From Flavobacteriales bacterium (GTDB lineage Bacteria; Bacteroidota; Bacteroidia; UBA10329), in NCBI GenBank assembly GCA_021739695.1, contig JAIPBM010000020.1, positions 1-64,000 on the forward strand: a stretch of DNA of 64,000 nucleotides, given 5' to 3'. Numbering within the stretch: position 1 is the first letter of the stretch; the number at the start of each line of letters is the position of its first letter. Below the pieces are notes generated by a model. That model was not told where the DNA came from. It did not search any database and saw only the letters and a program-made list of their open reading frames with translations. Below are positions 1 through 64,000 of the stretch, one piece after another. The translations under genes were made by a program, and so were the position numbers.

Positions 1-696
1 CCTCGTATTCAAGGAGGCCATTACCTGAGTGGCTTTACTCACCCCGAAGTGCCCATTTTCGTTTACAGCCAAGCCAATGGCTTGGAACTGCGCCCCATGA
101 AATGGGGGTTCATACCCAGTTGGTGCAAAGATGCCACCTTGGCCACCAAACTTTGGAACCAAACGTTGAATGTACGGAGCGAAAGCATGTTCGAAAAAAC
201 CTCATTCCGTGCTGCGGCCAAGGACCAACGAGGCATTGTGCTGCTTCAGTCCTTTTACGAGCATCATCATTTTGGCAAACAGAGCTATCCTTTCAATATC
301 CGCCTCCGCTCGGAAGAAGCTATGTATGTGGCCGTGATTTGGGATGAGTGGGTAGATAAGCTGAGCGGAGAACTGCGGCCAACCTTCAGCATTGTAACGG
401 TAGAAGGCAACGAACTGATGGCCGTGTTGCACAATAACCCCAAGTTAGAAGGGCCGCGCATGCCTCTCATTCTGAAGGAAGAAGCAGTAGAACAGTGGCT
501 GATGGGCGATGGAGCAGAAAGCAAAGAACAGCTCTTGGCGCTGTGCAAACCCTTTGCTGCCAGCGAGATGAAGGCGCATGCCGTGCAAAAGCTAAGCGGC
601 AAAGCGGCATTGGGCGATGTGAAAGAAGCCACACAGGTCTTCGAATATCCTGAATTGATGTTCGATACGGATCTGATGGATGCCTTGAGTGACTGA
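1..696 (+). CDS. SRAP/YedK-family abasic-site DNA-protein crosslink protein, 5' end missing
   Basis: This is the C-terminal part of an SOS response-associated peptidase (HMCES/YedK) protein; the reading frame is open from base 1, so the true start and the catalytic Cys2 lie left of the window. A GTG at 49 is an internal codon, not the start. Visible family hallmarks are WGFIP, the NVRSES stretch (N-x-R-x-E-like), a Glu in FYEH, and a His in LHNNP followed by RMPLIL. In this family Cys2 links covalently to abasic sites in single-stranded DNA, helped by the Asn, Glu and His. The gene stands apart from the sigma-factor operon that follows. Confidence 0.88.
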   Translation, partial: PRIQGGHYLSGFTHPEVPIFVYSQANGLELRPMKWGFIPSWCKDATLATKLWNQTLNVRSESMFEKTSFRAAAKDQRGIVLLQSFYEHHHFGKQSYPFNIRLRSEEAMYVAVIWDEWVDKLSGELRPTFSIVTVEGNELMAVLHNNPKLEGPRMPLILKEEAVEQWLMGDGAESKEQLLALCKPFAASEMKAHAVQKLSGKAALGDVKEATQVFEYPELMFDTDLMDALSD

Positions 697-758
697 AGCC
701 GGCCCTGAGGTTTCATTCCAAATCTTACACCAATACCCTGGAATTCCATAACGCAAGC

Positions 759-1331
759 TTGCGGCTTGAGTGCTTATTTCGTTGCGCAACGAAAACCACG
801 GTCATCCATCGCTCCGATTTCCATAGTATCTACGCTGAATATGCAGCCCTCGTGTATAACGCGTGCCTCAACTATTTGCAAAACGCCCAAGATGCAGAAG
901 AGGTAACACAGGATGTGTTTCTGAAAGTGCACGCCAAGATGGATGGCTTCAAGGCCGAAGCAGAACTGAAAACCTGGATCTATCGCATAGCCATTAATCA
1001 GTGCCTCGATTTTCTAAGAGCCAAGAAACGCCAGAAACGTTTCGGTTTCCTGCTTTCCATCGGAACTGCGGTGGAGGAAAATTCAGCTGCTTTTGCAGCG
1101 TTCAATCATCCAGGTGTGCAATTGGAGGATAAGGAGGGAATCGCGCACATTTTTGCCTGTATCAATCAATTGCCCGAAAGGCAGAAGACAGCCTTGCTGC
1201 TGAAAAGCATGGAGCATCTATCGCAAAAGGAGATTGCCGAGGTGATGGCGCTTTCCGAAAAAGCAGTGGAATCCTTGCTTTCGCGTGCTAAAGCCAATTT
1301 GAAGGTAGATTTGAAAAAGCGCGAAGGATAG
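759..1331 (+). CDS. ECF-type RNA polymerase sigma factor
   Basis: A 190-aa sigma-70 family ECF factor. Region 2 is recognisable around residues 25-95, with a DAEEVTQDVFLKV stretch and TWIYRIAINQCLDFLR. Region 4 follows near residues 130-185 (LPERQKTALLLK, then SQKEIAEVMALSEKAVESLL), the helix-turn-helix that reads the -35 box. The track start is a TTG at 759; the frame is open further upstream without a better ATG, so the exact N-terminus is uncertain. It heads a run of genes with 31-bp or overlapping spacing: a short membrane protein (likely anti-sigma), a Spy-like periplasmic protein and the MbnP/MbnH pair. Inference: envelope metal or redox stress is sensed outside and relayed through this factor. 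Confidence 0.92.
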   Translation: MRLECLFRCATKTTVIHRSDFHSIYAEYAALVYNACLNYLQNAQDAEEVTQDVFLKVHAKMDGFKAEAELKTWIYRIAINQCLDFLRAKKRQKRFGFLLSIGTAVEENSAAFAAFNHPGVQLEDKEGIAHIFACINQLPERQKTALLLKSMEHLSQKEIAEVMALSEKAVESLLSRAKANLKVDLKKREG

Positions 1332-1361
1332 GCAAAGAATCATCGTCTAAGGATTGAAGCG

Positions 1362-1640
1362 ATGCAAGAAATGAAGGAACTGGAAATGTTGAGGAAAGTG
1401 AATCGGGTAGGGGCTCCGCCCTTTCTTTTTACGCGTATTGAGGCGCGGATTCAAGCACAATTGAACGAACAGTTACCTGTTAGATGGGTATGGGTTTCGC
1501 TCAGCACCATGCTGTTACTTGTTGTGGTAAACACGCTCATTTTGGTTGGTAATACACAGCATTCCAACGCATCGAATAGCGGCATCCACCACATTTCGGA
1601 AGAAATGGGAATGCAGACATCCAATCAACTTTACCGATGA
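1362..1640 (+). CDS. Short single-pass membrane protein, probable anti-sigma factor
   Basis: A 92-aa protein with a soluble N-terminal part of about 42 residues, one transmembrane helix (about residues 43-62, rich in L and V) and a short tail of about 28 residues. No catalytic motif is visible and I cannot assign a named domain. Its position directly after an ECF sigma gene, its topology and its overlap with the next gene (ATGA, 1637-1640) are typical of a minimal membrane anti-sigma factor that holds the sigma factor at the inner membrane. The anti-sigma role is inferred from context only. Confidence 0.7.
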   Translation: MQEMKELEMLRKVNRVGAPPFLFTRIEARIQAQLNEQLPVRWVWVSLSTMLLLVVVNTLILVGNTQHSNASNSGIHHISEEMGMQTSNQLYR

Positions 1641-2110
1641 AAAAGACACAATTATTGACCGTTTTAGTAGCCGTGCTGGTGCTACTTAATGTGGGAACGC
1701 TTGGTTTTCTGCTCTTAGGCAGACCGCATGGGCCACATCCACCGCATATGAAAGGGGAACAAGGTCCCAAAGCAAGGATAGAAGAACGTCTTTCATTCAC
1801 AGCAGAGCAGGAAAAGGCCTTTCAGGGTTTGATAGAAGAGCATCGGTCACAGATTTGGGCCAAGGATGAGGAAATGATGGCCGCTCGAAACATGCTTTAC
1901 GCGCAATTGTCCGATGGCGAGACAGCCAATAGCGATTCTCTTTTGGGCGCCATAGGTCGTATTCAGCAAGAAGTGGAACAGATCCATTTCGCGCATTTCG
2001 AACAGATCCGCGGTCTGTGCACAGTAGAGCAATTGCCCGCCTACAACGAACTGACCAAGGAATTGGCTACGTATTTCAGTCAACCCAAAGGTCCAAAGCC
2101 AAAACATTGA
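1637..2110 (+). CDS. Spy/CpxP-like periplasmic heavy-metal sensor/chaperone
   Basis: A 157-aa protein with an N-terminal membrane anchor or signal helix (residues 1-27), then a His/Pro-rich stretch (RPHGPHPPHMKG), then a mostly helical, charged domain starting LSFTAEQEKAF. The order of anchor, His-rich linker and LTxEQ-type helical domain fits the Spy/CpxP/ZraP family (LTXXQ, heavy-metal resistance) of periplasmic proteins; the family is known for envelope-stress chaperoning and metal sensing. It starts inside the end of the preceding anti-sigma-like gene and its stop overlaps the TTG start of the MbnP gene, so all three are probably translated together. Direct metal binding by the His cluster is inferred. 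Confidence 0.75.
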   Translation: MKKTQLLTVLVAVLVLLNVGTLGFLLLGRPHGPHPPHMKGEQGPKARIEERLSFTAEQEKAFQGLIEEHRSQIWAKDEEMMAARNMLYAQLSDGETANSDSLLGAIGRIQQEVEQIHFAHFEQIRGLCTVEQLPAYNELTKELATYFSQPKGPKPKH

Positions 2111-2778
2111 AAAGGCTCGTCCTAAGTAGCTTCCTCCTATTCGTTTACGGAACGATAGTGGCACAAACCCTTCGGTTTCAGCCTTCATTTCATCAACTTC
2201 CTTTGGTATTGGATAGCAGCTATGTGACTGCCGATAGCACTACAGTCGCTGTTTCCATACTGCGATTTTACGTTTCCCACGTTCAGCTTTTGAATGGAGA
2301 AGAAGTGGTTTGGCTAGAGTCCGATAGCTATCATCTGGTAGATGCGGCTGATTCGGCTTCGTTGCAAATCGTGCTTCCCTCAGGTGTCAAGGCCGATGGG
2401 CTTTCATTCCTTTTAGGATCGGATAGTCTTGCGAATGTTTCGGGTGCCATGGGTGGCGACCTCGACCCAAGCAGAGGCATGTATTGGGCGTGGAACAGCG
2501 GCTACATCAACTTCAAGTTGGAAGGAACGAGTCCTATCTGTACTTCACGGAACAATGAGTTTCAATTTCATCTGGGCGGATATGCCTATCCGAATGCCAC
2601 GGTGCAGCAGGTGAAGCTAGAACTGTCGGATGCTTCTGTTACAGTTCTTGTTGATGTAGCTCAATTGCTGGAAACCGTTGACCTGAAAGCACTTTCCATG
2701 GTCATGTCTCCGGGTGCGGAAGCTGTTGCCTTGTCCAAGCAGGCTGCCACCATTTTTCGTGTAAAAGATGAAGAGTAG
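2107..2778 (+). CDS. MbnP-like periplasmic copper-associated protein
   Basis: An MbnP family protein ('metallo-mystery pair', P partner), 223 aa. I place the start at TTG 2107, whose last two bases lie in the previous gene's stop; this gives a signal peptide ending IVAQ. The longer in-frame start at 2017 would run into the neighbouring gene and spoil the signal peptide. Family hallmarks are the N-terminal FQPSFHQLPL, the central RFYVSHVQLL, the Asp/Ser-rich strand LVDAADSAS, and the aromatic MYWAWNSGYINFKLEG. In characterised MbnP a Trp is oxidised to kynurenine by MbnH and the protein binds copper; the Trp residues of the MYWAWNSG motif are candidates here (inference). The gene overlaps the MbnH-like gene by 11 bp. 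Confidence 0.88.
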   Translation: MKRLVLSSFLLFVYGTIVAQTLRFQPSFHQLPLVLDSSYVTADSTTVAVSILRFYVSHVQLLNGEEVVWLESDSYHLVDAADSASLQIVLPSGVKADGLSFLLGSDSLANVSGAMGGDLDPSRGMYWAWNSGYINFKLEGTSPICTSRNNEFQFHLGGYAYPNATVQQVKLELSDASVTVLVDVAQLLETVDLKALSMVMSPGAEAVALSKQAATIFRVKDEE

Positions 2779-3784
2779 AGCTGTTTTGCTGCTGGTTCTG
2801 ACTACTGTGCTGCTATCTGCCACGCAAGTCGGTCTGAGTAAAATAGAACTGGAGTATCCCGAAAGCTGGCCAAAGCCGCTCTACGATTTTGAAAAGAGCC
2901 CGTTGAGCAAGGAAGGCGTTGCCTTGGGTAGAGCACTCTTCTACGACCCGATACTTTCTGCCGATAGCAGCATTTCTTGCAGTAATTGCCATTTGGTGTA
3001 CACCGCTTTTACGCATGTAGATCACCAGCTCAGTCACGGCATTGGCGATAGCATCGGAACACGGAATTCCCCAGCGCTGATGAATTTGGCATGGAGCAAA
3101 CACTTCATGTGGGATGGCGCGGTAAATCATTTGGATGTGCAGGCATTGGCTCCGATAACTCACCCAGCCGAGATGGGAGAGACCTTGCCAAACGTAATTG
3201 CCAAACTGCAACGGTCATCCAGCTATCCGCAGTTGTTCCAAACAGTTTTTGGCGATAGCATTATCACAGGGCAGCATTTGCTCAAAGCCTTGGCGCAGTT
3301 TCAACTGACCTTGGTTTCTTCTCATTCCAAATACGACAAATTCAAAGCGGGTGAAGCGGAATTTACCGAACAGGAACAACTTGGCTATGCACTTTTTAAA
3401 AGCAAATGTGGTTCGTGCCACAAGGAACCTTTATTCACTAATGGCGACTTCGCCAATAGCGGTCTGCCAATGGATACCACCTTGAATGACCTTGGTAGAA
3501 TGAACATCACCCAGTTGGCTTCAGATTCCTTACTGTTTAAAGTACCAACGCTGCGGAATATTGAGTTCTCTTATCCATACATGCACGATGGGCGTTTCAA
3601 AACCATTCGCGAAGTCTTGAATCATTACGATAGCGGTATTGTTCATTCGAATACCTTGGCCATTGAGCTTGAAGATGGTTTGCCACTCTCAAGTACTGAG
3701 AAGGTCGATCTCACCGCATTTTTGCTCACATTAACAGATAAGGAGTTCCTGTTCAATCCTGATTTCGCTTTTCCAAAAAACTAA
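2768..3784 (+). CDS. MbnH-like di-haem cytochrome c peroxidase/MauG family enzyme
   Basis: A 338-aa exported c-type di-haem protein with a signal-like N-terminus (about residues 1-24). Two haem-binding motifs are visible: CSNCH at residues 71-75 and CGSCH at 214-218. A YMHDGRF motif near residue 272 is typical of the bacterial cytochrome c peroxidase/MauG superfamily. Members use H2O2 to form a high-valent di-iron state; MbnH in particular oxidises a Trp on its MbnP partner. The start overlaps the MbnP gene by 11 bp, which strongly supports a functional pair. It could instead be an ordinary cytochrome c peroxidase, but adjacency to MbnP makes the MbnH role the better guess. Confidence 0.9.
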   Translation: MKSRAVLLLVLTTVLLSATQVGLSKIELEYPESWPKPLYDFEKSPLSKEGVALGRALFYDPILSADSSISCSNCHLVYTAFTHVDHQLSHGIGDSIGTRNSPALMNLAWSKHFMWDGAVNHLDVQALAPITHPAEMGETLPNVIAKLQRSSSYPQLFQTVFGDSIITGQHLLKALAQFQLTLVSSHSKYDKFKAGEAEFTEQEQLGYALFKSKCGSCHKEPLFTNGDFANSGLPMDTTLNDLGRMNITQLASDSLLFKVPTLRNIEFSYPYMHDGRFKTIREVLNHYDSGIVHSNTLAIELEDGLPLSSTEKVDLTAFLLTLTDKEFLFNPDFAFPKN

Positions 3785-3858
3785 TTCCACACCTACCGAA
3801 GGATACATCAACAACTGACGTCTAAACTTTCAAATCATCATTCATATCCATTTATCCC

Positions 3859-5199
3859 ATGAACAAAATTCTTGCGTCCTTTTTCTCGCTGACCATTGTT
3901 GGGCAGGTAGCTGCTCAAACAGACCCGGCCATAACTTCTTGGCTTCAGAACAACACTCAAACAGGAACCTACTACACTTCAGGTAATTCCACTGCCATTA
4001 GCAATGGCATACTGGTCAATTGTCAGGAGGTAGAATATTCGGACAACTTCGTGTATGTGCATACCGAAGGCATTCCAGCTTATCCAACAGGGCCGTTTTT
4101 AGATGGAAATCCATCGGTGGCCACGTCTCAAGGGGCTATCTACAAGTTCCCATTGAATCCAACGCAGAATACTGGGACATTAACAGCAACTACTGGTGGG
4201 ACAATTGGCGTTTTCATCAATGGCGTTTCGTTGTTCGATTACCGCGATGGTGTTGCTTGGAATCCGAATACCAGCGCGTTGTGTGGAGGCCCTGGAAACC
4301 CAACCTGTCCGGGTGGACCAATGGCAACGATGGCTTGGAATCGTGATGCCGTTCCAGCCGAAATGGGTGGTTTCGATTGCTCAAAAGCACATCCAGCAAT
4401 GGGAAACTATCACCATCATCAGAATCCTTCTGCTTTCAATCTTGATATCAATGTGGTTTCTACTATCTGCAACCTATATGATGCTGAAGGGCTTTATGCC
4501 ATTAATCCGAATCAGCATTCACCACTTTTAGGATTTGCCTATGATGGATTTCCTATTTATGGTGCGTATGGCTACGCCAATGCGGATGGAACTGGAGGAA
4601 TAACCCGTATAAAGTCTGGCTACGAGTTACAGACTGCCACAACTAGAACCAATGGTCCAGCTGTGAATGTCACGTATTTCGCAGGATATTTCAGAGAAGA
4701 TTATCAATGGGTGGCACATCCTGGAGAAGAAGATTATTTGGATGTACACAACGGTCGTGTTTGTATTACGCCCGAATATCCGAACGGAACCTATGCTTAC
4801 TTCTGCACGGTTGACGAGAATTGGAATTCAGCTTATCCGTATGCAGTTGGTCCTACATTCTACGGCACCTATGCCAATAGAAAGGTGACTTCGGTAACGG
4901 AAGTAACGACCGTTTACACGCCATCTGTTACAGGAATTGCATCTCAGGATATGGATGTGAAATTCACCGTATTCCCTAATCCAAGTACAGATCTGATCGC
5001 TTTGCAGATCTCAGGAATGACTGATCATGATATGCCAGTTGAGGTTTACGACATGCAAGGTAAATTGATCACTACAGGTGTTATCCGTCAGGGAACAACT
5101 ATTTGGTACTTAGACACGAAAACCATGTATGATGGAACCTACATCGTAAAAGTTGGAACCTCAGGAGCTACCAAAACAGTAGTGCTTGCAAGAAATTGA
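3859..5199 (+). CDS. YHYH-domain secreted protein with T9SS C-terminal sorting domain
   Basis: A 446-aa exported protein: signal peptide to about residue 20 (ending QVAAQ), a YHYH domain over roughly residues 80-350, and a type A T9SS sorting domain from about 370 (FPNPSTDLIALQ, then MYDGTYIVKV, ending VVLARN). YHYH-domain signatures are GNYHHHQNP, GFAYDGFPIYGAYGY and several paired Cys (LCGGPGNPTC, FDCSKAH). The biochemical role of YHYH proteins is not established; His clusters suggest metal binding. It lies 74 bp downstream of the MbnH-like gene on the same strand and is followed by a strong terminator, so it is probably the last gene of the MbnP/MbnH operon. Confidence 0.88.
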   Translation: MNKILASFFSLTIVGQVAAQTDPAITSWLQNNTQTGTYYTSGNSTAISNGILVNCQEVEYSDNFVYVHTEGIPAYPTGPFLDGNPSVATSQGAIYKFPLNPTQNTGTLTATTGGTIGVFINGVSLFDYRDGVAWNPNTSALCGGPGNPTCPGGPMATMAWNRDAVPAEMGGFDCSKAHPAMGNYHHHQNPSAFNLDINVVSTICNLYDAEGLYAINPNQHSPLLGFAYDGFPIYGAYGYANADGTGGITRIKSGYELQTATTRTNGPAVNVTYFAGYFREDYQWVAHPGEEDYLDVHNGRVCITPEYPNGTYAYFCTVDENWNSAYPYAVGPTFYGTYANRKVTSVTEVTTVYTPSVTGIASQDMDVKFTVFPNPSTDLIALQISGMTDHDMPVEVYDMQGKLITTGVIRQGTTIWYLDTKTMYDGTYIVKVGTSGATKTVVLARN

Positions 5200-5228
5200 A
5201 CACAGTATTTTAGTTCAATTTTAAACAG

Positions 5229-5264
5229 AACGGGCTGCAACCATTGGTTGCAGCCCGTTTTCTT
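5229..5264 (+). terminator. Rho-independent terminator after the YHYH gene
   Basis: A hairpin with arms AACGGGCTGCAACCA and the matching TTGCAGCCCGTT, four-base loop region, followed by TTTCTTTC. It closes the sigma factor-MbnP-MbnH-YHYH operon. Confidence 0.88.
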
Positions 5265-5347
5265 TCTGTATGTCTGATGTGCTCGTAAAGCTTAATTTTC
5301 ACTATTCGAATTCATGAACAACTCATGAGAAGAATGTAAAGAGCTGA

Positions 5348-6070
5348 ATGACGCGAATTGAACTCATACTATTGGTGATAGGCGCTTTTTTTACAGCTTC
5401 GACCAGTAACGCACAATCCGTAACCAAAGGAGACATTCTTTACAGCAACTCGCTTTCCAATACAGACTCATTGGCCGATTGGAAAATGGAAGGTTCTGCT
5501 ACGGTATCGGCTGCAGATGGTTGGATGGAGATGTTTTCGCCAGATCAGAAAGACCATCATGTGTTCTGGTGTCCGATGGAGTTTCCTGCCGATTTTGTGG
5601 CAGAATGGGAGCTAAGGAACTTGAATCCGGCATCTGGACTTTGCATCGTGTTCTTTGCCGCCAAAGGTGTGAATGGCGAAGACATCTTTGATTCAAAGTT
5701 GAAGCACCGGAACGGGATATTCAAGCAATACACGAATGGCGACATCAGCAATTACCACATTTCTTACTACGCGAATACGCCCACGCAAAAAGATCGTCCC
5801 TTCAGTCATCTGCGTAAAAACCCAGGATTTCATAAAGTACATGTGGGAAAATCCGGGATTCCGGCCAATTCGGAATCTACTCATAAGATCACGCTCATCA
5901 AGAACAACAATCACATTCAAATGCTGTTGGATGGAAGCGTTATCATTGATTGGCTGGATGATGGAAAAGAACTTGGTGCTGTGCTAGGAAGTGGAAAGAT
6001 CGGATTCCGTCAAATGAAATGGACGCATTTTGCTTATCGGAATTTTCGCGTTTGGGAACTTAGTAAATAG
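5348..6070 (+). CDS. DUF1961 family exported protein (concanavalin A-like fold)
   Basis: A 240-aa protein with a signal peptide (cleavage near SNAQ, residue 23). The mature part follows the DUF1961 pattern: an early DILYSNSLS, an acidic-aromatic DHHVFWCPMEFP, WELRNLNPASGL, then a NYHISYYANT segment and RKNPGFHKV, ending in a GKIGFRQM strand. The family includes B. subtilis YesU, which sits in a rhamnogalacturonan-use cluster, and has a lectin-like beta sandwich; the activity is unknown. Here there are no pectin-degradation neighbours, so a sugar-binding or hydrolytic role is only a suggestion. Confidence 0.75.
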   Translation: MTRIELILLVIGAFFTASTSNAQSVTKGDILYSNSLSNTDSLADWKMEGSATVSAADGWMEMFSPDQKDHHVFWCPMEFPADFVAEWELRNLNPASGLCIVFFAAKGVNGEDIFDSKLKHRNGIFKQYTNGDISNYHISYYANTPTQKDRPFSHLRKNPGFHKVHVGKSGIPANSESTHKITLIKNNNHIQMLLDGSVIIDWLDDGKELGAVLGSGKIGFRQMKWTHFAYRNFRVWELSK

Positions 6071-6149
6071 TTAAGTGAACAAATAACCGACAACTCCCGA
6101 CTGAACCTTGGTGAAAAAGAAGTAGTTTAGTTTTACCAGCTTACATCCA

Positions 6150-6722
6150 TTGTCCAGCAAATCCATATCGAGGTTAGTCGTGCTGCTCGCAGTATCACTG
6201 GTATTGATGTATGTGGGTAAGCATTCGCCTTTAAGCGCATGTTTTACCATGGAATATTTGACTGAAACGATTTCAAGTTCAGGAGGATTTGGTGTTTTAC
6301 TGTTCATTTTGGCTTACGCCATAGGCACACTGATGAACATTCCTGGAGTCATATTTCTGTTCATCGCCTTCATGGTCTATTCAGGTATCACTGGAGTTGT
6401 GATCGGTTATTCAGGAACCTTGATTGCCATGGTGGTTCACTTTTTCTTTGTTCGAACCATGGGAGGCGAAGCACTTTCAGAGATCAAGCAACCGTTCATC
6501 AGAAAGCAGATGCAAAAACTGACCGACAATCCCATCAAAACAACGGTTATCCTACGATTGGTACTCTTCGTTTCTCCACCAGTCAATTACGCACTGGCGC
6601 TTTCATCCATCCGTTTTCGCGATTTTCTCATCGGTTCCATGATAGCCTTACCCGGAAATATTGTCTTCAATTACCTGTTAATGGTCTACGCCAAAGACTT
6701 CATCTTGGCTCAGTTTGCGTGA
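6150..6722 (+). CDS. VTT-domain (TVP38/TMEM64, DedA-like) inner-membrane protein
   Basis: A 190-aa polytopic membrane protein starting at TTG 6150. Hydrophobic segments lie near residues 7-21, 48-85, 88-106 and at the C-terminus. The central GVIFLFIAFMVYSGITGVV... region, the family-typical F-[VF]-R between helices and the conserved late RLVLFVSPPVNYALAL (matching the R-hydrophobic-P-x-N/P-x-x-x-N pattern) fit the VTT superfamily, whose members are linked to lipid scrambling and membrane homeostasis. Its end overlaps the permissive upstream extension of the next gene, but that gene probably starts later, at 6760. Confidence 0.8.
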   Translation: MSSKSISRLVVLLAVSLVLMYVGKHSPLSACFTMEYLTETISSSGGFGVLLFILAYAIGTLMNIPGVIFLFIAFMVYSGITGVVIGYSGTLIAMVVHFFFVRTMGGEALSEIKQPFIRKQMQKLTDNPIKTTVILRLVLFVSPPVNYALALSSIRFRDFLIGSMIALPGNIVFNYLLMVYAKDFILAQFA

Positions 6723-6759
6723 TTTTTATCACTGCAAGTCATTTTCGTTCTCTGTAACT

Positions 6760-7827
6760 ATGCATCGGAACATGATGCGGTTTCTCTTCACTTTCGTGCT
6801 GACTTTATTTCTGGTTGGTGTCTTTTCAGCACCTAGCGTTTGTAAGGCAGTGAATCCAACGGCAGATAGCAGCCGATTTGACGGTTTCGTCATAGCACTG
6901 GCATGGCCCAAGGCTTTGGCAAAGGAAACCAACGATTGGTACGATAACCTCATGCGCGGTATTGGTTTTAATGATGGCGGTTACTATCGTGTAGGCCATG
7001 CCGCGCTCGTTCTTGTAAATGCCAAAGACAGCAGCTGTCATTTCTTCGATTTTGGTCGATATCATACGCCTGTTGGCATGGGGCGCGTTCGAGATGAACA
7101 GAGCGATGTAGACCTGACGATGACCACACGGGCCCAGATCAACGGTAATCGAATCCAGAATTTTGACGAGATTCTGTGTGAATTAAGTTCCAATCCGGCC
7201 ACGCATGCTTCAGGCACCATGTATGCATCTTACGTTCGCATTCATTTCCAAAAAGCCTACGATGCAGTCAAAAGCTTGCAAGAAACTGGGTATGTGCCTT
7301 ACGGTCCATTTGAGGAAAACGGCACCAATTGTTCTCGGTTTGTGCGAACCATTATCCTTGCTGGCGATCCGAATTGGGCGCACGCCTTGCGCTTGGAAGT
7401 GGTGCCGATGATCACGCCAACCACACTTTATCCTGTGGCATCGCTTTACCACTGGACCAAGGTTCCAGGATGCTTGGATGAATTGACTGAGCGAAGAGTG
7501 ATCGAACTCAAGGAGTTGCCCGATACGCTATTTCGAGGAACCTTGCCCGCTCCTGAACCACCGGCAAACTTGCCAACAGATTGCCAATGGTTGGCTGGCG
7601 AAAGTGCTGGGTCTTGGTTTCATGTTTCATTGAATGGAAATGAGTTCCTCATCACCAGATACGCACCAACTGGTGTTCAGGAGTGCTCGGGATTTTTTCT
7701 ATTGCCCAGCGATTCAGATTTTGATCGTACACTTCCCTTTACCATCGATTATCCAAGTCATTGCAGCATCATCACCTTGCGACAAGAGCAACGCTCAATT
7801 GCTCTAAGGCTTAAACAGGGAGATTGA
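6760..7827 (+). CDS. Exported protein with permuted papain-like (LRAT/YiiX-type) motifs
   Basis: I start this gene at ATG 6760 (355 aa), because it gives a clean signal peptide (hydrophobic FLFTFVLTLFLVGVF, ending near CKAV); ATG 6772 or 6775 is also possible. The His in RVGHAALVLVN precedes the Cys in GTNCSRFV by about 120 residues. This His-before-Cys order and the NCxxF motif are typical of circularly permuted NlpC/P60 folds such as LRAT and YiiX, which act on amide or ester bonds of lipids or peptides. The C-terminal third (after about residue 275) has no clear homology to me. The exact substrate is unknown, and a non-enzymatic role cannot be excluded. Confidence 0.6.
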   Translation: MHRNMMRFLFTFVLTLFLVGVFSAPSVCKAVNPTADSSRFDGFVIALAWPKALAKETNDWYDNLMRGIGFNDGGYYRVGHAALVLVNAKDSSCHFFDFGRYHTPVGMGRVRDEQSDVDLTMTTRAQINGNRIQNFDEILCELSSNPATHASGTMYASYVRIHFQKAYDAVKSLQETGYVPYGPFEENGTNCSRFVRTIILAGDPNWAHALRLEVVPMITPTTLYPVASLYHWTKVPGCLDELTERRVIELKELPDTLFRGTLPAPEPPANLPTDCQWLAGESAGSWFHVSLNGNEFLITRYAPTGVQECSGFFLLPSDSDFDRTLPFTIDYPSHCSIITLRQEQRSIALRLKQGD

Positions 7828-7839
7828 CGGACGCTATTA

Positions 7840-8512
7840 TCATCGTGGTTTCGCAAACTTGAATCCGTTGTTGATCGCAAACATCGGATTGAAGATGATA
7901 ACGGCAGTGGCTTCATACCACTTGAAACCATTTTTGGCCATGGCAATGGTTCCTCGATGGATTCCTTCTCCCAAAAGAATTCCTGTCAATGGCGTCACGA
8001 TCAGGTCTTGAATACTGGGTTGCTCGATGCCAGCCTCTATGACATATTCAAACAGTACGGTATGCCCTAAACAGAATAATGACGACTGCCAAATATTGGC
8101 GTTTTGTGAACGGACGGCATTGTAAAGCAATGTTCCTTTGGTATGGATGTCCGATGTAGTTGACATACCACAGATCTTGATCGAAAACAGGAGGTTTAGT
8201 ATATGAGTTTTTCCAATTTCGAGTATATCTGTCGTCAACATCTTCCCATTGACTGATTTCTGGTGGAAGCACGGCCAAAATGCCATATCCCATAGCTTCG
8301 AAGGTGATAATTGGTATGCTACCGCGCCATATTTTTCGGCCGAATGTTCCCGCTTCATTTCTTAAACGGATGGTTCCGTTGTTCAACAATACGGGTGTGA
8401 ATCGTCCGGGTTCTTCCAACGATTGCAAATGCAACGAATCTGGTTGAGCGCTGACCATAAAATTCATCGCTGATAAGACCATTAGTATCACAGCATGGCA
8501 GACACGAGACAT
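7840..8512 (-). pseudogene. DUF3943 family protein, interrupted by a +1 frameshift
   Basis: Two minus-strand frames together make one protein. The first (start 8512) has a signal peptide (ending MVSAQ) and runs through FEAMGYGILAVLPPE to YVNYIGHPYQ. The second continues at GTLLYNAVRSQN and runs through SLFCLGHTVLFEYVIEAG and GEGIHR to the stop at 7840. Joined, they match the DUF3943 layout (xHPYxG, then an N-A-R-S-Q-N stretch). The join is at AAA 8137-8139 (TTT on the + strand): removing one A restores the frame. Either the gene is recently broken or a homopolymer sequencing error is present. Without the slip the product would be about 224 aa, probably an outer-membrane-associated protein. 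Confidence 0.8.
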
Positions 8513-8639
8513 TGCGATGGACGGTGCTGTTAAAATCCTCCCAAAAGTAGAATGCAGTCAATTGGCTATCTGTGACATGAATCAGGAAGAAGTGTTACAA
8601 ACATCAGTCTTCCTTGCGCACGCAATATGAACAGAAGGT

Positions 8640-9596
8640 TTATTCGAAGTCTCGGTAGTTTCTTACGAATGCTTTATCGAAAGCAAAAATGCCAATCACA
8701 ATAATGGAGATGGCGATAAAGCCAGCCACTCCGGTTATTCCTGTAACCAATGAATGTCCGCCCCAAGTGAAATAGAGTAGGGTTGCGGCTGTTCCGTTTA
8801 TCATTCCATGCATCACGCAAGGACCTAAAAGGCTGTCGGTTTTAAATCGAGTGTAAGCAAAAGGAAACGCCAAAACCGTTGTAAATACGACCATCAAGCC
8901 AACACCAATTACTGGATATTCAGGATAGTTGTGTCCCATCAGGATAATGGGCGCATGCCAGAGTCCCCACAATAATCCGATAAGTAGATTGCTTTTTAAG
9001 AAGCCTAATTGTTGGGTTTCCTTCAAAAGAAGTCCGCGCCAGCCCAATTCTTCTCCGAACATGAATGGAAGGTTAACGGTAAAAGCGGCTACGATTCCCG
9101 TAGCGAATAGAATGAGCATAAACGGCACTGCTGATAATGGGATTTTGCTGATCTGGTCTTCAATATTTACCGGCAAGTCAGAGTCTTTCATCTTTTCCAT
9201 TACCGTTTCCACGATCTTTTCCTTGATAGATCCTGATGAAAAATCGATAATGCCAAAACTTTCGATTCCCACACCATTGCCGAAAATTCCAATGACGCCC
9301 ATCGTTCCTAAAATGAAAAGAATGGAAATGATGATGGTACCGACCATCCATTTCCATTTGATGGTCTTCCATCTCCAACCGTATTTCTCAATCCCTTCTT
9401 TGTAAAAAAGGCGTTGAACAATGAGGGTTGAAATGGCAGGGCCGGTCATGTAAAACACTGCAATTATGAAAATTGACAGGCCAGAACCGTATTCAATGCC
9501 ACTGAAATAGAGTCCTATAGAACTCAACCAACTTATTCCGAAAGCAAACAATAGAAACAGGCCGATTTTTCTCAGGTTCATGGGGTCAGGATTCAT
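8640..9596 (-). CDS. CPBP (CAAX/ABI-type) intramembrane glutamic protease
   Basis: A 318-aa protein with about eight hydrophobic segments and the CPBP/ABI signature: the Glu pair in GEELGWRGLL (residues 182-183), His in LWGLWHAPI (about residue 214), and a late CVMHGMING. These residues form the catalytic site of CAAX-type intramembrane proteases; bacterial members may act in bacteriocin immunity or protein maturation. The start at 9596 gives an MNPDPMNLRK N-terminus; an internal ATG five codons on is equally possible. The loop of roughly 60 residues before the Glu pair is longer than in small members. Divergent from bcp. Confidence 0.9.
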   Translation of the reverse strand: MNPDPMNLRKIGLFLLFAFGISWLSSIGLYFSGIEYGSGLSIFIIAVFYMTGPAISTLIVQRLFYKEGIEKYGWRWKTIKWKWMVGTIIISILFILGTMGVIGIFGNGVGIESFGIIDFSSGSIKEKIVETVMEKMKDSDLPVNIEDQISKIPLSAVPFMLILFATGIVAAFTVNLPFMFGEELGWRGLLLKETQQLGFLKSNLLIGLLWGLWHAPIILMGHNYPEYPVIGVGLMVVFTTVLAFPFAYTRFKTDSLLGPCVMHGMINGTAATLLYFTWGGHSLVTGITGVAGFIAISIIVIGIFAFDKAFVRNYRDFE

Positions 9597-9755
9597 TCAG
9601 ATGGGAAATGTACGTCAATTCAGCTCCGTAAATACCTTACGTTCTGATGCTTTAGACTTGCAATCTAAGTGGAAAACTTGGTGGCAAAACAGTCGGAAAG
9701 CGAACCTAAACATCGTTACTTTGTTTCCCCTTCAAACTAAATTTAGATAAGACAA

Positions 9756-10226
9756 ATGAGCATAGTGACATTGAAAGAAGGAGATAAGGCACCTGCTTTT
9801 TCTGGGAGAGACCAGAACGGGAAAACGGTTTCGTTGGCAGATTTTAAAGGAAAGCGAGTGGTGCTTTTCTTTTATCCGAAAGACATGACGCCAGGCTGCA
9901 CAGCAGAAGCCTGCAACTTGGGAGAGAACTATAACGAATTGAAAAAGCGTGGTTTTGAGGTCATTGGTGTATCTGCCGATGATGAAGTGCGCCATCAGAA
10001 ATTCATCGAGAAATATAGCCTTCCTTACACGCTTTTGGCCGACACGGAGTTGGAGGTCATCAAAACTTACGGTGTTTGGGGATGGAAGAAATTCATGGGA
10101 AAGGAATACGATGGTATTCATCGCACCACCTTCGTTATTGGAGCAGATGGTATATTAGAGAAAGTGATATTGAAAGTGAACACAAAAGATCATACAGCTC
10201 AGATTCTATCTGAATTGGGCGAATAG
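9756..10226 (+). CDS. bcp: Thioredoxin-dependent peroxiredoxin (BCP/PrxQ)
   Basis: A 156-aa peroxiredoxin that reduces hydrogen peroxide and organic hydroperoxides in the cytoplasm, using thioredoxin as reductant. The peroxidatic Cys48 lies in PKDMTPGCTAEACN, with a resolving candidate at Cys53 (CxxxxC, the PrxQ pattern). The second family block is FGVSADDEVRHQKFIEKY-like (ends about residue 88), followed by LLADTEL. Length and absence of a signal peptide fit the family. It precedes recA by 27 bp and may be cotranscribed, coupling oxidative-damage defence to repair. Confidence 0.95.
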   Translation: MSIVTLKEGDKAPAFSGRDQNGKTVSLADFKGKRVVLFFYPKDMTPGCTAEACNLGENYNELKKRGFEVIGVSADDEVRHQKFIEKYSLPYTLLADTELEVIKTYGVWGWKKFMGKEYDGIHRTTFVIGADGILEKVILKVNTKDHTAQILSELGE

Positions 10227-10253
10227 AAACCAAAACTAGAAACACGAGAAATT

Positions 10254-11276
10254 ATGGCAAAAGACGAGAAAGCAGAAAAAATGAAGGCCTTACAAATGGC
10301 CATGGATAAGCTTGAAAAAGCGCACGGAAAAGGTTCCATCATGCGGATGGGCGATAGTGCGGTGGAAGAAGTGGAAGTGATTCCAACGGGTTCTATCGGA
10401 TTGGATGTGGCTTTGGGAATCGGAGGCTATCCTAAAGGAAGGATCATCGAGATCTACGGACCAGAATCATCAGGTAAAACAACCTTGGCCATTCATGCCA
10501 TTGCAGAGGCGCAGAAACGCGGTGGAATTGCTGCCATGATCGATGCGGAGCATGCCTTCGATCGTTTTTATGCTGAAAAATTGGGCGTTGACATCGATAA
10601 TCTATTGATCTCTCAACCAGACAATGGTGAACAGGCTTTGGAAATTGCCGAAAATCTGATCCGTTCGGGAGCAATTGACATCATTGTGATCGATTCTGTG
10701 GCTGCACTTACGCCACGAAGCGAGATTGAAGGCGAAATGGGCGATAGCAAAATGGGACTTCAAGCACGTTTGATGTCTCAGGCACTTCGTAAACTGACAG
10801 GAACGATCAGCAAAACGGGCTGTGTTTGCATTTTCATCAACCAGTTGCGCGAAAAGATCGGTGTGATGTTCGGAAACCCAGAAACAACCACTGGTGGTAA
10901 TGCACTTAAATTTTACGCTTCTGTTCGATTGGACATCCGAAGAGTAGGGCAAATTAAAGCAGGCGAAGATGTTTCGGGTAACCGTGCTCGTGTAAAAGTG
11001 GTGAAGAATAAAGTGGCGCCACCGTTCCGTAAAGCCGAGTTTGACATCATGTATGGCGAAGGAATTTCTAAAGTAGGAGAGATCATCGATCTAGGTGTTG
11101 ATCATGGAATTGTGAAGAAAAGTGGTTCATGGTTCAGCTATGGCGAAACCAGATTGGGACAAGGTCGAGATGCTGTCAAGGATCTTCTACTTGACAATCC
11201 TGAATTGATGGAGGAATTGGAGATCAAGATCAAAAATGCCATCAATGGTGTGGTTGTAGCTCCAGTTGCTGAATGA
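10254..11276 (+). CDS. recA: Recombinase A
   Basis: RecA, 340 aa, forms ATP-dependent filaments on single-stranded DNA for homologous recombination and SOS induction. Walker A is GPESSGKTT (about residues 63-71); the conserved DAEHAFD, the [19 protein letters not shown] block with L1-like [14 protein letters not shown], and [20 protein letters not shown] are all present. The C-terminal tail is short, ending near VVVAPVAE. No SOS box is obvious upstream, as expected since many Bacteroidota lack a canonical LexA site. Its stop overlaps the start of the TPR lipoprotein gene (ATGA), so the two are likely cotranslated. Confidence 0.99.
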
Positions 11277-12307
11277 GAAGGATCGCTGCTATCTTACTCT
11301 TTGCCGTCATCGGAATGGTAGGTTGCGACACGGCTACCAAAGAAGATGGTGCTTCGGAGGAAATTGCTGTTGAGGAACTTACGCCCGAAATGGTTCGGTT
11401 AGACAGTCTTTCGCAGTTGCTGAAACAATCGCCTAACGACCCAAAATTGCTGAACGAACGTGCCAAGGTATTTTTGACAGTGAATGAGGTGAATTTCGCC
11501 TTGGCAGATGTTGGCAGAGCGTTGCTTATCGATAGCACCGTTGCGTCTTTCTATCTTACCATTTCCGATGTGTATTTCAGGTTGAACAAGATGGAGCAAA
11601 GCAAGAACGCGCTTCTTACCGCTCATCGACTTCAACCGGGATATTCGGAAGCGTTGATCCGATTGGCTGAGTTTGAACTGTATTTGCAGAACTATCAGAA
11701 AAGCATCAACTACGCCAACGACATGTTGCGGATAGATGCGCGAGATGATAGACCATTCATGGTCAAAGGGCTTTGCTTTAAGGAATTGGGAGATACAGCC
11801 AAAGCCGTTCAGAATTTCTTGGAGGCCGTGACTGAAAATCCTGATAATTATGACGCATACATGGAGCTCGGAATTCTGCATTGGGGAAAGAAAGACCCAT
11901 TGGCAGAGCAATACATTAAAAGTGCGCTCGATATCAGACCGAACGACCTAAATGCGTTGTACGCCTTGGGAATGCAATACCAGAATTCGGATAAACTGAA
12001 TGAAGCGCTGGAAACATACACGCAGATCCTTGCTATCGATAGCACCTATAAAACGGCCTATTTCAATATGGGATATGTTCAATATGAATATCTGCATCTG
12101 TATGACGAAGCATTGGTCAATTTCAACAGAGCGGTGAAGGTTGATCCGAAATACTTTCAGGCGGTTTACATGCGTGGATTGTGCTATGAGGCTAAGGGCG
12201 ATGTAGCCCGTGCGAAAAGCGAATATGCTTATTCATTGGAGTTGAACCCGAACTACAATAAAGCTGCTGAGGGAATGACCAGATTGTTAAGAATCATGCC
12301 TAAATAA
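11273..12307 (+). CDS. TPR-repeat lipoprotein
   Basis: A 344-aa protein with a lipoprotein signal (lipobox VGC at residue 18) and then a helical solenoid of about eight tetratricopeptide repeats. Repeats are recognisable from A/G-x-x-x-F/Y spacing, for example [53 protein letters not shown]. It probably acts as an outer-membrane or periplasmic scaffold. The gene overlaps recA by four bases, which suggests transcription with recA, though the product is not a DNA repair protein. Specific partners are unknown. Confidence 0.85.
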
Positions 12308-12380
12308 CGGATGGCATGTTTCTTGTCTTGGTAGCAACCTTTCAATTTTTAACTTTAACGCTCAAACTAAACAACAATCT

Positions 12381-12908
12381 ATGAAACGCAATTTACTCTC
12401 ACTCATGTTGATGCTGATCTTGCCAGCGGCCTCTTTCGCTCAAGACGCTTTTTGCGACAACCTGAAAAAAGTGGTTGATGCATCGCAAGAGTACTTTAAA
12501 GAAATCAGGGGAGAAGAAACATCGTTGGATATTCGCGGTGTGGCAAAACCTTACATGAAATCCAAAGTGGAAGTCAAAGACGGAGTTGAAATGTTGATCA
12601 CTGCAGATGAGCTTTACCCAGAAGCAACAACTTATCTGATTGAGACAAACATGTACTCATCCAATTTGGAGCAGTCTTATTCAAAATTCAAAGAAGAAAT
12701 GATTGCTTGCTTGGGCGATGGTTGGGTTACATCTGAAAAAGACAAGACCAACGATATTTTCCTTGAAGATACTGAGTTCAAGAAATTCGTTGCCAAAGAG
12801 AATAAGAAAGGCAAGAAAGTGAAGATTGAATTGTACATGTACAATCAGCGCGAACTCAATAAATGGGTAGTTGAGCTGAAAGTCTTCGGAATAGGAAGAA
12901 ATATTTGA
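12381..12908 (+). CDS. Exported protein of unknown function
   Basis: A 175-aa protein with a clear signal peptide (residues 1-20, ending ASFAQ) and a Cys at residue 24. The mature part is hydrophilic and mixed alpha/beta, with a second Cys near 109 (EEMIACLGDGWVTS); the two Cys could form a disulfide. No family is recognised. It is a stand-alone + strand gene, followed by a strong terminator at 12932-12963. Confidence 0.7.
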   Translation: MKRNLLSLMLMLILPAASFAQDAFCDNLKKVVDASQEYFKEIRGEETSLDIRGVAKPYMKSKVEVKDGVEMLITADELYPEATTYLIETNMYSSNLEQSYSKFKEEMIACLGDGWVTSEKDKTNDIFLEDTEFKKFVAKENKKGKKVKIELYMYNQRELNKWVVELKVFGIGRNI

Positions 12909-12931
12909 TTGGTGTTCACAACGCCTCATTG

Positions 12932-12963
12932 AAAACCCCGAGCGAAAGCTTGGGGTTTTTATT
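12932..12963 (+). terminator. Rho-independent terminator
   Basis: Hairpin AACCCCGAGC - GAAA - GCTTGGGGTT (one G-T mismatch) with a GAAA tetraloop and a T run. It ends the + strand unit and faces the minus-strand NfeD operon. Confidence 0.88.
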
Positions 12964-13035
12964 TGCAATTATTCGGGAAATCCCAATCTAGCGTTAGCGT
13001 GCCATTTGAATTACGGCAGATGAAATCGCAGATGT

Positions 13036-14436
13036 TTAAACGATCTTCTTTACGAATAACTGAGCGGTTTCGTATTTCACCACCTCAATTCGTTCGCCTT
13101 TCTCAATGTAGCTGGTTAAGGCCGTAGCATCATAAATGTCTCCATCAATTTCTACTTTTCCGGCAGGACGGAGAATCGTGTGAGCCATTCCTGGTTTGCC
13201 GATCAGATTTCGTTCTACAGCGGCCACGCCAATAAACCCTTCCGAACTATTTTGAACAGACGATAGCACCATCGAGCTCATCATACTGGTGGAAAGGAAT
13301 GTTTTGGCCAAATAAATGGAGCCGAAAAATCCACCAACTGTTGCAAGGATAACAGTTAGAAATGCATTGATGATCTGCGTTGGCATGGTCATTTCAAAGT
13401 CAAAACCAACGTTATTCACCAAACTCAGAATAAGTGAAGTCATAATAAAAGCGATGCCTGAAATTCCAGCCACGCCAAAGCCGGGAATGACAAAAACTTC
13501 CAAAGCAAGCAGTACCACGCCAACCATAAAAAGAATCACTTCCCAGTTTTCTGCCAATCCTTCCAAATACAGTGGAGTGAAGTAGAGGAGAGCAGCGGTA
13601 ATGGATGCAGCAATAGGAAACCCAACTCCAGGTGTTTGGAGTTCGAAATAAATACCTCCAATAATGATCATGATCAGGATGCCACTCACAGCGGGATTGA
13701 TCATCCAACCGATAAACGTCTCTAAACTGCTTACAACGTAAGTTTTGAGCTCGTATTCAGGAAGTCCATTTTGCTTCAGCACTTCATCCACAGACTCGTG
13801 CATGCCTTCGCAAAACCCATGCATCATGGCTTCGGAAGCGGTAAATGTCAGCACCTTTCCAGAATCAACCACGCCATCCACTTTCAATGATGCGTCAACC
13901 ATAGCTTCGGCAATATCTGGGTTTCTACCTTTTGCTTCTGCCGTAGAACGCATGGTGCTGCGCATATAACTCTGATATTTATCGGGCATCTGTTCACCCG
14001 TTTGATTCACCACAGTTGCCGCACCGATGTTGGCGCCTTTGCGCATGTAAATACTATCGCAGGCAATGGAAATAAGCGCACCAGCAGATGCTGCGTTATT
14101 GTCGATAAAAACCCATACCGGAATTTTGCTGTTCAGGATTTTGGTCCGCATGCTGTCTGCATGAAGCACCATTCCTCCATAGGTATTCATGTGCAACAGA
14201 ATAAGGTCGGCATTCCAATCATTTGCCTCTTTGAAAGCCTGCTGCATCTTGCGCCAAACGCCTGGGCCGATCTCTTCTTTCACATCGAATTGATAAACGC
14301 GCTTCGCAGATGAAGGATCAGCAAATTCTAGCTTGGAAGTTGTCGTGTCTTTGTCAACGTTCAGTGAATCTTCCTGAGAAAAAGCAGCAAGGGAAAAGAA
14401 GAAGGCAAAAAGGAGGAAAGAAAGATGGCGCATCAT
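13036..14436 (-). CDS. NfeD-family membrane serine protease
   Basis: A 466-aa NfeD long form. After a signal peptide (residues 1-20) comes a ClpP-type crotonase-fold protease domain (about residues 45-235): it has LLHMNTYGG, the catalytic Ser in NNAASAGALISIACD and IYMRKGANIGAATVV. A membrane domain with about five hydrophobic helices follows, then a C-terminal OB-fold NfeD domain (about 395-466, GMAHTILRPAGKVEIDG). Partners in other bacteria are stomatins/prohibitins, but none lie nearby here. It overlaps the upstream inositol-monophosphatase-family gene by four bases and is the last gene in a three-gene minus-strand operon with lgt. Confidence 0.93.
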   Translation of the reverse strand: MMRHLSFLLFAFFFSLAAFSQEDSLNVDKDTTTSKLEFADPSSAKRVYQFDVKEEIGPGVWRKMQQAFKEANDWNADLILLHMNTYGGMVLHADSMRTKILNSKIPVWVFIDNNAASAGALISIACDSIYMRKGANIGAATVVNQTGEQMPDKYQSYMRSTMRSTAEAKGRNPDIAEAMVDASLKVDGVVDSGKVLTFTASEAMMHGFCEGMHESVDEVLKQNGLPEYELKTYVVSSLETFIGWMINPAVSGILIMIIIGGIYFELQTPGVGFPIAASITAALLYFTPLYLEGLAENWEVILFMVGVVLLALEVFVIPGFGVAGISGIAFIMTSLILSLVNNVGFDFEMTMPTQIINAFLTVILATVGGFFGSIYLAKTFLSTSMMSSMVLSSVQNSSEGFIGVAAVERNLIGKPGMAHTILRPAGKVEIDGDIYDATALTSYIEKGERIEVVKYETAQLFVKKIV

Positions 14437-15239
14437 TTCATAAAGCTACGCAGAAGCGTTAAGAATTCTGAATGAATGTGTGGGTTAGTTGCAATGATCT
14501 CTTTCGAAAAAATCGCTTCGTCACCTCCCGAAAAGTCAGTGATCACTCCACCGGCTTCTTTCACAAGTAGCACGCCTGCAGCCACATCCCACGGACTGAG
14601 ACTGTATTCGTAAAACCCATCAAACCTTCCGCATGCAACATAGGCAAGATCCGTTGCAGCCGAACCCGGTCTGCGTATGCCATGCGAATGTTTCATAAGG
14701 TGTTTGAAAAGCGCCAAATACTGATCTAGCAAGTGATAGTCGTAATATGGAAAGCCTGTGCCGAGCAATGAGTCAGCTACGGTTGTCGCTTGCGAGGTGG
14801 AAATGCGATTTCCGTTCAGAAAGGCGCCACCGTTTTTCCAAGCACGGAACATTTCATCCTGATTGATCTCGAATACGACACCGATCAAAGGTTCTTTATC
14901 AAATAGAAGGGCAATACTCACTGCAAAAAACGGCATTCCGTGAATGAAATTGGTTGTGCCATCCAAAGGGTCAATTACCCAAACGAGTGGGTTTTCATCC
15001 TTTTCTTCGGTTCCTTCTTCGGTAATGAATCCTGCTTCCGGAAGCAGTTTTTTCAGTTCCGCAACAATCAGTTTTTCGGAAGATTTATCTACGTAAGAAA
15101 CAAAATCGTTGTGGCCTTTGATCTCTACTTTCTGTGCGGAAAATGCCTTGCGCTCATTCAGAATAAAAGCTCCTGCAATTCGAGCTATGTCAGTTACTTT
15201 TTCGGTTATATGAGAAAGGTCGAGTGTTGAAATATCCAT
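14433..15239 (-). CDS. Inositol monophosphatase family phosphatase
   Basis: A 268-aa Mg-dependent phosphatase of the SuhB/IMPase fold. Metal-binding motifs are FITEEG (Glu), WVIDPLDGTTNF (two Asp) and LSPWDVAAGVLLVKEAGG. I start at ATG 15239, whose first base is the last base of the lgt stop codon (TAATG), rather than the track start at 15254; this coupling is common. Substrate may be myo-inositol-1-phosphate or a related sugar phosphate; the SuhB role in ribosome/transcript processing is possible but not shown. Confidence 0.92.
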   Translation of the reverse strand: MDISTLDLSHITEKVTDIARIAGAFILNERKAFSAQKVEIKGHNDFVSYVDKSSEKLIVAELKKLLPEAGFITEEGTEEKDENPLVWVIDPLDGTTNFIHGMPFFAVSIALLFDKEPLIGVVFEINQDEMFRAWKNGGAFLNGNRISTSQATTVADSLLGTGFPYYDYHLLDQYLALFKHLMKHSHGIRRPGSAATDLAYVACGRFDGFYEYSLSPWDVAAGVLLVKEAGGVITDFSGGDEAIFSKEIIATNPHIHSEFLTLLRSFMK

Positions 15240-16399
15240 TAGTATTTGGCCCATTTTTCGCCCACTTTGGGCATCACAAACACTCCAATTATTCCTAAAG
15301 TAATGAGAATGGTAGAAATGATCTCAGCTTGAGTAACACCTCCGAAAATCGGATATTCATTATTGATTCGAATCTGTTCAATGCCTAAACGCTCCGCGCC
15401 AGAAAGGATGAGATACCACGACATTACCATTCCCGGAGTTGTCCAACGCTTGCGCATGAACCATAGGAAAGAGAAAATGATAAGTGCCATGGTTGTCTCG
15501 TAAAGTGGTGTCGGCCAAGCATAACCTGTTAAACTCACGTAGCCCATTTGTGCGTAATCTGCTTTTAGGTCAATTCCGAGAACGTTATTCGGATAATTAT
15601 AGGCCCAAGCCCAATCAGGAAGAAAACTCAACCATTCAGGTTTTGGGGCATCGTTGGGAATTCCCCAGTCGCCATCGCCAGCAATTTGGCAACCCATTCT
15701 GCCAATACCGTAAGCCAACATCAATCCAGGAAGTGCCGCATCTGTAAGGTGCAACATCTTGATATTATTCTTTCGGGCAAACCACAGAATGGCCAACGTG
15801 GCACAGATAAGACCACCCAAGAAGGAAAGGCCGCTGAATGAGATGAGCGCGCCAACCGGGTCGGCAATCAGGTCATCAATGTTCTCGAGGTTATGAAAAA
15901 GCTTGGCTCCCAAAATCCCAAATACAGCAGCCAAAATAGTGATAGTGCCAACTTGTTCGTAAGGATGAACGTTGATCTCTATTTCTTTCGGTTCTGGAAG
16001 TGCATCTTTTTTGTCTTCCCACATCCGAACACCTACAGAAAACGCAGCACCTAGAAGTCCGCCCAAAAGATTTCCGTCTGATGAAAGGATGAATTTCTGT
16101 GGGTTGCTTGCAACGATGTCAAAATCGAGTACCAAACCTAAAAGCTTGTATCCGATAGCAAAACCAATAACGCCTGAAATCACTTTCTCTGCCATTGTTG
16201 ATGCTTTACCGACCCAAACTTTCTTCTTAACGGGAGCTAGGAGTCCAAGACCTTCTTTACGCTTCAATTCTGATTTAAGGTCCATGCTTGCGGCTAAAAA
16301 AGCCAAAGCCACCATCATTCCGAAACTTTGCACCAATCGAAAGGGAGGAATTGAAAGGCCGAATAAATCTAGAACGAGGTCGTATAACGTTGGGTACAT
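15239..16399 (-). CDS. lgt: Prolipoprotein diacylglyceryl transferase
   Basis: Lgt attaches diacylglycerol from phosphatidylglycerol to the lipobox Cys of prolipoproteins, the first step of lipoprotein maturation. The protein is 386 aa, longer than E. coli Lgt, with extra sequence near residues 60-120. The signature lies at IGRMGCQIAGDGDWG (the G-R-x-G-C/N motif), followed by WPTPLYETTMALIIF and LSGAERLGIEQIR with the conserved Arg/Glu. Seven membrane segments are visible. It heads a three-gene minus-strand operon with the IMPase-family and NfeD genes. Confidence 0.93.
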   Translation of the reverse strand: MYPTLYDLVLDLFGLSIPPFRLVQSFGMMVALAFLAASMDLKSELKRKEGLGLLAPVKKKVWVGKASTMAEKVISGVIGFAIGYKLLGLVLDFDIVASNPQKFILSSDGNLLGGLLGAAFSVGVRMWEDKKDALPEPKEIEINVHPYEQVGTITILAAVFGILGAKLFHNLENIDDLIADPVGALISFSGLSFLGGLICATLAILWFARKNNIKMLHLTDAALPGLMLAYGIGRMGCQIAGDGDWGIPNDAPKPEWLSFLPDWAWAYNYPNNVLGIDLKADYAQMGYVSLTGYAWPTPLYETTMALIIFSFLWFMRKRWTTPGMVMSWYLILSGAERLGIEQIRINNEYPIFGGVTQAEIISTILITLGIIGVFVMPKVGEKWAKY

Positions 16400-16521
16400 G
16401 CGTTGCGTTTATGCTTGAAGATGCAAAGATGCACTTATTGATGCGGTTGAGGAAAACGGATGGAAATTGATAACAAAAACACTTCACAGATTTTGAAGTC
16501 TAATGGAAATCCACATTCATA

Positions 16522-16549
16522 TTTGTCGAATAATTCTGGCACTATTTTG
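16522..16549 (+). promoter_or_regulatory. Probable promoter for DUF4112 gene
   Basis: TTTG at 16522-16525 and TATTTTG at 16543-16549, 17 bases apart, resemble the Bacteroidota -33 TTG/-7 TAnnTTTG pattern with one base missing in the -7 box. The start codon is 16 bp further on. Confidence 0.4.
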
Positions 16550-16564
16550 TACGTTTAAAGGAAC

Positions 16565-16927
16565 ATGTATAAGATAGAGCAGAGCATACCGAAGGAGTTG
16601 GAATACGCTGAGAAGTTGGTGTTGCTGATGGATGGTCAGTTCAAGATTCCGTTCTTCAATTTTCGTTTTGGTTTGGATCCTATCATTGGGCTCATTCCCA
16701 TGGCAGGCGATATTGTTTCCTTCATCATTTCGGCACTCATTATAGTTGCACTGGCCAAAAATGGTCTACCGAGCAAGGTGGTATTCAAGATGGTTTGGAA
16801 TATTCTTCTCGATCTGCTGGTTGGCGGCATTCCCATAATTGGCGATGCATGGGACTTTTTCAATAAGGCCAATCGCAAGAATCTGAAATTGGCCAGAAAG
16901 CATTTTGAAACTCAAAGCGGGAAATAA
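16565..16927 (+). CDS. DUF4112 small membrane protein
   Basis: A 120-aa protein with the DUF4112 pattern: an acidic start (LLMDGQFKIPFFNFRFGLDPIIGLIP, in which D-P-I-x-G-L-I-P is diagnostic), two membrane segments (about residues 48-64 and 76-95), and a GGIPIIGDAWDFFNKANR loop repeating the I-P-x-x-G-D pattern. The function is not known. Its last 16 bp overlap, tail to tail, the sulfatase gene on the other strand, so no terminator separates them. Confidence 0.85.
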   Translation: MYKIEQSIPKELEYAEKLVLLMDGQFKIPFFNFRFGLDPIIGLIPMAGDIVSFIISALIIVALAKNGLPSKVVFKMVWNILLDLLVGGIPIIGDAWDFFNKANRKNLKLARKHFETQSGK

Positions 16928-18519
16928 TAGGGTTCATTTCCGTTCCACCAACGATAATCCATGACATACGGCCATTTTGGATCAATCATTTCCGCTTCCC
17001 ACAAGGCGTGCTGATTCAGTAATTGTTTTACGATTTCGGGCTTCGATTCGTAGAGATTGTGTTGTTCTTCCTTGTCTTCTGAAATGTTGTAAAGTGCGTG
17101 GTTCCCACTCAGATCATCAGTGATCAATTTCCAATCGCCCATGCGGATTGCGCGATTGTAACCAGAGCGCCAGCATAATTGCTCATGAATGGGTAAGGTG
17201 AAACTATCTGTAAGCACAGGAAGTAAGGAAACGCCATCCAATTTGCGGTCAATGGTATACGGAACGCCCGCCAATTGCAGCGCTGTTGCGAAAATGTCCA
17301 TCGATACAACCGATTTGTCATAGTGGCTGCCTGGTTTTACTTTTCCATCCCAGCGCACCATGAAAGGCACGTTCAGGCCACCTTCAAAATTGGTGAATTT
17401 GCCACCTTTCAGCGGGGCGTTATCGGTTGCACCAGTGTAAGTTGCGCCACCATTATCGCTCAGAAAGAATATGATTGTGTTGTCCATCAAACCTAAGCTT
17501 TTCAAATGCTGAATAATGCTACCAACCGCATCATCCAGTTGCCAGATCATCGCATTATAAACCCGTTTGTTTCGGTCTTTGATGTGCCCAAGCTTATCGT
17601 AATAATCCTTAGTGGCCTGAAACGGAGTGTGTGGTGCTAGGAACGGAACGTAGAGGAAGAACGGTCCATCTTGATTTTTATCGATGAATTGCTTGGCTTC
17701 TTCCGCAATACGGTCGGTGAGGTAATATTTTTCATCAATCACCTGGTCGTTTCTGCGAATGGCACAGTTTCCTGTTCGGCCTTTACCCCAAATAAAAGGA
17801 TCGGAAAAATCCTTGTGCCGTTGATTGATGATGTTCGGGTCAGAAGTATCAGCCATATACAACGAATAGGCCTCGTAGAAACCATACTGATAATCGAAAC
17901 CACGATTGATTGGAATGGCGTGTTCTCCTACGCCCAAATGCCATTTGCCTGCAATTCCTGTTCGGTAGCCTTTACGTTGCAGAATTTCAGAAAGCATAAG
18001 TTCCGAAGGAGGCATGCCGTTCTTCACCACATCTTCAAAACGTGGGAATTCTATCTGGTCAGCCACCAACCAATCTCCAGTAGCAATGAAATGCTTGTAA
18101 ACGAACATCTCAATCCTATTCTTCGGATAACGGTCGTGTGGTTGGTATTCAAAACCAAAACGCTGCTGATAACGTCCTGTCAACATTCCTGCCCGTGATG
18201 GAGCACAGATAGGTGAAGTGATGTACCCTTCGGTGAAGGTCATTCCTTTCTGCCCGATGGCATCCATATTGGGCGTTTGTATGGGAGGATTACCATAGAG
18301 CGAAATATCGGTCTTGCCGAGGTCGTCTGCTATGATGATGACAATATTCGGCTTGGCAGCAGAATCGTTTTCAATGGAATTGAGAAAGGCTTTTTTCTGC
18401 CCGATCTTTTCTTGATCGAATGTGATTTCCAATTTCTTGGTCGATAGCGGCCAAAAACCGAAAGCCAAAAGTGCCACAACGGCAAAAATGAAAAAGAGGA
18501 GTTGGGGCTTGCGCTTCAT
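16912..18519 (-). CDS. Exported/membrane-anchored sulfatase (alkaline phosphatase superfamily)
   Basis: A 535-aa type I sulfatase. Residues 1-24 are a signal or anchor helix. The metal site begins with ADDLGKTD (about residues 64-71). The catalytic C-A-P-S-R motif is at residues 105-109 (ICAPSRAGMLTGRYQ), where Cys is converted by a formylglycine-generating enzyme, not found in this window. Later blocks are GKWHLG, FLAPHTPF and FLSDNGG, all normal. Likely role: removing sulfate from sulfated polysaccharides, common in marine Bacteroidota. It sits 24 bp after a Crp/Fnr gene on the same strand, so it may be cotranscribed with the regulator. Confidence 0.93.
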   Translation of the reverse strand: MKRKPQLLFFIFAVVALLAFGFWPLSTKKLEITFDQEKIGQKKAFLNSIENDSAAKPNIVIIIADDLGKTDISLYGNPPIQTPNMDAIGQKGMTFTEGYITSPICAPSRAGMLTGRYQQRFGFEYQPHDRYPKNRIEMFVYKHFIATGDWLVADQIEFPRFEDVVKNGMPPSELMLSEILQRKGYRTGIAGKWHLGVGEHAIPINRGFDYQYGFYEAYSLYMADTSDPNIINQRHKDFSDPFIWGKGRTGNCAIRRNDQVIDEKYYLTDRIAEEAKQFIDKNQDGPFFLYVPFLAPHTPFQATKDYYDKLGHIKDRNKRVYNAMIWQLDDAVGSIIQHLKSLGLMDNTIIFFLSDNGGATYTGATDNAPLKGGKFTNFEGGLNVPFMVRWDGKVKPGSHYDKSVVSMDIFATALQLAGVPYTIDRKLDGVSLLPVLTDSFTLPIHEQLCWRSGYNRAIRMGDWKLITDDLSGNHALYNISEDKEEQHNLYESKPEIVKQLLNQHALWEAEMIDPKWPYVMDYRWWNGNEPYYFPL

Positions 18520-18543
18520 GCGCCAAACTTAATTCAAAGCAAT

Positions 18544-19248
18544 TTACTTGAGCTTGCTCAAATCGCGGATTAAGATGCTATTACGATCAAAGTTGATCAA
18601 ATTCTCCTTTTTAAGGTCATTCAGCACAATGGTTACCAACTGTCGAGAAGTGCCTGTGATATTGGCCATGTCCTGATGCGTAAAACCGTGTCTGACGAGC
18701 GTTTCATCACCGAATTTCATTCCATTCTTCTCGGCCTGTTCGAGCAAGAAGCTAATAATACGGGTGCGAGCATCATCAAACACCAGTTGTTCTAAGCGTT
18801 TTTCAGAGCGTGTAATGCGTTCACCTAATTTCTCAATCATTCGCAGTCCAACTTCAGGATTTCGAGTGATCAGATCTTTAAGAATCTTAACAGGGATACG
18901 GAGTATTTCAGCTTCACCTTTTAACGTAGATGCGAAATCTGGTCTTTCAATCATCCCAGAAAGACCGAGTTCACCAAACATTTCACCCGGATAGAAGATG
19001 TTCTTAATTACTTCTTTGCCTTCATCGTTGATCGTTCCGGTCTTGACCATTCCTTTAATCACAAAAAAGACCCAATCCGCTTCTTCGCCCGGATTGTAAA
19101 TGAATGTGTTTTTGGTGTAAGACTTGATTTGAATATATCTATTAAGGAATTCCCGCTGATCATCAGGCAGGGAACGCAAAACAGATAGTCTTTCAAATAC
19201 GTCTAATTCCACATTCTTTATGTTTCGTGAGGTGATGCCAAATTTCAT
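18544..19248 (-). CDS. Crp/Fnr family transcriptional regulator
   Basis: A 234-aa regulator with an N-terminal cyclic-nucleotide-binding-like barrel (about residues 25-140: YNPGEEADWVFFVIKG, PGEMFGELGL) and a C-terminal winged helix (about 170-225: THQDMANITGTSRQLVTIV). No Fnr-type Cys cluster is seen, so iron-sulfur sensing is unlikely. It is a paralogue of the gene at 25037, sharing the F-D-R-N-x-I-L end and the THQD-TGTSRQ recognition helix. Located upstream of the sulfatase and divergent from the TonB receptor, with palindromic sites between. Confidence 0.92.
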   Translation of the reverse strand: MKFGITSRNIKNVELDVFERLSVLRSLPDDQREFLNRYIQIKSYTKNTFIYNPGEEADWVFFVIKGMVKTGTINDEGKEVIKNIFYPGEMFGELGLSGMIERPDFASTLKGEAEILRIPVKILKDLITRNPEVGLRMIEKLGERITRSEKRLEQLVFDDARTRIISFLLEQAEKNGMKFGDETLVRHGFTHQDMANITGTSRQLVTIVLNDLKKENLINFDRNSILIRDLSKLK

Positions 19249-19307
19249 TTTTCAGCGCACACTTAGCAGTGATACTTGTTTCATCCGCTTGTAATCATGT
19301 CTCAAAT

Positions 19308-19322
19308 TGTCAGTTTTTGACA
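19308..19322. promoter_or_regulatory. TGTCA-N5-TGACA palindrome between divergent genes
   Basis: A 5-bp-arm inverted repeat in the 291-bp gap between the Crp/Fnr gene and the TonB receptor. The size and symmetry fit a Crp/Fnr-type operator, but no binding evidence is available. A second palindrome, TTGATCAA, is at 19408-19415. Confidence 0.4.
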
Positions 19323-19508
19323 TTTTCATTTAGTATCAGATGATTTTAAAACATCAAGCTCGTTGCAATGTTCTGAATTGAGACAAGTTTGTTAGATAAA
19401 TGCTTCATTGATCAACTTATTTCTTAATGCTTTTATCAAATTTCTGATTTAATGGCTTGCCAGCACTTCGTTTGTACACGTTCAACTTTCAAGTAGGATA
19501 TGCGCAAG

Positions 19509-19516
19509 TATCTTTG
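19509..19516 (+). promoter_or_regulatory. -7 box TATCTTTG upstream of the TonB receptor
   Basis: An exact match to TAnnTTTG, 23 bp before the receptor ATG at 19540. No convincing -33 TTG is at the expected distance, which is consistent with activator dependence. Confidence 0.5.
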
Positions 19517-19539
19517 CAGGTTCCTATCCTGAATAATTG

Positions 19540-21885
19540 ATGAATCGGATTGTTCCCTTTGCCGTACTTATTTTCTGTTGGTTCACAGCACAGACTGTTT
19601 CTGCGCAGGAACTTACACAGGTAATTCGTGGAGCAGTTTTAGATCAAGATTCAAAGATTCCACTCATCGGAGCAACGGTATTTATTATCGGTTCCGATCC
19701 AATTATTGGATCGTCAACTGATGTTGACGGAAGGTTTGAATTAAGAAATGTGACTGTTGGTAGGCACGATCTTCAAGTCCAATACTTGGGGTATGAGCCT
19801 AAATTGGTACAGCAGGTTGATGTAGGAAGCGCCAAGGAAGTGGTTCTGAAGATCGAGATGCTTGAATCGACCGCCCAATTGGCTGAAGTGGTTGTTTCTG
19901 TAAAGAAAGATCCAGCCAAGCCGACCAATGAAATGGCCTTGGTAAGTACAAGGTCGTTTTCGTTGGAGCAATCCGAACGCTTTGCTGCAAGCATGAACGA
20001 CCCTGGAAGGATGGCACTATCGTTTGCCGGTGTCAATCTCACAGACGATATAACCAATTCAATTTCAGTTCGAGGAAATTCTCCCAAAGGGCTTCTTTGG
20101 CGCTTAGAAGGAATCGAGATTCCAGTTCCAAATCATTTCAATATTGAAGGTCTGTATGCAGGAAATGTTTCTATCCTTTCCAATAACCTGTTGGATAAAA
20201 GTGATTTCTCTACAGGCGCTTTTCCTGCCGAATATGGCAATGCCCTGTCTGGTGTGTACGACCTTAGATTGAGAACAGGCAATGATCAAAAACGGGAATA
20301 CACGGTTCAAGTAGGCTTTCTTGGTATCGAAGCATCAGCAGAAGGTCCGTTTAAGAAAGGTAAGCGCGCTTCTTATCTCATCAACTACCGATACTCAACG
20401 CTTGGCCTATTTAAAGCTGCTGGTGCAAATCTTAGTGGAGACCTGAACACTGCATTTCAGGACATCAATATGAAAATCAACTTTCCTACTAAGAAATTCG
20501 GAACGTTTTCCATTTTCGGTGTAGGTGGCATAAGTGATGCAGGTTTTACTGCCCAACGAGATTCAACTAAATGGAAGGATGGTTGGGATATTAAACGGGT
20601 TGAACAAGATTACAAGAATCACTTTTTGGTTTCGGGAATTTCCCATCAGTTCATTATTAACGAACGAAATTATGTTCACACCACCTTGGCCTACACCCAA
20701 TCTGGAAACAACCTGTTACATAGTTACTTGACCGATACAATGAAATTGCTCGATTACTGGCACTATAATGTCTATAATCGAGCAATTAGATTGGCCACTC
20801 AGTTCAATACTAAGTTCAGCGCAAAGCATAACCTAAGGTATGGCTTCAATTATAATCGACTGATATTTAAGTTGGAAGATCAGTGGTTAGAAGGATGGGG
20901 AAGTTCTTACAAAGCTGTTGGTAAGGCAGATTTTTATCAGCTATATGCGCAGCATCGCTATAGAATTAACGGCAATATCACGTTGATAGGTGGCATTCAC
21001 ATGAGTTACTTTGATGTGAATAAAAAGTTTGCATTCGAGCCAAGATTGGCGTTTGATTGGCGCTTTGCTCCAAAACACAAGCTATCGTTGGGTGTAGGTA
21101 TGCACAGCAGGCAGGAAAGCCTAGCCTTTTATTTTGTTAAGGACGATAGTACTTCATCTAATATAAATCGATATCTCGATTTTAGTAGAGCGCTGCATGT
21201 AGTGTTGGGATACGATTTTCAAATACTTCATAATCTGAATCTTCATGCCGAGGTGTATTACCAATACCTCTACGGTATTCCAGTGAAGACAAAGCCCAAT
21301 TCATATTCAACCATCAACGATAATGACGCTTTTCAGAAACGAAGATTGGTTAACAGCGGACTGGGAACCAATTATGGATTGGAATTGACCATCGAAAAAA
21401 GCTTCTCAAAGAACTATTATGTGCTTTACACGTCATCGCTTTACAATTCCCGGTATCAAGGTTCTGACAATATTTGGAGGAATACGCGATACAATGGAAA
21501 TTACATTACAAGTCTAACTGCCGGCAAGGATTTCCGTGTCGGAAAAAAAGGAAAGAACGTAATAGGTTTGAATATCAAATTGTTTTATGCTGGTGGAAGA
21601 AGGATGACTCCGATTGATCTTCAGGCTTCTATCATAGCAGGTGAAGAGGTAGAAGATGAGAGCAAGATCATGGAAGGCCGCGTGTCTGATTATTTTAGAC
21701 TAGATACGCGAATTCACTTTAAACAGAATCTTAAGCGAGTTGCATGGCAGGTTTCTATCGATATTCAAAACACGACCAATAGATTGAATGAGATAAATAG
21801 AAAGTACAATCCAGCTTCAAAATCGATCGAAGCCAAGTATCAGCAAGGGCTCATCCCTGTTCTGAAATTTCGTGTAGAACTTTAA
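19540..21885 (+). CDS. TonB-dependent outer-membrane receptor with carboxypeptidase-like N-domain
   Basis: A 781-aa outer-membrane receptor from ATG 19540 (a TTG one codon earlier also fits). Order: signal peptide (ending TVSAQ); a carboxypeptidase-D-regulatory-like domain (about 28-110: IRGAVLDQDSKIPLIGATV, GRFELRNVTVGRHDLQVQYLGYE); a plug domain (about 130-240: SISVRGNSPKGLLWRLEGI); and a 22-stranded beta barrel ending in a C-terminal aromatic-rich strand (LKFRVEL). The short length compared with SusC proteins (about 1000 aa) and the absence of a SusD partner suggest a non-glycan ligand or a TonB receptor not bound to SusD. Its expression may be controlled by the flanking Crp/Fnr proteins. 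Confidence 0.92.
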   Translation: MNRIVPFAVLIFCWFTAQTVSAQELTQVIRGAVLDQDSKIPLIGATVFIIGSDPIIGSSTDVDGRFELRNVTVGRHDLQVQYLGYEPKLVQQVDVGSAKEVVLKIEMLESTAQLAEVVVSVKKDPAKPTNEMALVSTRSFSLEQSERFAASMNDPGRMALSFAGVNLTDDITNSISVRGNSPKGLLWRLEGIEIPVPNHFNIEGLYAGNVSILSNNLLDKSDFSTGAFPAEYGNALSGVYDLRLRTGNDQKREYTVQVGFLGIEASAEGPFKKGKRASYLINYRYSTLGLFKAAGANLSGDLNTAFQDINMKINFPTKKFGTFSIFGVGGISDAGFTAQRDSTKWKDGWDIKRVEQDYKNHFLVSGISHQFIINERNYVHTTLAYTQSGNNLLHSYLTDTMKLLDYWHYNVYNRAIRLATQFNTKFSAKHNLRYGFNYNRLIFKLEDQWLEGWGSSYKAVGKADFYQLYAQHRYRINGNITLIGGIHMSYFDVNKKFAFEPRLAFDWRFAPKHKLSLGVGMHSRQESLAFYFVKDDSTSSNINRYLDFSRALHVVLGYDFQILHNLNLHAEVYYQYLYGIPVKTKPNSYSTINDNDAFQKRRLVNSGLGTNYGLELTIEKSFSKNYYVLYTSSLYNSRYQGSDNIWRNTRYNGNYITSLTAGKDFRVGKKGKNVIGLNIKLFYAGGRRMTPIDLQASIIAGEEVEDESKIMEGRVSDYFRLDTRIHFKQNLKRVAWQVSIDIQNTTNRLNEINRKYNPASKSIEAKYQQGLIPVLKFRVEL

Positions 21886-21992
21886 CCCAAGTACAATGTT
21901 TAGCATCGCTTTGTGTTGTTAAATTTGCACAATTCGACAAACGGTATTAAGGAACGGTAACTTCCGTAATTCCTTTTAAGTAAAGTAAGTGC

Positions 21993-23066
21993 ATGAAGAA
22001 GAGAATGACATTGATTGTACTGGTTTTCTGCCTGATTAATATCACGGCAGTGGCACAACAACGAAGTGTAAGCGTTATTCACGATAACCAGATGTTCAAC
22101 TATACAATTACCAGGTATAGTCCTCCTTGGGAGATTCAATCCGGAGAACAAAAAGATTCAAACGGAATGCTTTCAGAGAATGCGAAGCTTTTCAAACGAG
22201 TGGATGATGCGAAGGTTGATAACTTGAAAGGATTGCTTTATTCCAAAGGCTTTGTTCCTTCAGAGATCAAAAGCGTTAATGGACGATCAATGGAGGATTA
22301 TTTGGCGAGGAAAAAACTCGTCATGCATTATCGTATTCAGTATAAGGAACACACCATTTTCATTGCACACCTCAACAGCAGTGCTACTCGGTCTGTAATT
22401 CCATTTAGGGTTGAGTCAGGAAAGTGGCTGCTTGATCCTGACTTCGTAGAATCAGATTTTTTCCATCTCATTGCCCAACCTTACTTTGACGTATTTACTG
22501 GAGTATTTAATGGTCAGCCTTTTTCTTACCTCGCGTTTGAAGAAGTTGATGCCAATGGAATCATTTACGATTATTCTGGTCGTGGAAGAAACGGGAAAAC
22601 CAGCAAAACAAGCATTGTTGACGGGAGAATTGGAGGTGCATTAAAGTTGACAGATGATTCACGTCTTAATGTTAGTTTCATAGATGAATCAAGCCTAAAA
22701 GGTGATAGATTCTCAATTAGTGGACATCTCAACGTCATGGATGTTGTTTCAAATGCAGATCGGCAACGAGTCGTTTTTAAAGTTCAAAACGATCTTGGAA
22801 TTGCGATAGAAGTGTATTTGGAAAATGGAAATATCAATGTAAGAACGGTGGGAGCGAAATCATTGTCTGTGCCATGTCCTAAAAAGGATCTTTGGTTTCA
22901 TTTTGCAATCAAACAAGCAGGCAAGAAATTGTCGTTGGAGATTGATGGAGAAGAGTTGACGGCTACCACGATTAACGCGAGCGACCTCATGTATGGTTCA
23001 GTGCTAAGTTTTGGTGGAGAAAACTCGTTCAAAGGGTATTTGGATGAGTTGCTGATAGCCAAATAA
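21993..23066 (+). CDS. Exported LamG/concanavalin-like domain protein
   Basis: A 357-aa exported protein (signal to about residue 21). The N-terminal half (residues 22-170) is not recognised. The C-terminal part (about 180-355) has the LamG_3 (concanavalin A-like) pattern: an early YLAFEEVDANGIIYDYSGRG, then GRIGGALKLTDDSRLNVS, and an end SFKGYLDELLIAK. Such domains bind glycans or proteins outside the cell. No T9SS sorting tail is evident. It lies between the TonB receptor and the TPR-HTH regulator on the same strand. Confidence 0.75.
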   Translation: MKKRMTLIVLVFCLINITAVAQQRSVSVIHDNQMFNYTITRYSPPWEIQSGEQKDSNGMLSENAKLFKRVDDAKVDNLKGLLYSKGFVPSEIKSVNGRSMEDYLARKKLVMHYRIQYKEHTIFIAHLNSSATRSVIPFRVESGKWLLDPDFVESDFFHLIAQPYFDVFTGVFNGQPFSYLAFEEVDANGIIYDYSGRGRNGKTSKTSIVDGRIGGALKLTDDSRLNVSFIDESSLKGDRFSISGHLNVMDVVSNADRQRVVFKVQNDLGIAIEVYLENGNINVRTVGAKSLSVPCPKKDLWFHFAIKQAGKKLSLEIDGEELTATTINASDLMYGSVLSFGGENSFKGYLDELLIAK

Positions 23067-23085
23067 TTTGCTCTTAATTTGTGCC

Positions 23086-24933
23086 ATGCAAAGGCACGTC
23101 CTCGTTATAATTGCCTCTTTCTTTTTGTTTTGCGCGCCAGTTTGGTCAGCTCAGTTATTGCCGTTTCAAGGCAATTTAAGTTCAGAAATTGAACAGGACT
23201 TCAAAAGTTTGGTGAACGCTTCCTTAAGTAGCGACCAAAATCAATTCGTCTTGGCTCGTAATCTGTTACGGCATGTGTCTAGTTCCAATTTGGCAACACA
23301 GGCTTGGTGTCGATTGATTTATGCTCACGTGCTGTTGGAGAACGATAGCATAATAAAAGCGCGTAAGATATTCGAAGACTCTTCTTCTGTTCATTGGAAT
23401 GATCAGCCCATGTGGTTGCAGAGTTACAGAAGCTATGGATTGGGCCTTGCGGCCTTGTACAGCGGAGAATATTCCGTTGCCGGCAAACAGTTTCAAAGAA
23501 CTTTGGTGTTGGCAGAAGATGTTCAGCAACTTCAACTCCTCGCCACTGAAGGATTAGCTGATAATTTGAGGTTTCAAGGTAAATTGGAACTGAGCATTAA
23601 CCGCTGGTACGAAGCGCTTGATCTCGCTGAGGCATTAAAGGACTCATTGGCAATTTTTGACTCTTACCAAGGAAGAGGCGTGGTTCGATTGGTGAATGGA
23701 GAATTGGATCTTGCCGAGGAAGACATTAACGCATCTTTCAGCTATTTCAAACAAGTTGGTGCGAGGAAAAGAATTGCGTATTCATATTCGTTGCTTGGAT
23801 TGATTGAATACCGTAAACGTAATTATCTTGAATCGATCGATCTAAATCTCAAAGGCTATAATCTCAGAGGTGAAATATCTGATACAAAAGGCCAAGGAGA
23901 AAGTCTCAATAACCTCGCATTGGCTTATATGGGTCTCAAGAATTGGAGCCAGGCACTTCGGTACTTGGAAGAAGCTGTTCAATTAAAAACCTCAGCTAAC
24001 GACCTCACTCAAATGACGGTGATCTTCAACAATATCGGCCACTGTTTTAGAAAACTCGGAAATCGAAAAGATGCCTTGAAGTATTTCGAATTAGCGCTTG
24101 AAAAGGGAAAAGCCAATGGGCAATTAGGGGATATGGTTGTCTCGTACAGAAACATCATGAATCTATATGCCAGCGAGAAAGATTTCGAATCAGCGTTCAA
24201 TGCACAATCTAAACTCGTTGCTCTGCAAGATAGTTTAAGCGAAATAGAGCGTAGCGAAGCAATGGCTGAAGTTGAGATTCGGTACAATACTGAGCAGAAA
24301 GAGCAAGAAATATTAATGCTTCAGCAGAAACAGACAATCATAACCAACAGATGGTTGACGCTGGCAATGGGACTTTTCTTAACGATCATCATCGGAATTT
24401 TATTTGCTGATAATCAAAAGAGGAAACACCGACAGCAGACACAATTGTTGGTAAAGGAGGATGAACTGCAGAAAGCAGAACTTAAGATCATGTCTGACCT
24501 GCTTGAGTACAATCAACGAAAGTTGAATCTCTACATGGAGAACATGTTGAAGAAAAATGAGATGGTTGTGCAGTTAGAGAGTTCGCTAAGAAGTGCAGTT
24601 GGTGGTTCGTTGGAGGACGAAGCTCATGGGAGAAAGCTAGTGGAGGATTTTTCTGCAGTACGTATTTTAACAGAAGATGACTGGCAAGAATTCAAAGAAC
24701 TTTTTGACGGTGTTCATAAAGGAATGCTTGATCGTTTACTTCGGAGCTACGAGAATCTCACATTGGCTGAACAACGCCTTTTTCTACTGATGAAATTGAA
24801 CTTGTCCACCAAGGAAATGGCTAATATTCTTGGTGTTTCTCCCGAATCAATTAAGAAGGGAAGGTATAGATTGAAGAAGAAAATTGGTATTGATGATGAG
24901 ACATCACTCCAAGATTATGTGACGTCCTTTTGA
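23086..24933 (+). CDS. TPR sensor-regulator: periplasmic TPR, one transmembrane helix, C-terminal LuxR-type HTH
   Basis: A 615-aa protein from ATG 23086 (TTG at 23068 is an alternative). Signal peptide to about residue 20; about seven TPRs over residues 60-395 (for example GESLNNLALAYMGLKNWSQALRYLEEAV); a membrane helix near residues 425-445 (LTLAMGLFLTIIIGILF); a coiled-coil (450-510); and a C-terminal helix-turn-helix (about 555-610: LTLAEQRLFLLMKLNLSTKEMANILGVSPESIKKG). This matches Bacteroidota membrane regulators that carry a TPR sensor and a LuxR-type output in one chain. The target genes are unknown; the neighbouring receptor and LamG genes are plausible. Confidence 0.85.
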   Translation: MQRHVLVIIASFFLFCAPVWSAQLLPFQGNLSSEIEQDFKSLVNASLSSDQNQFVLARNLLRHVSSSNLATQAWCRLIYAHVLLENDSIIKARKIFEDSSSVHWNDQPMWLQSYRSYGLGLAALYSGEYSVAGKQFQRTLVLAEDVQQLQLLATEGLADNLRFQGKLELSINRWYEALDLAEALKDSLAIFDSYQGRGVVRLVNGELDLAEEDINASFSYFKQVGARKRIAYSYSLLGLIEYRKRNYLESIDLNLKGYNLRGEISDTKGQGESLNNLALAYMGLKNWSQALRYLEEAVQLKTSANDLTQMTVIFNNIGHCFRKLGNRKDALKYFELALEKGKANGQLGDMVVSYRNIMNLYASEKDFESAFNAQSKLVALQDSLSEIERSEAMAEVEIRYNTEQKEQEILMLQQKQTIITNRWLTLAMGLFLTIIIGILFADNQKRKHRQQTQLLVKEDELQKAELKIMSDLLEYNQRKLNLYMENMLKKNEMVVQLESSLRSAVGGSLEDEAHGRKLVEDFSAVRILTEDDWQEFKELFDGVHKGMLDRLLRSYENLTLAEQRLFLLMKLNLSTKEMANILGVSPESIKKGRYRLKKKIGIDDETSLQDYVTSF

Positions 24934-24981
24934 TTTCAGATCACGCATTGTCCACCTCATTGTCCACGGTAAAAATCTTGC

Positions 24982-24989
24982 TTGATCAA
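24982..24989. promoter_or_regulatory. TTGATCAA palindrome upstream of second Crp/Fnr gene
   Basis: The same 8-bp palindrome occurs at 19408-19415 upstream of the TonB receptor. Two ATTGTCCAC direct repeats lie 20-40 bp before it (in 24946-24969). Together they look like a small regulatory region, but binding is not shown. Confidence 0.3.
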
Positions 24990-25036
24990 ATTTTAACGCC
25001 ATATTTGTTGCGTGATTCACGTAGACAATTGGTGAT

Positions 25037-25741
25037 ATGGACATTCAAGCTAATTACATCCACTTAGAACAGTTCAATCTGTTCGACAACATTCCTAGAA
25101 GTGTATTGGAAGAGGTATCGAATTTTACCACCCTTCGTTCACGACCTAAAAATTCCTATATCTATCATCCAGGCGATGAGAGTGAAGTACTGTTCATTCT
25201 TAAAGAAGGACGTGTTAAAGTTGGAAACTACTCAGATGATGGTCGTGAAGTGATAAAAGCGATCATCCAACCTGGAGAGTTGTTTGGAGAAATGGGTTTG
25301 GCAGGAGAAGAAAGACGTAACGAGTTCGCGATCACTATGAAAGAAGAGTGCTCTTTCTATATGATCTATGTTGCTGACCTACGTACTGTGATGCAAGGAA
25401 ATGCGGAATTGAGCCTTCGATTGATTGATCGCATTGGGTCAAGGATCAGAAGAACGGAGAGTAGATTAGAATCAATCATATTTAAAGATTCACGTACTCG
25501 CGTAGTTGAGTTCATTAAGGAATTGGTAGATAAGGTAGGTCGGGTGTTTGGAGATGAAGTGCTCTTAGAGCATTTTCTAACACATCAAGATATTGCAAAT
25601 CTTACAGGAACATCACGTCAATTCGTAACCAGCGTGCTGAACGAGTTGAAAAGAGATAAGATCATCAAATTTGATAGGAACACGATTTTAGTGTCGGATA
25701 CCAAGGGGTTGGCCGCACTAACTTCAACTGGTCTGGCATAG
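25037..25741 (+). CDS. Crp/Fnr family transcriptional regulator (second paralogue)
   Basis: A 234-aa Crp/Fnr protein with the same layout as the gene at 18544: a sensor barrel (HPGDESEVLFILKEG, PGELFGEMGLAG) and a winged helix (THQDIANLTGTSRQFVTSVLNEL). The recognition helices are nearly identical, so the two may share target sites. The last 12 residues (GLAALTSTGLA) are not shared. A strong bidirectional terminator pair follows. Confidence 0.92.
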   Translation: MDIQANYIHLEQFNLFDNIPRSVLEEVSNFTTLRSRPKNSYIYHPGDESEVLFILKEGRVKVGNYSDDGREVIKAIIQPGELFGEMGLAGEERRNEFAITMKEECSFYMIYVADLRTVMQGNAELSLRLIDRIGSRIRRTESRLESIIFKDSRTRVVEFIKELVDKVGRVFGDEVLLEHFLTHQDIANLTGTSRQFVTSVLNELKRDKIIKFDRNTILVSDTKGLAALTSTGLA

Positions 25742-25790
25742 CGAATGTAATAGGGGTTGGATTCGTTTTTGAGAATTTCTCTGTCAGGCC

Positions 25791-25823
25791 AAAGCCGCGA
25801 GCATCACTGCTCGCGGCTTTTTT
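25791..25823 (+). terminator. Rho-independent terminator (plus strand)
   Basis: Perfect 13-bp hairpin (AAAGCCGCGAGCA / TGCTCGCGGCTTT) with a TCAC loop, then a T run. It ends the Crp/Fnr gene at 25037-25741. Confidence 0.92.
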
Positions 25824-25828
25824 ATAAA

Positions 25829-25856
25829 GAAAAAGGTGCGTCCTGAGACGCACCTT
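25829..25856 (-). terminator. Rho-independent terminator (minus strand)
   Basis: Hairpin GGTGCGTC - CTGA - GACGCACC. The T run (TTTTTCTTT) lies on the minus-strand side, so it probably terminates the small ORF transcribed from 26182. Confidence 0.8.
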
Positions 25857-26014
25857 CAACCAACAAACCGGATTCTTCTGAATTATTGGTGAGGAAACCT
25901 AAAAACCTCACCTATTTCATTTCCTGCCAAGGACAAAACCTATAAAAGTCCTTTCTAGTTCGGAGACCAATCCGAAAGTGGTGGCAGTATTTTAGAATCC
26001 AATAACTGTATATT

Positions 26015-26182
26015 TTAGAAGTCTGTTTCTTCAAGCCCAATAATGTAAGCTTGTTTTTCAAGATCAGCTTTTGTGATGTTGTTTTTAGCAGCTAGTTTCT
26101 CTGCGGTTGAAGCGTCAAGTTTTGCAGCTTCGTTACTCGATACAACTCCGAATGCGATAAGTACAGCGATCAATAATTCCAT
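26015..26182 (-). CDS. Small 55-residue exported or membrane peptide
   Basis: A short minus-strand ORF, MELLIAVLIAFG... to ...GLEETDF, 55 aa. The first 15-16 residues are a hydrophobic segment without a leading Lys/Arg, followed by a charged helix with Lys and Glu (KLDASTAEKLAAKNN). A good Shine-Dalgarno-like AAGGAA is six bases before the ATG, unusual for this genome and supportive of translation. It has its own minus-strand terminator at 25829-25856. It starts at 26182, divergent from the 519-aa protein. No homologue is recognised. Confidence 0.6.
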   Translation of the reverse strand: MELLIAVLIAFGVVSSNEAAKLDASTAEKLAAKNNITKADLEKQAYIIGLEETDF

Positions 26183-26246
26183 AGTTCCTTGTTTTTAATT
26201 GGGTTAGACTGAGGTTTTATATGGAAGCCGAGATGCTTTCGTTTGG

Positions 26247-26283
26247 TCGTTTATCGATACCTTAGTTTTTTATCGATAAACGA
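26247..26283. repeat. Perfect 13-bp inverted repeat with 11-bp spacer
   Basis: Arms TCGTTTATCGATA (26247-26259) and TATCGATAAACGA (26271-26283) are exact complements around CCTTAGTTTTT. It sits in the divergent gap, 12 bp before the start of the 519-aa gene and 64 bp before the small ORF's ATG, so it could be an operator for both. A partial direct copy of the left arm plus TAGTTTTTT recurs after that gene at 27977-27994. Confidence 0.85.
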
Positions 26284-26294
26284 CACAATACGCC

Positions 26295-27854
26295 TTGAAA
26301 GGACTTGAACACCTCCGCAGTATCCTATTTATGATGGATAAGAATGAGAGTGTTGCGTTGCGTAACTACCTCAATTGTTTTGAGTCTAGAAAGACCGGCC
26401 ACAAGCCGAAATCGGTGATTTTACTGGACCTATTGGAGAAGTATGATGATGACGAAAAGGTCAATCAATTACTAAAGAAGAAGATACCATCTGAAGATGC
26501 TCGTAGAATGGTCATTTCTAGGCTAAGGGATAAGATGCTCGCTTCCTTATCGTTAGATATCAACCTTACACGAGAAGAGAATTATGACGAACAGGCACAA
26601 GCGAGGGCTAGTGTGATTCAGGGAAAACTACAAGGAGGACTCCTTTTAGGAAGAGGTCAACGGAAGCTTGGATTCTATGTGTTGGACAAAGCCATTCAGC
26701 AAGCTAAACACTATGAGTTTTATGATGACCTGGTTGATATGTTGTCTATGGAGCGTCAACTTATCAAAGCATTGATTGGTACCGATAAGGCATATTATAA
26801 CTTGGATTCGCAGATAAGTAACTACGCAGTATGCCGCGATGCAGCGAATGTTGCGAAGAAATACTTTGAAGAGGTAACCATGAAATATGGTTTCAAAGGA
26901 TTGAGTAGGGTTCCAACCGATAATGCACAGTTGGAATTCTTAAGTGAACGGATCGATCATTTACATCAACTTTTTGAAAAGACCAGTTCTGCTACGGTTG
27001 GTTACTATTATTATTTCCTGCTTGTTGAATTTCGGCAGTTGCAGAATAAATTGGAATCAGCATCAGAGTCGTTAGATATGTTGGTGCAGATACTTGAAAA
27101 CAATCCAGCAATCAAGCGAAAGGTTCGATTGGCAAGTGTGTACGCCAACATGGGTGTAAATGAACTTTGGTTGCATCGTTTCGATGCTGCTGGTTCGCTC
27201 TTTGAAACCAGCCTCACTCATTTAAGGAAGAATACCAGGAACTATATGACCATTGCAGAACTCTTGTTCTATTCGCAGTTCTATTCGGGTAAGTTTGAAG
27301 CTGCGAAGGTTAGTTTGGAATCGTTGGTCGAAAGCAAACATGCGGATCAAAGCGAATTCCGAAGGGCGGTGAGAAATTACCTCTTGGCCTGTGTGGCTTT
27401 TGTGATGGGACAGTTCAAACTGGTCAACCGCTACTTGCTTGACAGTCAGTCTATAGGTCAAGATAAAGAAGGATGGAATATTGGTTCGCGTGTATTGAGC
27501 ATCATGTTGGCCATTGAGCAACAGAAATTAGACTATGCAGATACGCTAGTGGTCAATTTGAGACAATTTGTGCGAGAGGGACTGAAGGGAGTTGATGTGC
27601 GCAAAAGAGATAAATTGGTGCTCGAGGTGTTGCTTGAACTTAGAAAGAAGAGCTATGACTTTGAGGAAGTTCGAAAAATAAAGCATGGAGTGCTAGAAGA
27701 ACTCCATAAGGAAAATCATGAGTCTGGCTGGATGTTGCAAACACCCGAAATGGTTTGTTTCCACACTTGGTTTGATGATAAATTGAATGAACGTTCATAC
27801 GTTCCGGTCTATACTAAAGACCATCTGTACCGAGAATTCATCGATCAAGAATAG
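26295..27854 (+). CDS. 519-aa helical protein of unknown function
   Basis: A cytoplasmic 519-aa protein starting at TTG 26295 (an ATG lies twelve codons in). It has no signal peptide and no transmembrane segment. The sequence is mostly alpha-helical with TPR-like spacing in the middle (for example LASVYANMGVNELWLHRFDAAGSLFETSL), so it may be an ill-conserved TPR or HEAT-like scaffold. The N-terminal part (residues 1-90) has many Lys/Arg/Asp and an Arg-rich RRMVISRLRDKM helix that could bind nucleic acid or protein. I recognise no enzyme motif. It lies between the inverted repeat and panB. Confidence 0.8.
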   Translation: MKGLEHLRSILFMMDKNESVALRNYLNCFESRKTGHKPKSVILLDLLEKYDDDEKVNQLLKKKIPSEDARRMVISRLRDKMLASLSLDINLTREENYDEQAQARASVIQGKLQGGLLLGRGQRKLGFYVLDKAIQQAKHYEFYDDLVDMLSMERQLIKALIGTDKAYYNLDSQISNYAVCRDAANVAKKYFEEVTMKYGFKGLSRVPTDNAQLEFLSERIDHLHQLFEKTSSATVGYYYYFLLVEFRQLQNKLESASESLDMLVQILENNPAIKRKVRLASVYANMGVNELWLHRFDAAGSLFETSLTHLRKNTRNYMTIAELLFYSQFYSGKFEAAKVSLESLVESKHADQSEFRRAVRNYLLACVAFVMGQFKLVNRYLLDSQSIGQDKEGWNIGSRVLSIMLAIEQQKLDYADTLVVNLRQFVREGLKGVDVRKRDKLVLEVLLELRKKSYDFEEVRKIKHGVLEELHKENHESGWMLQTPEMVCFHTWFDDKLNERSYVPVYTKDHLYREFIDQE

Positions 27855-28218
27855 TAATCAGACTGCTTTTAATTGCGTTTCGTCTATGTGGGGTTTTCAT
27901 CGCATGGATTTCGCTGTTCGTCTATGATTTAAAGACTGTTGGTCTGTCAGAAAAGGCGTTTATAGAAAGGTTACAGTCGTTTATCTAGTTTTTTCACTGA
28001 GAATTATTGTGAATATTGGAATTCCTAAAACCCTTTATTTATAAGGCTTTTAGAGTGATAATGTAATTATTGACTGTTCGAATTTGCCGTATGTCTTGAC
28101 ACCCATTGTATAAAGACAGCCCACCTTTGGATCAACAAATCGGAATAACTGAAACAAAAACAAAAACATTCACCCCGCCAATCGGACTGACCACCGAGAA
28201 AGCACAAAACCTAAAATC
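27855..28218. other. 364-bp intergenic region before panB
   Basis: No gene, terminator or RNA gene is evident. It holds a partial copy (TCGTTTATC plus TAGTTTTTT at 27977-27994) of the inverted repeat at 26247, and the direct pair TTCGTCTATG at about 27879 and 27918. A weak promoter-like TTGAC-ATTGTATAAAG sits about 100 bp before panB. A 13-codon ORF MWGFHRMDFAVRL overlaps the direct pair and is probably chance. Confidence 0.5.
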
Positions 28219-29040
28219 ATGAGCGTACTAAAGAATTTCAAAAAACTTAAAGCAGAAGGAAAGAAAATTGTTGTAGTAACTTCTTACGATTACTGGAGTG
28301 CTAAAATCCTTAACGAGACCAACGTAAACGGTATTTTAATTGGAGACTGCTCGTCAATGGTAATGCACGGACATGAGGACACGTTGAACTCAGATGTCGA
28401 AACGATTGCAATGCACACCAGAGCTGTAAGAAAAGGAGCTAAAGACAAATTTCTAATTGCTGCCATGCCTTTCATGAGCAACCGTAAAGGGATGAAAGAA
28501 ACAATGGATAACGTTGAAATTCTGATCAAAGCAGGAGCTAACGCTCTTAAGATTGAAGGTGTTGATGGAAACGAAGCGTTGTATGCGCATCTTTCTTCAT
28601 CAGGTATTCCTGCAATCGGACATATCGGCCTTACGCCATCTCACCACAATATGATCGGTGGATTCAAGGTTCAAGGTAAAAGCTACGAAGAAGAATTGGC
28701 AATTGTAGAAGATGCCAAGAAACTGGAAGCACTTGGATGTATTGCTGTTGTTCTAGAAGCTGTTCCTGAGCACGTTGGAGCTGCCGTAAGAGATGCAGTA
28801 TCTATTCCAGTAGTTGGAGTAGGAGCAGGCCTAGAGGTTGATGGACAAGCACTTGTACTGCAGGATATGCTTGGATTCTCAACCGACTTCAAGCCAAAGT
28901 TCGTTAGAACATACATGTACGGTGCTGACCTTATCAAAGATGCTGTGAATCAGTTTGCTGCCGATGTGCACGCAGAATCGTTCCCATCTGCTAAGGAAAC
29001 GTACGCTCCAGCAAAGCAACAATTGCTTAAAGTAGCGTAA
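28219..29040 (+). CDS. panB: 3-methyl-2-oxobutanoate hydroxymethyltransferase
   Basis: PanB, the first committed step of pantothenate (coenzyme A) biosynthesis: adds a hydroxymethyl group from 5,10-methylene-tetrahydrofolate to 2-oxoisovalerate. It is a 273-aa TIM barrel of normal length with hallmarks VTSYDYWSAKI, GILIGDCSSMVMHGHEDTL, IGHIGLTPSHHN and VPVVGVGAGLEVDGQALVL-type blocks. No panC or panD follows in this window; downstream lies a transposase fragment. Confidence 0.95.
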   Translation: MSVLKNFKKLKAEGKKIVVVTSYDYWSAKILNETNVNGILIGDCSSMVMHGHEDTLNSDVETIAMHTRAVRKGAKDKFLIAAMPFMSNRKGMKETMDNVEILIKAGANALKIEGVDGNEALYAHLSSSGIPAIGHIGLTPSHHNMIGGFKVQGKSYEEELAIVEDAKKLEALGCIAVVLEAVPEHVGAAVRDAVSIPVVGVGAGLEVDGQALVLQDMLGFSTDFKPKFVRTYMYGADLIKDAVNQFAADVHAESFPSAKETYAPAKQQLLKVA

Positions 29041-29070
29041 CACCATCACAAACCTATTAAAGACCTAGCT

Positions 29071-29562
29071 ATGAAAACGTCATACCTAAAAGTTGTAAAA
29101 AGCCTTTCTCCGGAGATAGCATATCCAAACTTCAACTCCTTCATGGACAATCTGAACCAGCAGGAAATGGAATGGTACGCCACGTTCAGAAATCACGTAA
29201 CCGATAAAATCGAGAACTATGATTTCGAAGAACTGACAGACGAAGGAATCAAAACACTTCTACCGGTTAGGACGCTTGCTGCCATGGCCATCATGAAAGA
29301 GGGATTTGGTTGGGGAGATGCACAGCTGATCAACGAATGCAAAAATGACCTCAGAGTACGTCATGCGCTTGCAATCAACGATTCAGGAGATGTACCAACT
29401 GTAAGCATGATGAACAAGTTCAGGTCTTTGCTACTAACGTTTGAAAGAAATACAGGAATCAACCTCATGTCAGAATTGATTGAGAAAGTTACTGCCGATA
29501 AAGGTCCGGTAATGAAACTCGGAGGTGGAAGAATAATGCTTTGGGCTATGCGAGTGGCCTAA
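29071..29562 (+). CDS. Truncated IS1182-type transposase N-terminal domain
   Basis: A 163-aa ORF that resembles the N-terminal (DUF772) helical domain of IS1182/IS5-like transposases: LPVRTLAAMAIMKEGFGWGDAQLINECKNDLR..., then a VPTVSMMNKFRSLL stretch as in the R-F-R pattern. The RNase H-like catalytic domain is absent, the C-terminus (from about residue 150) is short and unlike the family, and no IS ends are seen. It could be an old IS remnant or a small domesticated DNA-binding protein; the intact frame and strong terminator that follows leave the second option open. It is 30 bp downstream of panB, same strand. Confidence 0.6.
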   Translation: MKTSYLKVVKSLSPEIAYPNFNSFMDNLNQQEMEWYATFRNHVTDKIENYDFEELTDEGIKTLLPVRTLAAMAIMKEGFGWGDAQLINECKNDLRVRHALAINDSGDVPTVSMMNKFRSLLLTFERNTGINLMSELIEKVTADKGPVMKLGGGRIMLWAMRVA

Positions 29563-29611
29563 CAGGAAAAAGAGACTCGCGACCTACAAACCTGGAACTG
29601 GAACTCCAAAC

Positions 29612-29645
29612 AAAAGGGCGTCAACGAAAGTTGACGCCCTTTTTG
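29612..29645 (+). terminator. Rho-independent terminator
   Basis: 13-bp perfect hairpin AAAGGGCGTCAAC - GAAA - GTTGACGCCCTTT with GAAA loop and T run, ending the panB-transposase fragment unit. Confidence 0.92.
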
Positions 29646-29671
29646 ATTAGGAATATGATGAATTAGGGAAA

Positions 29672-29881
29672 CTATGAACCTGCAAGTTTCTCTGTGCAAT
29701 CGCAACCAAGTGCTTTTGCGTTAGCCACTGCTGCATTGTAATCGTCTTTATTGTCGTACTCATCTACGCAGAAGTCACTCGATATGCCTAATGGGCAATT
29801 ATCGCATGAAGCACATTTTTTGCACGATGAGACTCCGAAAGCCATTATCATCAGCATTACAGGAATAAGTGTCTTTTTCAT
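29672..29881 (-). CDS. Small Cys-rich lipoprotein
   Basis: A 69-aa protein with a signal peptide and a lipobox ending VSSC (residue 20). The mature part starts CKKCASCDNCPLG and contains a total of eight Cys in 50 residues (including FCVDEYD and GCDCTE), suggesting disulfides or a metal site. It is not a known family. It faces the panB unit and is 78 bp upstream in coordinates of the stop of the PKD giant on the same strand; separate transcription is likely. Confidence 0.75.
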   Translation of the reverse strand: MKKTLIPVMLMIMAFGVSSCKKCASCDNCPLGISSDFCVDEYDNKDDYNAAVANAKALGCDCTEKLAGS

Positions 29882-29959
29882 TGTTTTTAGGTTGAATTGT
29901 TTTGCCTTGCAAGGTTGTAAATTTAGTCGACCATCAAGCTTATCTCAGTTAAAACTAAC

Positions 29960-32900
29960 TTATCTGAGAACAGTGACTGTTCCAACTTGGTGGTATTCGC
30001 CATTCTGGTCTATCATTCCATCCCAAAGATTACCATTGGCAAATATGGCATCAATACGCCAAACATAAGATCCTTGAGGAACTTGTTCTCCATCGTAAGT
30101 GCCATCCCAATATTCAGTAGGAGAACCCGCTTCTAGCTTGGTTGATTCCCAGAGGATATTTCCCCATTCATCGTAAACCATGCATCGATAATTTCCGAGC
30201 CCAGTTCCTTTGGGTTGAAATACGCGAACTTCAGAATTCGGGTCTTGTGGAATGATCGCGTTTGGAACGTAAAGTCCACCGAAAAACTCCACTGGAACAT
30301 ACATTTGAACGGTATCAACACAGCCATTTGCATCCTCAATTGCAAGTGTGATCAGCTTATTTCCGAATATGTCGTAGTTGTGAGTAGTGCTCTCACTTGT
30401 AGATGTTCCACCATCTCCAAAATCCCACCAACTTTTTACGTGTGGGGTAGAGGTGTTGTAAAACGCCACTGTTCCGTTAGCAATCGGGGTTGGAACGTTA
30501 GCATATTCGAATTGGGCAGTTGGATTTGGCCAAACGGTAACAAGATTGCTATAGTTCAGTGTATCAGCACATCCGCCTAAACCTTCAACAATTAGTTGAA
30601 CGGAATAGCTACCAGGATTGTAGAAAATGTGTGTTGGATCGGTGAGTGATGATCCATCTGCATCGCTAAAATCCCAACTGTAGTTAATGGCATTCTCAGA
30701 TAGATCGGTGAAGGTTACACTCCACGGTTCACATCCTGTAGGGAATGTAGATTCGAAACCTGCAATAACTGTCGGAAAGACCTCAAACAATTGGGTGCTG
30801 CTGTCTTGGCAACCATATTGGTTGGTAACTAACAATTCAATGTTGTACTGGCCAACCGTGTCAAAGATGGCAGTGCTGTTGAATGGCGTTTCGATAGTTC
30901 CATTATCATGATTCCATTGAAACTGATTTGCACCTGTAGATTGATTGAACAGGTTGACAGATGCAGGTGAGAAGCATGAAGAACTCGAGGTCATCTGAAA
31001 TGCGCTTACAGGCAATGGATGAACGGTTATGGCACCGGATACGCCATCGGTACAACCTTGATCTGAGGTTACGGTGAGTGAGTAAACGTAGGTTTGACTA
31101 TTTGCGTAAGTATGAGAAGGATGCTGATCTGTAGATGTGTTCGAATCACCAAAATTCCAACTCCATTCTGCAATGTTTCCTGAGTTGATTGAACTTGAAT
31201 CTCCAAATTGAATTGCTTCGCCTAAACAGACGTTAGCCGCAGTTGCGACTGCATTTGGTAACGGAAATACTTCAACAGGTTGAGTGATGGTATCCGTGCA
31301 GCCACCAGTCGCAGTTACAATTAATGTTACCTGATAGACCGAATCTTGGAAATATGTGAGCGATGGATTCTGAAGTGTGGATGTCGTTCCCGTTCCTAAA
31401 GACCAGTTCCAATTAGTGATGGAGCCTGGACTGACTGTCGATTGATCTGTTAAGAATGTGGTCTCAAACAGGCAGGTATCGTTGGCAGAAAATGCAGCGT
31501 TCGGAGTTGGGTTTACCATCACCGTGCCAGTACCACTGCTTGAACAGCCTGATGAACTTTCCAAAACCAGTGAAACATCAAATGTGCCTGCGCTAGCGTA
31601 GGTGATGGAAGGATTAGTGTCTGTGCTCAACGATTCGGCAAGATCCCAACTCCAAGAAATGATGCTATCGGGAGAAGCAATAGTAGAGAAATCGGTGAAC
31701 TGAGAGATTGTTCCAAAGCATACTTCATTCGCCACAAAACTTACCTGAGGAGCTGGATTTACGAATACTGTGATAGAATCACTGTTCTGGCATTGCCCTA
31801 AACTGATGGTCACTAAGTACGTTGTAGTTACAGATGGACTTGCTGAAGGGTTTGCCACACTCGGGTCGCTCAATCCTGTTGAAGGCGACCAGCTATACGA
31901 ATCTCCGCCAGTAGCGCCTAACTGAACGGATTCAGACTCACAAATGGTTTGAGAAAGGCCAGCATCAACCGCCAGTGGGATGATTTCCAAGGTGTCGGCA
32001 GATTGGTAGATAAACGTACAACCGTTATCGTCCTCTAAGATCAACGTAGGTATGAACGAACCTGTTTCTGTGTACGTATGTGCAGTATTTGCTCCAGAAC
32101 CTAAAAATCCGTCTCCAAAATCCCAAGTATACGTGGTCACGTTTTCCGCAATGGAAGCGAAGTTGATATCATATGGCGGACAACCAACAGAGTCTGGGAA
32201 AAACGTGAATTCGCCTGAAGGTCCTGAAAGTTCTATAAGTTCAGGTCTGAAAATCGTATCAGTACAACCGTTGGCATTGGTAACGACCAAGTAAACGGTA
32301 TACATGCCAGATTGTGTGTAGATGTGAGATGGATTCTGAAGGTTGGAAGAACTTCCATCTCCAAAATTCCAGAACCATGAAACAGCATCAGTCGAGCTCA
32401 GGTCTGTGAATCCCACCAATAGAGGAGGGCAGAAGGCAAAGGTTGGAAAGGCAGAGAAATCAGCATCTGGATGCTGGATATTGATCAATTGAATCTCAGT
32501 CACTGAGCTATCGCAACCGTTCGTGTTGAACGCGGTGAGCGTAACGCTGTAGGTTCCTTCTGCACTATAACTGTGAATCGGGTCGGAGTCGGTTGAAGTG
32601 CTTCCATCACCGAAATTCCACAGGTAATTCACCGCGTTTCCAGTAGAATTATTGGTGAACGTGAACGGTTCTCCAATGCAGCCAGCCGTTACATCAACAG
32701 TAAATGAAGGCGATGGATACGGGATGTAATTGACCAGATCATCCAATTCGATGGTGTTGGTGCAACCTCCAATATCAGTTATGGTCAGAGATACATCATA
32801 AACTCCTGCGTTCGAGTAAACATGTAGTGGATTAGAAGAGGAAGATGTTGTTCCATCTCCAAAATCCCAAAGCCAAGTAGAAACAGTTCCGGGCGGATTC

Positions 32901-35302
32901 GTAAGGTCTGTAAACTGAACAGACAGTGTTTCGCAACCGAATGTGGTATCAACGCCAGCATTCACAACTGACCCCGTTACCGTAACAAGATTTGGCATTA
33001 TGAGCGTGTCCTTACATCCATTGATGTCCGTTACAATTTGACTAACGGAGTATGTTCCGATATTGGAATAAGTGTGAGAAGGATTCTGCTGCGTTGAGTT
33101 TGGACTACTGCCAAATAACCATTTCCAGCTCACAGCTCCTGTACTTTCGTCCGTGAAATCAACCGTCAGTGGGCCGCAATCTTCCACATTGGATGCACTA
33201 AAACCAGCCTCAAGCCCCGTTACGAAAACTGTATCAGAATCAATTTCTGCACAACCTGCTGTGTCATTGTAGGTCCAAATTCGCATGATGTATTCTCCCA
33301 CATCGGGAAAAGTCACTGTTATTGGATCTTGTGTACTTGTAGTTCCATCAGGTAATCTCCATTCCCAATCTGTGTAAAGGAATGATTCGTTGGTAAATGT
33401 GAAAGTATTTGGCTCATTGCAACTGAAAACGGTAGATAGGTTAGCCAATGGAGGGCTGACGTAGATAAGGTCGTCTACGATCAATGTGTCCGAGCAACCA
33501 TTATTCAGCGTTATCAACGTGATGCTGAAATATCCTGTGTCAGCAAATTCGTGAATCGGATTTTCCTCTGTGGAACTGAGTTGGTCGCCAAAATCCCAGT
33601 ACCAATCAGTTCCATTCTGGGAGTTATTCGTGAATGAAACCTCTTCTCCAGGACAAACAACTTGCGATACCTGTATGAAATCGGCAACAGGTGGTGTGTA
33701 TACGAAAATATAGTTCGACCGAACTAAAGTGTCTGAGCAACCAAGATCATTTGTAATGATCAAACTCACATCAAAAATGCCAGTATCAGCGTAGGTGTAA
33801 GTAGGGTTTTGAAGGTTGGATGTTCCTCCATCACCAAAATCCCATTGGTAGTTCACAATTGGCGATCCTGAAATACTTGTATCTGTAAAATTCACCTCTA
33901 GCGGTTGGCAAAAACCGAATACATCAGGAAGGAAATCTGCTTGCGTAAGCGCTACATTGATAAAACTTGGTTTGCTCGCAGTACTGCTGCATCCATCACT
34001 GTTTGTGGTGGTCAGCGTTACATCATACGTTCCGTTTTCCGTGTAGATGTGAAGCGGATCTTGTTCTGTGGATGTGTTGACATCTCCAAAGTCCCAGAAG
34101 TAGCTTAAGGTCCCGTTTCCAATAGAACCGTTGGTAAATTGAACAGGGAATGGTGTTTCACAGCCACCAACAACATCGGCAGTGAAATCCGCAAAAGGAA
34201 TTGAGCCAACGGTAATGTACGAGGTCTTGGTTTCTGTTCCTTGGCAAGAGGCGCTGTATGTTGCAGTCAATGAAACTTCGTAGTTGCCTGGTGTTGTGTA
34301 CAAATGCGTTGGGAATTGGTCTGTAGAGGTAGCACCGTCTCCAAAATCCCAAGCCCAGCTAATTGGTGTTGAGGTAGATAGGTCAACAAACGAGACCTGC
34401 TCCCCTAAACATACCGTTGTATTGTTGGTTACGAAATCAATGGTCACATCATCTACAATTTGAATATAGGCCACTTCGAGCTGCGTGTCGCTACAACCGT
34501 ATTCATCGGTCACTGTCAGGCTTACATCAAAATTGCCAGCAGCGGCATAAGTGTTATCGGGTGTCAAAAGAGTTGAAGTATTACCATCTCCAAAATCCCA
34601 AGCGTAAGTCAAATTTCCCGTTCCTCCAGACGATGTATTCGAAAACGAAACATCTGATGGGGGAAGGCAGCTTACGGTCGGGTTTCCCGTGAAGGCGGCT
34701 GTTGGCCTGATGTTGATGGATTCGACCACATCATTGAATGATTGATTGGATGAACAACCATTTGCATCTGTCAGGATCAATGTCACATCAAAGATCCCCG
34801 GAGTGGTGTATGTATGACTCGGGTTCTGTTGGGTTGAAGTTCCTCCATCTCCAAAATCCCAAGACCAAGTAGCAATGGGCGAATCGCCAGTAACAGACAG
34901 GTCAGAGAAATTGACCGTAAACGGATAGCACCCGATGCCTTGAGAAGGTGAAAGATTCGGAACCGGAGGTGTGAAAACCGTGATGTAGCTGGTTTTTGTT
35001 TCCGTGTCTGTGCCACCAGGCCCTGTGGCTGTTAATGTAATGGTATACGTTCCTGGTGTGATGTAACTGGCAGAAGGATTTTGAGATACGGATGTGTTGC
35101 CATTTCCAAGATTCCATTGATAGGTGAGTCCTGTTCCAGTGGAAAGATTCTGAAAGTTCACGATCAACGGACCGCAACCAGAAGTTACAGGCGCACTGAA
35201 ATCTGCATTTACTTGAGCTTGCGTTGCTTCCGAAGCAACGAACACGAATAAGCAGAGCGCTAGTAGCACTCTATTCAACTGGTTTTCTATCATTCTTCTC
35301 AT
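29960..35302 (-). CDS. Giant PKD-repeat surface protein with gliding-motility-type (T9SS type B) C-terminus
   Basis: A 1780-aa secreted protein. Signal peptide (ending ATQA, about residue 29), then 19 PKD (polycystic kidney disease) repeats of about 80-90 aa, most with the WDFGDG core and a C-terminal NGC/GGC motif; the repeat cores degenerate in some copies (WRLPDG, WNHDNG). An Ig-like insertion (ICESESVQLGATGG) is between repeats 13 and 14. The C-terminal 90 residues (YVPNAIIPQDPNSE, DEWGNILWES, VPQGSYVWRIDA, GTVTVLR) are the type B sorting domain used for T9SS export. Expected role: surface adhesin or cell-surface scaffold. It lies on the minus strand, with no obvious partner. Confidence 0.95.
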   Translation of the reverse strand: MRRMIENQLNRVLLALCLFVFVASEATQAQVNADFSAPVTSGCGPLIVNFQNLSTGTGLTYQWNLGNGNTSVSQNPSASYITPGTYTITLTATGPGGTDTETKTSYITVFTPPVPNLSPSQGIGCYPFTVNFSDLSVTGDSPIATWSWDFGDGGTSTQQNPSHTYTTPGIFDVTLILTDANGCSSNQSFNDVVESINIRPTAAFTGNPTVSCLPPSDVSFSNTSSGGTGNLTYAWDFGDGNTSTLLTPDNTYAAAGNFDVSLTVTDEYGCSDTQLEVAYIQIVDDVTIDFVTNNTTVCLGEQVSFVDLSTSTPISWAWDFGDGATSTDQFPTHLYTTPGNYEVSLTATYSASCQGTETKTSYITVGSIPFADFTADVVGGCETPFPVQFTNGSIGNGTLSYFWDFGDVNTSTEQDPLHIYTENGTYDVTLTTTNSDGCSSTASKPSFINVALTQADFLPDVFGFCQPLEVNFTDTSISGSPIVNYQWDFGDGGTSNLQNPTYTYADTGIFDVSLIITNDLGCSDTLVRSNYIFVYTPPVADFIQVSQVVCPGEEVSFTNNSQNGTDWYWDFGDQLSSTEENPIHEFADTGYFSITLITLNNGCSDTLIVDDLIYVSPPLANLSTVFSCNEPNTFTFTNESFLYTDWEWRLPDGTTSTQDPITVTFPDVGEYIMRIWTYNDTAGCAEIDSDTVFVTGLEAGFSASNVEDCGPLTVDFTDESTGAVSWKWLFGSSPNSTQQNPSHTYSNIGTYSVSQIVTDINGCKDTLIMPNLVTVTGSVVNAGVDTTFGCETLSVQFTDLTNPPGTVSTWLWDFGDGTTSSSSNPLHVYSNAGVYDVSLTITDIGGCTNTIELDDLVNYIPYPSPSFTVDVTAGCIGEPFTFTNNSTGNAVNYLWNFGDGSTSTDSDPIHSYSAEGTYSVTLTAFNTNGCDSSVTEIQLINIQHPDADFSAFPTFAFCPPLLVGFTDLSSTDAVSWFWNFGDGSSSNLQNPSHIYTQSGMYTVYLVVTNANGCTDTIFRPELIELSGPSGEFTFFPDSVGCPPYDINFASIAENVTTYTWDFGDGFLGSGANTAHTYTETGSFIPTLILEDDNGCTFIYQSADTLEIIPLAVDAGLSQTICESESVQLGATGGDSYSWSPSTGLSDPSVANPSASPSVTTTYLVTISLGQCQNSDSITVFVNPAPQVSFVANEVCFGTISQFTDFSTIASPDSIISWSWDLAESLSTDTNPSITYASAGTFDVSLVLESSSGCSSSGTGTVMVNPTPNAAFSANDTCLFETTFLTDQSTVSPGSITNWNWSLGTGTTSTLQNPSLTYFQDSVYQVTLIVTATGGCTDTITQPVEVFPLPNAVATAANVCLGEAIQFGDSSSINSGNIAEWSWNFGDSNTSTDQHPSHTYANSQTYVYSLTVTSDQGCTDGVSGAITVHPLPVSAFQMTSSSSCFSPASVNLFNQSTGANQFQWNHDNGTIETPFNSTAIFDTVGQYNIELLVTNQYGCQDSSTQLFEVFPTVIAGFESTFPTGCEPWSVTFTDLSENAINYSWDFSDADGSSLTDPTHIFYNPGSYSVQLIVEGLGGCADTLNYSNLVTVWPNPTAQFEYANVPTPIANGTVAFYNTSTPHVKSWWDFGDGGTSTSESTTHNYDIFGNKLITLAIEDANGCVDTVQMYVPVEFFGGLYVPNAIIPQDPNSEVRVFQPKGTGLGNYRCMVYDEWGNILWESTKLEAGSPTEYWDGTYDGEQVPQGSYVWRIDAIFANGNLWDGMIDQNGEYHQVGTVTVLR

Positions 35303-35383
35303 CTACCGTAAAGAGCTACGAAATAAGCGATTCAAAGTTCCTTAAAATCGCGAATTACATATCGCATCTTATTAACATCTACA

Positions 35384-36010
35384 ATGGATTACCTTTGGCA
35401 AGTAGACATCAAGATCATTATAAAGTTGTTTCCTTTTCGACAAACGTTCATTTTCAGCGTCATCATGCTAATGGCCTTTGGCGCCAATGCACAATTGGTG
35501 GATGGCATTATTGGACAGCGAAGAGACCTGGTCCATGTTTATTTGCGGCCATATCGCATCATCGATTACAAGATGGAACGGATGGTGGTAAATGTGGATA
35601 AAGGAATTCATCAGACAGCTTTGTTCGAAAACGATACCTGCACTCGGTTTTATTGGGCAGTAACTCCTGAGAGCATACAGAATTTCAAGGTGATGCTATT
35701 GGAATCGGGTTATAGTATCAACTCTTCGGGTGATGGATTTGTTAAAGACAGTTTGGAGTTGACAATAAAGCCGCTCGATTCTGGTAAAGCAACATTATAC
35801 ATCGCAAGTATTTCCTCTGGCCTTAAAGGAAAACGAGAGGTTTCTGGCAAGCCTGCAAAGGTGAAGAAGGTGGTTGAGGTACAAGCCATGCCCTTACTAC
35901 AGCAAGCCATTTTGGAGGCAGAAAAAGACACGACAGCCAAACCACCTAAAGACCCCAAACGCCATTGGATAGGAGGGAAATATGGTTCAGCAAATCTGTT
36001 GGGTTATTGA
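35384..36010 (+). CDS. Exported hypothetical protein
   Basis: A 208-aa protein starting at ATG 35384. The long N-region (residues 1-19) is followed by a hydrophobic stretch ending FGANAQ (about residue 36), so the true start may be the internal ATG at 35465 or 35471. The mature part is rich in beta-type sequence (VYLRPYRIIDYKMERMVVNV) and ends in a Pro/Lys tail (KPPKDPKRHWIGG). No family recognised. It is separated by 64 bp from the GH5 gene. Confidence 0.6.
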   Translation: MDYLWQVDIKIIIKLFPFRQTFIFSVIMLMAFGANAQLVDGIIGQRRDLVHVYLRPYRIIDYKMERMVVNVDKGIHQTALFENDTCTRFYWAVTPESIQNFKVMLLESGYSINSSGDGFVKDSLELTIKPLDSGKATLYIASISSGLKGKREVSGKPAKVKKVVEVQAMPLLQQAILEAEKDTTAKPPKDPKRHWIGGKYGSANLLGY

Positions 36011-36074
36011 GTCTTTTCATTCTGAATCCAGTAGAGTTCATTTACTGCCACGTTTTACGGTCTAAATTTTTCTA

Positions 36075-37592
36075 ATGCATATTCAATCACTATTCTCAAC
36101 AAAAACGAATGCGGCCTCTGTGCTATGGTTTGTACTGCTTCTTTTTATTGCAGGATGCAAAAAGGATAACGGGCCGGATGTTGCAGGTAAACAGTTGTAT
36201 GCCATTCGGGGAGAAAACCCTGGTATTTATGATCATCAAGGTCGTTTCATGATCTTAAGAGGAGCGAATTACAACGTATTGGGCGATTATTGGGAGGGAA
36301 ATGCAAATGTTCCCGCAACCAAGGAATATGCCGCAACAGATATGGCCATGATGGCCCATTACGGATTCAATTGTATTCGATTGATCTTCAGTTGGAGTAG
36401 TTTGGAACCTCAGCCTGGACAGTATGACGAAGGCTATATTGCTCAAATCCGCTCAGTGATTACAGAAGCCGATAAATACGGCATTTATGTCATGCTCGAT
36501 ATGCACCAAGATGCTTGGGGTAAATACATTGCCACCCATCCAGATTCATCCTGTACTTACCCAAGTAAGGGCTGGGATGGAGCTCCTGCGTGGGCCACAC
36601 TTACGGATGGAGCCACCAATTGCAGTGTTGATGGAAGTCGCGAGAATGCACCTGCAGTGTATCACGCCTTTCAAAACTTTTGGGATAATACCGATGGTGT
36701 TCAGGATGCTTGCATTGCTGCTTGGCAGCATCTCGTTACGGCAATAGCAGCTTATGATAATGTGCTAGGATACGACCTACTGAACGAACCAGGCTTAGGC
36801 TATAAAGTGCCTGTTGAGCAAGAAATGTTGAAGATGTCGAACTATTACGCCACCTTGATCACAGCCATCAGAAATGCTGAAGGTTCAAAGAATGAGCACA
36901 TCATATTTGTAGAGAATGCCATTACTTGGAATGGACAAGGAACACTTGCTGGTGTTCCTAATCCACAATTCTCAGCAGAAGACAACCTGATGCTTGCCCC
37001 ACATAGTTACTTCGAAGCTATTGGTCCATCGTCTGCCACTATTGAAGATGGCTATCTTTTGTATCAGTTCGTTAGTTCGAATTTTCAGTCTAAGGCCTTT
37101 ATTGGCGAGTGGGGTTTTTTCGGAAACCCTGCTGATGATGTGGAAAAGGTGAAACGTTTTGCTGCCATTGAAGATTCTTACTTCGGTTCGTCCACTTGGT
37201 GGCAGTGGTGCCAAGCTCCGGGTGATCCTCATGGAATGAGCTGGGATGGCGCTACGTATGATCAAACTTCCATGCACTTGATCGAGTTGGATGCTTCGGG
37301 CAATTTTACTGGAAATGTAAACGAACTTTATCTCAACGTGCTCAGTCGAACACGCCCTAATGCTATACATGGCAATCCTGTTGCGCTCATTTCAAACTCG
37401 AACGATGGAATGATGCATTTTGAAGCCATTGCCACAACAGAGGGCGTTACTGAACTTTGGATATCCGATAGATTCGGTACACCTGTGGTGAGCGGAGAGA
37501 ATGTCTCGCTGAAAGAATTAGTTCCTGTTGATGGTGGTTATCTCGCTTCCGTTACGGTAAACGGAAGCTACACGATTGATGTGAGCTTTTGA
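36075..37592 (+). CDS. GH5 endoglycosidase lipoprotein (endoglycoceramidase-like)
   Basis: A 505-aa glycoside hydrolase family 5 enzyme with a lipobox ending AGC at residue 28, so likely an outer-membrane lipoprotein. TIM-barrel motifs: LRGANYNVLGDYWEG, NCIRLIFSWSSLEP, YVMLDMHQDAW, the acid/base Glu238 in DLLNEPG and the nucleophile Glu345 in FIGEWGFFG. The MLDMHQD-LLNEPG pattern is closest to endoglycoceramidase-type GH5 proteins, which cut glycosphingolipids, but cellulase activity is possible. A C-terminal beta domain (about 420-505) follows. Confidence 0.9.
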   Translation: MHIQSLFSTKTNAASVLWFVLLLFIAGCKKDNGPDVAGKQLYAIRGENPGIYDHQGRFMILRGANYNVLGDYWEGNANVPATKEYAATDMAMMAHYGFNCIRLIFSWSSLEPQPGQYDEGYIAQIRSVITEADKYGIYVMLDMHQDAWGKYIATHPDSSCTYPSKGWDGAPAWATLTDGATNCSVDGSRENAPAVYHAFQNFWDNTDGVQDACIAAWQHLVTAIAAYDNVLGYDLLNEPGLGYKVPVEQEMLKMSNYYATLITAIRNAEGSKNEHIIFVENAITWNGQGTLAGVPNPQFSAEDNLMLAPHSYFEAIGPSSATIEDGYLLYQFVSSNFQSKAFIGEWGFFGNPADDVEKVKRFAAIEDSYFGSSTWWQWCQAPGDPHGMSWDGATYDQTSMHLIELDASGNFTGNVNELYLNVLSRTRPNAIHGNPVALISNSNDGMMHFEAIATTEGVTELWISDRFGTPVVSGENVSLKELVPVDGGYLASVTVNGSYTIDVSF

Positions 37593-37667
37593 TTTTTGCG
37601 AGTAATTGGCTGGCATTTTTTTGGAAATGATTGATTGCCCAATGATATTAACCGATAGGAATTTCGA

Positions 37668-38144
37668 ATGAAAACGTGGAAAAAACTGGTATTGATAAGT
37701 TCAATTGCGCTGATCTCTTCGTGCAAAAAGGAAGAAGATTGTTTGCAACTCACAGGAGATGATTATTTGATTTTCGGCCATTTTTTTGGTGAGTGTGGCG
37801 GGGAAAGCTGCGTTGAAACTTACAAACTTACCGATGCGCAATTGTTTGAAGATCAGACCGATGACTACAACGCAGTGCTTCCTTTTGTGTTTGTAGAACT
37901 GGATAATTCCACATTTTTGGAAGTAAACGACCTAATGGATTATTTCCCGGCTGAACTTTTAGCCATCAGCGATTCAACCTTTGGCTGCCCAGATTGTGCA
38001 GACCAAGGCGGCCTTCTCGTGGAATACTATCATGAAGGACAATTGCACAAATGGCGATTGGATAGAGCGCAATCTCCTGAAACAGCATTCTTGCAATCCT
38101 TTGCCGATAAAGTGGTGGAGAAGATTGCGATCATAAACGATTGA
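37668..38144 (+). CDS. Hypothetical lipoprotein
   Basis: A 158-aa lipoprotein (lipobox ISSC at residue 19). The mature part contains paired Cys (ECGGESC and FGCPDC), suggesting disulfides. No family recognised. It follows the GH5 gene by 75 bp, with no evident terminator between. Confidence 0.65.
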   Translation: MKTWKKLVLISSIALISSCKKEEDCLQLTGDDYLIFGHFFGECGGESCVETYKLTDAQLFEDQTDDYNAVLPFVFVELDNSTFLEVNDLMDYFPAELLAISDSTFGCPDCADQGGLLVEYYHEGQLHKWRLDRAQSPETAFLQSFADKVVEKIAIIND

Positions 38145-38298
38145 GCTCCGTGTTTTTAAGATGAATATTGAGTTCAATTGACGCATCGTTTGCACTCAGA
38201 TCATTCATTTATCGGGAGTTGATTTCAAGAATACAGTTCTTGTAAAATCGTGTAAAGCAGCTATCATAAGTTGAGTTGTAACAAGTATTTTCAGCGCC

Positions 38299-39312
38299 AT
38301 GAAAAAGACCATCAAACTATGCGTTGTAGGCCTAGGCAGAGCCGGCAATTTCCATCTCACTTCCATCAAACAATTGGATAATCTTGAGTTGCATTCGGTT
38401 GTTGATACCAATGTGGAATTGGCAATGGAAACAGCTGAAAAATGGGGATGCAAATGGAGTACTGATCTTGTCGACTTATTAAACGATGAAGATCTGGATG
38501 CCGTGGTTGTTGCATCTCCAACAGATGCTCATTTCGATTATATCGTTCAGGCACTTTCGGCCGGAAAACATGTGTTTACTGAAAAACCTGTTGGGCATAC
38601 AGTAAAGGAGATCAAAACCTGTTTTGCCTTGGCTCGTGAGCACGGTAAAGCCTTGCATTTGGGTTTTCAACGAAGGCTCGATAAGAATTTTGTTGCCTTA
38701 AAAAGGCGTTTGCCAGAATTAGGCGCAGCCAAAATTGTGAAGGCAAGTTCAAGGGATAATCCGAAGCCGTCTTATGAATATCTGAGCATTTCTGGCAATA
38801 TCTTTCATGATATGCTTATTCATGATTTTGATATGCTCATGTTCCTTTTTGGAGCGCAAGTACCTCAAACGGTATTCGCGGCAGGTCATACTTATGATGC
38901 CACAATCAAAGGTTTCAATGATTATGATACAGTTCTAGTGTCTATCAAATTTGCTAACGGATTGGTCTGTTCCATTGATACGAGTCGAACATCAGCCTAT
39001 GGTTATGACCAACGAATTGAAGTGTTCGGAGAAAAAGGAATGGCCACCGTTGATAATGAGCGAAATAATGCGGTGAACGTTTACACCGAGGCAGGTGGAA
39101 ACCACGAGCCCTTCAATTATTCGTTTCCTCAGCGTTACAAGGATGCATATTTGGAAGAATTGCTTCAGTTTTCTGAAGGAATTCAGAACGGTGTATTTAC
39201 TAATGTGGCCGAAACTGAATGCGTGCTTTCGCACGAGTTGGCAGACGCGGCTTTGGAATCAATTAAAGCAGGCGAGGCCATCGATTTCAAAGCCTTTACT
39301 GGACGAAACTGA
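38299..39312 (+). CDS. Gfo/Idh/MocA family NAD(P)-dependent oxidoreductase
   Basis: A 337-aa soluble oxidoreductase: N-terminal Rossmann fold with VVGLGRAGNFH, the EKPVGHTVKE motif whose Lys binds cofactor/substrate, and a C-terminal alpha/beta domain with DMLIHDFDMLMFLFG carrying the His/Asp catalytic pair. It is closest in pattern to myo-inositol 2-dehydrogenase, but many sugar dehydrogenases share it. It is not in an inositol catabolic operon here. Confidence 0.92.
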   Translation: MKKTIKLCVVGLGRAGNFHLTSIKQLDNLELHSVVDTNVELAMETAEKWGCKWSTDLVDLLNDEDLDAVVVASPTDAHFDYIVQALSAGKHVFTEKPVGHTVKEIKTCFALAREHGKALHLGFQRRLDKNFVALKRRLPELGAAKIVKASSRDNPKPSYEYLSISGNIFHDMLIHDFDMLMFLFGAQVPQTVFAAGHTYDATIKGFNDYDTVLVSIKFANGLVCSIDTSRTSAYGYDQRIEVFGEKGMATVDNERNNAVNVYTEAGGNHEPFNYSFPQRYKDAYLEELLQFSEGIQNGVFTNVAETECVLSHELADAALESIKAGEAIDFKAFTGRN

Positions 39313-39347
39313 TTTCCTAACTACCGTTCAGTACTGAGCTTCTTTCA

Positions 39348-42080
39348 TCATCTTACTACAGTCACGTGGCCTGTGTATTGATGTACAAAGGTGAGCGGAA
39401 CCACTGAAAATGAGAGTGAATAGGCATAAACGGCCTGATCGGTCAATGCGCCTTTGAAGTAGCCATCCCAACCTTGTTTAGGATCGGTGCTGGTAAAGAT
39501 CTCTTCGCCCCATCTATTGTAGATATGGAGCGTGTAGCTATGGACAAAAGCTCCGCTAATAATGGGCAGGAACACATCGTTTATCCCATTCTCTTGGCCA
39601 GGCATGTGAGGCGTGAACGCGTTCGGAATGTAAACCGTAAGATCAGGTTTCAGAATCAAACTATCGCAGGTTTGGCCAACGCAACCATCTGCATTCACTT
39701 CTAAACAAACATGGAACGTATGCGGCAGATCATTCGGAAGCGTGATGTCGAAACTATCCTCAACGCTTTCCATTAGCAACATTCCTGTTTCATCTACGAT
39801 GGTCCAATTGCGAATACCATCAGGTGACAATGCTTGGAACGTGACCGTGTTCAGATCTGTAGTTGGTTTTTGCGGATCGAATGTGAAAGCAGGAACCAAT
39901 TGAGCTGTTGGTCGCAAGGTGATGACCAGAATACTGTCGCAGCCATTCGTGCTCGTTAACGTACTGGTGTGGCTAATTTCTTGTGTGAGTGAATCGAGCA
40001 CGGTTCCATCTGGGAAGGTATAGTCTGAACCTAAACAGAGATCAAAGCTGGTACGGCTAAGCGTAGATTGATTGACCGTTACTTGCGTTACCACTACCGA
40101 ATCGCAACCAGAACCGTTTGGCCAAATGGAAGTGTGGTTCGTATTGGTAAGTACCGTTTCTGTCGATCCATCTGGATACGTGACAGTTGTTCCAGCGCAG
40201 ACCGTCAAGTTTTCATTCCCCATAAAACCGGTTGATAATGAAACATTCGTTGTAATGATAGAATCGCATCCAGCACTGGATGTAAGGGCCGAAATGTGCG
40301 AAGTGTTCGCAGTAATTAGTTCCGATGTTCCATCAGGATAGACAACAGTTGTTCCTCCACATACATTCAGGTTTTCGGTCGTTGTGAATCCGGCCACCAC
40401 AGAAACGTTCGTGGTAACGACAGAATCGCATCCAGCATTGGTAATTAAAGCTGAAATATGCACAGTACTTGCTGCAATGACTTCCGATGTTCCATCTGGA
40501 TAGACGACCGTTGCTCCAGCACAAACATTCATGTTTTCGGTAGAAATAAATCCTGCTACAACTGAAACGTTCGTGGTCACGGTAGAATCGCATCCTGCAC
40601 TTGTTATCAAAGCCGAAACGTGTGAGGTGCTTAATACAATGAGTTCGGATGTCCCATCAGGATAGAAGACTATTGTTCCTGCACAAACATCCACGGTTTC
40701 GCTTGAAGTGAAACCAGCCACAATGGAAACATTTGTGGTAACGGTAGAATCGCAACCTGAACTACTTGTTAGGGCAGAAACGTGGCTAGTGTTCGCAGAA
40801 ATCAGTTCAGACGTTCCGTCAGGATAAACCACTGTTGTTCCACTACAAACATCCACGTTTTCGCTTGAAGTAAAACCACTGACTACTGAAACGTTTGTGG
40901 TAACTATCGAATCGCAACCAGAACTACTTATTAAAGTGGAAATATGACTGGTGTTGGCTGTAACGACTTCCAATGTTCCATCTGGATAAGTAACGGTAAT
41001 TCCTTGACAGACATCCATTAGTTCTGTGCTGCTGAAGCCCGAACCATCGTCCAATACAGTCACGTCAACCGTGTCTGAACAACCAATGGAAGAGCTGACA
41101 ATGCAGTGATAGTTTCCCGAACATAAACCTGTTGCTGTAGCTGTTTGTATGCCTAATGACGAATAATTGCTGGCTGTCCAATTATAGGTGTAACCGGGAA
41201 TGGAACCCGATGCCAAAACCGAGGCAGTGCCCGAGCAAGCACCACACTGACTATCGGTGCTGCTGCCATTTACCTGCAATGCAGTAACGGGCACACAATT
41301 ATTGTTGAATTGTCCAATGTACGCTGCGTTGGCTGCATTGTTCGGTAATCCAGGTGTTTCATCGCCTCCGCTAGAAGCGGAACCTTCGCTCCAATTGGCT
41401 TGGTTGTTAGGGTCTCCACCATTGAAATACCACACTTTCTGAGAGCCAGAGCCGAAAGAATCGAAATAGATGAGCGTGTTATTGGAGCAAGAAGCCCAAC
41501 AGACCGAGAAAACTTCGCAACCAGAAAGGTCGACCAAGCGCGCACAATCTCCCGAATTTGCCAAGAAAGTGAAAGTCCAATCGCCTCCTGCTATCCAACC
41601 TGAGGAAGGATAACTGCAACTGGCAGCGCCAGGAGTCGTGAAATTGTGTTCAAATAGAAAGCTATCACTGATAGGAGCAACTATACGACAATTGCCGTCC
41701 GCTAAGTTCAGATCATCAGGAGGAACAGAAAGCCCTGGATCGGCATCGTTGTAAACCAGAATGATGGTTCCCACCGGAACACAGGCCCAAAGCGGGTCGT
41801 AAGAAAAACGTAAAGCGCCATTTGCAATTCCGCCCGAACCGTGGTAGCCCGAATTGTCATCGAATATCCAACCTCGGATATCAATGCAGGGCGGGGCATT
41901 ATTGCTGCAATCGAACGAAAGGTTTTCGTCTGCTACAACGAATTCTACAAATTCCTTGTTCCCGTTCGCACCGTTCGAAACCTCATTTATAATCAGCGTT
42001 TGAGCACCCGCGTTGCTAAAAAGCAAGACCGACAGCAACCCCCAAATAGCCAACAAGGCGAACTGCGCTCTTACCTTCAT
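39348..42080 (-). CDS. Lamin-tail/Cys-repeat T9SS surface protein
   Basis: A 910-aa secreted protein. I use the second ATG (42080), which gives a signal peptide ending SNAGAQ. N-terminal: a lamin-tail-like domain (LIINEVSNGANGNKEFVEFV). Centre: a CGACSGTASVLASGS-type SprB-repeat-like part. Then seven 54-residue repeats, each holding a VCxGTTVVYPDGTSE motif and a GCDSxVTTNVS motif, so two Cys per repeat. C-terminal: a type B sorting domain (YIPNAFTPHMPGQEN, YNRWGEEIFTS). It is likely a cell-surface adhesin or filament. Repeat similarity at DNA level suggests recent expansion. Confidence 0.93.
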   Translation of the reverse strand: MKVRAQFALLAIWGLLSVLLFSNAGAQTLIINEVSNGANGNKEFVEFVVADENLSFDCSNNAPPCIDIRGWIFDDNSGYHGSGGIANGALRFSYDPLWACVPVGTIILVYNDADPGLSVPPDDLNLADGNCRIVAPISDSFLFEHNFTTPGAASCSYPSSGWIAGGDWTFTFLANSGDCARLVDLSGCEVFSVCWASCSNNTLIYFDSFGSGSQKVWYFNGGDPNNQANWSEGSASSGGDETPGLPNNAANAAYIGQFNNNCVPVTALQVNGSSTDSQCGACSGTASVLASGSIPGYTYNWTASNYSSLGIQTATATGLCSGNYHCIVSSSIGCSDTVDVTVLDDGSGFSSTELMDVCQGITVTYPDGTLEVVTANTSHISTLISSSGCDSIVTTNVSVVSGFTSSENVDVCSGTTVVYPDGTSELISANTSHVSALTSSSGCDSTVTTNVSIVAGFTSSETVDVCAGTIVFYPDGTSELIVLSTSHVSALITSAGCDSTVTTNVSVVAGFISTENMNVCAGATVVYPDGTSEVIAASTVHISALITNAGCDSVVTTNVSVVAGFTTTENLNVCGGTTVVYPDGTSELITANTSHISALTSSAGCDSIITTNVSLSTGFMGNENLTVCAGTTVTYPDGSTETVLTNTNHTSIWPNGSGCDSVVVTQVTVNQSTLSRTSFDLCLGSDYTFPDGTVLDSLTQEISHTSTLTSTNGCDSILVITLRPTAQLVPAFTFDPQKPTTDLNTVTFQALSPDGIRNWTIVDETGMLLMESVEDSFDITLPNDLPHTFHVCLEVNADGCVGQTCDSLILKPDLTVYIPNAFTPHMPGQENGINDVFLPIISGAFVHSYTLHIYNRWGEEIFTSTDPKQGWDGYFKGALTDQAVYAYSLSFSVVPLTFVHQYTGHVTVVR
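39911..41045 (-). repeat. Seven tandem 162-bp (54-aa) coding repeats
   Basis: Part of the preceding CDS. The middle copies are the most alike; the first and the last two are more divergent, a pattern expected from unequal crossing-over in the centre. Confidence 0.85.
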
Positions 42081-42333
42081 TTTCGTAGCGCAAGGGTACG
42101 CTTTCAGTGTCACATTACATGGTCTTCAACTTTACGAATTCGTTAGATATCATGCCTTTCCTTCAAAGAAGTTGCTTGATTGCATTCCGATATGTTACCA
42201 AAATACTTTTTGAGCCCATGTTGCACAGGTTTTCGTGCTTGTTTGTTGCTTTTATTGGATGTTGGTTAACACTTTTTAAGAAGTCGTTAACACCACTTAG
42301 GACATTCTGCTGTTAAGGGTATGCAGCGATCTC

Positions 42334-42341
42334 TATTTTTG
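42334..42341 (+). promoter_or_regulatory. -7 box TATTTTTG upstream of moxR
   Basis: An exact match to TAnnTTTG, 24 bp before the moxR ATG; no other promoter is visible through the bat operon, which suggests one transcript of about 8.5 kb. Confidence 0.55.
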
Positions 42342-42364
42342 CGCAACTAAATGAAATTTTAATC

Positions 42365-43351
42365 ATGACAGACATCAAGCAGATCAACGAGATGATCGAG
42401 AAGGAAAGTGCCTTTGTCGATATCGTCACCATGGAAATGGACAAGGTGATCGTAGGACAAAGACACATGGTGGAAAGCCTCCTGATCGGTCTGTTATCAA
42501 AAGGACACATTCTATTAGAAGGTGTTCCTGGACTGGCAAAAACGCTTGCCATCAACACACTTGCATCAACCATCAGCGCTGGATTCAGTAGAATTCAGTT
42601 TACGCCCGATCTGCTTCCAGCGGATTTGGTCGGAACGATGATCTACAATCAGAAAACAGGTTCTTTTGATGTTCGCAAAGGACCATTGTTCTCCAATTTT
42701 ATTCTTGCGGATGAGATCAACCGTGCTCCTGCTAAAGTGCAAAGTGCGCTGCTTGAGGCAATGCAGGAAAAGCAAGTGACCATCGGTGATACGACCTTTA
42801 AAATGGAGGAACCATTCTTGGTAATGGCCACCATGAACCCGATTGAGCAGGAGGGAACCTATCCGCTTCCAGAAGCGCAAGTTGACCGTTTCATGCTGAA
42901 AGTGGTCATCACGTATCCGAATAAAGCCGATGAAGCGCAGATCATCCGTCACAATTTGGCAGGTGAATTTCCTAAAGCCAATTCGGTGTTGAAGCCAGAA
43001 GATATTCTAAAAGCCCGCGAAGTGGTTCGTCAGGTTTACATGGATGAGAAGATTGAGAAATACATCGTGGATATTGTTTTCGCCAGTCGTTATCCTGCAG
43101 AGAATGGTCTTGCTAAACTGAAAGACCTGATCAGCTTCGGTGGTTCGCCTCGTGCAAGCATCGCTTTGGCCAAAGCGGCTAAAGCCTATGCTTTCATTAA
43201 GCGAAGAGGCTACGTTATTCCGGAAGATGTTCGTGCTGTCTGTAACGATGTGTTGCGTCACCGTATTGGACTAACTTACGAAGCAGAGGCAGAAAACATC
43301 ACTTCTGAAGAGATCATTGCTGATATTCTGAACACGGTAGAAGTTCCGTAA
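42365..43351 (+). CDS. MoxR-type AAA+ ATPase
   Basis: A 328-aa AAA+ ATPase of the MoxR group. Walker A is GVPGLAKT and Walker B FILADEINRAP; MATMNPIEQEGTYPLPEAQVDRFMLK carries sensor 1 and the Arg finger. MoxR proteins act as chaperones with VWA-domain partners, here encoded downstream (DUF58, BatA, BatB). First gene of the moxR-bat operon. Confidence 0.94.
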   Translation: MTDIKQINEMIEKESAFVDIVTMEMDKVIVGQRHMVESLLIGLLSKGHILLEGVPGLAKTLAINTLASTISAGFSRIQFTPDLLPADLVGTMIYNQKTGSFDVRKGPLFSNFILADEINRAPAKVQSALLEAMQEKQVTIGDTTFKMEEPFLVMATMNPIEQEGTYPLPEAQVDRFMLKVVITYPNKADEAQIIRHNLAGEFPKANSVLKPEDILKAREVVRQVYMDEKIEKYIVDIVFASRYPAENGLAKLKDLISFGGSPRASIALAKAAKAYAFIKRRGYVIPEDVRAVCNDVLRHRIGLTYEAEAENITSEEIIADILNTVEVP

Positions 43352-43355
43352 ACAG

Positions 43356-43387
43356 GCGTCAGATTTGAGACGTGAGATATCAGATGA
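43356..43387. repeat. Short dispersed GTCAGATTT repeat between moxR and DUF58 gene
   Basis: The stretch GTCAGATTTGAGACGTGAGA is echoed at about 54400 (GTCAGATTTCAGACCTCAGA, 17 of 20 alike), also in an intergenic gap. Next to it is a GGTCGCTGGTCGCTTATCAC run. It looks like a low-complexity, dispersed intergenic repeat, common in Bacteroidota genomes. Confidence 0.5.
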
Positions 43388-43431
43388 CCCTAACTGGTCG
43401 CTGGTCGCTTATCACTTAGTCGCTTAAGAAA

Positions 43432-44301
43432 ATGGAAACGTCAGAGCTTTTAAAACGCGTACGTAAGATTGAGTTAAAGACCAGAGGTCTGAGCAATCAG
43501 ATATTCTCAGGTCAATATCACTCTGCCTTCAAAGGGCGTGGTATGGCTTTTTCTGAAGTGCGCGAATACCAAATGGGTGATGATGTGCGGACCATTGATT
43601 GGAACGTGACGGCTCGTGCTGGTGATCCGTATGTAAAGGTTTTTGAGGAAGAGCGGGAACTGACCGTGATGTTGTTGGTGGACGTGAGCGGATCGGGCGA
43701 TTTTGGTTCTAAAGGAATGCTGAAACGCCAGTTGATGACAGAAATATGTGCAGTGCTTTCGTTTTCTGCCATTCAGAATAACGATAAAGTGGGTATTATT
43801 TTCTTCAGCGATCGAATTGAAAAATTCATTCCACCTAAGAAAGGAAAGAGCCACATTCTGCGCATCATCCGCGAGCTGATTGATTTTACTCCCGAGCACA
43901 AAGGCACCAATTTGAGTGAAGCTTTACGTTATCTGACCAACGTTGTAAAGAAGCGAAGTATCGCCTTCTTGCTTACCGATTTCATGGATAAGAATTATTC
44001 TGATGCGCTGAAATTGGCCAATAAGAAGCACGATCTGGTGGCCATTCGTGTTTACGATCATTTAGAGCAGGAAATTCCGAATGTTGGTTTGCTTCCGATT
44101 ACCGATGCGGAAACGGGACAGATGGTTTGGTTAGATACATCAAACAAGGAAACACGCACAAAACTGAAGGCAAACAGCTTGCGTTTCGAGGCTGAGCTGA
44201 AAGATACATTGATGAAATCGGGTGTGGATATGGCTCAAGTAAGAACCGATGGTTCGTATGTTGTTCCGTTGATGAACTTGTTTAAACGAAGAGGAGCGTG
44301 A
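43432..44301 (+). CDS. DUF58 domain protein of the bat operon
   Basis: A 289-aa DUF58 (VWA-like) protein with the DDVRTIDWNVTAR motif and a degenerate MIDAS sequence (LLVDVSGSGDFG). DUF58 proteins are typical partners of MoxR. No membrane segment. The stop overlaps the permissive start of the next gene (GTG 44298), consistent with cotranslation. Confidence 0.92.
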   Translation: METSELLKRVRKIELKTRGLSNQIFSGQYHSAFKGRGMAFSEVREYQMGDDVRTIDWNVTARAGDPYVKVFEEERELTVMLLVDVSGSGDFGSKGMLKRQLMTEICAVLSFSAIQNNDKVGIIFFSDRIEKFIPPKKGKSHILRIIRELIDFTPEHKGTNLSEALRYLTNVVKKRSIAFLLTDFMDKNYSDALKLANKKHDLVAIRVYDHLEQEIPNVGLLPITDAETGQMVWLDTSNKETRTKLKANSLRFEAELKDTLMKSGVDMAQVRTDGSYVVPLMNLFKRRGA

Positions 44302-45386
44302 TGATGGAAAGCAGCAAGCATCAAGTTTCCAGTTTCGAGCGTGTCATTGCGAGCGTAGCATGCGAAGCGCGGCAATCTTCTCATGTCATTTCGAGTGAGG
44401 AACGAACCGAGAAATCTCTGATTTCTAAATTTCAAGATTCCTCCGCTGCGGTCGGAATGACATTGATTTTGCTGATGTCAGCATTTGGCACATTCGCTCA
44501 AAACGCGTCTGTAAAAGCTGTTCTCGATAGTCAGCAGATTCTGATTGGCGATCAGATCAACCTCGACCTTTCCGTTGAGTTCAATAACGAATTGCCCATT
44601 GCTTGGCCCATTTTTAAGGATACGATCACTGGCAAACTTGAAATCGTACAATCGTCCATTCCGGATACAGTAAAGAAGGAAACTGGCGAAACCGTCATTC
44701 ATCAACGTCTCGTGCTTACCAGTTTCGATACGGGATTTATCATTCTACCACCGATCACGTTTGTATTCAATAACGATAGCACACAATCGCTTTCTACCGA
44801 AGCACAGTTGATTTTCGTCTCAGACATTCCAGTTGAAATGGAAGCGGATATCAAGGATATTAAAGAACCCTTGGATGTTCCTTACAACTGGAGAAAGTGG
44901 CTGAAATACGCATTGATCGTTCTACTGGTTCTTGCGTTGCTGATCGGTGGATTTTTGCTGTGGCAGAAGTATCGAAAAGTACCAGAAGTTCCGATGGCGC
45001 GGCCAAAACCGAAGCGTCCAGCGCACGAAATTGCCTTAGAGAAACTGGAAGCCTTACGCAACAAAAAGCTTTGGCAGAACAATCAGACCAAGGAGTTCTA
45101 TATCGAATTGTCGGACATCATAAGAGAATACGTTGAGTTCCGTTTTGATGTGTTGGCACTGGAAATGACAACCGATGAAACCGTTTCCGCTCTTAAATTG
45201 AAAGGTTTGGAAGACGGAAAGGTGCAAACACTGAAGCAAATGCTACAGATGGCCGACCTTGCCAAATTTGCCAAGTACACGCCTATGCCTAACGAGAACG
45301 AGCAGTGTTTTGACATTGCACGGACTTTTGTAAATACTACGTTGGTTATGCCGCTCGATGAACCGAAAGAAGAGGAGAAAGGATGA
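44298..45386 (+). CDS. Membrane protein related to BatD (DUF4381-like), N-terminus altered by a repeat insertion
   Basis: A 362-aa frame from GTG 44298, but residues 14-53 are encoded by a palindromic repeat (44342-44462). A signal peptide beginning at ATG 44457 (MTLILLMSAFGTFAQ) is the more likely true start; that ATG itself is part of the repeat's right terminal AATGACA. The mature protein has a beta-sandwich domain (about residues 70-195), a membrane helix (about 200-218, LIVLLVLALLIGGFLLW) and a C-terminal cytoplasmic domain resembling that of BatD (KLWQNNQTKEFYIELSDIIREYVE, then FAKYTP). A role in the Bat membrane complex is inferred. Confidence 0.8.
   Translation: MMMESSKHQVSSFERVIASVACEARQSSHVISSEERTEKSLISKFQDSSAAVGMTLILLMSAFGTFAQNASVKAVLDSQQILIGDQINLDLSVEFNNELPIAWPIFKDTITGKLEIVQSSIPDTVKKETGETVIHQRLVLTSFDTGFIILPPITFVFNNDSTQSLSTEAQLIFVSDIPVEMEADIKDIKEPLDVPYNWRKWLKYALIVLLVLALLIGGFLLWQKYRKVPEVPMARPKPKRPAHEIALEKLEALRNKKLWQNNQTKEFYIELSDIIREYVEFRFDVLALEMTTDETVSALKLKGLEDGKVQTLKQMLQMADLAKFAKYTPMPNENEQCFDIARTFVNTTLVMPLDEPKEEEKG
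44342..44462. repeat. Palindromic dispersed repeat (REP/MITE-like) inside a bat gene
   Basis: Two abutting units: TGTCATTGCGAGC...GGCAATCT (44342-44379), itself a small inverted repeat (ATTGC/GCAAT), and TGTCATTTCGAG...CGGAATGACA (44384-44462), an imperfect hairpin with TGTCATT/AATGACA ends. This sequence type is a widespread bacterial intergenic palindromic repeat. Confidence 0.8.
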
Positions 45387-46381
45387 TGGGCGATATCACA
45401 TTCAATAATCCTGAACTGCTTTGGCTGCTGCTTCTGTTGCTGCCGATGGTGGCCTACTACGTTTTCCTACAAAGGAAAAACCGGGTAGAATTCAGGTATT
45501 CGAATGTGGCAACTTCCGTTGGGGCTGAAGCCAGTTTCAAAGGGAAGTTGGTTCATGTGCCATTTGTGCTCAGAATGTTGGCTATTTCCTTGATCATTGT
45601 GGTGTTGGCAAGACCACAATCAACCAGTAGTTGGCAAGATGTGACCACAGAAGGAATTGATATCGTCATGGCTTTGGATATCTCAGGTTCCATGTTGGCC
45701 GAAGATTTCAAACCGAATAGGCTTGAAGCCGCCAAAAAAGTGGCCAAGACATTTATCGGTAGTCGCCCGAATGATCGATTGGGTTTGGTGGTGTTTGCTG
45801 GGGAGAGTTTCACGCAATGTCCGCTTACCACCGATCATTCGGTCATTCTCAATCTTTTCAATGATGTGAAGAGTGGTATGCTTCAGGATGGTACGGCAAT
45901 CGGTATGGGGCTTGGTACTTCCATTAAGCGATTGAAAGACAGCGAAGCCATCAGTAAAGTGGTCATTCTTCTAACTGATGGAGACAACAACTCAGGATCT
46001 ATTGCGCCAGGAACCGCTGCTGAGATTGCCAAGGAATTCGGCATTCGTGTTTACACCATTGGTGTTGGAACTCGCGGAACAGCGCCTTATCCGCAAGTAG
46101 ATCCATTCGGAAGAACGGTTTATACTGATATGGAAGTGAAGATCAATGAAGAACTATTGACTCGAATTGCCGAAATGACAGGAGGAAAGTATTTCAGAGC
46201 CACGGATAATGCCAGTTTGGAAGAGGTTTATACGGAGATTGATGAACTAGAGAAATCGAAGATTGATGTGACAGAATACCGCAAGCGCAAAGAGGAGTTT
46301 TTGCCTTTTGCCATTGTAGCCTTGCTGTTGCTTGGTATTGAAGTATTGTTGAAACAAACCGTTCTACGAAGTATAGTGTAA
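45383..46381 (+). CDS. batA: BatA-like VWA-domain membrane protein
   Basis: A 332-aa protein with two N-terminal membrane helices, a VWA domain (about residues 88-290) containing the MIDAS motif DISGSML, a later VVILLTDGDNNSG, and a C-terminal membrane helix. In the Bacteroides bat (aerotolerance) operon, BatA and BatB are paired VWA membrane proteins. The start overlaps the preceding gene by four bases and the stop shares its last A with batB (TAATG). Confidence 0.92.
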   Translation: MMGDITFNNPELLWLLLLLLPMVAYYVFLQRKNRVEFRYSNVATSVGAEASFKGKLVHVPFVLRMLAISLIIVVLARPQSTSSWQDVTTEGIDIVMALDISGSMLAEDFKPNRLEAAKKVAKTFIGSRPNDRLGLVVFAGESFTQCPLTTDHSVILNLFNDVKSGMLQDGTAIGMGLGTSIKRLKDSEAISKVVILLTDGDNNSGSIAPGTAAEIAKEFGIRVYTIGVGTRGTAPYPQVDPFGRTVYTDMEVKINEELLTRIAEMTGGKYFRATDNASLEEVYTEIDELEKSKIDVTEYRKRKEEFLPFAIVALLLLGIEVLLKQTVLRSIV

Positions 46382-47415
46382 TGTTCCGATTTGCGAACGA
46401 AATATGGTTGTATGCGCTGCTGGTAATTCCAGTGCTTGTGCTTGTTTTCTGGTTCAATGCCAGATGGCGCAAACGCGTATTGCAACAATTGGGCGACCTC
46501 AGCATCATCGAAACGCTCATTCCAACATTTTCCAAAGTGCTTCCGCGTTGGAAACGCTTTCTTTTCACCTTGGCAGTTGCATTCGTTTTGGTTGGTATGT
46601 CAAATCCGCAGATCGGAACCAAGTATGAAGAAGTAAAACGTGAAGGATTTGAACTGATGGTCTGTTTGGATGTTTCCAATAGTATGTTGGCTGAAGACCT
46701 TACACCAAACCGATTGGAACGGGCGAAACAAGCTATTTCCCGATTGGTTGATCGGTTGAAGAACGATAAGATCGGAGTGATCGTGTTTGCTGGCGATGCA
46801 TACATCCAACTTCCGATGACGGTCGATCATTCAGCAGCGAAACTTTTCCTTCGTTCCATCGATACGGATATTGTTCCAACTCAAGGAACTGCTATTGGTA
46901 AAGCCATTGAACTGGCCATGACTTCTTTCAGTGCCAATTCAAAGGCAAACAGATCCATTATTGTTATTACCGATGGAGAGAATCACGAAGATGACGCATT
47001 GGAACAAGCAGCCGCTGCGGCAGAACAGGGAATTAAAGTGCATACCATCGGCATTGGCTCTATTGACGGAACTCCGATTCCTGTCTATCAGCGTGGTCAA
47101 ATGATGGGTTATCGAAAAGATCGAGCAGGAAATACAGTGGTTACGAAGCTGAATGAAACCATGCTGCAGCAGATAGCAGCGGCAGGCGGAGGAACATATG
47201 TTCGCGCTAACAACAGTCGAACAGGTCTGAATGTCTTGATGGACGAGTTGGAAGGCATGCAGCGCGAAGAGTTTGATAGCAAGATGTTTACTAGCTACGA
47301 AGACCGTTTCCAATATTTCTTTGGAGTGGCGCTGTTGCTGTTGTTGATTGAGCTGCTGTTACCTTCGCGCAAATTGAAAGTGTTTGGTGGATTGAACCTT
47401 TTTAAAGCTAAATAG
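46381..47415 (+). CDS. batB: BatB-like VWA-domain membrane protein
   Basis: A 344-aa paralogue of BatA, VWA domain with a MIDAS-like DVSNSMLAED (Asn replacing Gly), VVITDGENHEDDALEQAA, and membrane helices at both ends. Probably forms a complex with BatA in the inner membrane. Confidence 0.92.
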   Translation: MFRFANEIWLYALLVIPVLVLVFWFNARWRKRVLQQLGDLSIIETLIPTFSKVLPRWKRFLFTLAVAFVLVGMSNPQIGTKYEEVKREGFELMVCLDVSNSMLAEDLTPNRLERAKQAISRLVDRLKNDKIGVIVFAGDAYIQLPMTVDHSAAKLFLRSIDTDIVPTQGTAIGKAIELAMTSFSANSKANRSIIVITDGENHEDDALEQAAAAAEQGIKVHTIGIGSIDGTPIPVYQRGQMMGYRKDRAGNTVVTKLNETMLQQIAAAGGGTYVRANNSRTGLNVLMDELEGMQREEFDSKMFTSYEDRFQYFFGVALLLLLIELLLPSRKLKVFGGLNLFKAK

Positions 47416-47423
47416 CTCGTTAA

Positions 47424-48257
47424 GTGATCAGAAAATTAGACATATCGAAATTCAAGTCATTGCACGATTTGCTGCAATCGCAAACTCTTTGGGTTGGTCG
47501 CGTTCGTGCATCTTTGGCTATGATGTTCTTGTTGTTTGGATTCATTACAGCAGCATTCGCTCAAGAACCGAATGACCTTATTACCAAAGGAAACGCAAAG
47601 TACAAGGAAGGTAATTTCGGTGAAGCTGAAATGACCTATCGTGAAGGGCAGGAAGCGGGAGCGGATGCCTTTATTTCGGGCTTCAATTTGGGCGATGCAC
47701 TCTTCAAACAAGAACGATACGAAGAAGCGGCCAGCGCATTTCAGGCGTTGCCAAATCTTACCGAGGACAAGGAACAGAAAGCAGCAGCATTTCACAATTT
47801 GGGTAATGCATACTTAAAGGCCAAGAAATATCCTGAAAGTGTAGACGCCTTTAAACAATCGTTGCGCAATAATCCACAAGATCTGGATACAAAGTATAAT
47901 TTGGCTTACGCCAAACGTATGTTGCAGCAAGAGCAAGAGCAAGAGCAACAGCAGCAAGATCAGAATAAAGACGATCAAAAAGATCAGGAGAAGAAGGACG
48001 ACCAGCAACAGAAGCAAGATCAGCAAAAGCAGGACGAGAAGAAGGATGATGAGCAAAAGCAGGATCAACAGCAACAACAAGATGATCAGCAGCAAGAACA
48101 AAAAGAACAGGAGCAGCCGAAAGAGGGTGAGATTTCCAAAGAAGACGCTGAGCGGATGCTAGATGCGCTGAATCAGGATGAAAAGAAGATCCGCGACCGA
48201 TTGGAAGATCAAAAAGTGAAGAAAGTATCGAAGGGTACTATTGAGAAAGATTGGTAA
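47424..48257 (+). CDS. batC: BatC-like TPR protein with Gln/Asp/Lys-rich tail
   Basis: A 277-aa protein (GTG start) with a signal or anchor segment around residues 28-47 (ASLAMMFLLFGFITAAFAQ), about three TPRs (residues 50-165: FHNLGNAYLKAKKYPESVDAFKQSL) and a 75-residue tail made almost only of Q, D, K and E, ending in a helical KEDAERMLDALNQDEKKIRDRL. The same low-complexity DNA (47930-48110) makes a Leu-only shadow ORF on the other strand. BatC proteins carry such tails, but this one is long. Confidence 0.88.
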   Translation: MIRKLDISKFKSLHDLLQSQTLWVGRVRASLAMMFLLFGFITAAFAQEPNDLITKGNAKYKEGNFGEAEMTYREGQEAGADAFISGFNLGDALFKQERYEEAASAFQALPNLTEDKEQKAAAFHNLGNAYLKAKKYPESVDAFKQSLRNNPQDLDTKYNLAYAKRMLQQEQEQEQQQQDQNKDDQKDQEKKDDQQQKQDQQKQDEKKDDEQKQDQQQQQDDQQQEQKEQEQPKEGEISKEDAERMLDALNQDEKKIRDRLEDQKVKKVSKGTIEKDW

Positions 48258-48295
48258 TGTCAATTATCAATTAAGAACGAACAATTAAAAATTAA

Positions 48296-50110
48296 GTGAG
48301 ACTGAAAGCCACACATCTGATCATGTTTCTGTTGGGAATATTTTTCTCAGGAACTGTCGTGGCCCAGAGTCTGACGGCTTCTGGTCCAAGTCAGGTTCAG
48401 GTTGGGCAACGCTTTCAGGTAACTTGGGAGTTGAATGCCAACGGTTCCAATTTTGTGGCTCCGGAAATAACCGATTTCCAAGTGCTTGGTGGACCAAACC
48501 AAAGCACCAGCATGCAGTTCATTAATGGAAGCATGTCGCAGTCTATTTCCTATTCCTACGTGCTTCGTGCAGCCAAAGAAGGCGACTTTACCATTGCGTC
48601 AGCGAAGATTAAAGTAGGAGGGAACATCATCAGTTCAAACGAATTGAAGATCAATGTATTGAAAGTCGCTTCGCAATCCGCTCAATCTACCGGTGGAGGA
48701 CAGCAACAGCAACAGCAGCAAACGAAAACCGCAACTACTTCAGGAGATGGAAGCGACCTTTTTGCTCGTGTGGAAGTGAGCAAACGATCGGCCTATTTGG
48801 GAGAAAAGATCACAGCCGACCTGAAGATCTATAGTCGTGTTACCATCGTCAATTTTGATGATTGGAAAATGCCATCGTTCGAAGGTTTTTGGATGAAGGA
48901 AACCACCACCAATCAACAAATTCAGCTGCAGAATGAAGTGATTGATGGCGTGATGTATCAAACGGGTCTTATCAAACAGGTGATCTTGTATCCAACAAAG
49001 TCAGGGGAGATAACCATCGATCCTATGGAGTTGAGCGTCATCGTTCGCGAACGCGCTTCTGGAAGAAGTCGATCGGTGTTTGATCAATTCTTTGGTGGAT
49101 ATCAAGATTCCAAACGACCGATCAAGTCCAATTCGGTTACGATCAATGTGAAACCATATCCTGGTGGCAAACCAGCTGATTTCAGTGGCCTTACGGGTAA
49201 TTTGACCATGAAGGCCACTTTGGATAAGCAGGATACGAAATCGAACGAGGCAGTAAATCTTAAAGTGACCGTTAATGGAGATGGAAACCTGTATCAGCTG
49301 CAAGCTCCAAACCTTGAGTTTCCACCCGACATAGAGGTGTACGATCCAAAAACCACTGATAACATCAAGGTTTCTTCAAATGGAATCTCGGGAAGCAGAA
49401 CATTTGAATATGTTCTGATTCCAAGATATGCTGGAGATTTTGAGATCGGACCCTTCTCCATGAGTTACTTTGATGCTGCTTCTGGGACCTTCAAAACCCT
49501 TTCTCAAGAAGCCTTTACGCTCGTGGTTGAAAAAGGCGAAGGTGAAGAGGCTGCTTCGCCTTCGGTGAACATTGCGAATAAAGAGGACATTCGATTGATC
49601 GGTAGCGACATCCGCTACATCAAACAAGGGCAATATCCGATATTGAATGGGTCGCATTTCTTCTATCGGTCGATGCCATTTTACGCTGCCATTTTCGTTC
49701 CGTTGCTGCTGTTCGTGCTGTTTATCGGTTACGTGCAGTTCCAGAAATCGCAAGGAAACGACATGGGCAAACTCAAAAGCAAACGTGCCACTGGTCTTGC
49801 CAAAAAACGACTTACCAAAGCCAAAAAGCTTTGGGATGAGAACAATACGGCTTCGTTCTACGAAGAGGTTTTTAAAGCACTTTCGGATTATGCTGCAGAC
49901 AAATTCGGTATTCCGGTTTCTGCGCTGAGCAAGGATAAGATCCGTTCGGTGCTTGTCGAGAAGAAAGTTCCTGAAGAAACGATCTCTGCGTTTATCGGTG
50001 TGCTAGATAAGACCGAGTTTGCTCGGTTTGCACCAGGTGCCGATAAGCAGATGGGAGGTGTTTATGACGAGGCCTTGAATGCAATTGTAAATGTGGAGAA
50101 CCATGCGTAG
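48296..50110 (+). CDS. batD: BatD-like membrane protein
   Basis: A 604-aa protein (GTG start) with a signal peptide ending GTVVAQ, several Ig-like beta domains (DUF11/BatD type, up to residue about 435; LTASGPSQVQVGQRFQVTWELN starts the first), a Gln-rich linker (QQQQQQ at about 139-146), a membrane helix near 465-485 and a cytoplasmic C-terminus similar to that of the gene at 44298. BatD is thought to span the envelope in the Bat complex. The small ATAAA-rich gap after batC (48258-48295) holds a TCAATTATCAATTAAG-type dispersed repeat. Confidence 0.9.
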   Translation: MRLKATHLIMFLLGIFFSGTVVAQSLTASGPSQVQVGQRFQVTWELNANGSNFVAPEITDFQVLGGPNQSTSMQFINGSMSQSISYSYVLRAAKEGDFTIASAKIKVGGNIISSNELKINVLKVASQSAQSTGGGQQQQQQQTKTATTSGDGSDLFARVEVSKRSAYLGEKITADLKIYSRVTIVNFDDWKMPSFEGFWMKETTTNQQIQLQNEVIDGVMYQTGLIKQVILYPTKSGEITIDPMELSVIVRERASGRSRSVFDQFFGGYQDSKRPIKSNSVTINVKPYPGGKPADFSGLTGNLTMKATLDKQDTKSNEAVNLKVTVNGDGNLYQLQAPNLEFPPDIEVYDPKTTDNIKVSSNGISGSRTFEYVLIPRYAGDFEIGPFSMSYFDAASGTFKTLSQEAFTLVVEKGEGEEAASPSVNIANKEDIRLIGSDIRYIKQGQYPILNGSHFFYRSMPFYAAIFVPLLLFVLFIGYVQFQKSQGNDMGKLKSKRATGLAKKRLTKAKKLWDENNTASFYEEVFKALSDYAADKFGIPVSALSKDKIRSVLVEKKVPEETISAFIGVLDKTEFARFAPGADKQMGGVYDEALNAIVNVENHA

Positions 50111-50861
50111 CATCCGAAACATATTCGTCATTGCGTTGGTGCTTGTCGCCACGGTTGGAAGTGCCCAAGTGGATGCGCTTAAAACTACTGCTGATCAAGC
50201 GTATATTGATGGCAATTACGAAGATGCCATTGCCAGCTACGAAGAGATTCTGGCTCAGCAATACGTTTCAGCAGAAGTGTATTACAACCTTGGTAATGCT
50301 TATTTCAAAGCTGGGAAGGTTGCTTCTTCTGTCTTGAACTTTGAGCGCGCCTTGAAATTGGCTCCCCATGATGATGATATTCAGTTCAATCTGAAGTTGG
50401 CCAATCTCAGTGTAAAGGATAGAATAGAGGAGATGCCGAAGTTGTTCTTCGTAACCTGGTGGGAAGCGCTTCTGAAAACGTTTTCTACCGATGGTTGGGC
50501 TTGGTCAATCATCATTTCTGTTCTGTTGGGGCTTGGAGGTCTGCTGCTCTTTAAATTCTCGAACGAAGAAGGAATGAAACGTTTGACATTCTATACAGCA
50601 CTTATCTCCTTTGTTTGGGCCGGACTTTCTGCCTATGCAGCAGAGAACAATTACAATCATGCAGTGAACGATAATCGGGCGGTAGTATTCATTGCAACCA
50701 TCAACGCCAAGAGTGCTCCAGATCAAAAAGGAAAGGACCTTTTCGTTATCCACGAAGGATTGGTGGTGGAGGTTACCGATCGATTGAATGGATGGTGCCG
50801 TATCAAACTCTCTAATGGAAACGTGGGTTGGATACCTGAGCAAAGCGTGATCGCTGTTTAA
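50103..50861 (+). CDS. batE: BatE-like TPR and SH3 protein
   Basis: A 252-aa protein from ATG 50103, which overlaps the batD stop (ATGCGTAG). Signal peptide to about residue 20, two to three TPRs (residues 25-110), two membrane helices (about 130-180) and a C-terminal bacterial SH3 domain (GLVVEVTDRLNGWCRIKLSNGNVGWIPEQ). Last gene of the bat operon; the phosphoesterase follows with a shared A. Confidence 0.92.
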   Translation: MRSIRNIFVIALVLVATVGSAQVDALKTTADQAYIDGNYEDAIASYEEILAQQYVSAEVYYNLGNAYFKAGKVASSVLNFERALKLAPHDDDIQFNLKLANLSVKDRIEEMPKLFFVTWWEALLKTFSTDGWAWSIIISVLLGLGGLLLFKFSNEEGMKRLTFYTALISFVWAGLSAYAAENNYNHAVNDNRAVVFIATINAKSAPDQKGKDLFVIHEGLVVEVTDRLNGWCRIKLSNGNVGWIPEQSVIAV

Positions 50862-51373
50862 TGAAAAGGATCGGCCTACTATCAGACACACATGGATACA
50901 TCGATCCATCCCTGAAGAAATACCTCGATTCCTGCGATGAGATATGGCATGCGGGAGATATCGGAACACTGGAAGTGACCGATACGCTGGCATCTTGGAA
51001 ACCACTACGGGCCGTATACGGTAATATAGACGGAGATAAATTACGCCTGAGTTTCCCAGAGAATCAATTGTTCGTGTTGGAAGGCGTAAAGGTGCTCATA
51101 ACCCACATTGGCGGTTATCCCGGTAGGTATACGGCACGCGTAAAAGAGCTTATAAGCACGCAACGGCCAAAACTTTACATCTGCGGCCATTCGCACATAC
51201 TTAAGGTAATGCACGATAAGCACTTACATTGCCTGCACATGAATCCTGGTGCCGCGGGCATACACGGATTCCATCAGGTAAAGACCCTCTTGCGCTTTAC
51301 AATAGATGCTGGCGACATCAAAGACCTGGAAGTGATCGAACTGGGAAAACGTGCGGAATTGAAACCGAGCTGA
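50861..51373 (+). CDS. YfcE/MJ0936-type metallophosphoesterase
   Basis: A 170-aa calcineurin-like phosphodiesterase: LLSDTHGYID, HAGDIGT, VYGNIDG, LITHIGGYPG and CGHSHI provide the two-metal site. The family hydrolyses phosphodiester bonds, natural substrates unclear. It starts on the last base of batE (TAATG), so it may be transcribed with bat. Confidence 0.92.
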   Translation: MKRIGLLSDTHGYIDPSLKKYLDSCDEIWHAGDIGTLEVTDTLASWKPLRAVYGNIDGDKLRLSFPENQLFVLEGVKVLITHIGGYPGRYTARVKELISTQRPKLYICGHSHILKVMHDKHLHCLHMNPGAAGIHGFHQVKTLLRFTIDAGDIKDLEVIELGKRAELKPS

Positions 51374-51377
51374 GTTT

Positions 51378-52433
51378 CTATTGATTCAGTGATTTCCCGT
51401 ACTCAATGATCTGTTGGCAGTGCTGCTCTACGCTTAGACCGTTGTCCGTTGCAAATGTTGTTGGAATGGAATAAGTGGTTTTCAGTAGCTGTTGAATAGC
51501 GTTATTCCAATCGTCCAATTCAAACCCGTTCACAACCATCCCCACGGCATCATCCACAATTTCCTTGGCGCCCACCATGTCCGATATGAGTACAGGTGTG
51601 CCACACTGAATGGATTCGCTTATCACTTGCCCAAAAGGTTCGTACAATGCCGGATGGATCAGTGCATCTGCCGCCCAAAGCAGCTCTTCGGGCTTATCGG
51701 CATAGCCCACATACCTAACATTGGGCAGATCGGTGGCCATAGGCTTTACACCGGCCACCACAAGTTCTATCGGTTCATCGCTAAGCCGTTCCATCAGCTT
51801 CAGCAACAGCGGATAGCCCTTGCGCTCGTTTCCCGTGGTCAGAAAAAGCAAGGATTTCTTGGTGTTTGAAAAGCCGTATTTCGTTCGAAGTTCCTGTTTC
51901 TGGGCTTTTCCTTGGGTATGGAACCTTCGGATGTCAATAGGAGGGAGCAACACCTTTATCTTGGCCGCATCCACCTTATAAAGCGTTATCAATTCGTCCT
52001 TCATCATCTGCGAAGCGGCCAAAATGAGCTTGCTCTTGCGGTAGGCTTTCCGATCGAGGTAGGTATTCAGCAGATCAACAGGTGTCGGTAGCCATCGGCC
52101 CAAGGCTTTCAGGTATCCAAGATGGTTTCCGGGGCACAACACAAGATCTTGGTTGGAAGTGCGCCCAAGCGAGAACGAAAGGTCAAAGTTTCCGTTGGGA
52201 ATGATGCGTTCCAAGGCCTTGTCGAAGAAGTAAAGCCGCAAAGGCTTAGGTACGAGCTTCAGGTCAACCTGTTCTACACGGATATGGGGATGTAGCTTCA
52301 CTTCGGGATCGATCTTCGATACCACCAAGGTCACCTCGTGGCCCATCTGCCTGAATTCGTTCAGGTAATTGAAAAGTCGGGTCTCCAAACCACCGTTCCG
52401 AAGCAAGCGATAATGAATAAGCGCTATCCGCAT
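51378..52433 (-). CDS. GT4-type glycosyltransferase
   Basis: A 351-aa GT-B retaining glycosyltransferase. N-terminal Gly motif (HYRLLRNGGLETRLFN) and the C-terminal donor-binding E-x7-E (EPFGQVISESIQCGTPVLISD) are clear. It probably adds a sugar to lipopolysaccharide, exopolysaccharide or a lipid. Stop codon is only 5 bp from the phosphoesterase stop (convergent). Confidence 0.9.
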   Translation of the reverse strand: MRIALIHYRLLRNGGLETRLFNYLNEFRQMGHEVTLVVSKIDPEVKLHPHIRVEQVDLKLVPKPLRLYFFDKALERIIPNGNFDLSFSLGRTSNQDLVLCPGNHLGYLKALGRWLPTPVDLLNTYLDRKAYRKSKLILAASQMMKDELITLYKVDAAKIKVLLPPIDIRRFHTQGKAQKQELRTKYGFSNTKKSLLFLTTGNERKGYPLLLKLMERLSDEPIELVVAGVKPMATDLPNVRYVGYADKPEELLWAADALIHPALYEPFGQVISESIQCGTPVLISDMVGAKEIVDDAVGMVVNGFELDDWNNAIQQLLKTTYSIPTTFATDNGLSVEQHCQQIIEYGKSLNQ

Positions 52434-52501
52434 GCTGCGAATTTAAGCAAGGTATGCGCGCAACTTGGTTTTCTTTCGTAGAATTGAGCGAGCAATTGCC
52501 C

Positions 52502-53464
52502 ATGAAAGACCGCTGGCTAATCATTATGAATCCGCAATCTGCCGATGGCCAGGGCGCCATCAGGTGGAAGCCGGTGCATCAGGAGTTCCTGAGGAATAAT
52601 TTCGACCCTGTAGTGTGGTCTTCTGAGTATAATGGGCACATCGAACAGCTGGTAGAGCGCGCGTGCACCGAAGGCTATCGGAAGATTGCCACCTTTGGTG
52701 GAGATGGATCGCTGAATGCGGCTGTCAACGGGTTGATGATCCAGCGTTCGTGCCCTCCAGAGGAAGTGCTACTGGCGCATTACCCCAGTGGCACGGGCAA
52801 CGACTGGTGCAGGTTCTTCAAGGTTCCCGATAACCCCAAAGCTTGGGTAGATACCATCCATAATAACCTTGTTTTTAAGCATGATCTGGGCCTGATAGAG
52901 CTTATCAAGAACGGAAAGCCTGCCAAACACTATTTTGTGAACATTGCAGGGGTGGCTTACGAGTCCATGTGCGCGGTGCTCATCACCGAATCGCGCAAAA
53001 CCTCCAATCTATTCCAAGGGAAACTGTTCTACGATTTCATTGTGCTCAAAGGGCTGTTCTCGTTCCAAGCGCCAGAGCTCGTTCTCAAGTATAACGGCAT
53101 CACCAGACAGCAGAAGATGTTCAACATGTGCGTGGCCATATGTCGCAATAACGGTGGGGGAATGATTCCGGCACCTTATGCCGATCCGGCTGATGGTATT
53201 TTTGACGTCACAACCTTCGATGATATGTCGAAACTGACCGTTCTTAAAGATTATCCGAAGCTGCGGGCCGGCACCATCTTCAAAAATCCGAAGATCAAAA
53301 GTTTCCGTACCGAGAAGATTGAGATAAGCAAAGTAGGAGGAGCTGATTACGTGGAGGCCGATGGCGAATTCGTAGGAATGACACCTGCCACGTTCACCAT
53401 TCAGAAACAGGCCTTACGTTTTATCATTGGTCAGGTGCCCGAAGCAAAGGAATACCCGTATTAA
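52502..53464 (+). CDS. Diacylglycerol/sphingosine kinase-family lipid kinase
   Basis: A 320-aa lipid kinase of the DAGK_cat (YegS/LCB5) family: IIMNPQSADGQG, ATFGGDGSLNAAVNG and HYPSGTGNDWCRFF. I start at ATG 52502, because MKDRWLIIMNP is the typical N-terminus; the earlier ATG at 52454 adds an atypical extension. A sphingolipid-related role is plausible in Bacteroidota, in keeping with the GH5 gene upstream, but not proven. Confidence 0.9.
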   Translation: MKDRWLIIMNPQSADGQGAIRWKPVHQEFLRNNFDPVVWSSEYNGHIEQLVERACTEGYRKIATFGGDGSLNAAVNGLMIQRSCPPEEVLLAHYPSGTGNDWCRFFKVPDNPKAWVDTIHNNLVFKHDLGLIELIKNGKPAKHYFVNIAGVAYESMCAVLITESRKTSNLFQGKLFYDFIVLKGLFSFQAPELVLKYNGITRQQKMFNMCVAICRNNGGGMIPAPYADPADGIFDVTTFDDMSKLTVLKDYPKLRAGTIFKNPKIKSFRTEKIEISKVGGADYVEADGEFVGMTPATFTIQKQALRFIIGQVPEAKEYPY

Positions 53465-53516
53465 GGATTCTCTCCGTAATTCAAACAGTTTTAAAGAGGA
53501 GTTTTCATTCGCAGCT

Positions 53517-53524
53517 TACTTTTG
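53517..53524 (+). promoter_or_regulatory. -7 box TACTTTTG just before prmC
   Basis: An exact TAnnTTTG match ending four bases before the ATG at 53529; the transcript would start at or near the start codon, so prmC may be leaderless. Confidence 0.45.
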
Positions 53525-53528
53525 CCAC

Positions 53529-54395
53529 ATGCTGCTACCAAAGGATAACTCCATTAGATCGCTGCGCAAGCTGTTCCGCGATCATCTTTCTGATATGTAC
53601 GAGGTGGAAGAGATAGATGCGCTTTGTCGTTATGCCGTACAGGATACCTTGGGTTACGATCCCAATACGGTAGCAGCAGATACCCCAACACTCACAGAGA
53701 GTGATCTTAACCGCGTGATCCCTGTCTTGGACAGACTTATTATCGGAGAGCCTTATCAATACATCATTGGCCACGTGCAATTCCTTGGTTGCAAACTGAA
53801 GGTAGATACCCGCGTGCTCATTCCACGTCCCGAAACAGAAGAGCTCTGCGAGTTGGTGTTGAATGAGAACAACCGAACAGAACAACTCCATGTCATCGAC
53901 CTCGGAACAGGCAGCGGTTGCATTCCCATTGCCCTCAAAAGCAAAGCCCCCGCTTGGAAGGTAGACGCGGTAGAAGTGGACGAAGGCGCTCTTGCCCTTG
54001 CCAAAGAAAACGCCACCCTCAATAACCTCGAAATAGGCTTCCATCAAGTAGATCTACTATCCACTTACGACTTACCACTTTCTACTTACGACTTAATAGT
54101 AAGTAACCCTCCCTACATAGCTCAAAAAGAAGCAGTTGACATATTGGATAACGTACTAGTGCATGAGCCGCATCTCGCACTCTTCATTGCCGATGACGAC
54201 CCCTTGTTGTTCTATCGGAAGATGCTGGATATCGGGCAGCATTCGCTCGCAAAAGGCGGCAAATTCTACTTCGAATTCAACGAACAGTACGGTGCGGAAA
54301 TGCAGGAGTTGATGGAGGAAAAAGGTTATTCCGATATTCGAATTATCAAAGACCTAAGCGGAAAGGATCGGTTTGCGGTGTGTACGAGGAGATGA
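53529..54395 (+). CDS. prmC: Release factor glutamine methyltransferase
   Basis: A 288-aa SAM-dependent methyltransferase that modifies the Gln of the GGQ motif in RF1/RF2. SAM motif VIDLGTGSGCIPIAL; catalytic SNPPYIAQ (NPPY at residues 193-196). Start chosen at ATG 53529, right after the -7 box; the frame is open upstream to 53427, but that extension lies in the kinase gene. The segment before NPPY (LLSTYDLPLSTYDLIV) comes from a short tandem duplication in DNA. Confidence 0.92.
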   Translation: MLLPKDNSIRSLRKLFRDHLSDMYEVEEIDALCRYAVQDTLGYDPNTVAADTPTLTESDLNRVIPVLDRLIIGEPYQYIIGHVQFLGCKLKVDTRVLIPRPETEELCELVLNENNRTEQLHVIDLGTGSGCIPIALKSKAPAWKVDAVEVDEGALALAKENATLNNLEIGFHQVDLLSTYDLPLSTYDLIVSNPPYIAQKEAVDILDNVLVHEPHLALFIADDDPLLFYRKMLDIGQHSLAKGGKFYFEFNEQYGAEMQELMEEKGYSDIRIIKDLSGKDRFAVCTRR

Positions 54396-54397
54396 TA

Positions 54398-58180
<3,783 letters not shown>

Positions 58181-58221
58181 GACCAGTTGTTTTGATTTGG
58201 AACAAAGGTCAATCACTCATT

Positions 58222-58264
58222 TCACAAAGTAAAACCAAAATGTAGCGATTAGTTACAGTTCTAA
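58222..58264 (-). promoter_or_regulatory. Upstream block shared with the 59203-62970 gene
   Basis: TCACAAAGTAAAACCAAA and a GTTACAGTTCTA stretch recur at 63015-63057 with about three in four bases alike, at 41 and 44 bp before the respective ATG. Likely a related promoter region. Confidence 0.55.
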
Positions 58265-58286
58265 GCCATTCCCACCACTCGTACCT

Positions 58287-58341
58287 TAACCAACCATCCA
58301 AACCCTTGCAGCACAAAAGGCGATGGATGGCAAGAGTAGGG
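58287..58341. repeat. Leader copy A (55 bp)
   Basis: TAACCAACCATCCAAACC... to ...GAGTAGGG; 51 of 55 bases equal leader B at 58701-58755. It lies 59 bp before array A. Confidence 0.85.
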
Positions 58342-58400
58342 AGGTAATGGCATGGAGCATATTCCGAAAAACGGTGTCTTCCGAAATCGTAAGCGAGTCT

Positions 58401-58631
58401 GGAAAAATGAAAAGGGAAGATGGAAAAACGAAAAGGGAAGATGGAAAAATGAAAAGAGAAGATGGAAAAATGAAAAAGGGAGATGGAAAAACGAAAAGGG
58501 AAGATGGAAAAACGAAAAGGGAAGATGGAAAAATGAAAAGGGAAGATGGAAAAACGAAAACGGAAGATGGAAAAATGAAAAAGGGAGATGGAAAAACGTT
58601 AACCGAGAAAGGAAAAATAAAAAAGCAAGAC
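58401..58631. repeat. Tandem array A, 21-bp unit, about 9 good plus 2 decayed copies
   Basis: Unit begins GGAAAAAYG, continues AAAAGGG and ends AAGAT; variable at the Y and in copies 3, 4, 8 and 9. The + strand is almost purine-only. Because 21 is divisible by three, long ORFs exist in several frames of both strands; none carries a credible start context, and I do not call a gene. Confidence 0.93.
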
Positions 58632-58700
58632 CCCTGCCAGCGCAAGTGTTCCGTAGGGTCATTTGTGCTGGTCCTCATTCAGGCTTGTGTTCTCATCCGT

Positions 58701-58755
58701 TAACCAACCACCCAAACCCTAGCAGCACAAAAGGCCATGGATGGCATGAGTAGGG
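58701..58755. repeat. Leader copy B (55 bp)
   Basis: TAACCAACCACCCAAACC... to ...GAGTAGGG; 4 mismatches to leader A. It is followed after 86 bp by array B. Confidence 0.85.
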
Positions 58756-58841
58756 CAGCAGTGGCCTGTTTGGATGCTGAAAGGCTTGTGATGCGGACTG
58801 TAGAGCAGCAAAGCAGTTCTGGAAGGAAGTCAGCTTAGTTT

Positions 58842-59009
58842 GGAAACAAACAGTCTCTCCGTGGAGACAAACAGTCTTCCCAAGGAAACAAACAGTCTCT
58901 CCGTGGAGACAAACAGTCTTCCCAAGGAAACAAACAGTCTCTCCGTGGAGACAAACAGTCTTTCCATGGAAACAAACAGTCACTCCATGGAGACAAACTA
59001 ACTTAGAAA
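58842..59009. repeat. Tandem array B, 21-bp units in two alternating types, 7 good plus 1 decayed copy
   Basis: Units alternate between GGAAACAAACAGTCTC... and GGAGACAAACAGTCTT..., so the higher-order period is 42 bp. At each junction the end of one unit and the start of the next form a palindrome (for example TCTCC-GT-GGAGA, TTTCC-AT-GGAAA). Confidence 0.93.
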
Positions 59010-59202
59010 GGAACTAGGCAACGAAGTCCGCGAGACCTTAAAAGAAGACAGCGGAAGACTAAAAGAAACCAAACTGATTCGGAAAGGGCTGTTCAACGAA
59101 CGGTATGAGCAGTGAGGGGAGTTTGGTGTTCTTGTTGTCGAATAAGAAGGGATTAGAAATAAGGCCTTCAAGATTCGTAGAACATGGAAGGCCATAGGAA
59201 AG

Positions 59203-62200
59203 TTATGGCCCTACTAAAATCAGTTTTCCTAAAAAGGAGTGTGTTCCTTCTTGTTCAAGGTAAATCAAGAACATTCCATGGTTCAGGCCACTTGCTGGAA
59301 CGTTTATTATTCCGTTACTCAATTGATTGTTCTGATAAACCATTCTGCCAATGACGTCTGTAACTACCAAGCTGGAGTTTGGTGCTGGAATGGATGCAAA
59401 TTGAACAACAAAATCTCCCTTGGACGGATTAGGATAGATGCTGGCAAAATTCTGTTCACCTTCTTGAATACCTGTCTGTTCGAGCACGAATTCGGTAGAA
59501 CTTACCTTACAATCTTCGAAGTAAAAAGCATCAATACTATAAACGCCATCCAATATGGGTTCGAACGTAATTCCGTTGGCATTAGGTATTGGATTACCAT
59601 TTAGGAACCATTGCTGGCTTTCTGGAAGAAGAAAAGGTGAACGTAATCGTTCTCCGCTCCACACAATATCCTGTGGAGTAAGCTCGTAGCAATCCACTTT
59701 ATTGGATGTGATATTTGTAATGATGGGAGGGTTATTGTCGAAAATGATGTGCGCTTCATTCAATATCAATGTGCCCGGATAGAGGTTGGAATCCGCTTTT
59801 ATCCGGTATCGGATATAACCCTGACTTGCAGCGTAGTCTGCTCCGCTATCTGGCAACATGATATTGTCAAACCTGAAAACGGCATCCCTATCAGGCTCAA
59901 CACTCACTTGCACATGGTGCGACCAAGAAATAGGAGTAAGGCTGGTTCTGTCAAGATAGCTGGATAGTGGGTCGCGAATGACCACATTGGTTGCTGCAGC
60001 ATTTCCTGTATTCTGAAAACGAACGGTATATTCCAGCCATTGACCATCCTCAATCAATCCATCAGGTCCAATTCCTGTCGATTCACTTTTATCGTTGGGG
60101 TCGTAGGCGCAACTGAGAATATCTGCGCTTTCTTCATGTAATTCCAGTCCGGAAACATCTTGGTATGTTGCCTGACTGAAAATCACATCTCCTATATGAT
60201 CGGTACCAGGCAATTCAACCTCAATCTGCCATTGCTTAAGGTCGTAGTAATAGAGGCTGTCGAGGGTGAAGTAAATGTGGTTGCCTACAATGGAGTCTGC
60301 ATCGCATACAATGCTTTGTGCGTCAATTATTGGGTCAATAATAAGTTCCAATGCTCCCGAAAGAATGGTGTTGCCCGTATTCTGAACAGATACCCACATG
60401 TACCCAGGGCTGTTGCAGAGCCCTGCCAGTTCCACGATCTCGATATTTCCATGGGGTTGAACTCCAACTGGCACAACGCCAAAATCAATGTCTGACGCAA
60501 GCATATTGCTGCTATCCAAGGTAACCGTGTAGCTGGCATTGGGGCTAGAAAGCGACCAAAGATTGGTATCAAAATCAGGAGCAACCGTATACGTGCCAGT
60601 CCCGGTAATGGCATTATAGATTCCGGCTGCATTGGCATAAAAAACAGATTGCGCAGGAGAAATGTCGACACCAATGAAAGGAAAGGGGAGGTCGGTACTG
60701 TCCAATGTACCATCAGCATCCGTATCTACAAACAGATTTCCTGTGATGCGGTAACTTCCCCAGAACAGGTTTTCTAGGAAATAGATGCCACCCGCTCCCA
60801 TGGCCGGTCCTTGATCTGAGAGAAATACATCCAAGTCGCCATCAAAATCGCGGTCATGTGATTTGAGGTCAAGCGTATTATATACTACATAAGATAAGGG
60901 CGCTTGAAGATAGGGTTCCGTATACGGTTGAAAGAAAGGCTGTTGAAAGGATAGATTTCCATCGTTCTTGTACCAGAACAGTCCCGAATTACCGTCATTG
61001 GTTACAGAATGAGAAAAGCAAACGATGTCCGTTAGACCGTCATTGTCCACATCCATAGGATGAGAAACAAATGGTTTCAATGAATTGTCTTGATCGATGA
61101 CATGTTTCACATAATCCCCATAGTCATTTTCAAAAATGGCGACCATGTTTTGATTTGATTGGCTGTAGGTTATCAGGATATCGTTGTCTCCATCCAGATC
61201 AAAATCAGCATAGGATATTTGGTTATTGTACCATATAGAACCATCCTCTATAAACGTTCTCTCAAAGATTCCATTTCCATCATTCTTCAGTACTAAGATT
61301 CCCGAAGGGATGATGTCGGGAACTGCTTCTCCGCGCATGCATACGGCCATGTCCATATCACCATCATTTTCCATGTCAAAAGTGATTGCTCGGGCCGCTA
61401 TACCAAAATAAGATGAGCCAACAGTTTCTGGCTCATATCCGTTACCATTGTTTCTGTATAAGATAACCTCGCCATTCATATCTTGAATTGGAACTCGGAT
61501 GATATCCATATCACCATCGTTATCAAAATCTTCCATGGCAGCAACATAAGCCATGTCAAAGGTGTCCTCTAAAAGAAGTTCTGGCTCAGCGAATGCACCT
61601 TCAGCATTGATGGAATTAAAGAATTGATTTCGATGCCAGTTATAGTACGAGATATCTGGTAGACCGTCAAAATTGTAGTCAACCAATTGAAAAGGTTCAG
61701 GGTTTCCTGCTTTGTAGTCAACCATAGTAACCTGTGTAGCATATTCTCCATTACCCAAATATGGAAGTACTTCTATAGCACTAATGCAAGGATGCTTTGA
61801 TGAGGCCACAATATCCTTAAAGCCATCTCTGTTCATGTCAATGAGTTCAAACTCGCAATAACTGGGTGTGTTCAAACAAATGGCATCCTCCCAATTGTGT
61901 GTTGTGCCATTTCCAAAAACTACGACAGGGCCCATGGGATACAGCATGTCTAATATACTGTCTCCGTTAAAATCAGCGAATTTGACTGGACTACCCCACC
62001 CTCCGTATGCGAAAAGTGTATCTGGCTCCAGATTGGACAGGCTGTCCAAATAGTAAATCATAGTTGGAGACTCTACATTCAGAATTTCAGGTTCGCCCTG
62101 TCCGTCAACGTTAGCAATAGATAATGCATGAAAGCCCCAGTTTTCAATTTGAGCAAGGTGATGGATGTCGATAAATGTCCCAAATCCATCATTTTCCATC

Positions 62201-62970
62201 CACAACATAAGGGTAAAGCCATTTTCATTTTTTTTTATCAGAAGATCAATGTCTCCATCGAGGTCTAGGTCGCTAGCTCCGCTAATTTCAGCAATTCCCG
62301 AACCTAAAATCACTTCATGAAAGCTTGTTCCATCTCCTTCGTTGACCAAGTATTTCCATGTATACGAAGAGGTGATGAACAGTTCGGGAAGCGAATCTCC
62401 GGTAACATCTACTGCCATGGTGAAATTCCAGTCTTCAATGGGTAAATGAATTACGGGTCCGAATTGACCACTTCCAAGGTTTCTATACCAATAGCCATCG
62501 CGTTGTAGCAAGATGTCCTGCAATCCATCATTGTCCATGTCGATGCATGAAATATTGCTCATTTGGTTGGTGCCTGCTGGAGTAGGTAGCACAACTTCCG
62601 AAAAAGTGGTCTGACCTTGATTGAAAAGGATTCTATTTGAAGAGTTGCTGTTTGTTCCCCTGCCTATTACGATGTCAAGCAGACCATCTCCATTCAAGTC
62701 ACTTATGGCAATGCTTTTTTCATCTCTCATGGTGCTTGCCAGTAAGTGATGGTCTGGAAAATTGCCTGTGCCGTCATTTTCAAACCACATGATAGCTCCG
62801 TCTATCATAGAGGTACTGATTATGTCAATATCACCGTCATTATCAATGTCTACAGGCTCAGCATCCGTTATCCTCCTAGCAATAGGCGATATCTTTTCAA
62901 ATGGTGCAAATTGCCCCCAAGCAGAGAAACAGCTGCAGACCATAACAAGAATGACTAAGTACGATTTCAT
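59203..62970 (-). CDS. FG-GAP/VCBS-repeat T9SS surface protein with DUF7619-like domain
   Basis: A 1255-aa exported protein. Signal peptide ending SAWGQ, then about 12 FG-GAP/VCBS-type repeats in the first 750 residues, each with a DxDxDGDxDI-like calcium loop (VDIDNDGDIDIIS, DLDLDGDIDLLI). A linker with VTLDSSNMLASDIDFGVV precedes a DUF7619-type domain (DPNDKSESTGIGPDG, YTVRFQNTGNAAATNVVIRD, NEAHIIFDNNPPI). A type A T9SS sorting domain ends the chain (SIYPNPSKGDFVV). It likely displays a beta propeller at the cell surface. Its upstream region resembles that of the 56591 gene. Confidence 0.93.
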   Translation of the reverse strand: MKSYLVILVMVCSCFSAWGQFAPFEKISPIARRITDAEPVDIDNDGDIDIISTSMIDGAIMWFENDGTGNFPDHHLLASTMRDEKSIAISDLNGDGLLDIVIGRGTNSNSSNRILFNQGQTTFSEVVLPTPAGTNQMSNISCIDMDNDGLQDILLQRDGYWYRNLGSGQFGPVIHLPIEDWNFTMAVDVTGDSLPELFITSSYTWKYLVNEGDGTSFHEVILGSGIAEISGASDLDLDGDIDLLIKKNENGFTLMLWMENDGFGTFIDIHHLAQIENWGFHALSIANVDGQGEPEILNVESPTMIYYLDSLSNLEPDTLFAYGGWGSPVKFADFNGDSILDMLYPMGPVVVFGNGTTHNWEDAICLNTPSYCEFELIDMNRDGFKDIVASSKHPCISAIEVLPYLGNGEYATQVTMVDYKAGNPEPFQLVDYNFDGLPDISYYNWHRNQFFNSINAEGAFAEPELLLEDTFDMAYVAAMEDFDNDGDMDIIRVPIQDMNGEVILYRNNGNGYEPETVGSSYFGIAARAITFDMENDGDMDMAVCMRGEAVPDIIPSGILVLKNDGNGIFERTFIEDGSIWYNNQISYADFDLDGDNDILITYSQSNQNMVAIFENDYGDYVKHVIDQDNSLKPFVSHPMDVDNDGLTDIVCFSHSVTNDGNSGLFWYKNDGNLSFQQPFFQPYTEPYLQAPLSYVVYNTLDLKSHDRDFDGDLDVFLSDQGPAMGAGGIYFLENLFWGSYRITGNLFVDTDADGTLDSTDLPFPFIGVDISPAQSVFYANAAGIYNAITGTGTYTVAPDFDTNLWSLSSPNASYTVTLDSSNMLASDIDFGVVPVGVQPHGNIEIVELAGLCNSPGYMWVSVQNTGNTILSGALELIIDPIIDAQSIVCDADSIVGNHIYFTLDSLYYYDLKQWQIEVELPGTDHIGDVIFSQATYQDVSGLELHEESADILSCAYDPNDKSESTGIGPDGLIEDGQWLEYTVRFQNTGNAAATNVVIRDPLSSYLDRTSLTPISWSHHVQVSVEPDRDAVFRFDNIMLPDSGADYAASQGYIRYRIKADSNLYPGTLILNEAHIIFDNNPPIITNITSNKVDCYELTPQDIVWSGERLRSPFLLPESQQWFLNGNPIPNANGITFEPILDGVYSIDAFYFEDCKVSSTEFVLEQTGIQEGEQNFASIYPNPSKGDFVVQFASIPAPNSSLVVTDVIGRMVYQNNQLSNGIINVPASGLNHGMFLIYLEQEGTHSFLGKLILVGP

Positions 62971-63014
62971 GACCTTAGGAATTTGAAGTTCATGTCAAAT
63001 ATCTAGCTTCTATC

Positions 63015-63057
63015 TCACAATGTAAAACCAAATAAGGTGGATAAATTACGGTTCTAC
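63015..63057 (-). promoter_or_regulatory. Upstream block shared with the 56591-58180 gene
   Basis: TCACAATGTAAAACCAAAT plus ATTACGGTTCTA; see 58222-58264. It ends about 20 bp before the second ligA-end copy. Confidence 0.55.
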
Positions 63058-63076
63058 CGTATCTAAACAATTGCCT

Positions 63077-63148
63077 ATCTAAACTCCAAAGGGCCGAAGA
63101 ACTCGGTGTTCCAATCATCTCGGAGGAGGATGTTGCAGGGGATGATTA
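63077..63148 (+). repeat. Displaced copy of the ligA 3' end (copy 2)
   Basis: Matches ligA 56523-56593: in the first 55 bases only four differ, three of them silent in the ligA frame, one Lys to Arg; one base is gained near the end. It reads [17 protein letters not shown] in the ligA frame and then runs off. The last three bases provide the stop of the minus-strand gene at 63146. Confidence 0.92.
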
Positions 63149-63778
63149 CAAATTAGAATTGGAGTCTGAGTAAGTTGGTCTGTTGTCGTTTTGCTGCCGT
63201 TTGATCAAGAACTTTTCTTTGCGGCTCTTCAATTCGAGGAAAATAGCTTCAATAAGTCGATAAATAAATAAGCTGGAAACGAGCAATACGAGCAAATTCC
63301 AATACCACTCCCAAGGTTCTTTGTTTAATTCCAAGACAAAGAGTTGCTCATCAAAATCAAACTCACGATCGCTCAACATAAGTTTAAGGTTTTCATTAAC
63401 GGTGGTCCAAAAAGGCTTCAATAAACCAATAATTACCTCATCCGAATCCATCAACATCTTGTTCTCCGATTCTACGATCACAACGGCATGCTTAGATGAT
63501 GTGGTATCTTGTAAGGTGACCACATATAAGAACGTTTCCAAATTGCCATCATCATCATAATTTGCTAGTCCTGTGTCCCAAATGATTCCATCAGTGAGTT
63601 CAATTTGCCTCTTTGTCCCAGCTCCTTTTGTGTATAATTCTTCAATCGATAGCACATGCAAACCGTTGCCAAGCGTATTTACAATTAGCCCGTAGAGACC
63701 AAATTGAAAGCCAAACGCAGCTACACCAATGGCGATGATCAGATAGAATCCATTTCGAAAAAAGTCAATTATCCCCAT
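63146..63778 (-). CDS. Membrane protein of unknown function
   Basis: A 210-aa protein with an N-terminal membrane helix (about residues 10-35) and a second near 165-185 (LLVLLVSSLFIYRLIEAIF); between them is a predicted extracytoplasmic domain of about 125 residues. Basic C-terminal tail (KSRKEKFLIKRQQNDN). No family recognised. Its stop codon is the last three bases of ligA copy 2. Confidence 0.7.
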   Translation of the reverse strand: MGIIDFFRNGFYLIIAIGVAAFGFQFGLYGLIVNTLGNGLHVLSIEELYTKGAGTKRQIELTDGIIWDTGLANYDDDGNLETFLYVVTLQDTTSSKHAVVIVESENKMLMDSDEVIIGLLKPFWTTVNENLKLMLSDREFDFDEQLFVLELNKEPWEWYWNLLVLLVSSLFIYRLIEAIFLELKSRKEKFLIKRQQNDNRPTYSDSNSNL

Positions 63779-63846
63779 GATGGAGTAAGAATAACAAAAT
63801 CCAATTATTCAGCAAAGTATTTTCGAATTAATAGCAATCGTAATAA

Positions 63847-63913
63847 ACTACGTACTGCTTGGCAATAAGATGACCATTCCAAACTTCAAAAGGCCGAGGA
63901 ACTCGCTGTTCCG
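63847..63913 (+). repeat. Displaced copy of the ligA 3' end (copy 3)
   Basis: Aligns codon by codon with ligA 56491-56559 (N-Y-V-L-L-G-N-K-M, one base lost, then [12 protein letters not shown]). Within its last 36 bases (63878-63913) 33 are identical and two of three changes are silent. More decayed than copy 2. Confidence 0.8.
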
Positions 63914-64000
63914 TACTTGGCGATGATGGCCATTTGACCTGCATGGTCTGCCGTATGTGATACAATTCGTCCGAATGCTTCTGCTTTCGTCCTGGTGCCA
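63886..64000 (-). CDS. DinB-like protein, C-terminal fragment
   Basis: The window ends inside this minus-strand gene. The visible C-terminal 37 residues, GTRTKAEAFGRIVSHTADHAGQ..., contain the final conserved His of the DinB/YfiT four-helix metal-binding fold (HTADHAGQMAII). The last residues (GTASSSAF) and the stop TGA come from ligA copy 3. The identification rests on this short stretch. Confidence 0.55.
   Translation of the reverse strand, partial: GTRTKAEAFGRIVSHTADHAGQMAIIAKYGTASSSAF

What the first reader, a model, noticed from the sequence alone, without database searches (positions are those of the whole stretch)
58287..59009. Two leader-plus-21-bp-array modules in tandem
A 55-bp leader (51 of 55 identical) occurs twice, 414 bp apart. 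Each leader is followed by a spacer of 59 or 86 bp and then by a tandem array. The two arrays share the period (21 bp) and a GGA start but otherwise differ in sequence. A conserved leader with different arrays of the same period suggests a defined element type, in which array content turns over while leader and period are kept. 21 bp is two turns of DNA and seven codons. I know no named element with this layout.
Basis: partly seen in the sequence, partly recalled or inferred. Interest (0 to 1): 0.74.

Follow-up and report, generated by a model that had tools for sequence, protein, structure and literature searches.

The report
Genome-wide intergenic arrays spaced 21 bp
This bacterium and its relatives scatter many unrelated repeat arrays between their genes, and nearly all repeat every 21 or 42 bp (two or four full DNA turns); what is kept is the spacing, not the sequence, which suggests that position on the DNA helix matters, although no function is shown.

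Summary
The 55-bp leader (51/55; 77 bp at 84%) occurs twice, 414 bp apart, with a different 21-bp array behind each copy. The leader does not define the element: these are its only two copies in the 4.2-Mb genome, none were found in 8 congeners or 290 other class genomes, and 12 other arrays in this genome have no leader. The period is the real finding. In 30% of the genome I catalogued 14 intergenic arrays, and 31 in all with four sampled congeners and one genome of another family. Arrays share no sequence; 21 have a pitch of 21 bp and 10 a true pitch of 42 bp. 29 of 37 repetitive intergenic gaps have their best lag at 21, 42 or 63 (p about 3e-29); 14 other class genomes gave 0 of 5. They are not coding. 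Two-copy 21-bp duplications are not enriched elsewhere. About 1,400 unit substitutions sit beside one or two register shifts, and conserved columns cluster with 21- and 10.5-bp periodicity. Sites orthologous to two arrays lack them in relatives. Best reading: species-specific arrays selected for helical phase, probably as same-face protein-binding sites. The mechanism is inferred; a 21-bp duplication generator is the main rival.

The parts
58278..58354 (+). Judged a local duplication, not a defining component.
   Evidence: 77 bp at 84%, core 51/55; only two copies in the genome
58394..58634 (+). Array 1 (A1): 11 units of 21 bp, consensus GGAAGATGGAAAAATGAAAAG, 87% purine on the + strand, decayed at both edges
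58640..58668 (+). Hairpin GCGCAAGTGTTCCGTAGGGTCATTTGTGC between the arrays; dispersed family also near arrays A6, A11 and B2
58692..58768 (+). Leader copy 2
58793..58799 (+). Outer arm GCGGACT of an inverted repeat that encloses array 2 (partner AGTCCGC at 59025-59031); inner arms TTAGTTTG 58835-58842 and CAAACTAA 58994-59001
   Evidence: read from the sequence; outer stem present in the predicted fold; function not tested
58821..59009 (+). Array 2 (A2): 9 units of 21 bp in an A/B alternation of 42 bp; junctions form dyads (TCTCC..GGAGA, TTTCC..GGAAA); on the minus strand the hairpin GTCTCCACGGAGAGAC with a T-rich tail recurs three times
59025..59031 (+). Outer arm AGTCCGC, partner of 58793-58799
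59086..59103 (-). Motif CCGTTCGTTGAACAGCCC, shared with flanks of arrays A3 and A8 (CAGTTCGYTGAACNGACC)

Best explanation
The two arrays belong to a class of intergenic arrays, many per genome, each with its own unit sequence but with a pitch of exactly 21 or 42 bp, i.e. two or four whole turns of B-DNA at 10.5 bp per turn; 21 bp is the smallest whole number of base pairs that equals a whole number of such turns. Shown: the class, the pitch, the unrelated sequences, the intergenic position in every gene orientation, the lack of coding signal, the clustering of conserved columns, the near-absence of register shifts, and absence of the array at orthologous sites of relatives for the two loci tested. 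Inferred: an array grows by tandem duplication, is kept only if its units stay in helical phase, and presents a short core (about 5-12 bp) on one face of the DNA to a protein that binds side by side along it (array-specific regulators of the AraC direct-repeat kind, or an oligomerising nucleoid protein that reads phased shape rather than one sequence). Old arrays lose sequence but keep phase. The 77-bp leader is an accidental local duplication, not a component.
For: Lags 21 and 42 give 11 and 12 hits in 1.26 Mb; no non-multiple of 21 exceeds 2. Intergenic autocorrelation peaks at 21, 42, 63, 84, 105, 126 in two genomes. Best-lag census 29/37 at 21/42/63. Ten arrays have a true 42-bp pitch with background identity at lag 21. 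Two-copy duplications of 21 or 42 bp are absent outside arrays. 1,410 substitutions against one or two register shifts, and arrays continue in register into their decayed edges. Conserved columns cluster (Fisher 3e-13), with power at 21 and 10.5 bp but not at 7 or 3 in the 21-bp arrays. Dyad-symmetric cores in about seven arrays. 21-bp direct repeats are the predicted site structure of AraC-family RhaR regulators in Bacteroides and others (PMC3870299).
Against: No common core, so no single sequence-specific protein can bind all arrays. Neighbour genes have nothing in common and arrays also lie between convergent genes. Dyads, hairpins and curvature are each seen in only a minority. No binding, footprint or expression data. 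Arrays were found by periodicity, which biases the indel count downward, and inherited substitutions are counted more than once. Low-frequency clustering of conserved columns also raises the 10.5-bp power.
Confidence: 0.42

Rival explanations
1. Mutational origin: an enzyme or replication accident peculiar to these lineages makes tandem duplications with a 21-bp step, and arrays then grow and decay as neutral minisatellites.
For: Arrays are species-specific at the two loci tested, sit in long, repeat-rich gaps, have homogeneous centres and decayed edges, and show no functional neighbour pattern.
Against: No two-copy 21- or 42-bp duplications outside arrays in 1.9 Mb. Decayed arrays keep register and conserve contiguous blocks of columns, unlike plain decay. 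No candidate enzyme was identified.
Confidence: 0.3
2. RNA elements: arrays are transcribed into chains of hairpins, for example serial terminators or RNA-binding sites. Array 2 on the minus strand carries hairpins with T-rich tails downstream of the 1255-aa gene.
For: A2, A4, A9, B3 and C1 fold better than column-permuted controls; A2 region z -3.15; repeated terminator-like sites on the minus strand.
Against: Most arrays, including A1, show no excess structure on either strand. Orientation relative to genes is mixed. Two turns of A-form RNA would be near 22 bp, and nothing in this idea demands 21. No Rfam match.
Confidence: 0.12
3. Intrinsic curvature: the 21-bp pitch phases bends so that the arrays are curved DNA segments, e.g. 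for gyrase or a nucleoid protein.
For: C5 (16 degrees per turn, phased A and T tracts), A4 and B2 exceed column-permuted controls; combined p 0.04. Any 21-bp repeat adds its small bends in phase.
Against: Most arrays are no more curved than permuted arrays; WW periodicity is absent (combined p 0.63). The wedge table was entered from memory.
Confidence: 0.1
4. Coding repeats: seven- or fourteen-residue protein repeats.
For: Several arrays are open in some frames, e.g. 58323-58703 (+), which begins inside leader 1.
Against: A5, A10, A11 and C2 have stops in all six frames; conservation has no 3-bp periodicity. The same start in leader 2 runs into a stop before array 2 (read from the sequence). 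No Pfam match. Other multiples of three are not enriched.
Confidence: 0.03

Closest known systems
AraC-family operator direct repeats with 21-bp periodicity (e.g. RhaR of Bacteroides; PMC3870299)
   Same: Direct repeats, non-coding, spaced 21 bp (two helical turns), sequence specific to each regulator, present in Bacteroidota
   Different: Those are single direct repeats at promoters of defined regulons; here 5-20 units, also 42-bp pitch, no regulator or regulon link, species-specific
Plasmid and origin iterons (from general knowledge)
   Same: Direct repeats of about 17-22 bp bound in helical phase by an initiator protein
   Different: One sequence per replicon next to a Rep gene; here many unrelated arrays over a chromosome, no Rep neighbour seen
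Heptamer and other simple-sequence repeats (TAACTGA repeats, PMC4679880; heptamer arrays seen here in G009)
   Same: Intergenic tandem direct repeats, also in some Bacteroidota
   Different: 7-bp unit of fixed sequence; in our arrays mean identity at lag 7 or 14 is background (0.24-0.26; A1 alone has 0.62 at lag 7)
REP/BIME-type dispersed palindromes (from general knowledge)
   Same: Intergenic, partly palindromic, in repeat-rich gaps
   Different: REPs share a sequence across the genome; these arrays share only the period

Membership tests
   12 of 14 arrays in the sampled 30% of the genome lack it; only two leaders exist
   0 of 8 congeners, 0 of 290 other class genomes
CRISPR-type array | Identical repeats separated by unrelated spacers, leader on one side | tested here: not met
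   Units are contiguous with no spacers; 21 bp in total
Protein-coding tandem repeat | Open frame through the array with codon-position bias | tested here: not met
Heptamer / simple sequence repeat | Sub-periodicity of 7 bp | tested here: not met
   Mean identity 0.24 at lag 7 and 0.26 at lag 14 over 31 arrays; A1 alone has 0.62 at lag 7
Described RNA family | Match to an Rfam model | tested here: not met
   No match at E up to 1 in 57900-59400
AraC-type direct-repeat operator | Direct repeat at 21-bp pitch | tested here: met
   21 arrays at pitch 21
AraC-type direct-repeat operator | Regulator gene or common regulon at the array | tested here: inconclusive
   Neighbours listed by start of sequence; no shared type seen, but most were not scanned against a family library
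AraC-type direct-repeat operator | Binding by the protein | not testable with these tools
   needs EMSA, footprint or ChIP
Iterons | Adjacent replication initiator gene | tested here: inconclusive
   None recognised among the flanking proteins, by inspection only

The most novel reading that the evidence does not exclude
A sequence-agnostic, helix-phased class of bacterial intergenic DNA: what is selected is repetition at a whole number of helical turns, whatever the unit, read by a DNA-wrapping or oligomerising nucleoid protein or by direct duplex-duplex homology. It would be a bacterial chromatin-like positioning code.
Probability: 0.2. Interest if true: 0.88.

Novelty: new variant of a known kind. 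Interest (0 to 1): 0.63.

Why it matters
Tandem repeats in bacteria usually have a wide spread of periods and are taken as slippage debris or phase-variation switches. A genome-wide set whose only common property is a period of two or four DNA turns would mean that helical position itself is selected in intergenic DNA. That gives a sharp test: change the pitch by half a turn and keep the sequence.

Tried and rejected
Leader as mobile or regulatory element: searched own genome, 8 congeners, 290 other class genomes, genome contigs and viral contigs (exact patterns), phages and plasmids; nothing beyond the two copies except three exact matches to an 18-base pattern in unrelated bacteria, not followed up. 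Weak leader hits looked like chance; the one read in context lies inside a gene. Coding repeats rejected. RNA structure as common principle rejected after a per-strand null; my first null used one strand only and was misleading. Curvature as common principle not supported. Type 9 secretion genes as common neighbour: 4 of 44 flanks against a 3-5% background, three of them counted at the window. Homology between arrays: none between different loci; A13 has a decayed relative 3 kb away. Assembly artefact (k = 21 in common assemblers): rejected because many arrays are 40-50% diverged between units, 42-bp arrays have unrelated halves, and the pattern recurs in several genomes. Literature searches found no description of the class, in an open-access library only.

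Full report
1. Observation. The leader pair and both arrays are as described. The duplicated segment is 77 bp (84%), stops sharply, and is followed by unrelated arrays that are not in the same register relative to it. Both lie in a 986-bp gap between two minus-strand genes whose predicted products carry type 9 secretion tails.

2. The leader is local. Searches of the assembly (4.24 Mb, 98.5% complete) give exactly two copies. Eight congeners and 290 other genomes of the class give none; genus, family and order coincide here (9 genomes held). The hairpin that leader 1 can form is disturbed by two of the four core differences in leader 2, so no conserved structure is indicated.

3. The period is general. 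I sampled 1.26 Mb of the same genome and measured self-identity at every lag. Lags 21 and 42 give 11 and 12 hits, and their multiples 63, 84 and 105 follow; no non-multiple of 21 between 8 and 110 exceeds 2. Mean intergenic autocorrelation shows the series 21, 42, 63, 84, 105, 126 in this genome and in congener G002. Stretches of G004, G005 and G008, and of G011 from another family, also hold such arrays. In a best-lag census over all gaps of 200 bp or more, 29 of 37 repetitive gaps fall at 21, 42 or 63 (14/17, 5/6, 6/9, 4/5), against 0 of 5 in 14 other class genomes (binomial 3e-29 if lags 12-63 were equally likely, Fisher 0.0045 between groups).

4. Anatomy. The 31 catalogued arrays are 105-438 bp long (median 232). 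Those placed against predicted genes lie between genes in tandem, divergent and convergent gaps; the arrays of G004, G005 and G008 were not placed one by one. Units of different arrays are unrelated. Twenty-one arrays have pitch 21; ten have a true pitch of 42, with lag-21 identity of 0.08-0.31 against a background near 0.25. Conserved columns are clustered (Fisher 3e-13), with excess power at 21 and 10.5 bp and none at 7 or 3 in the 21-bp arrays. Strongly decayed arrays (A14, B6, C2) keep a short core in register over 10-14 units. About 1,410 substitutions stand against one or two register shifts, at the edge of A3.

5. Origin. Near-perfect two-copy tandem duplications outside arrays occur at many lengths but never at 21 or 42, which argues against a simple 21-bp duplication bias. 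At the two loci tested (nqrA and an etfB-like gene) relatives have the gene but no array; at the second, G003 has about 50 bp where this genome has about 870 bp. So arrays come and go between species. These genomes are well diverged (73-94% protein identity at those genes), so the time scale is long.

6. Mechanism tests. Coding: rejected. RNA folding: clear in A2, A4, A9, B3 and C1 only. Dyad symmetry: clear in about seven arrays. Curvature: clear in C5, A4 and B2 only. None of these is a common principle. What is common is helical phase, and the pitches seen are the whole-base-pair multiples of two turns; 31 or 32 bp (three turns, not a whole number) is almost absent (one gap at lag 32). I therefore favour selection for phase, with same-face protein binding as the likeliest reason. 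21-bp direct repeats are the predicted site structure of AraC-type regulators in Bacteroides and others (PMC3870299). This last step is inference.

7. Limits. A duplication mechanism with a 21-bp step cannot be excluded.

Noticed in passing
window 58640-58668; L032 8951-8979 and 10405-10433; L068 8963-8991; L076 2098-2126; near L061 1109-1141: A dispersed hairpin family, consensus GCGCAAGnnTTCCGnAGGAnnnCTTGTGC, REP-like; several copies lie within 400 bp of 21-bp arrays, others do not. No Rfam match for the window copy. Whether a REP-type transposase accompanies it was not tested.
   Followed up: partly
window 59086-59103; L029 18681-18720 (two copies, 22 bp apart); L037 13559-13576: Motif CAGTTCGYTGAACAGACC flanks three unrelated arrays (A2, A3, A8).
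   Followed up: partly
L117 12526-12625 and 17485-17630; L132 16510-16690 (genome G009): Another genome of the class has 7-bp tandem repeats (GGGTTTT/GGGTTTC, AGTTTCG, GTTGGCA), some as adjacent opposed arrays; a different kind of array, also a multiple of 7.
   Followed up: no
L061 740-1140 and 19450-19800 (G002, contig of 20.5 kb): The contig carries inverted copies of one array-bearing segment near both ends; could be an inverted-repeat-bounded element or an assembly effect.
   Followed up: no
L029 18200-19060: The gap holding array A3 is packed with other short repeat-like pieces that resemble dispersed elements known to me from other Bacteroidota; relatives have a short gap here.
   Followed up: partly
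window 40240-40988: Tandem repeat of 162 bp (4.6 copies, 75% matches); looks like repeated protein domains but was not examined.
   Followed up: no
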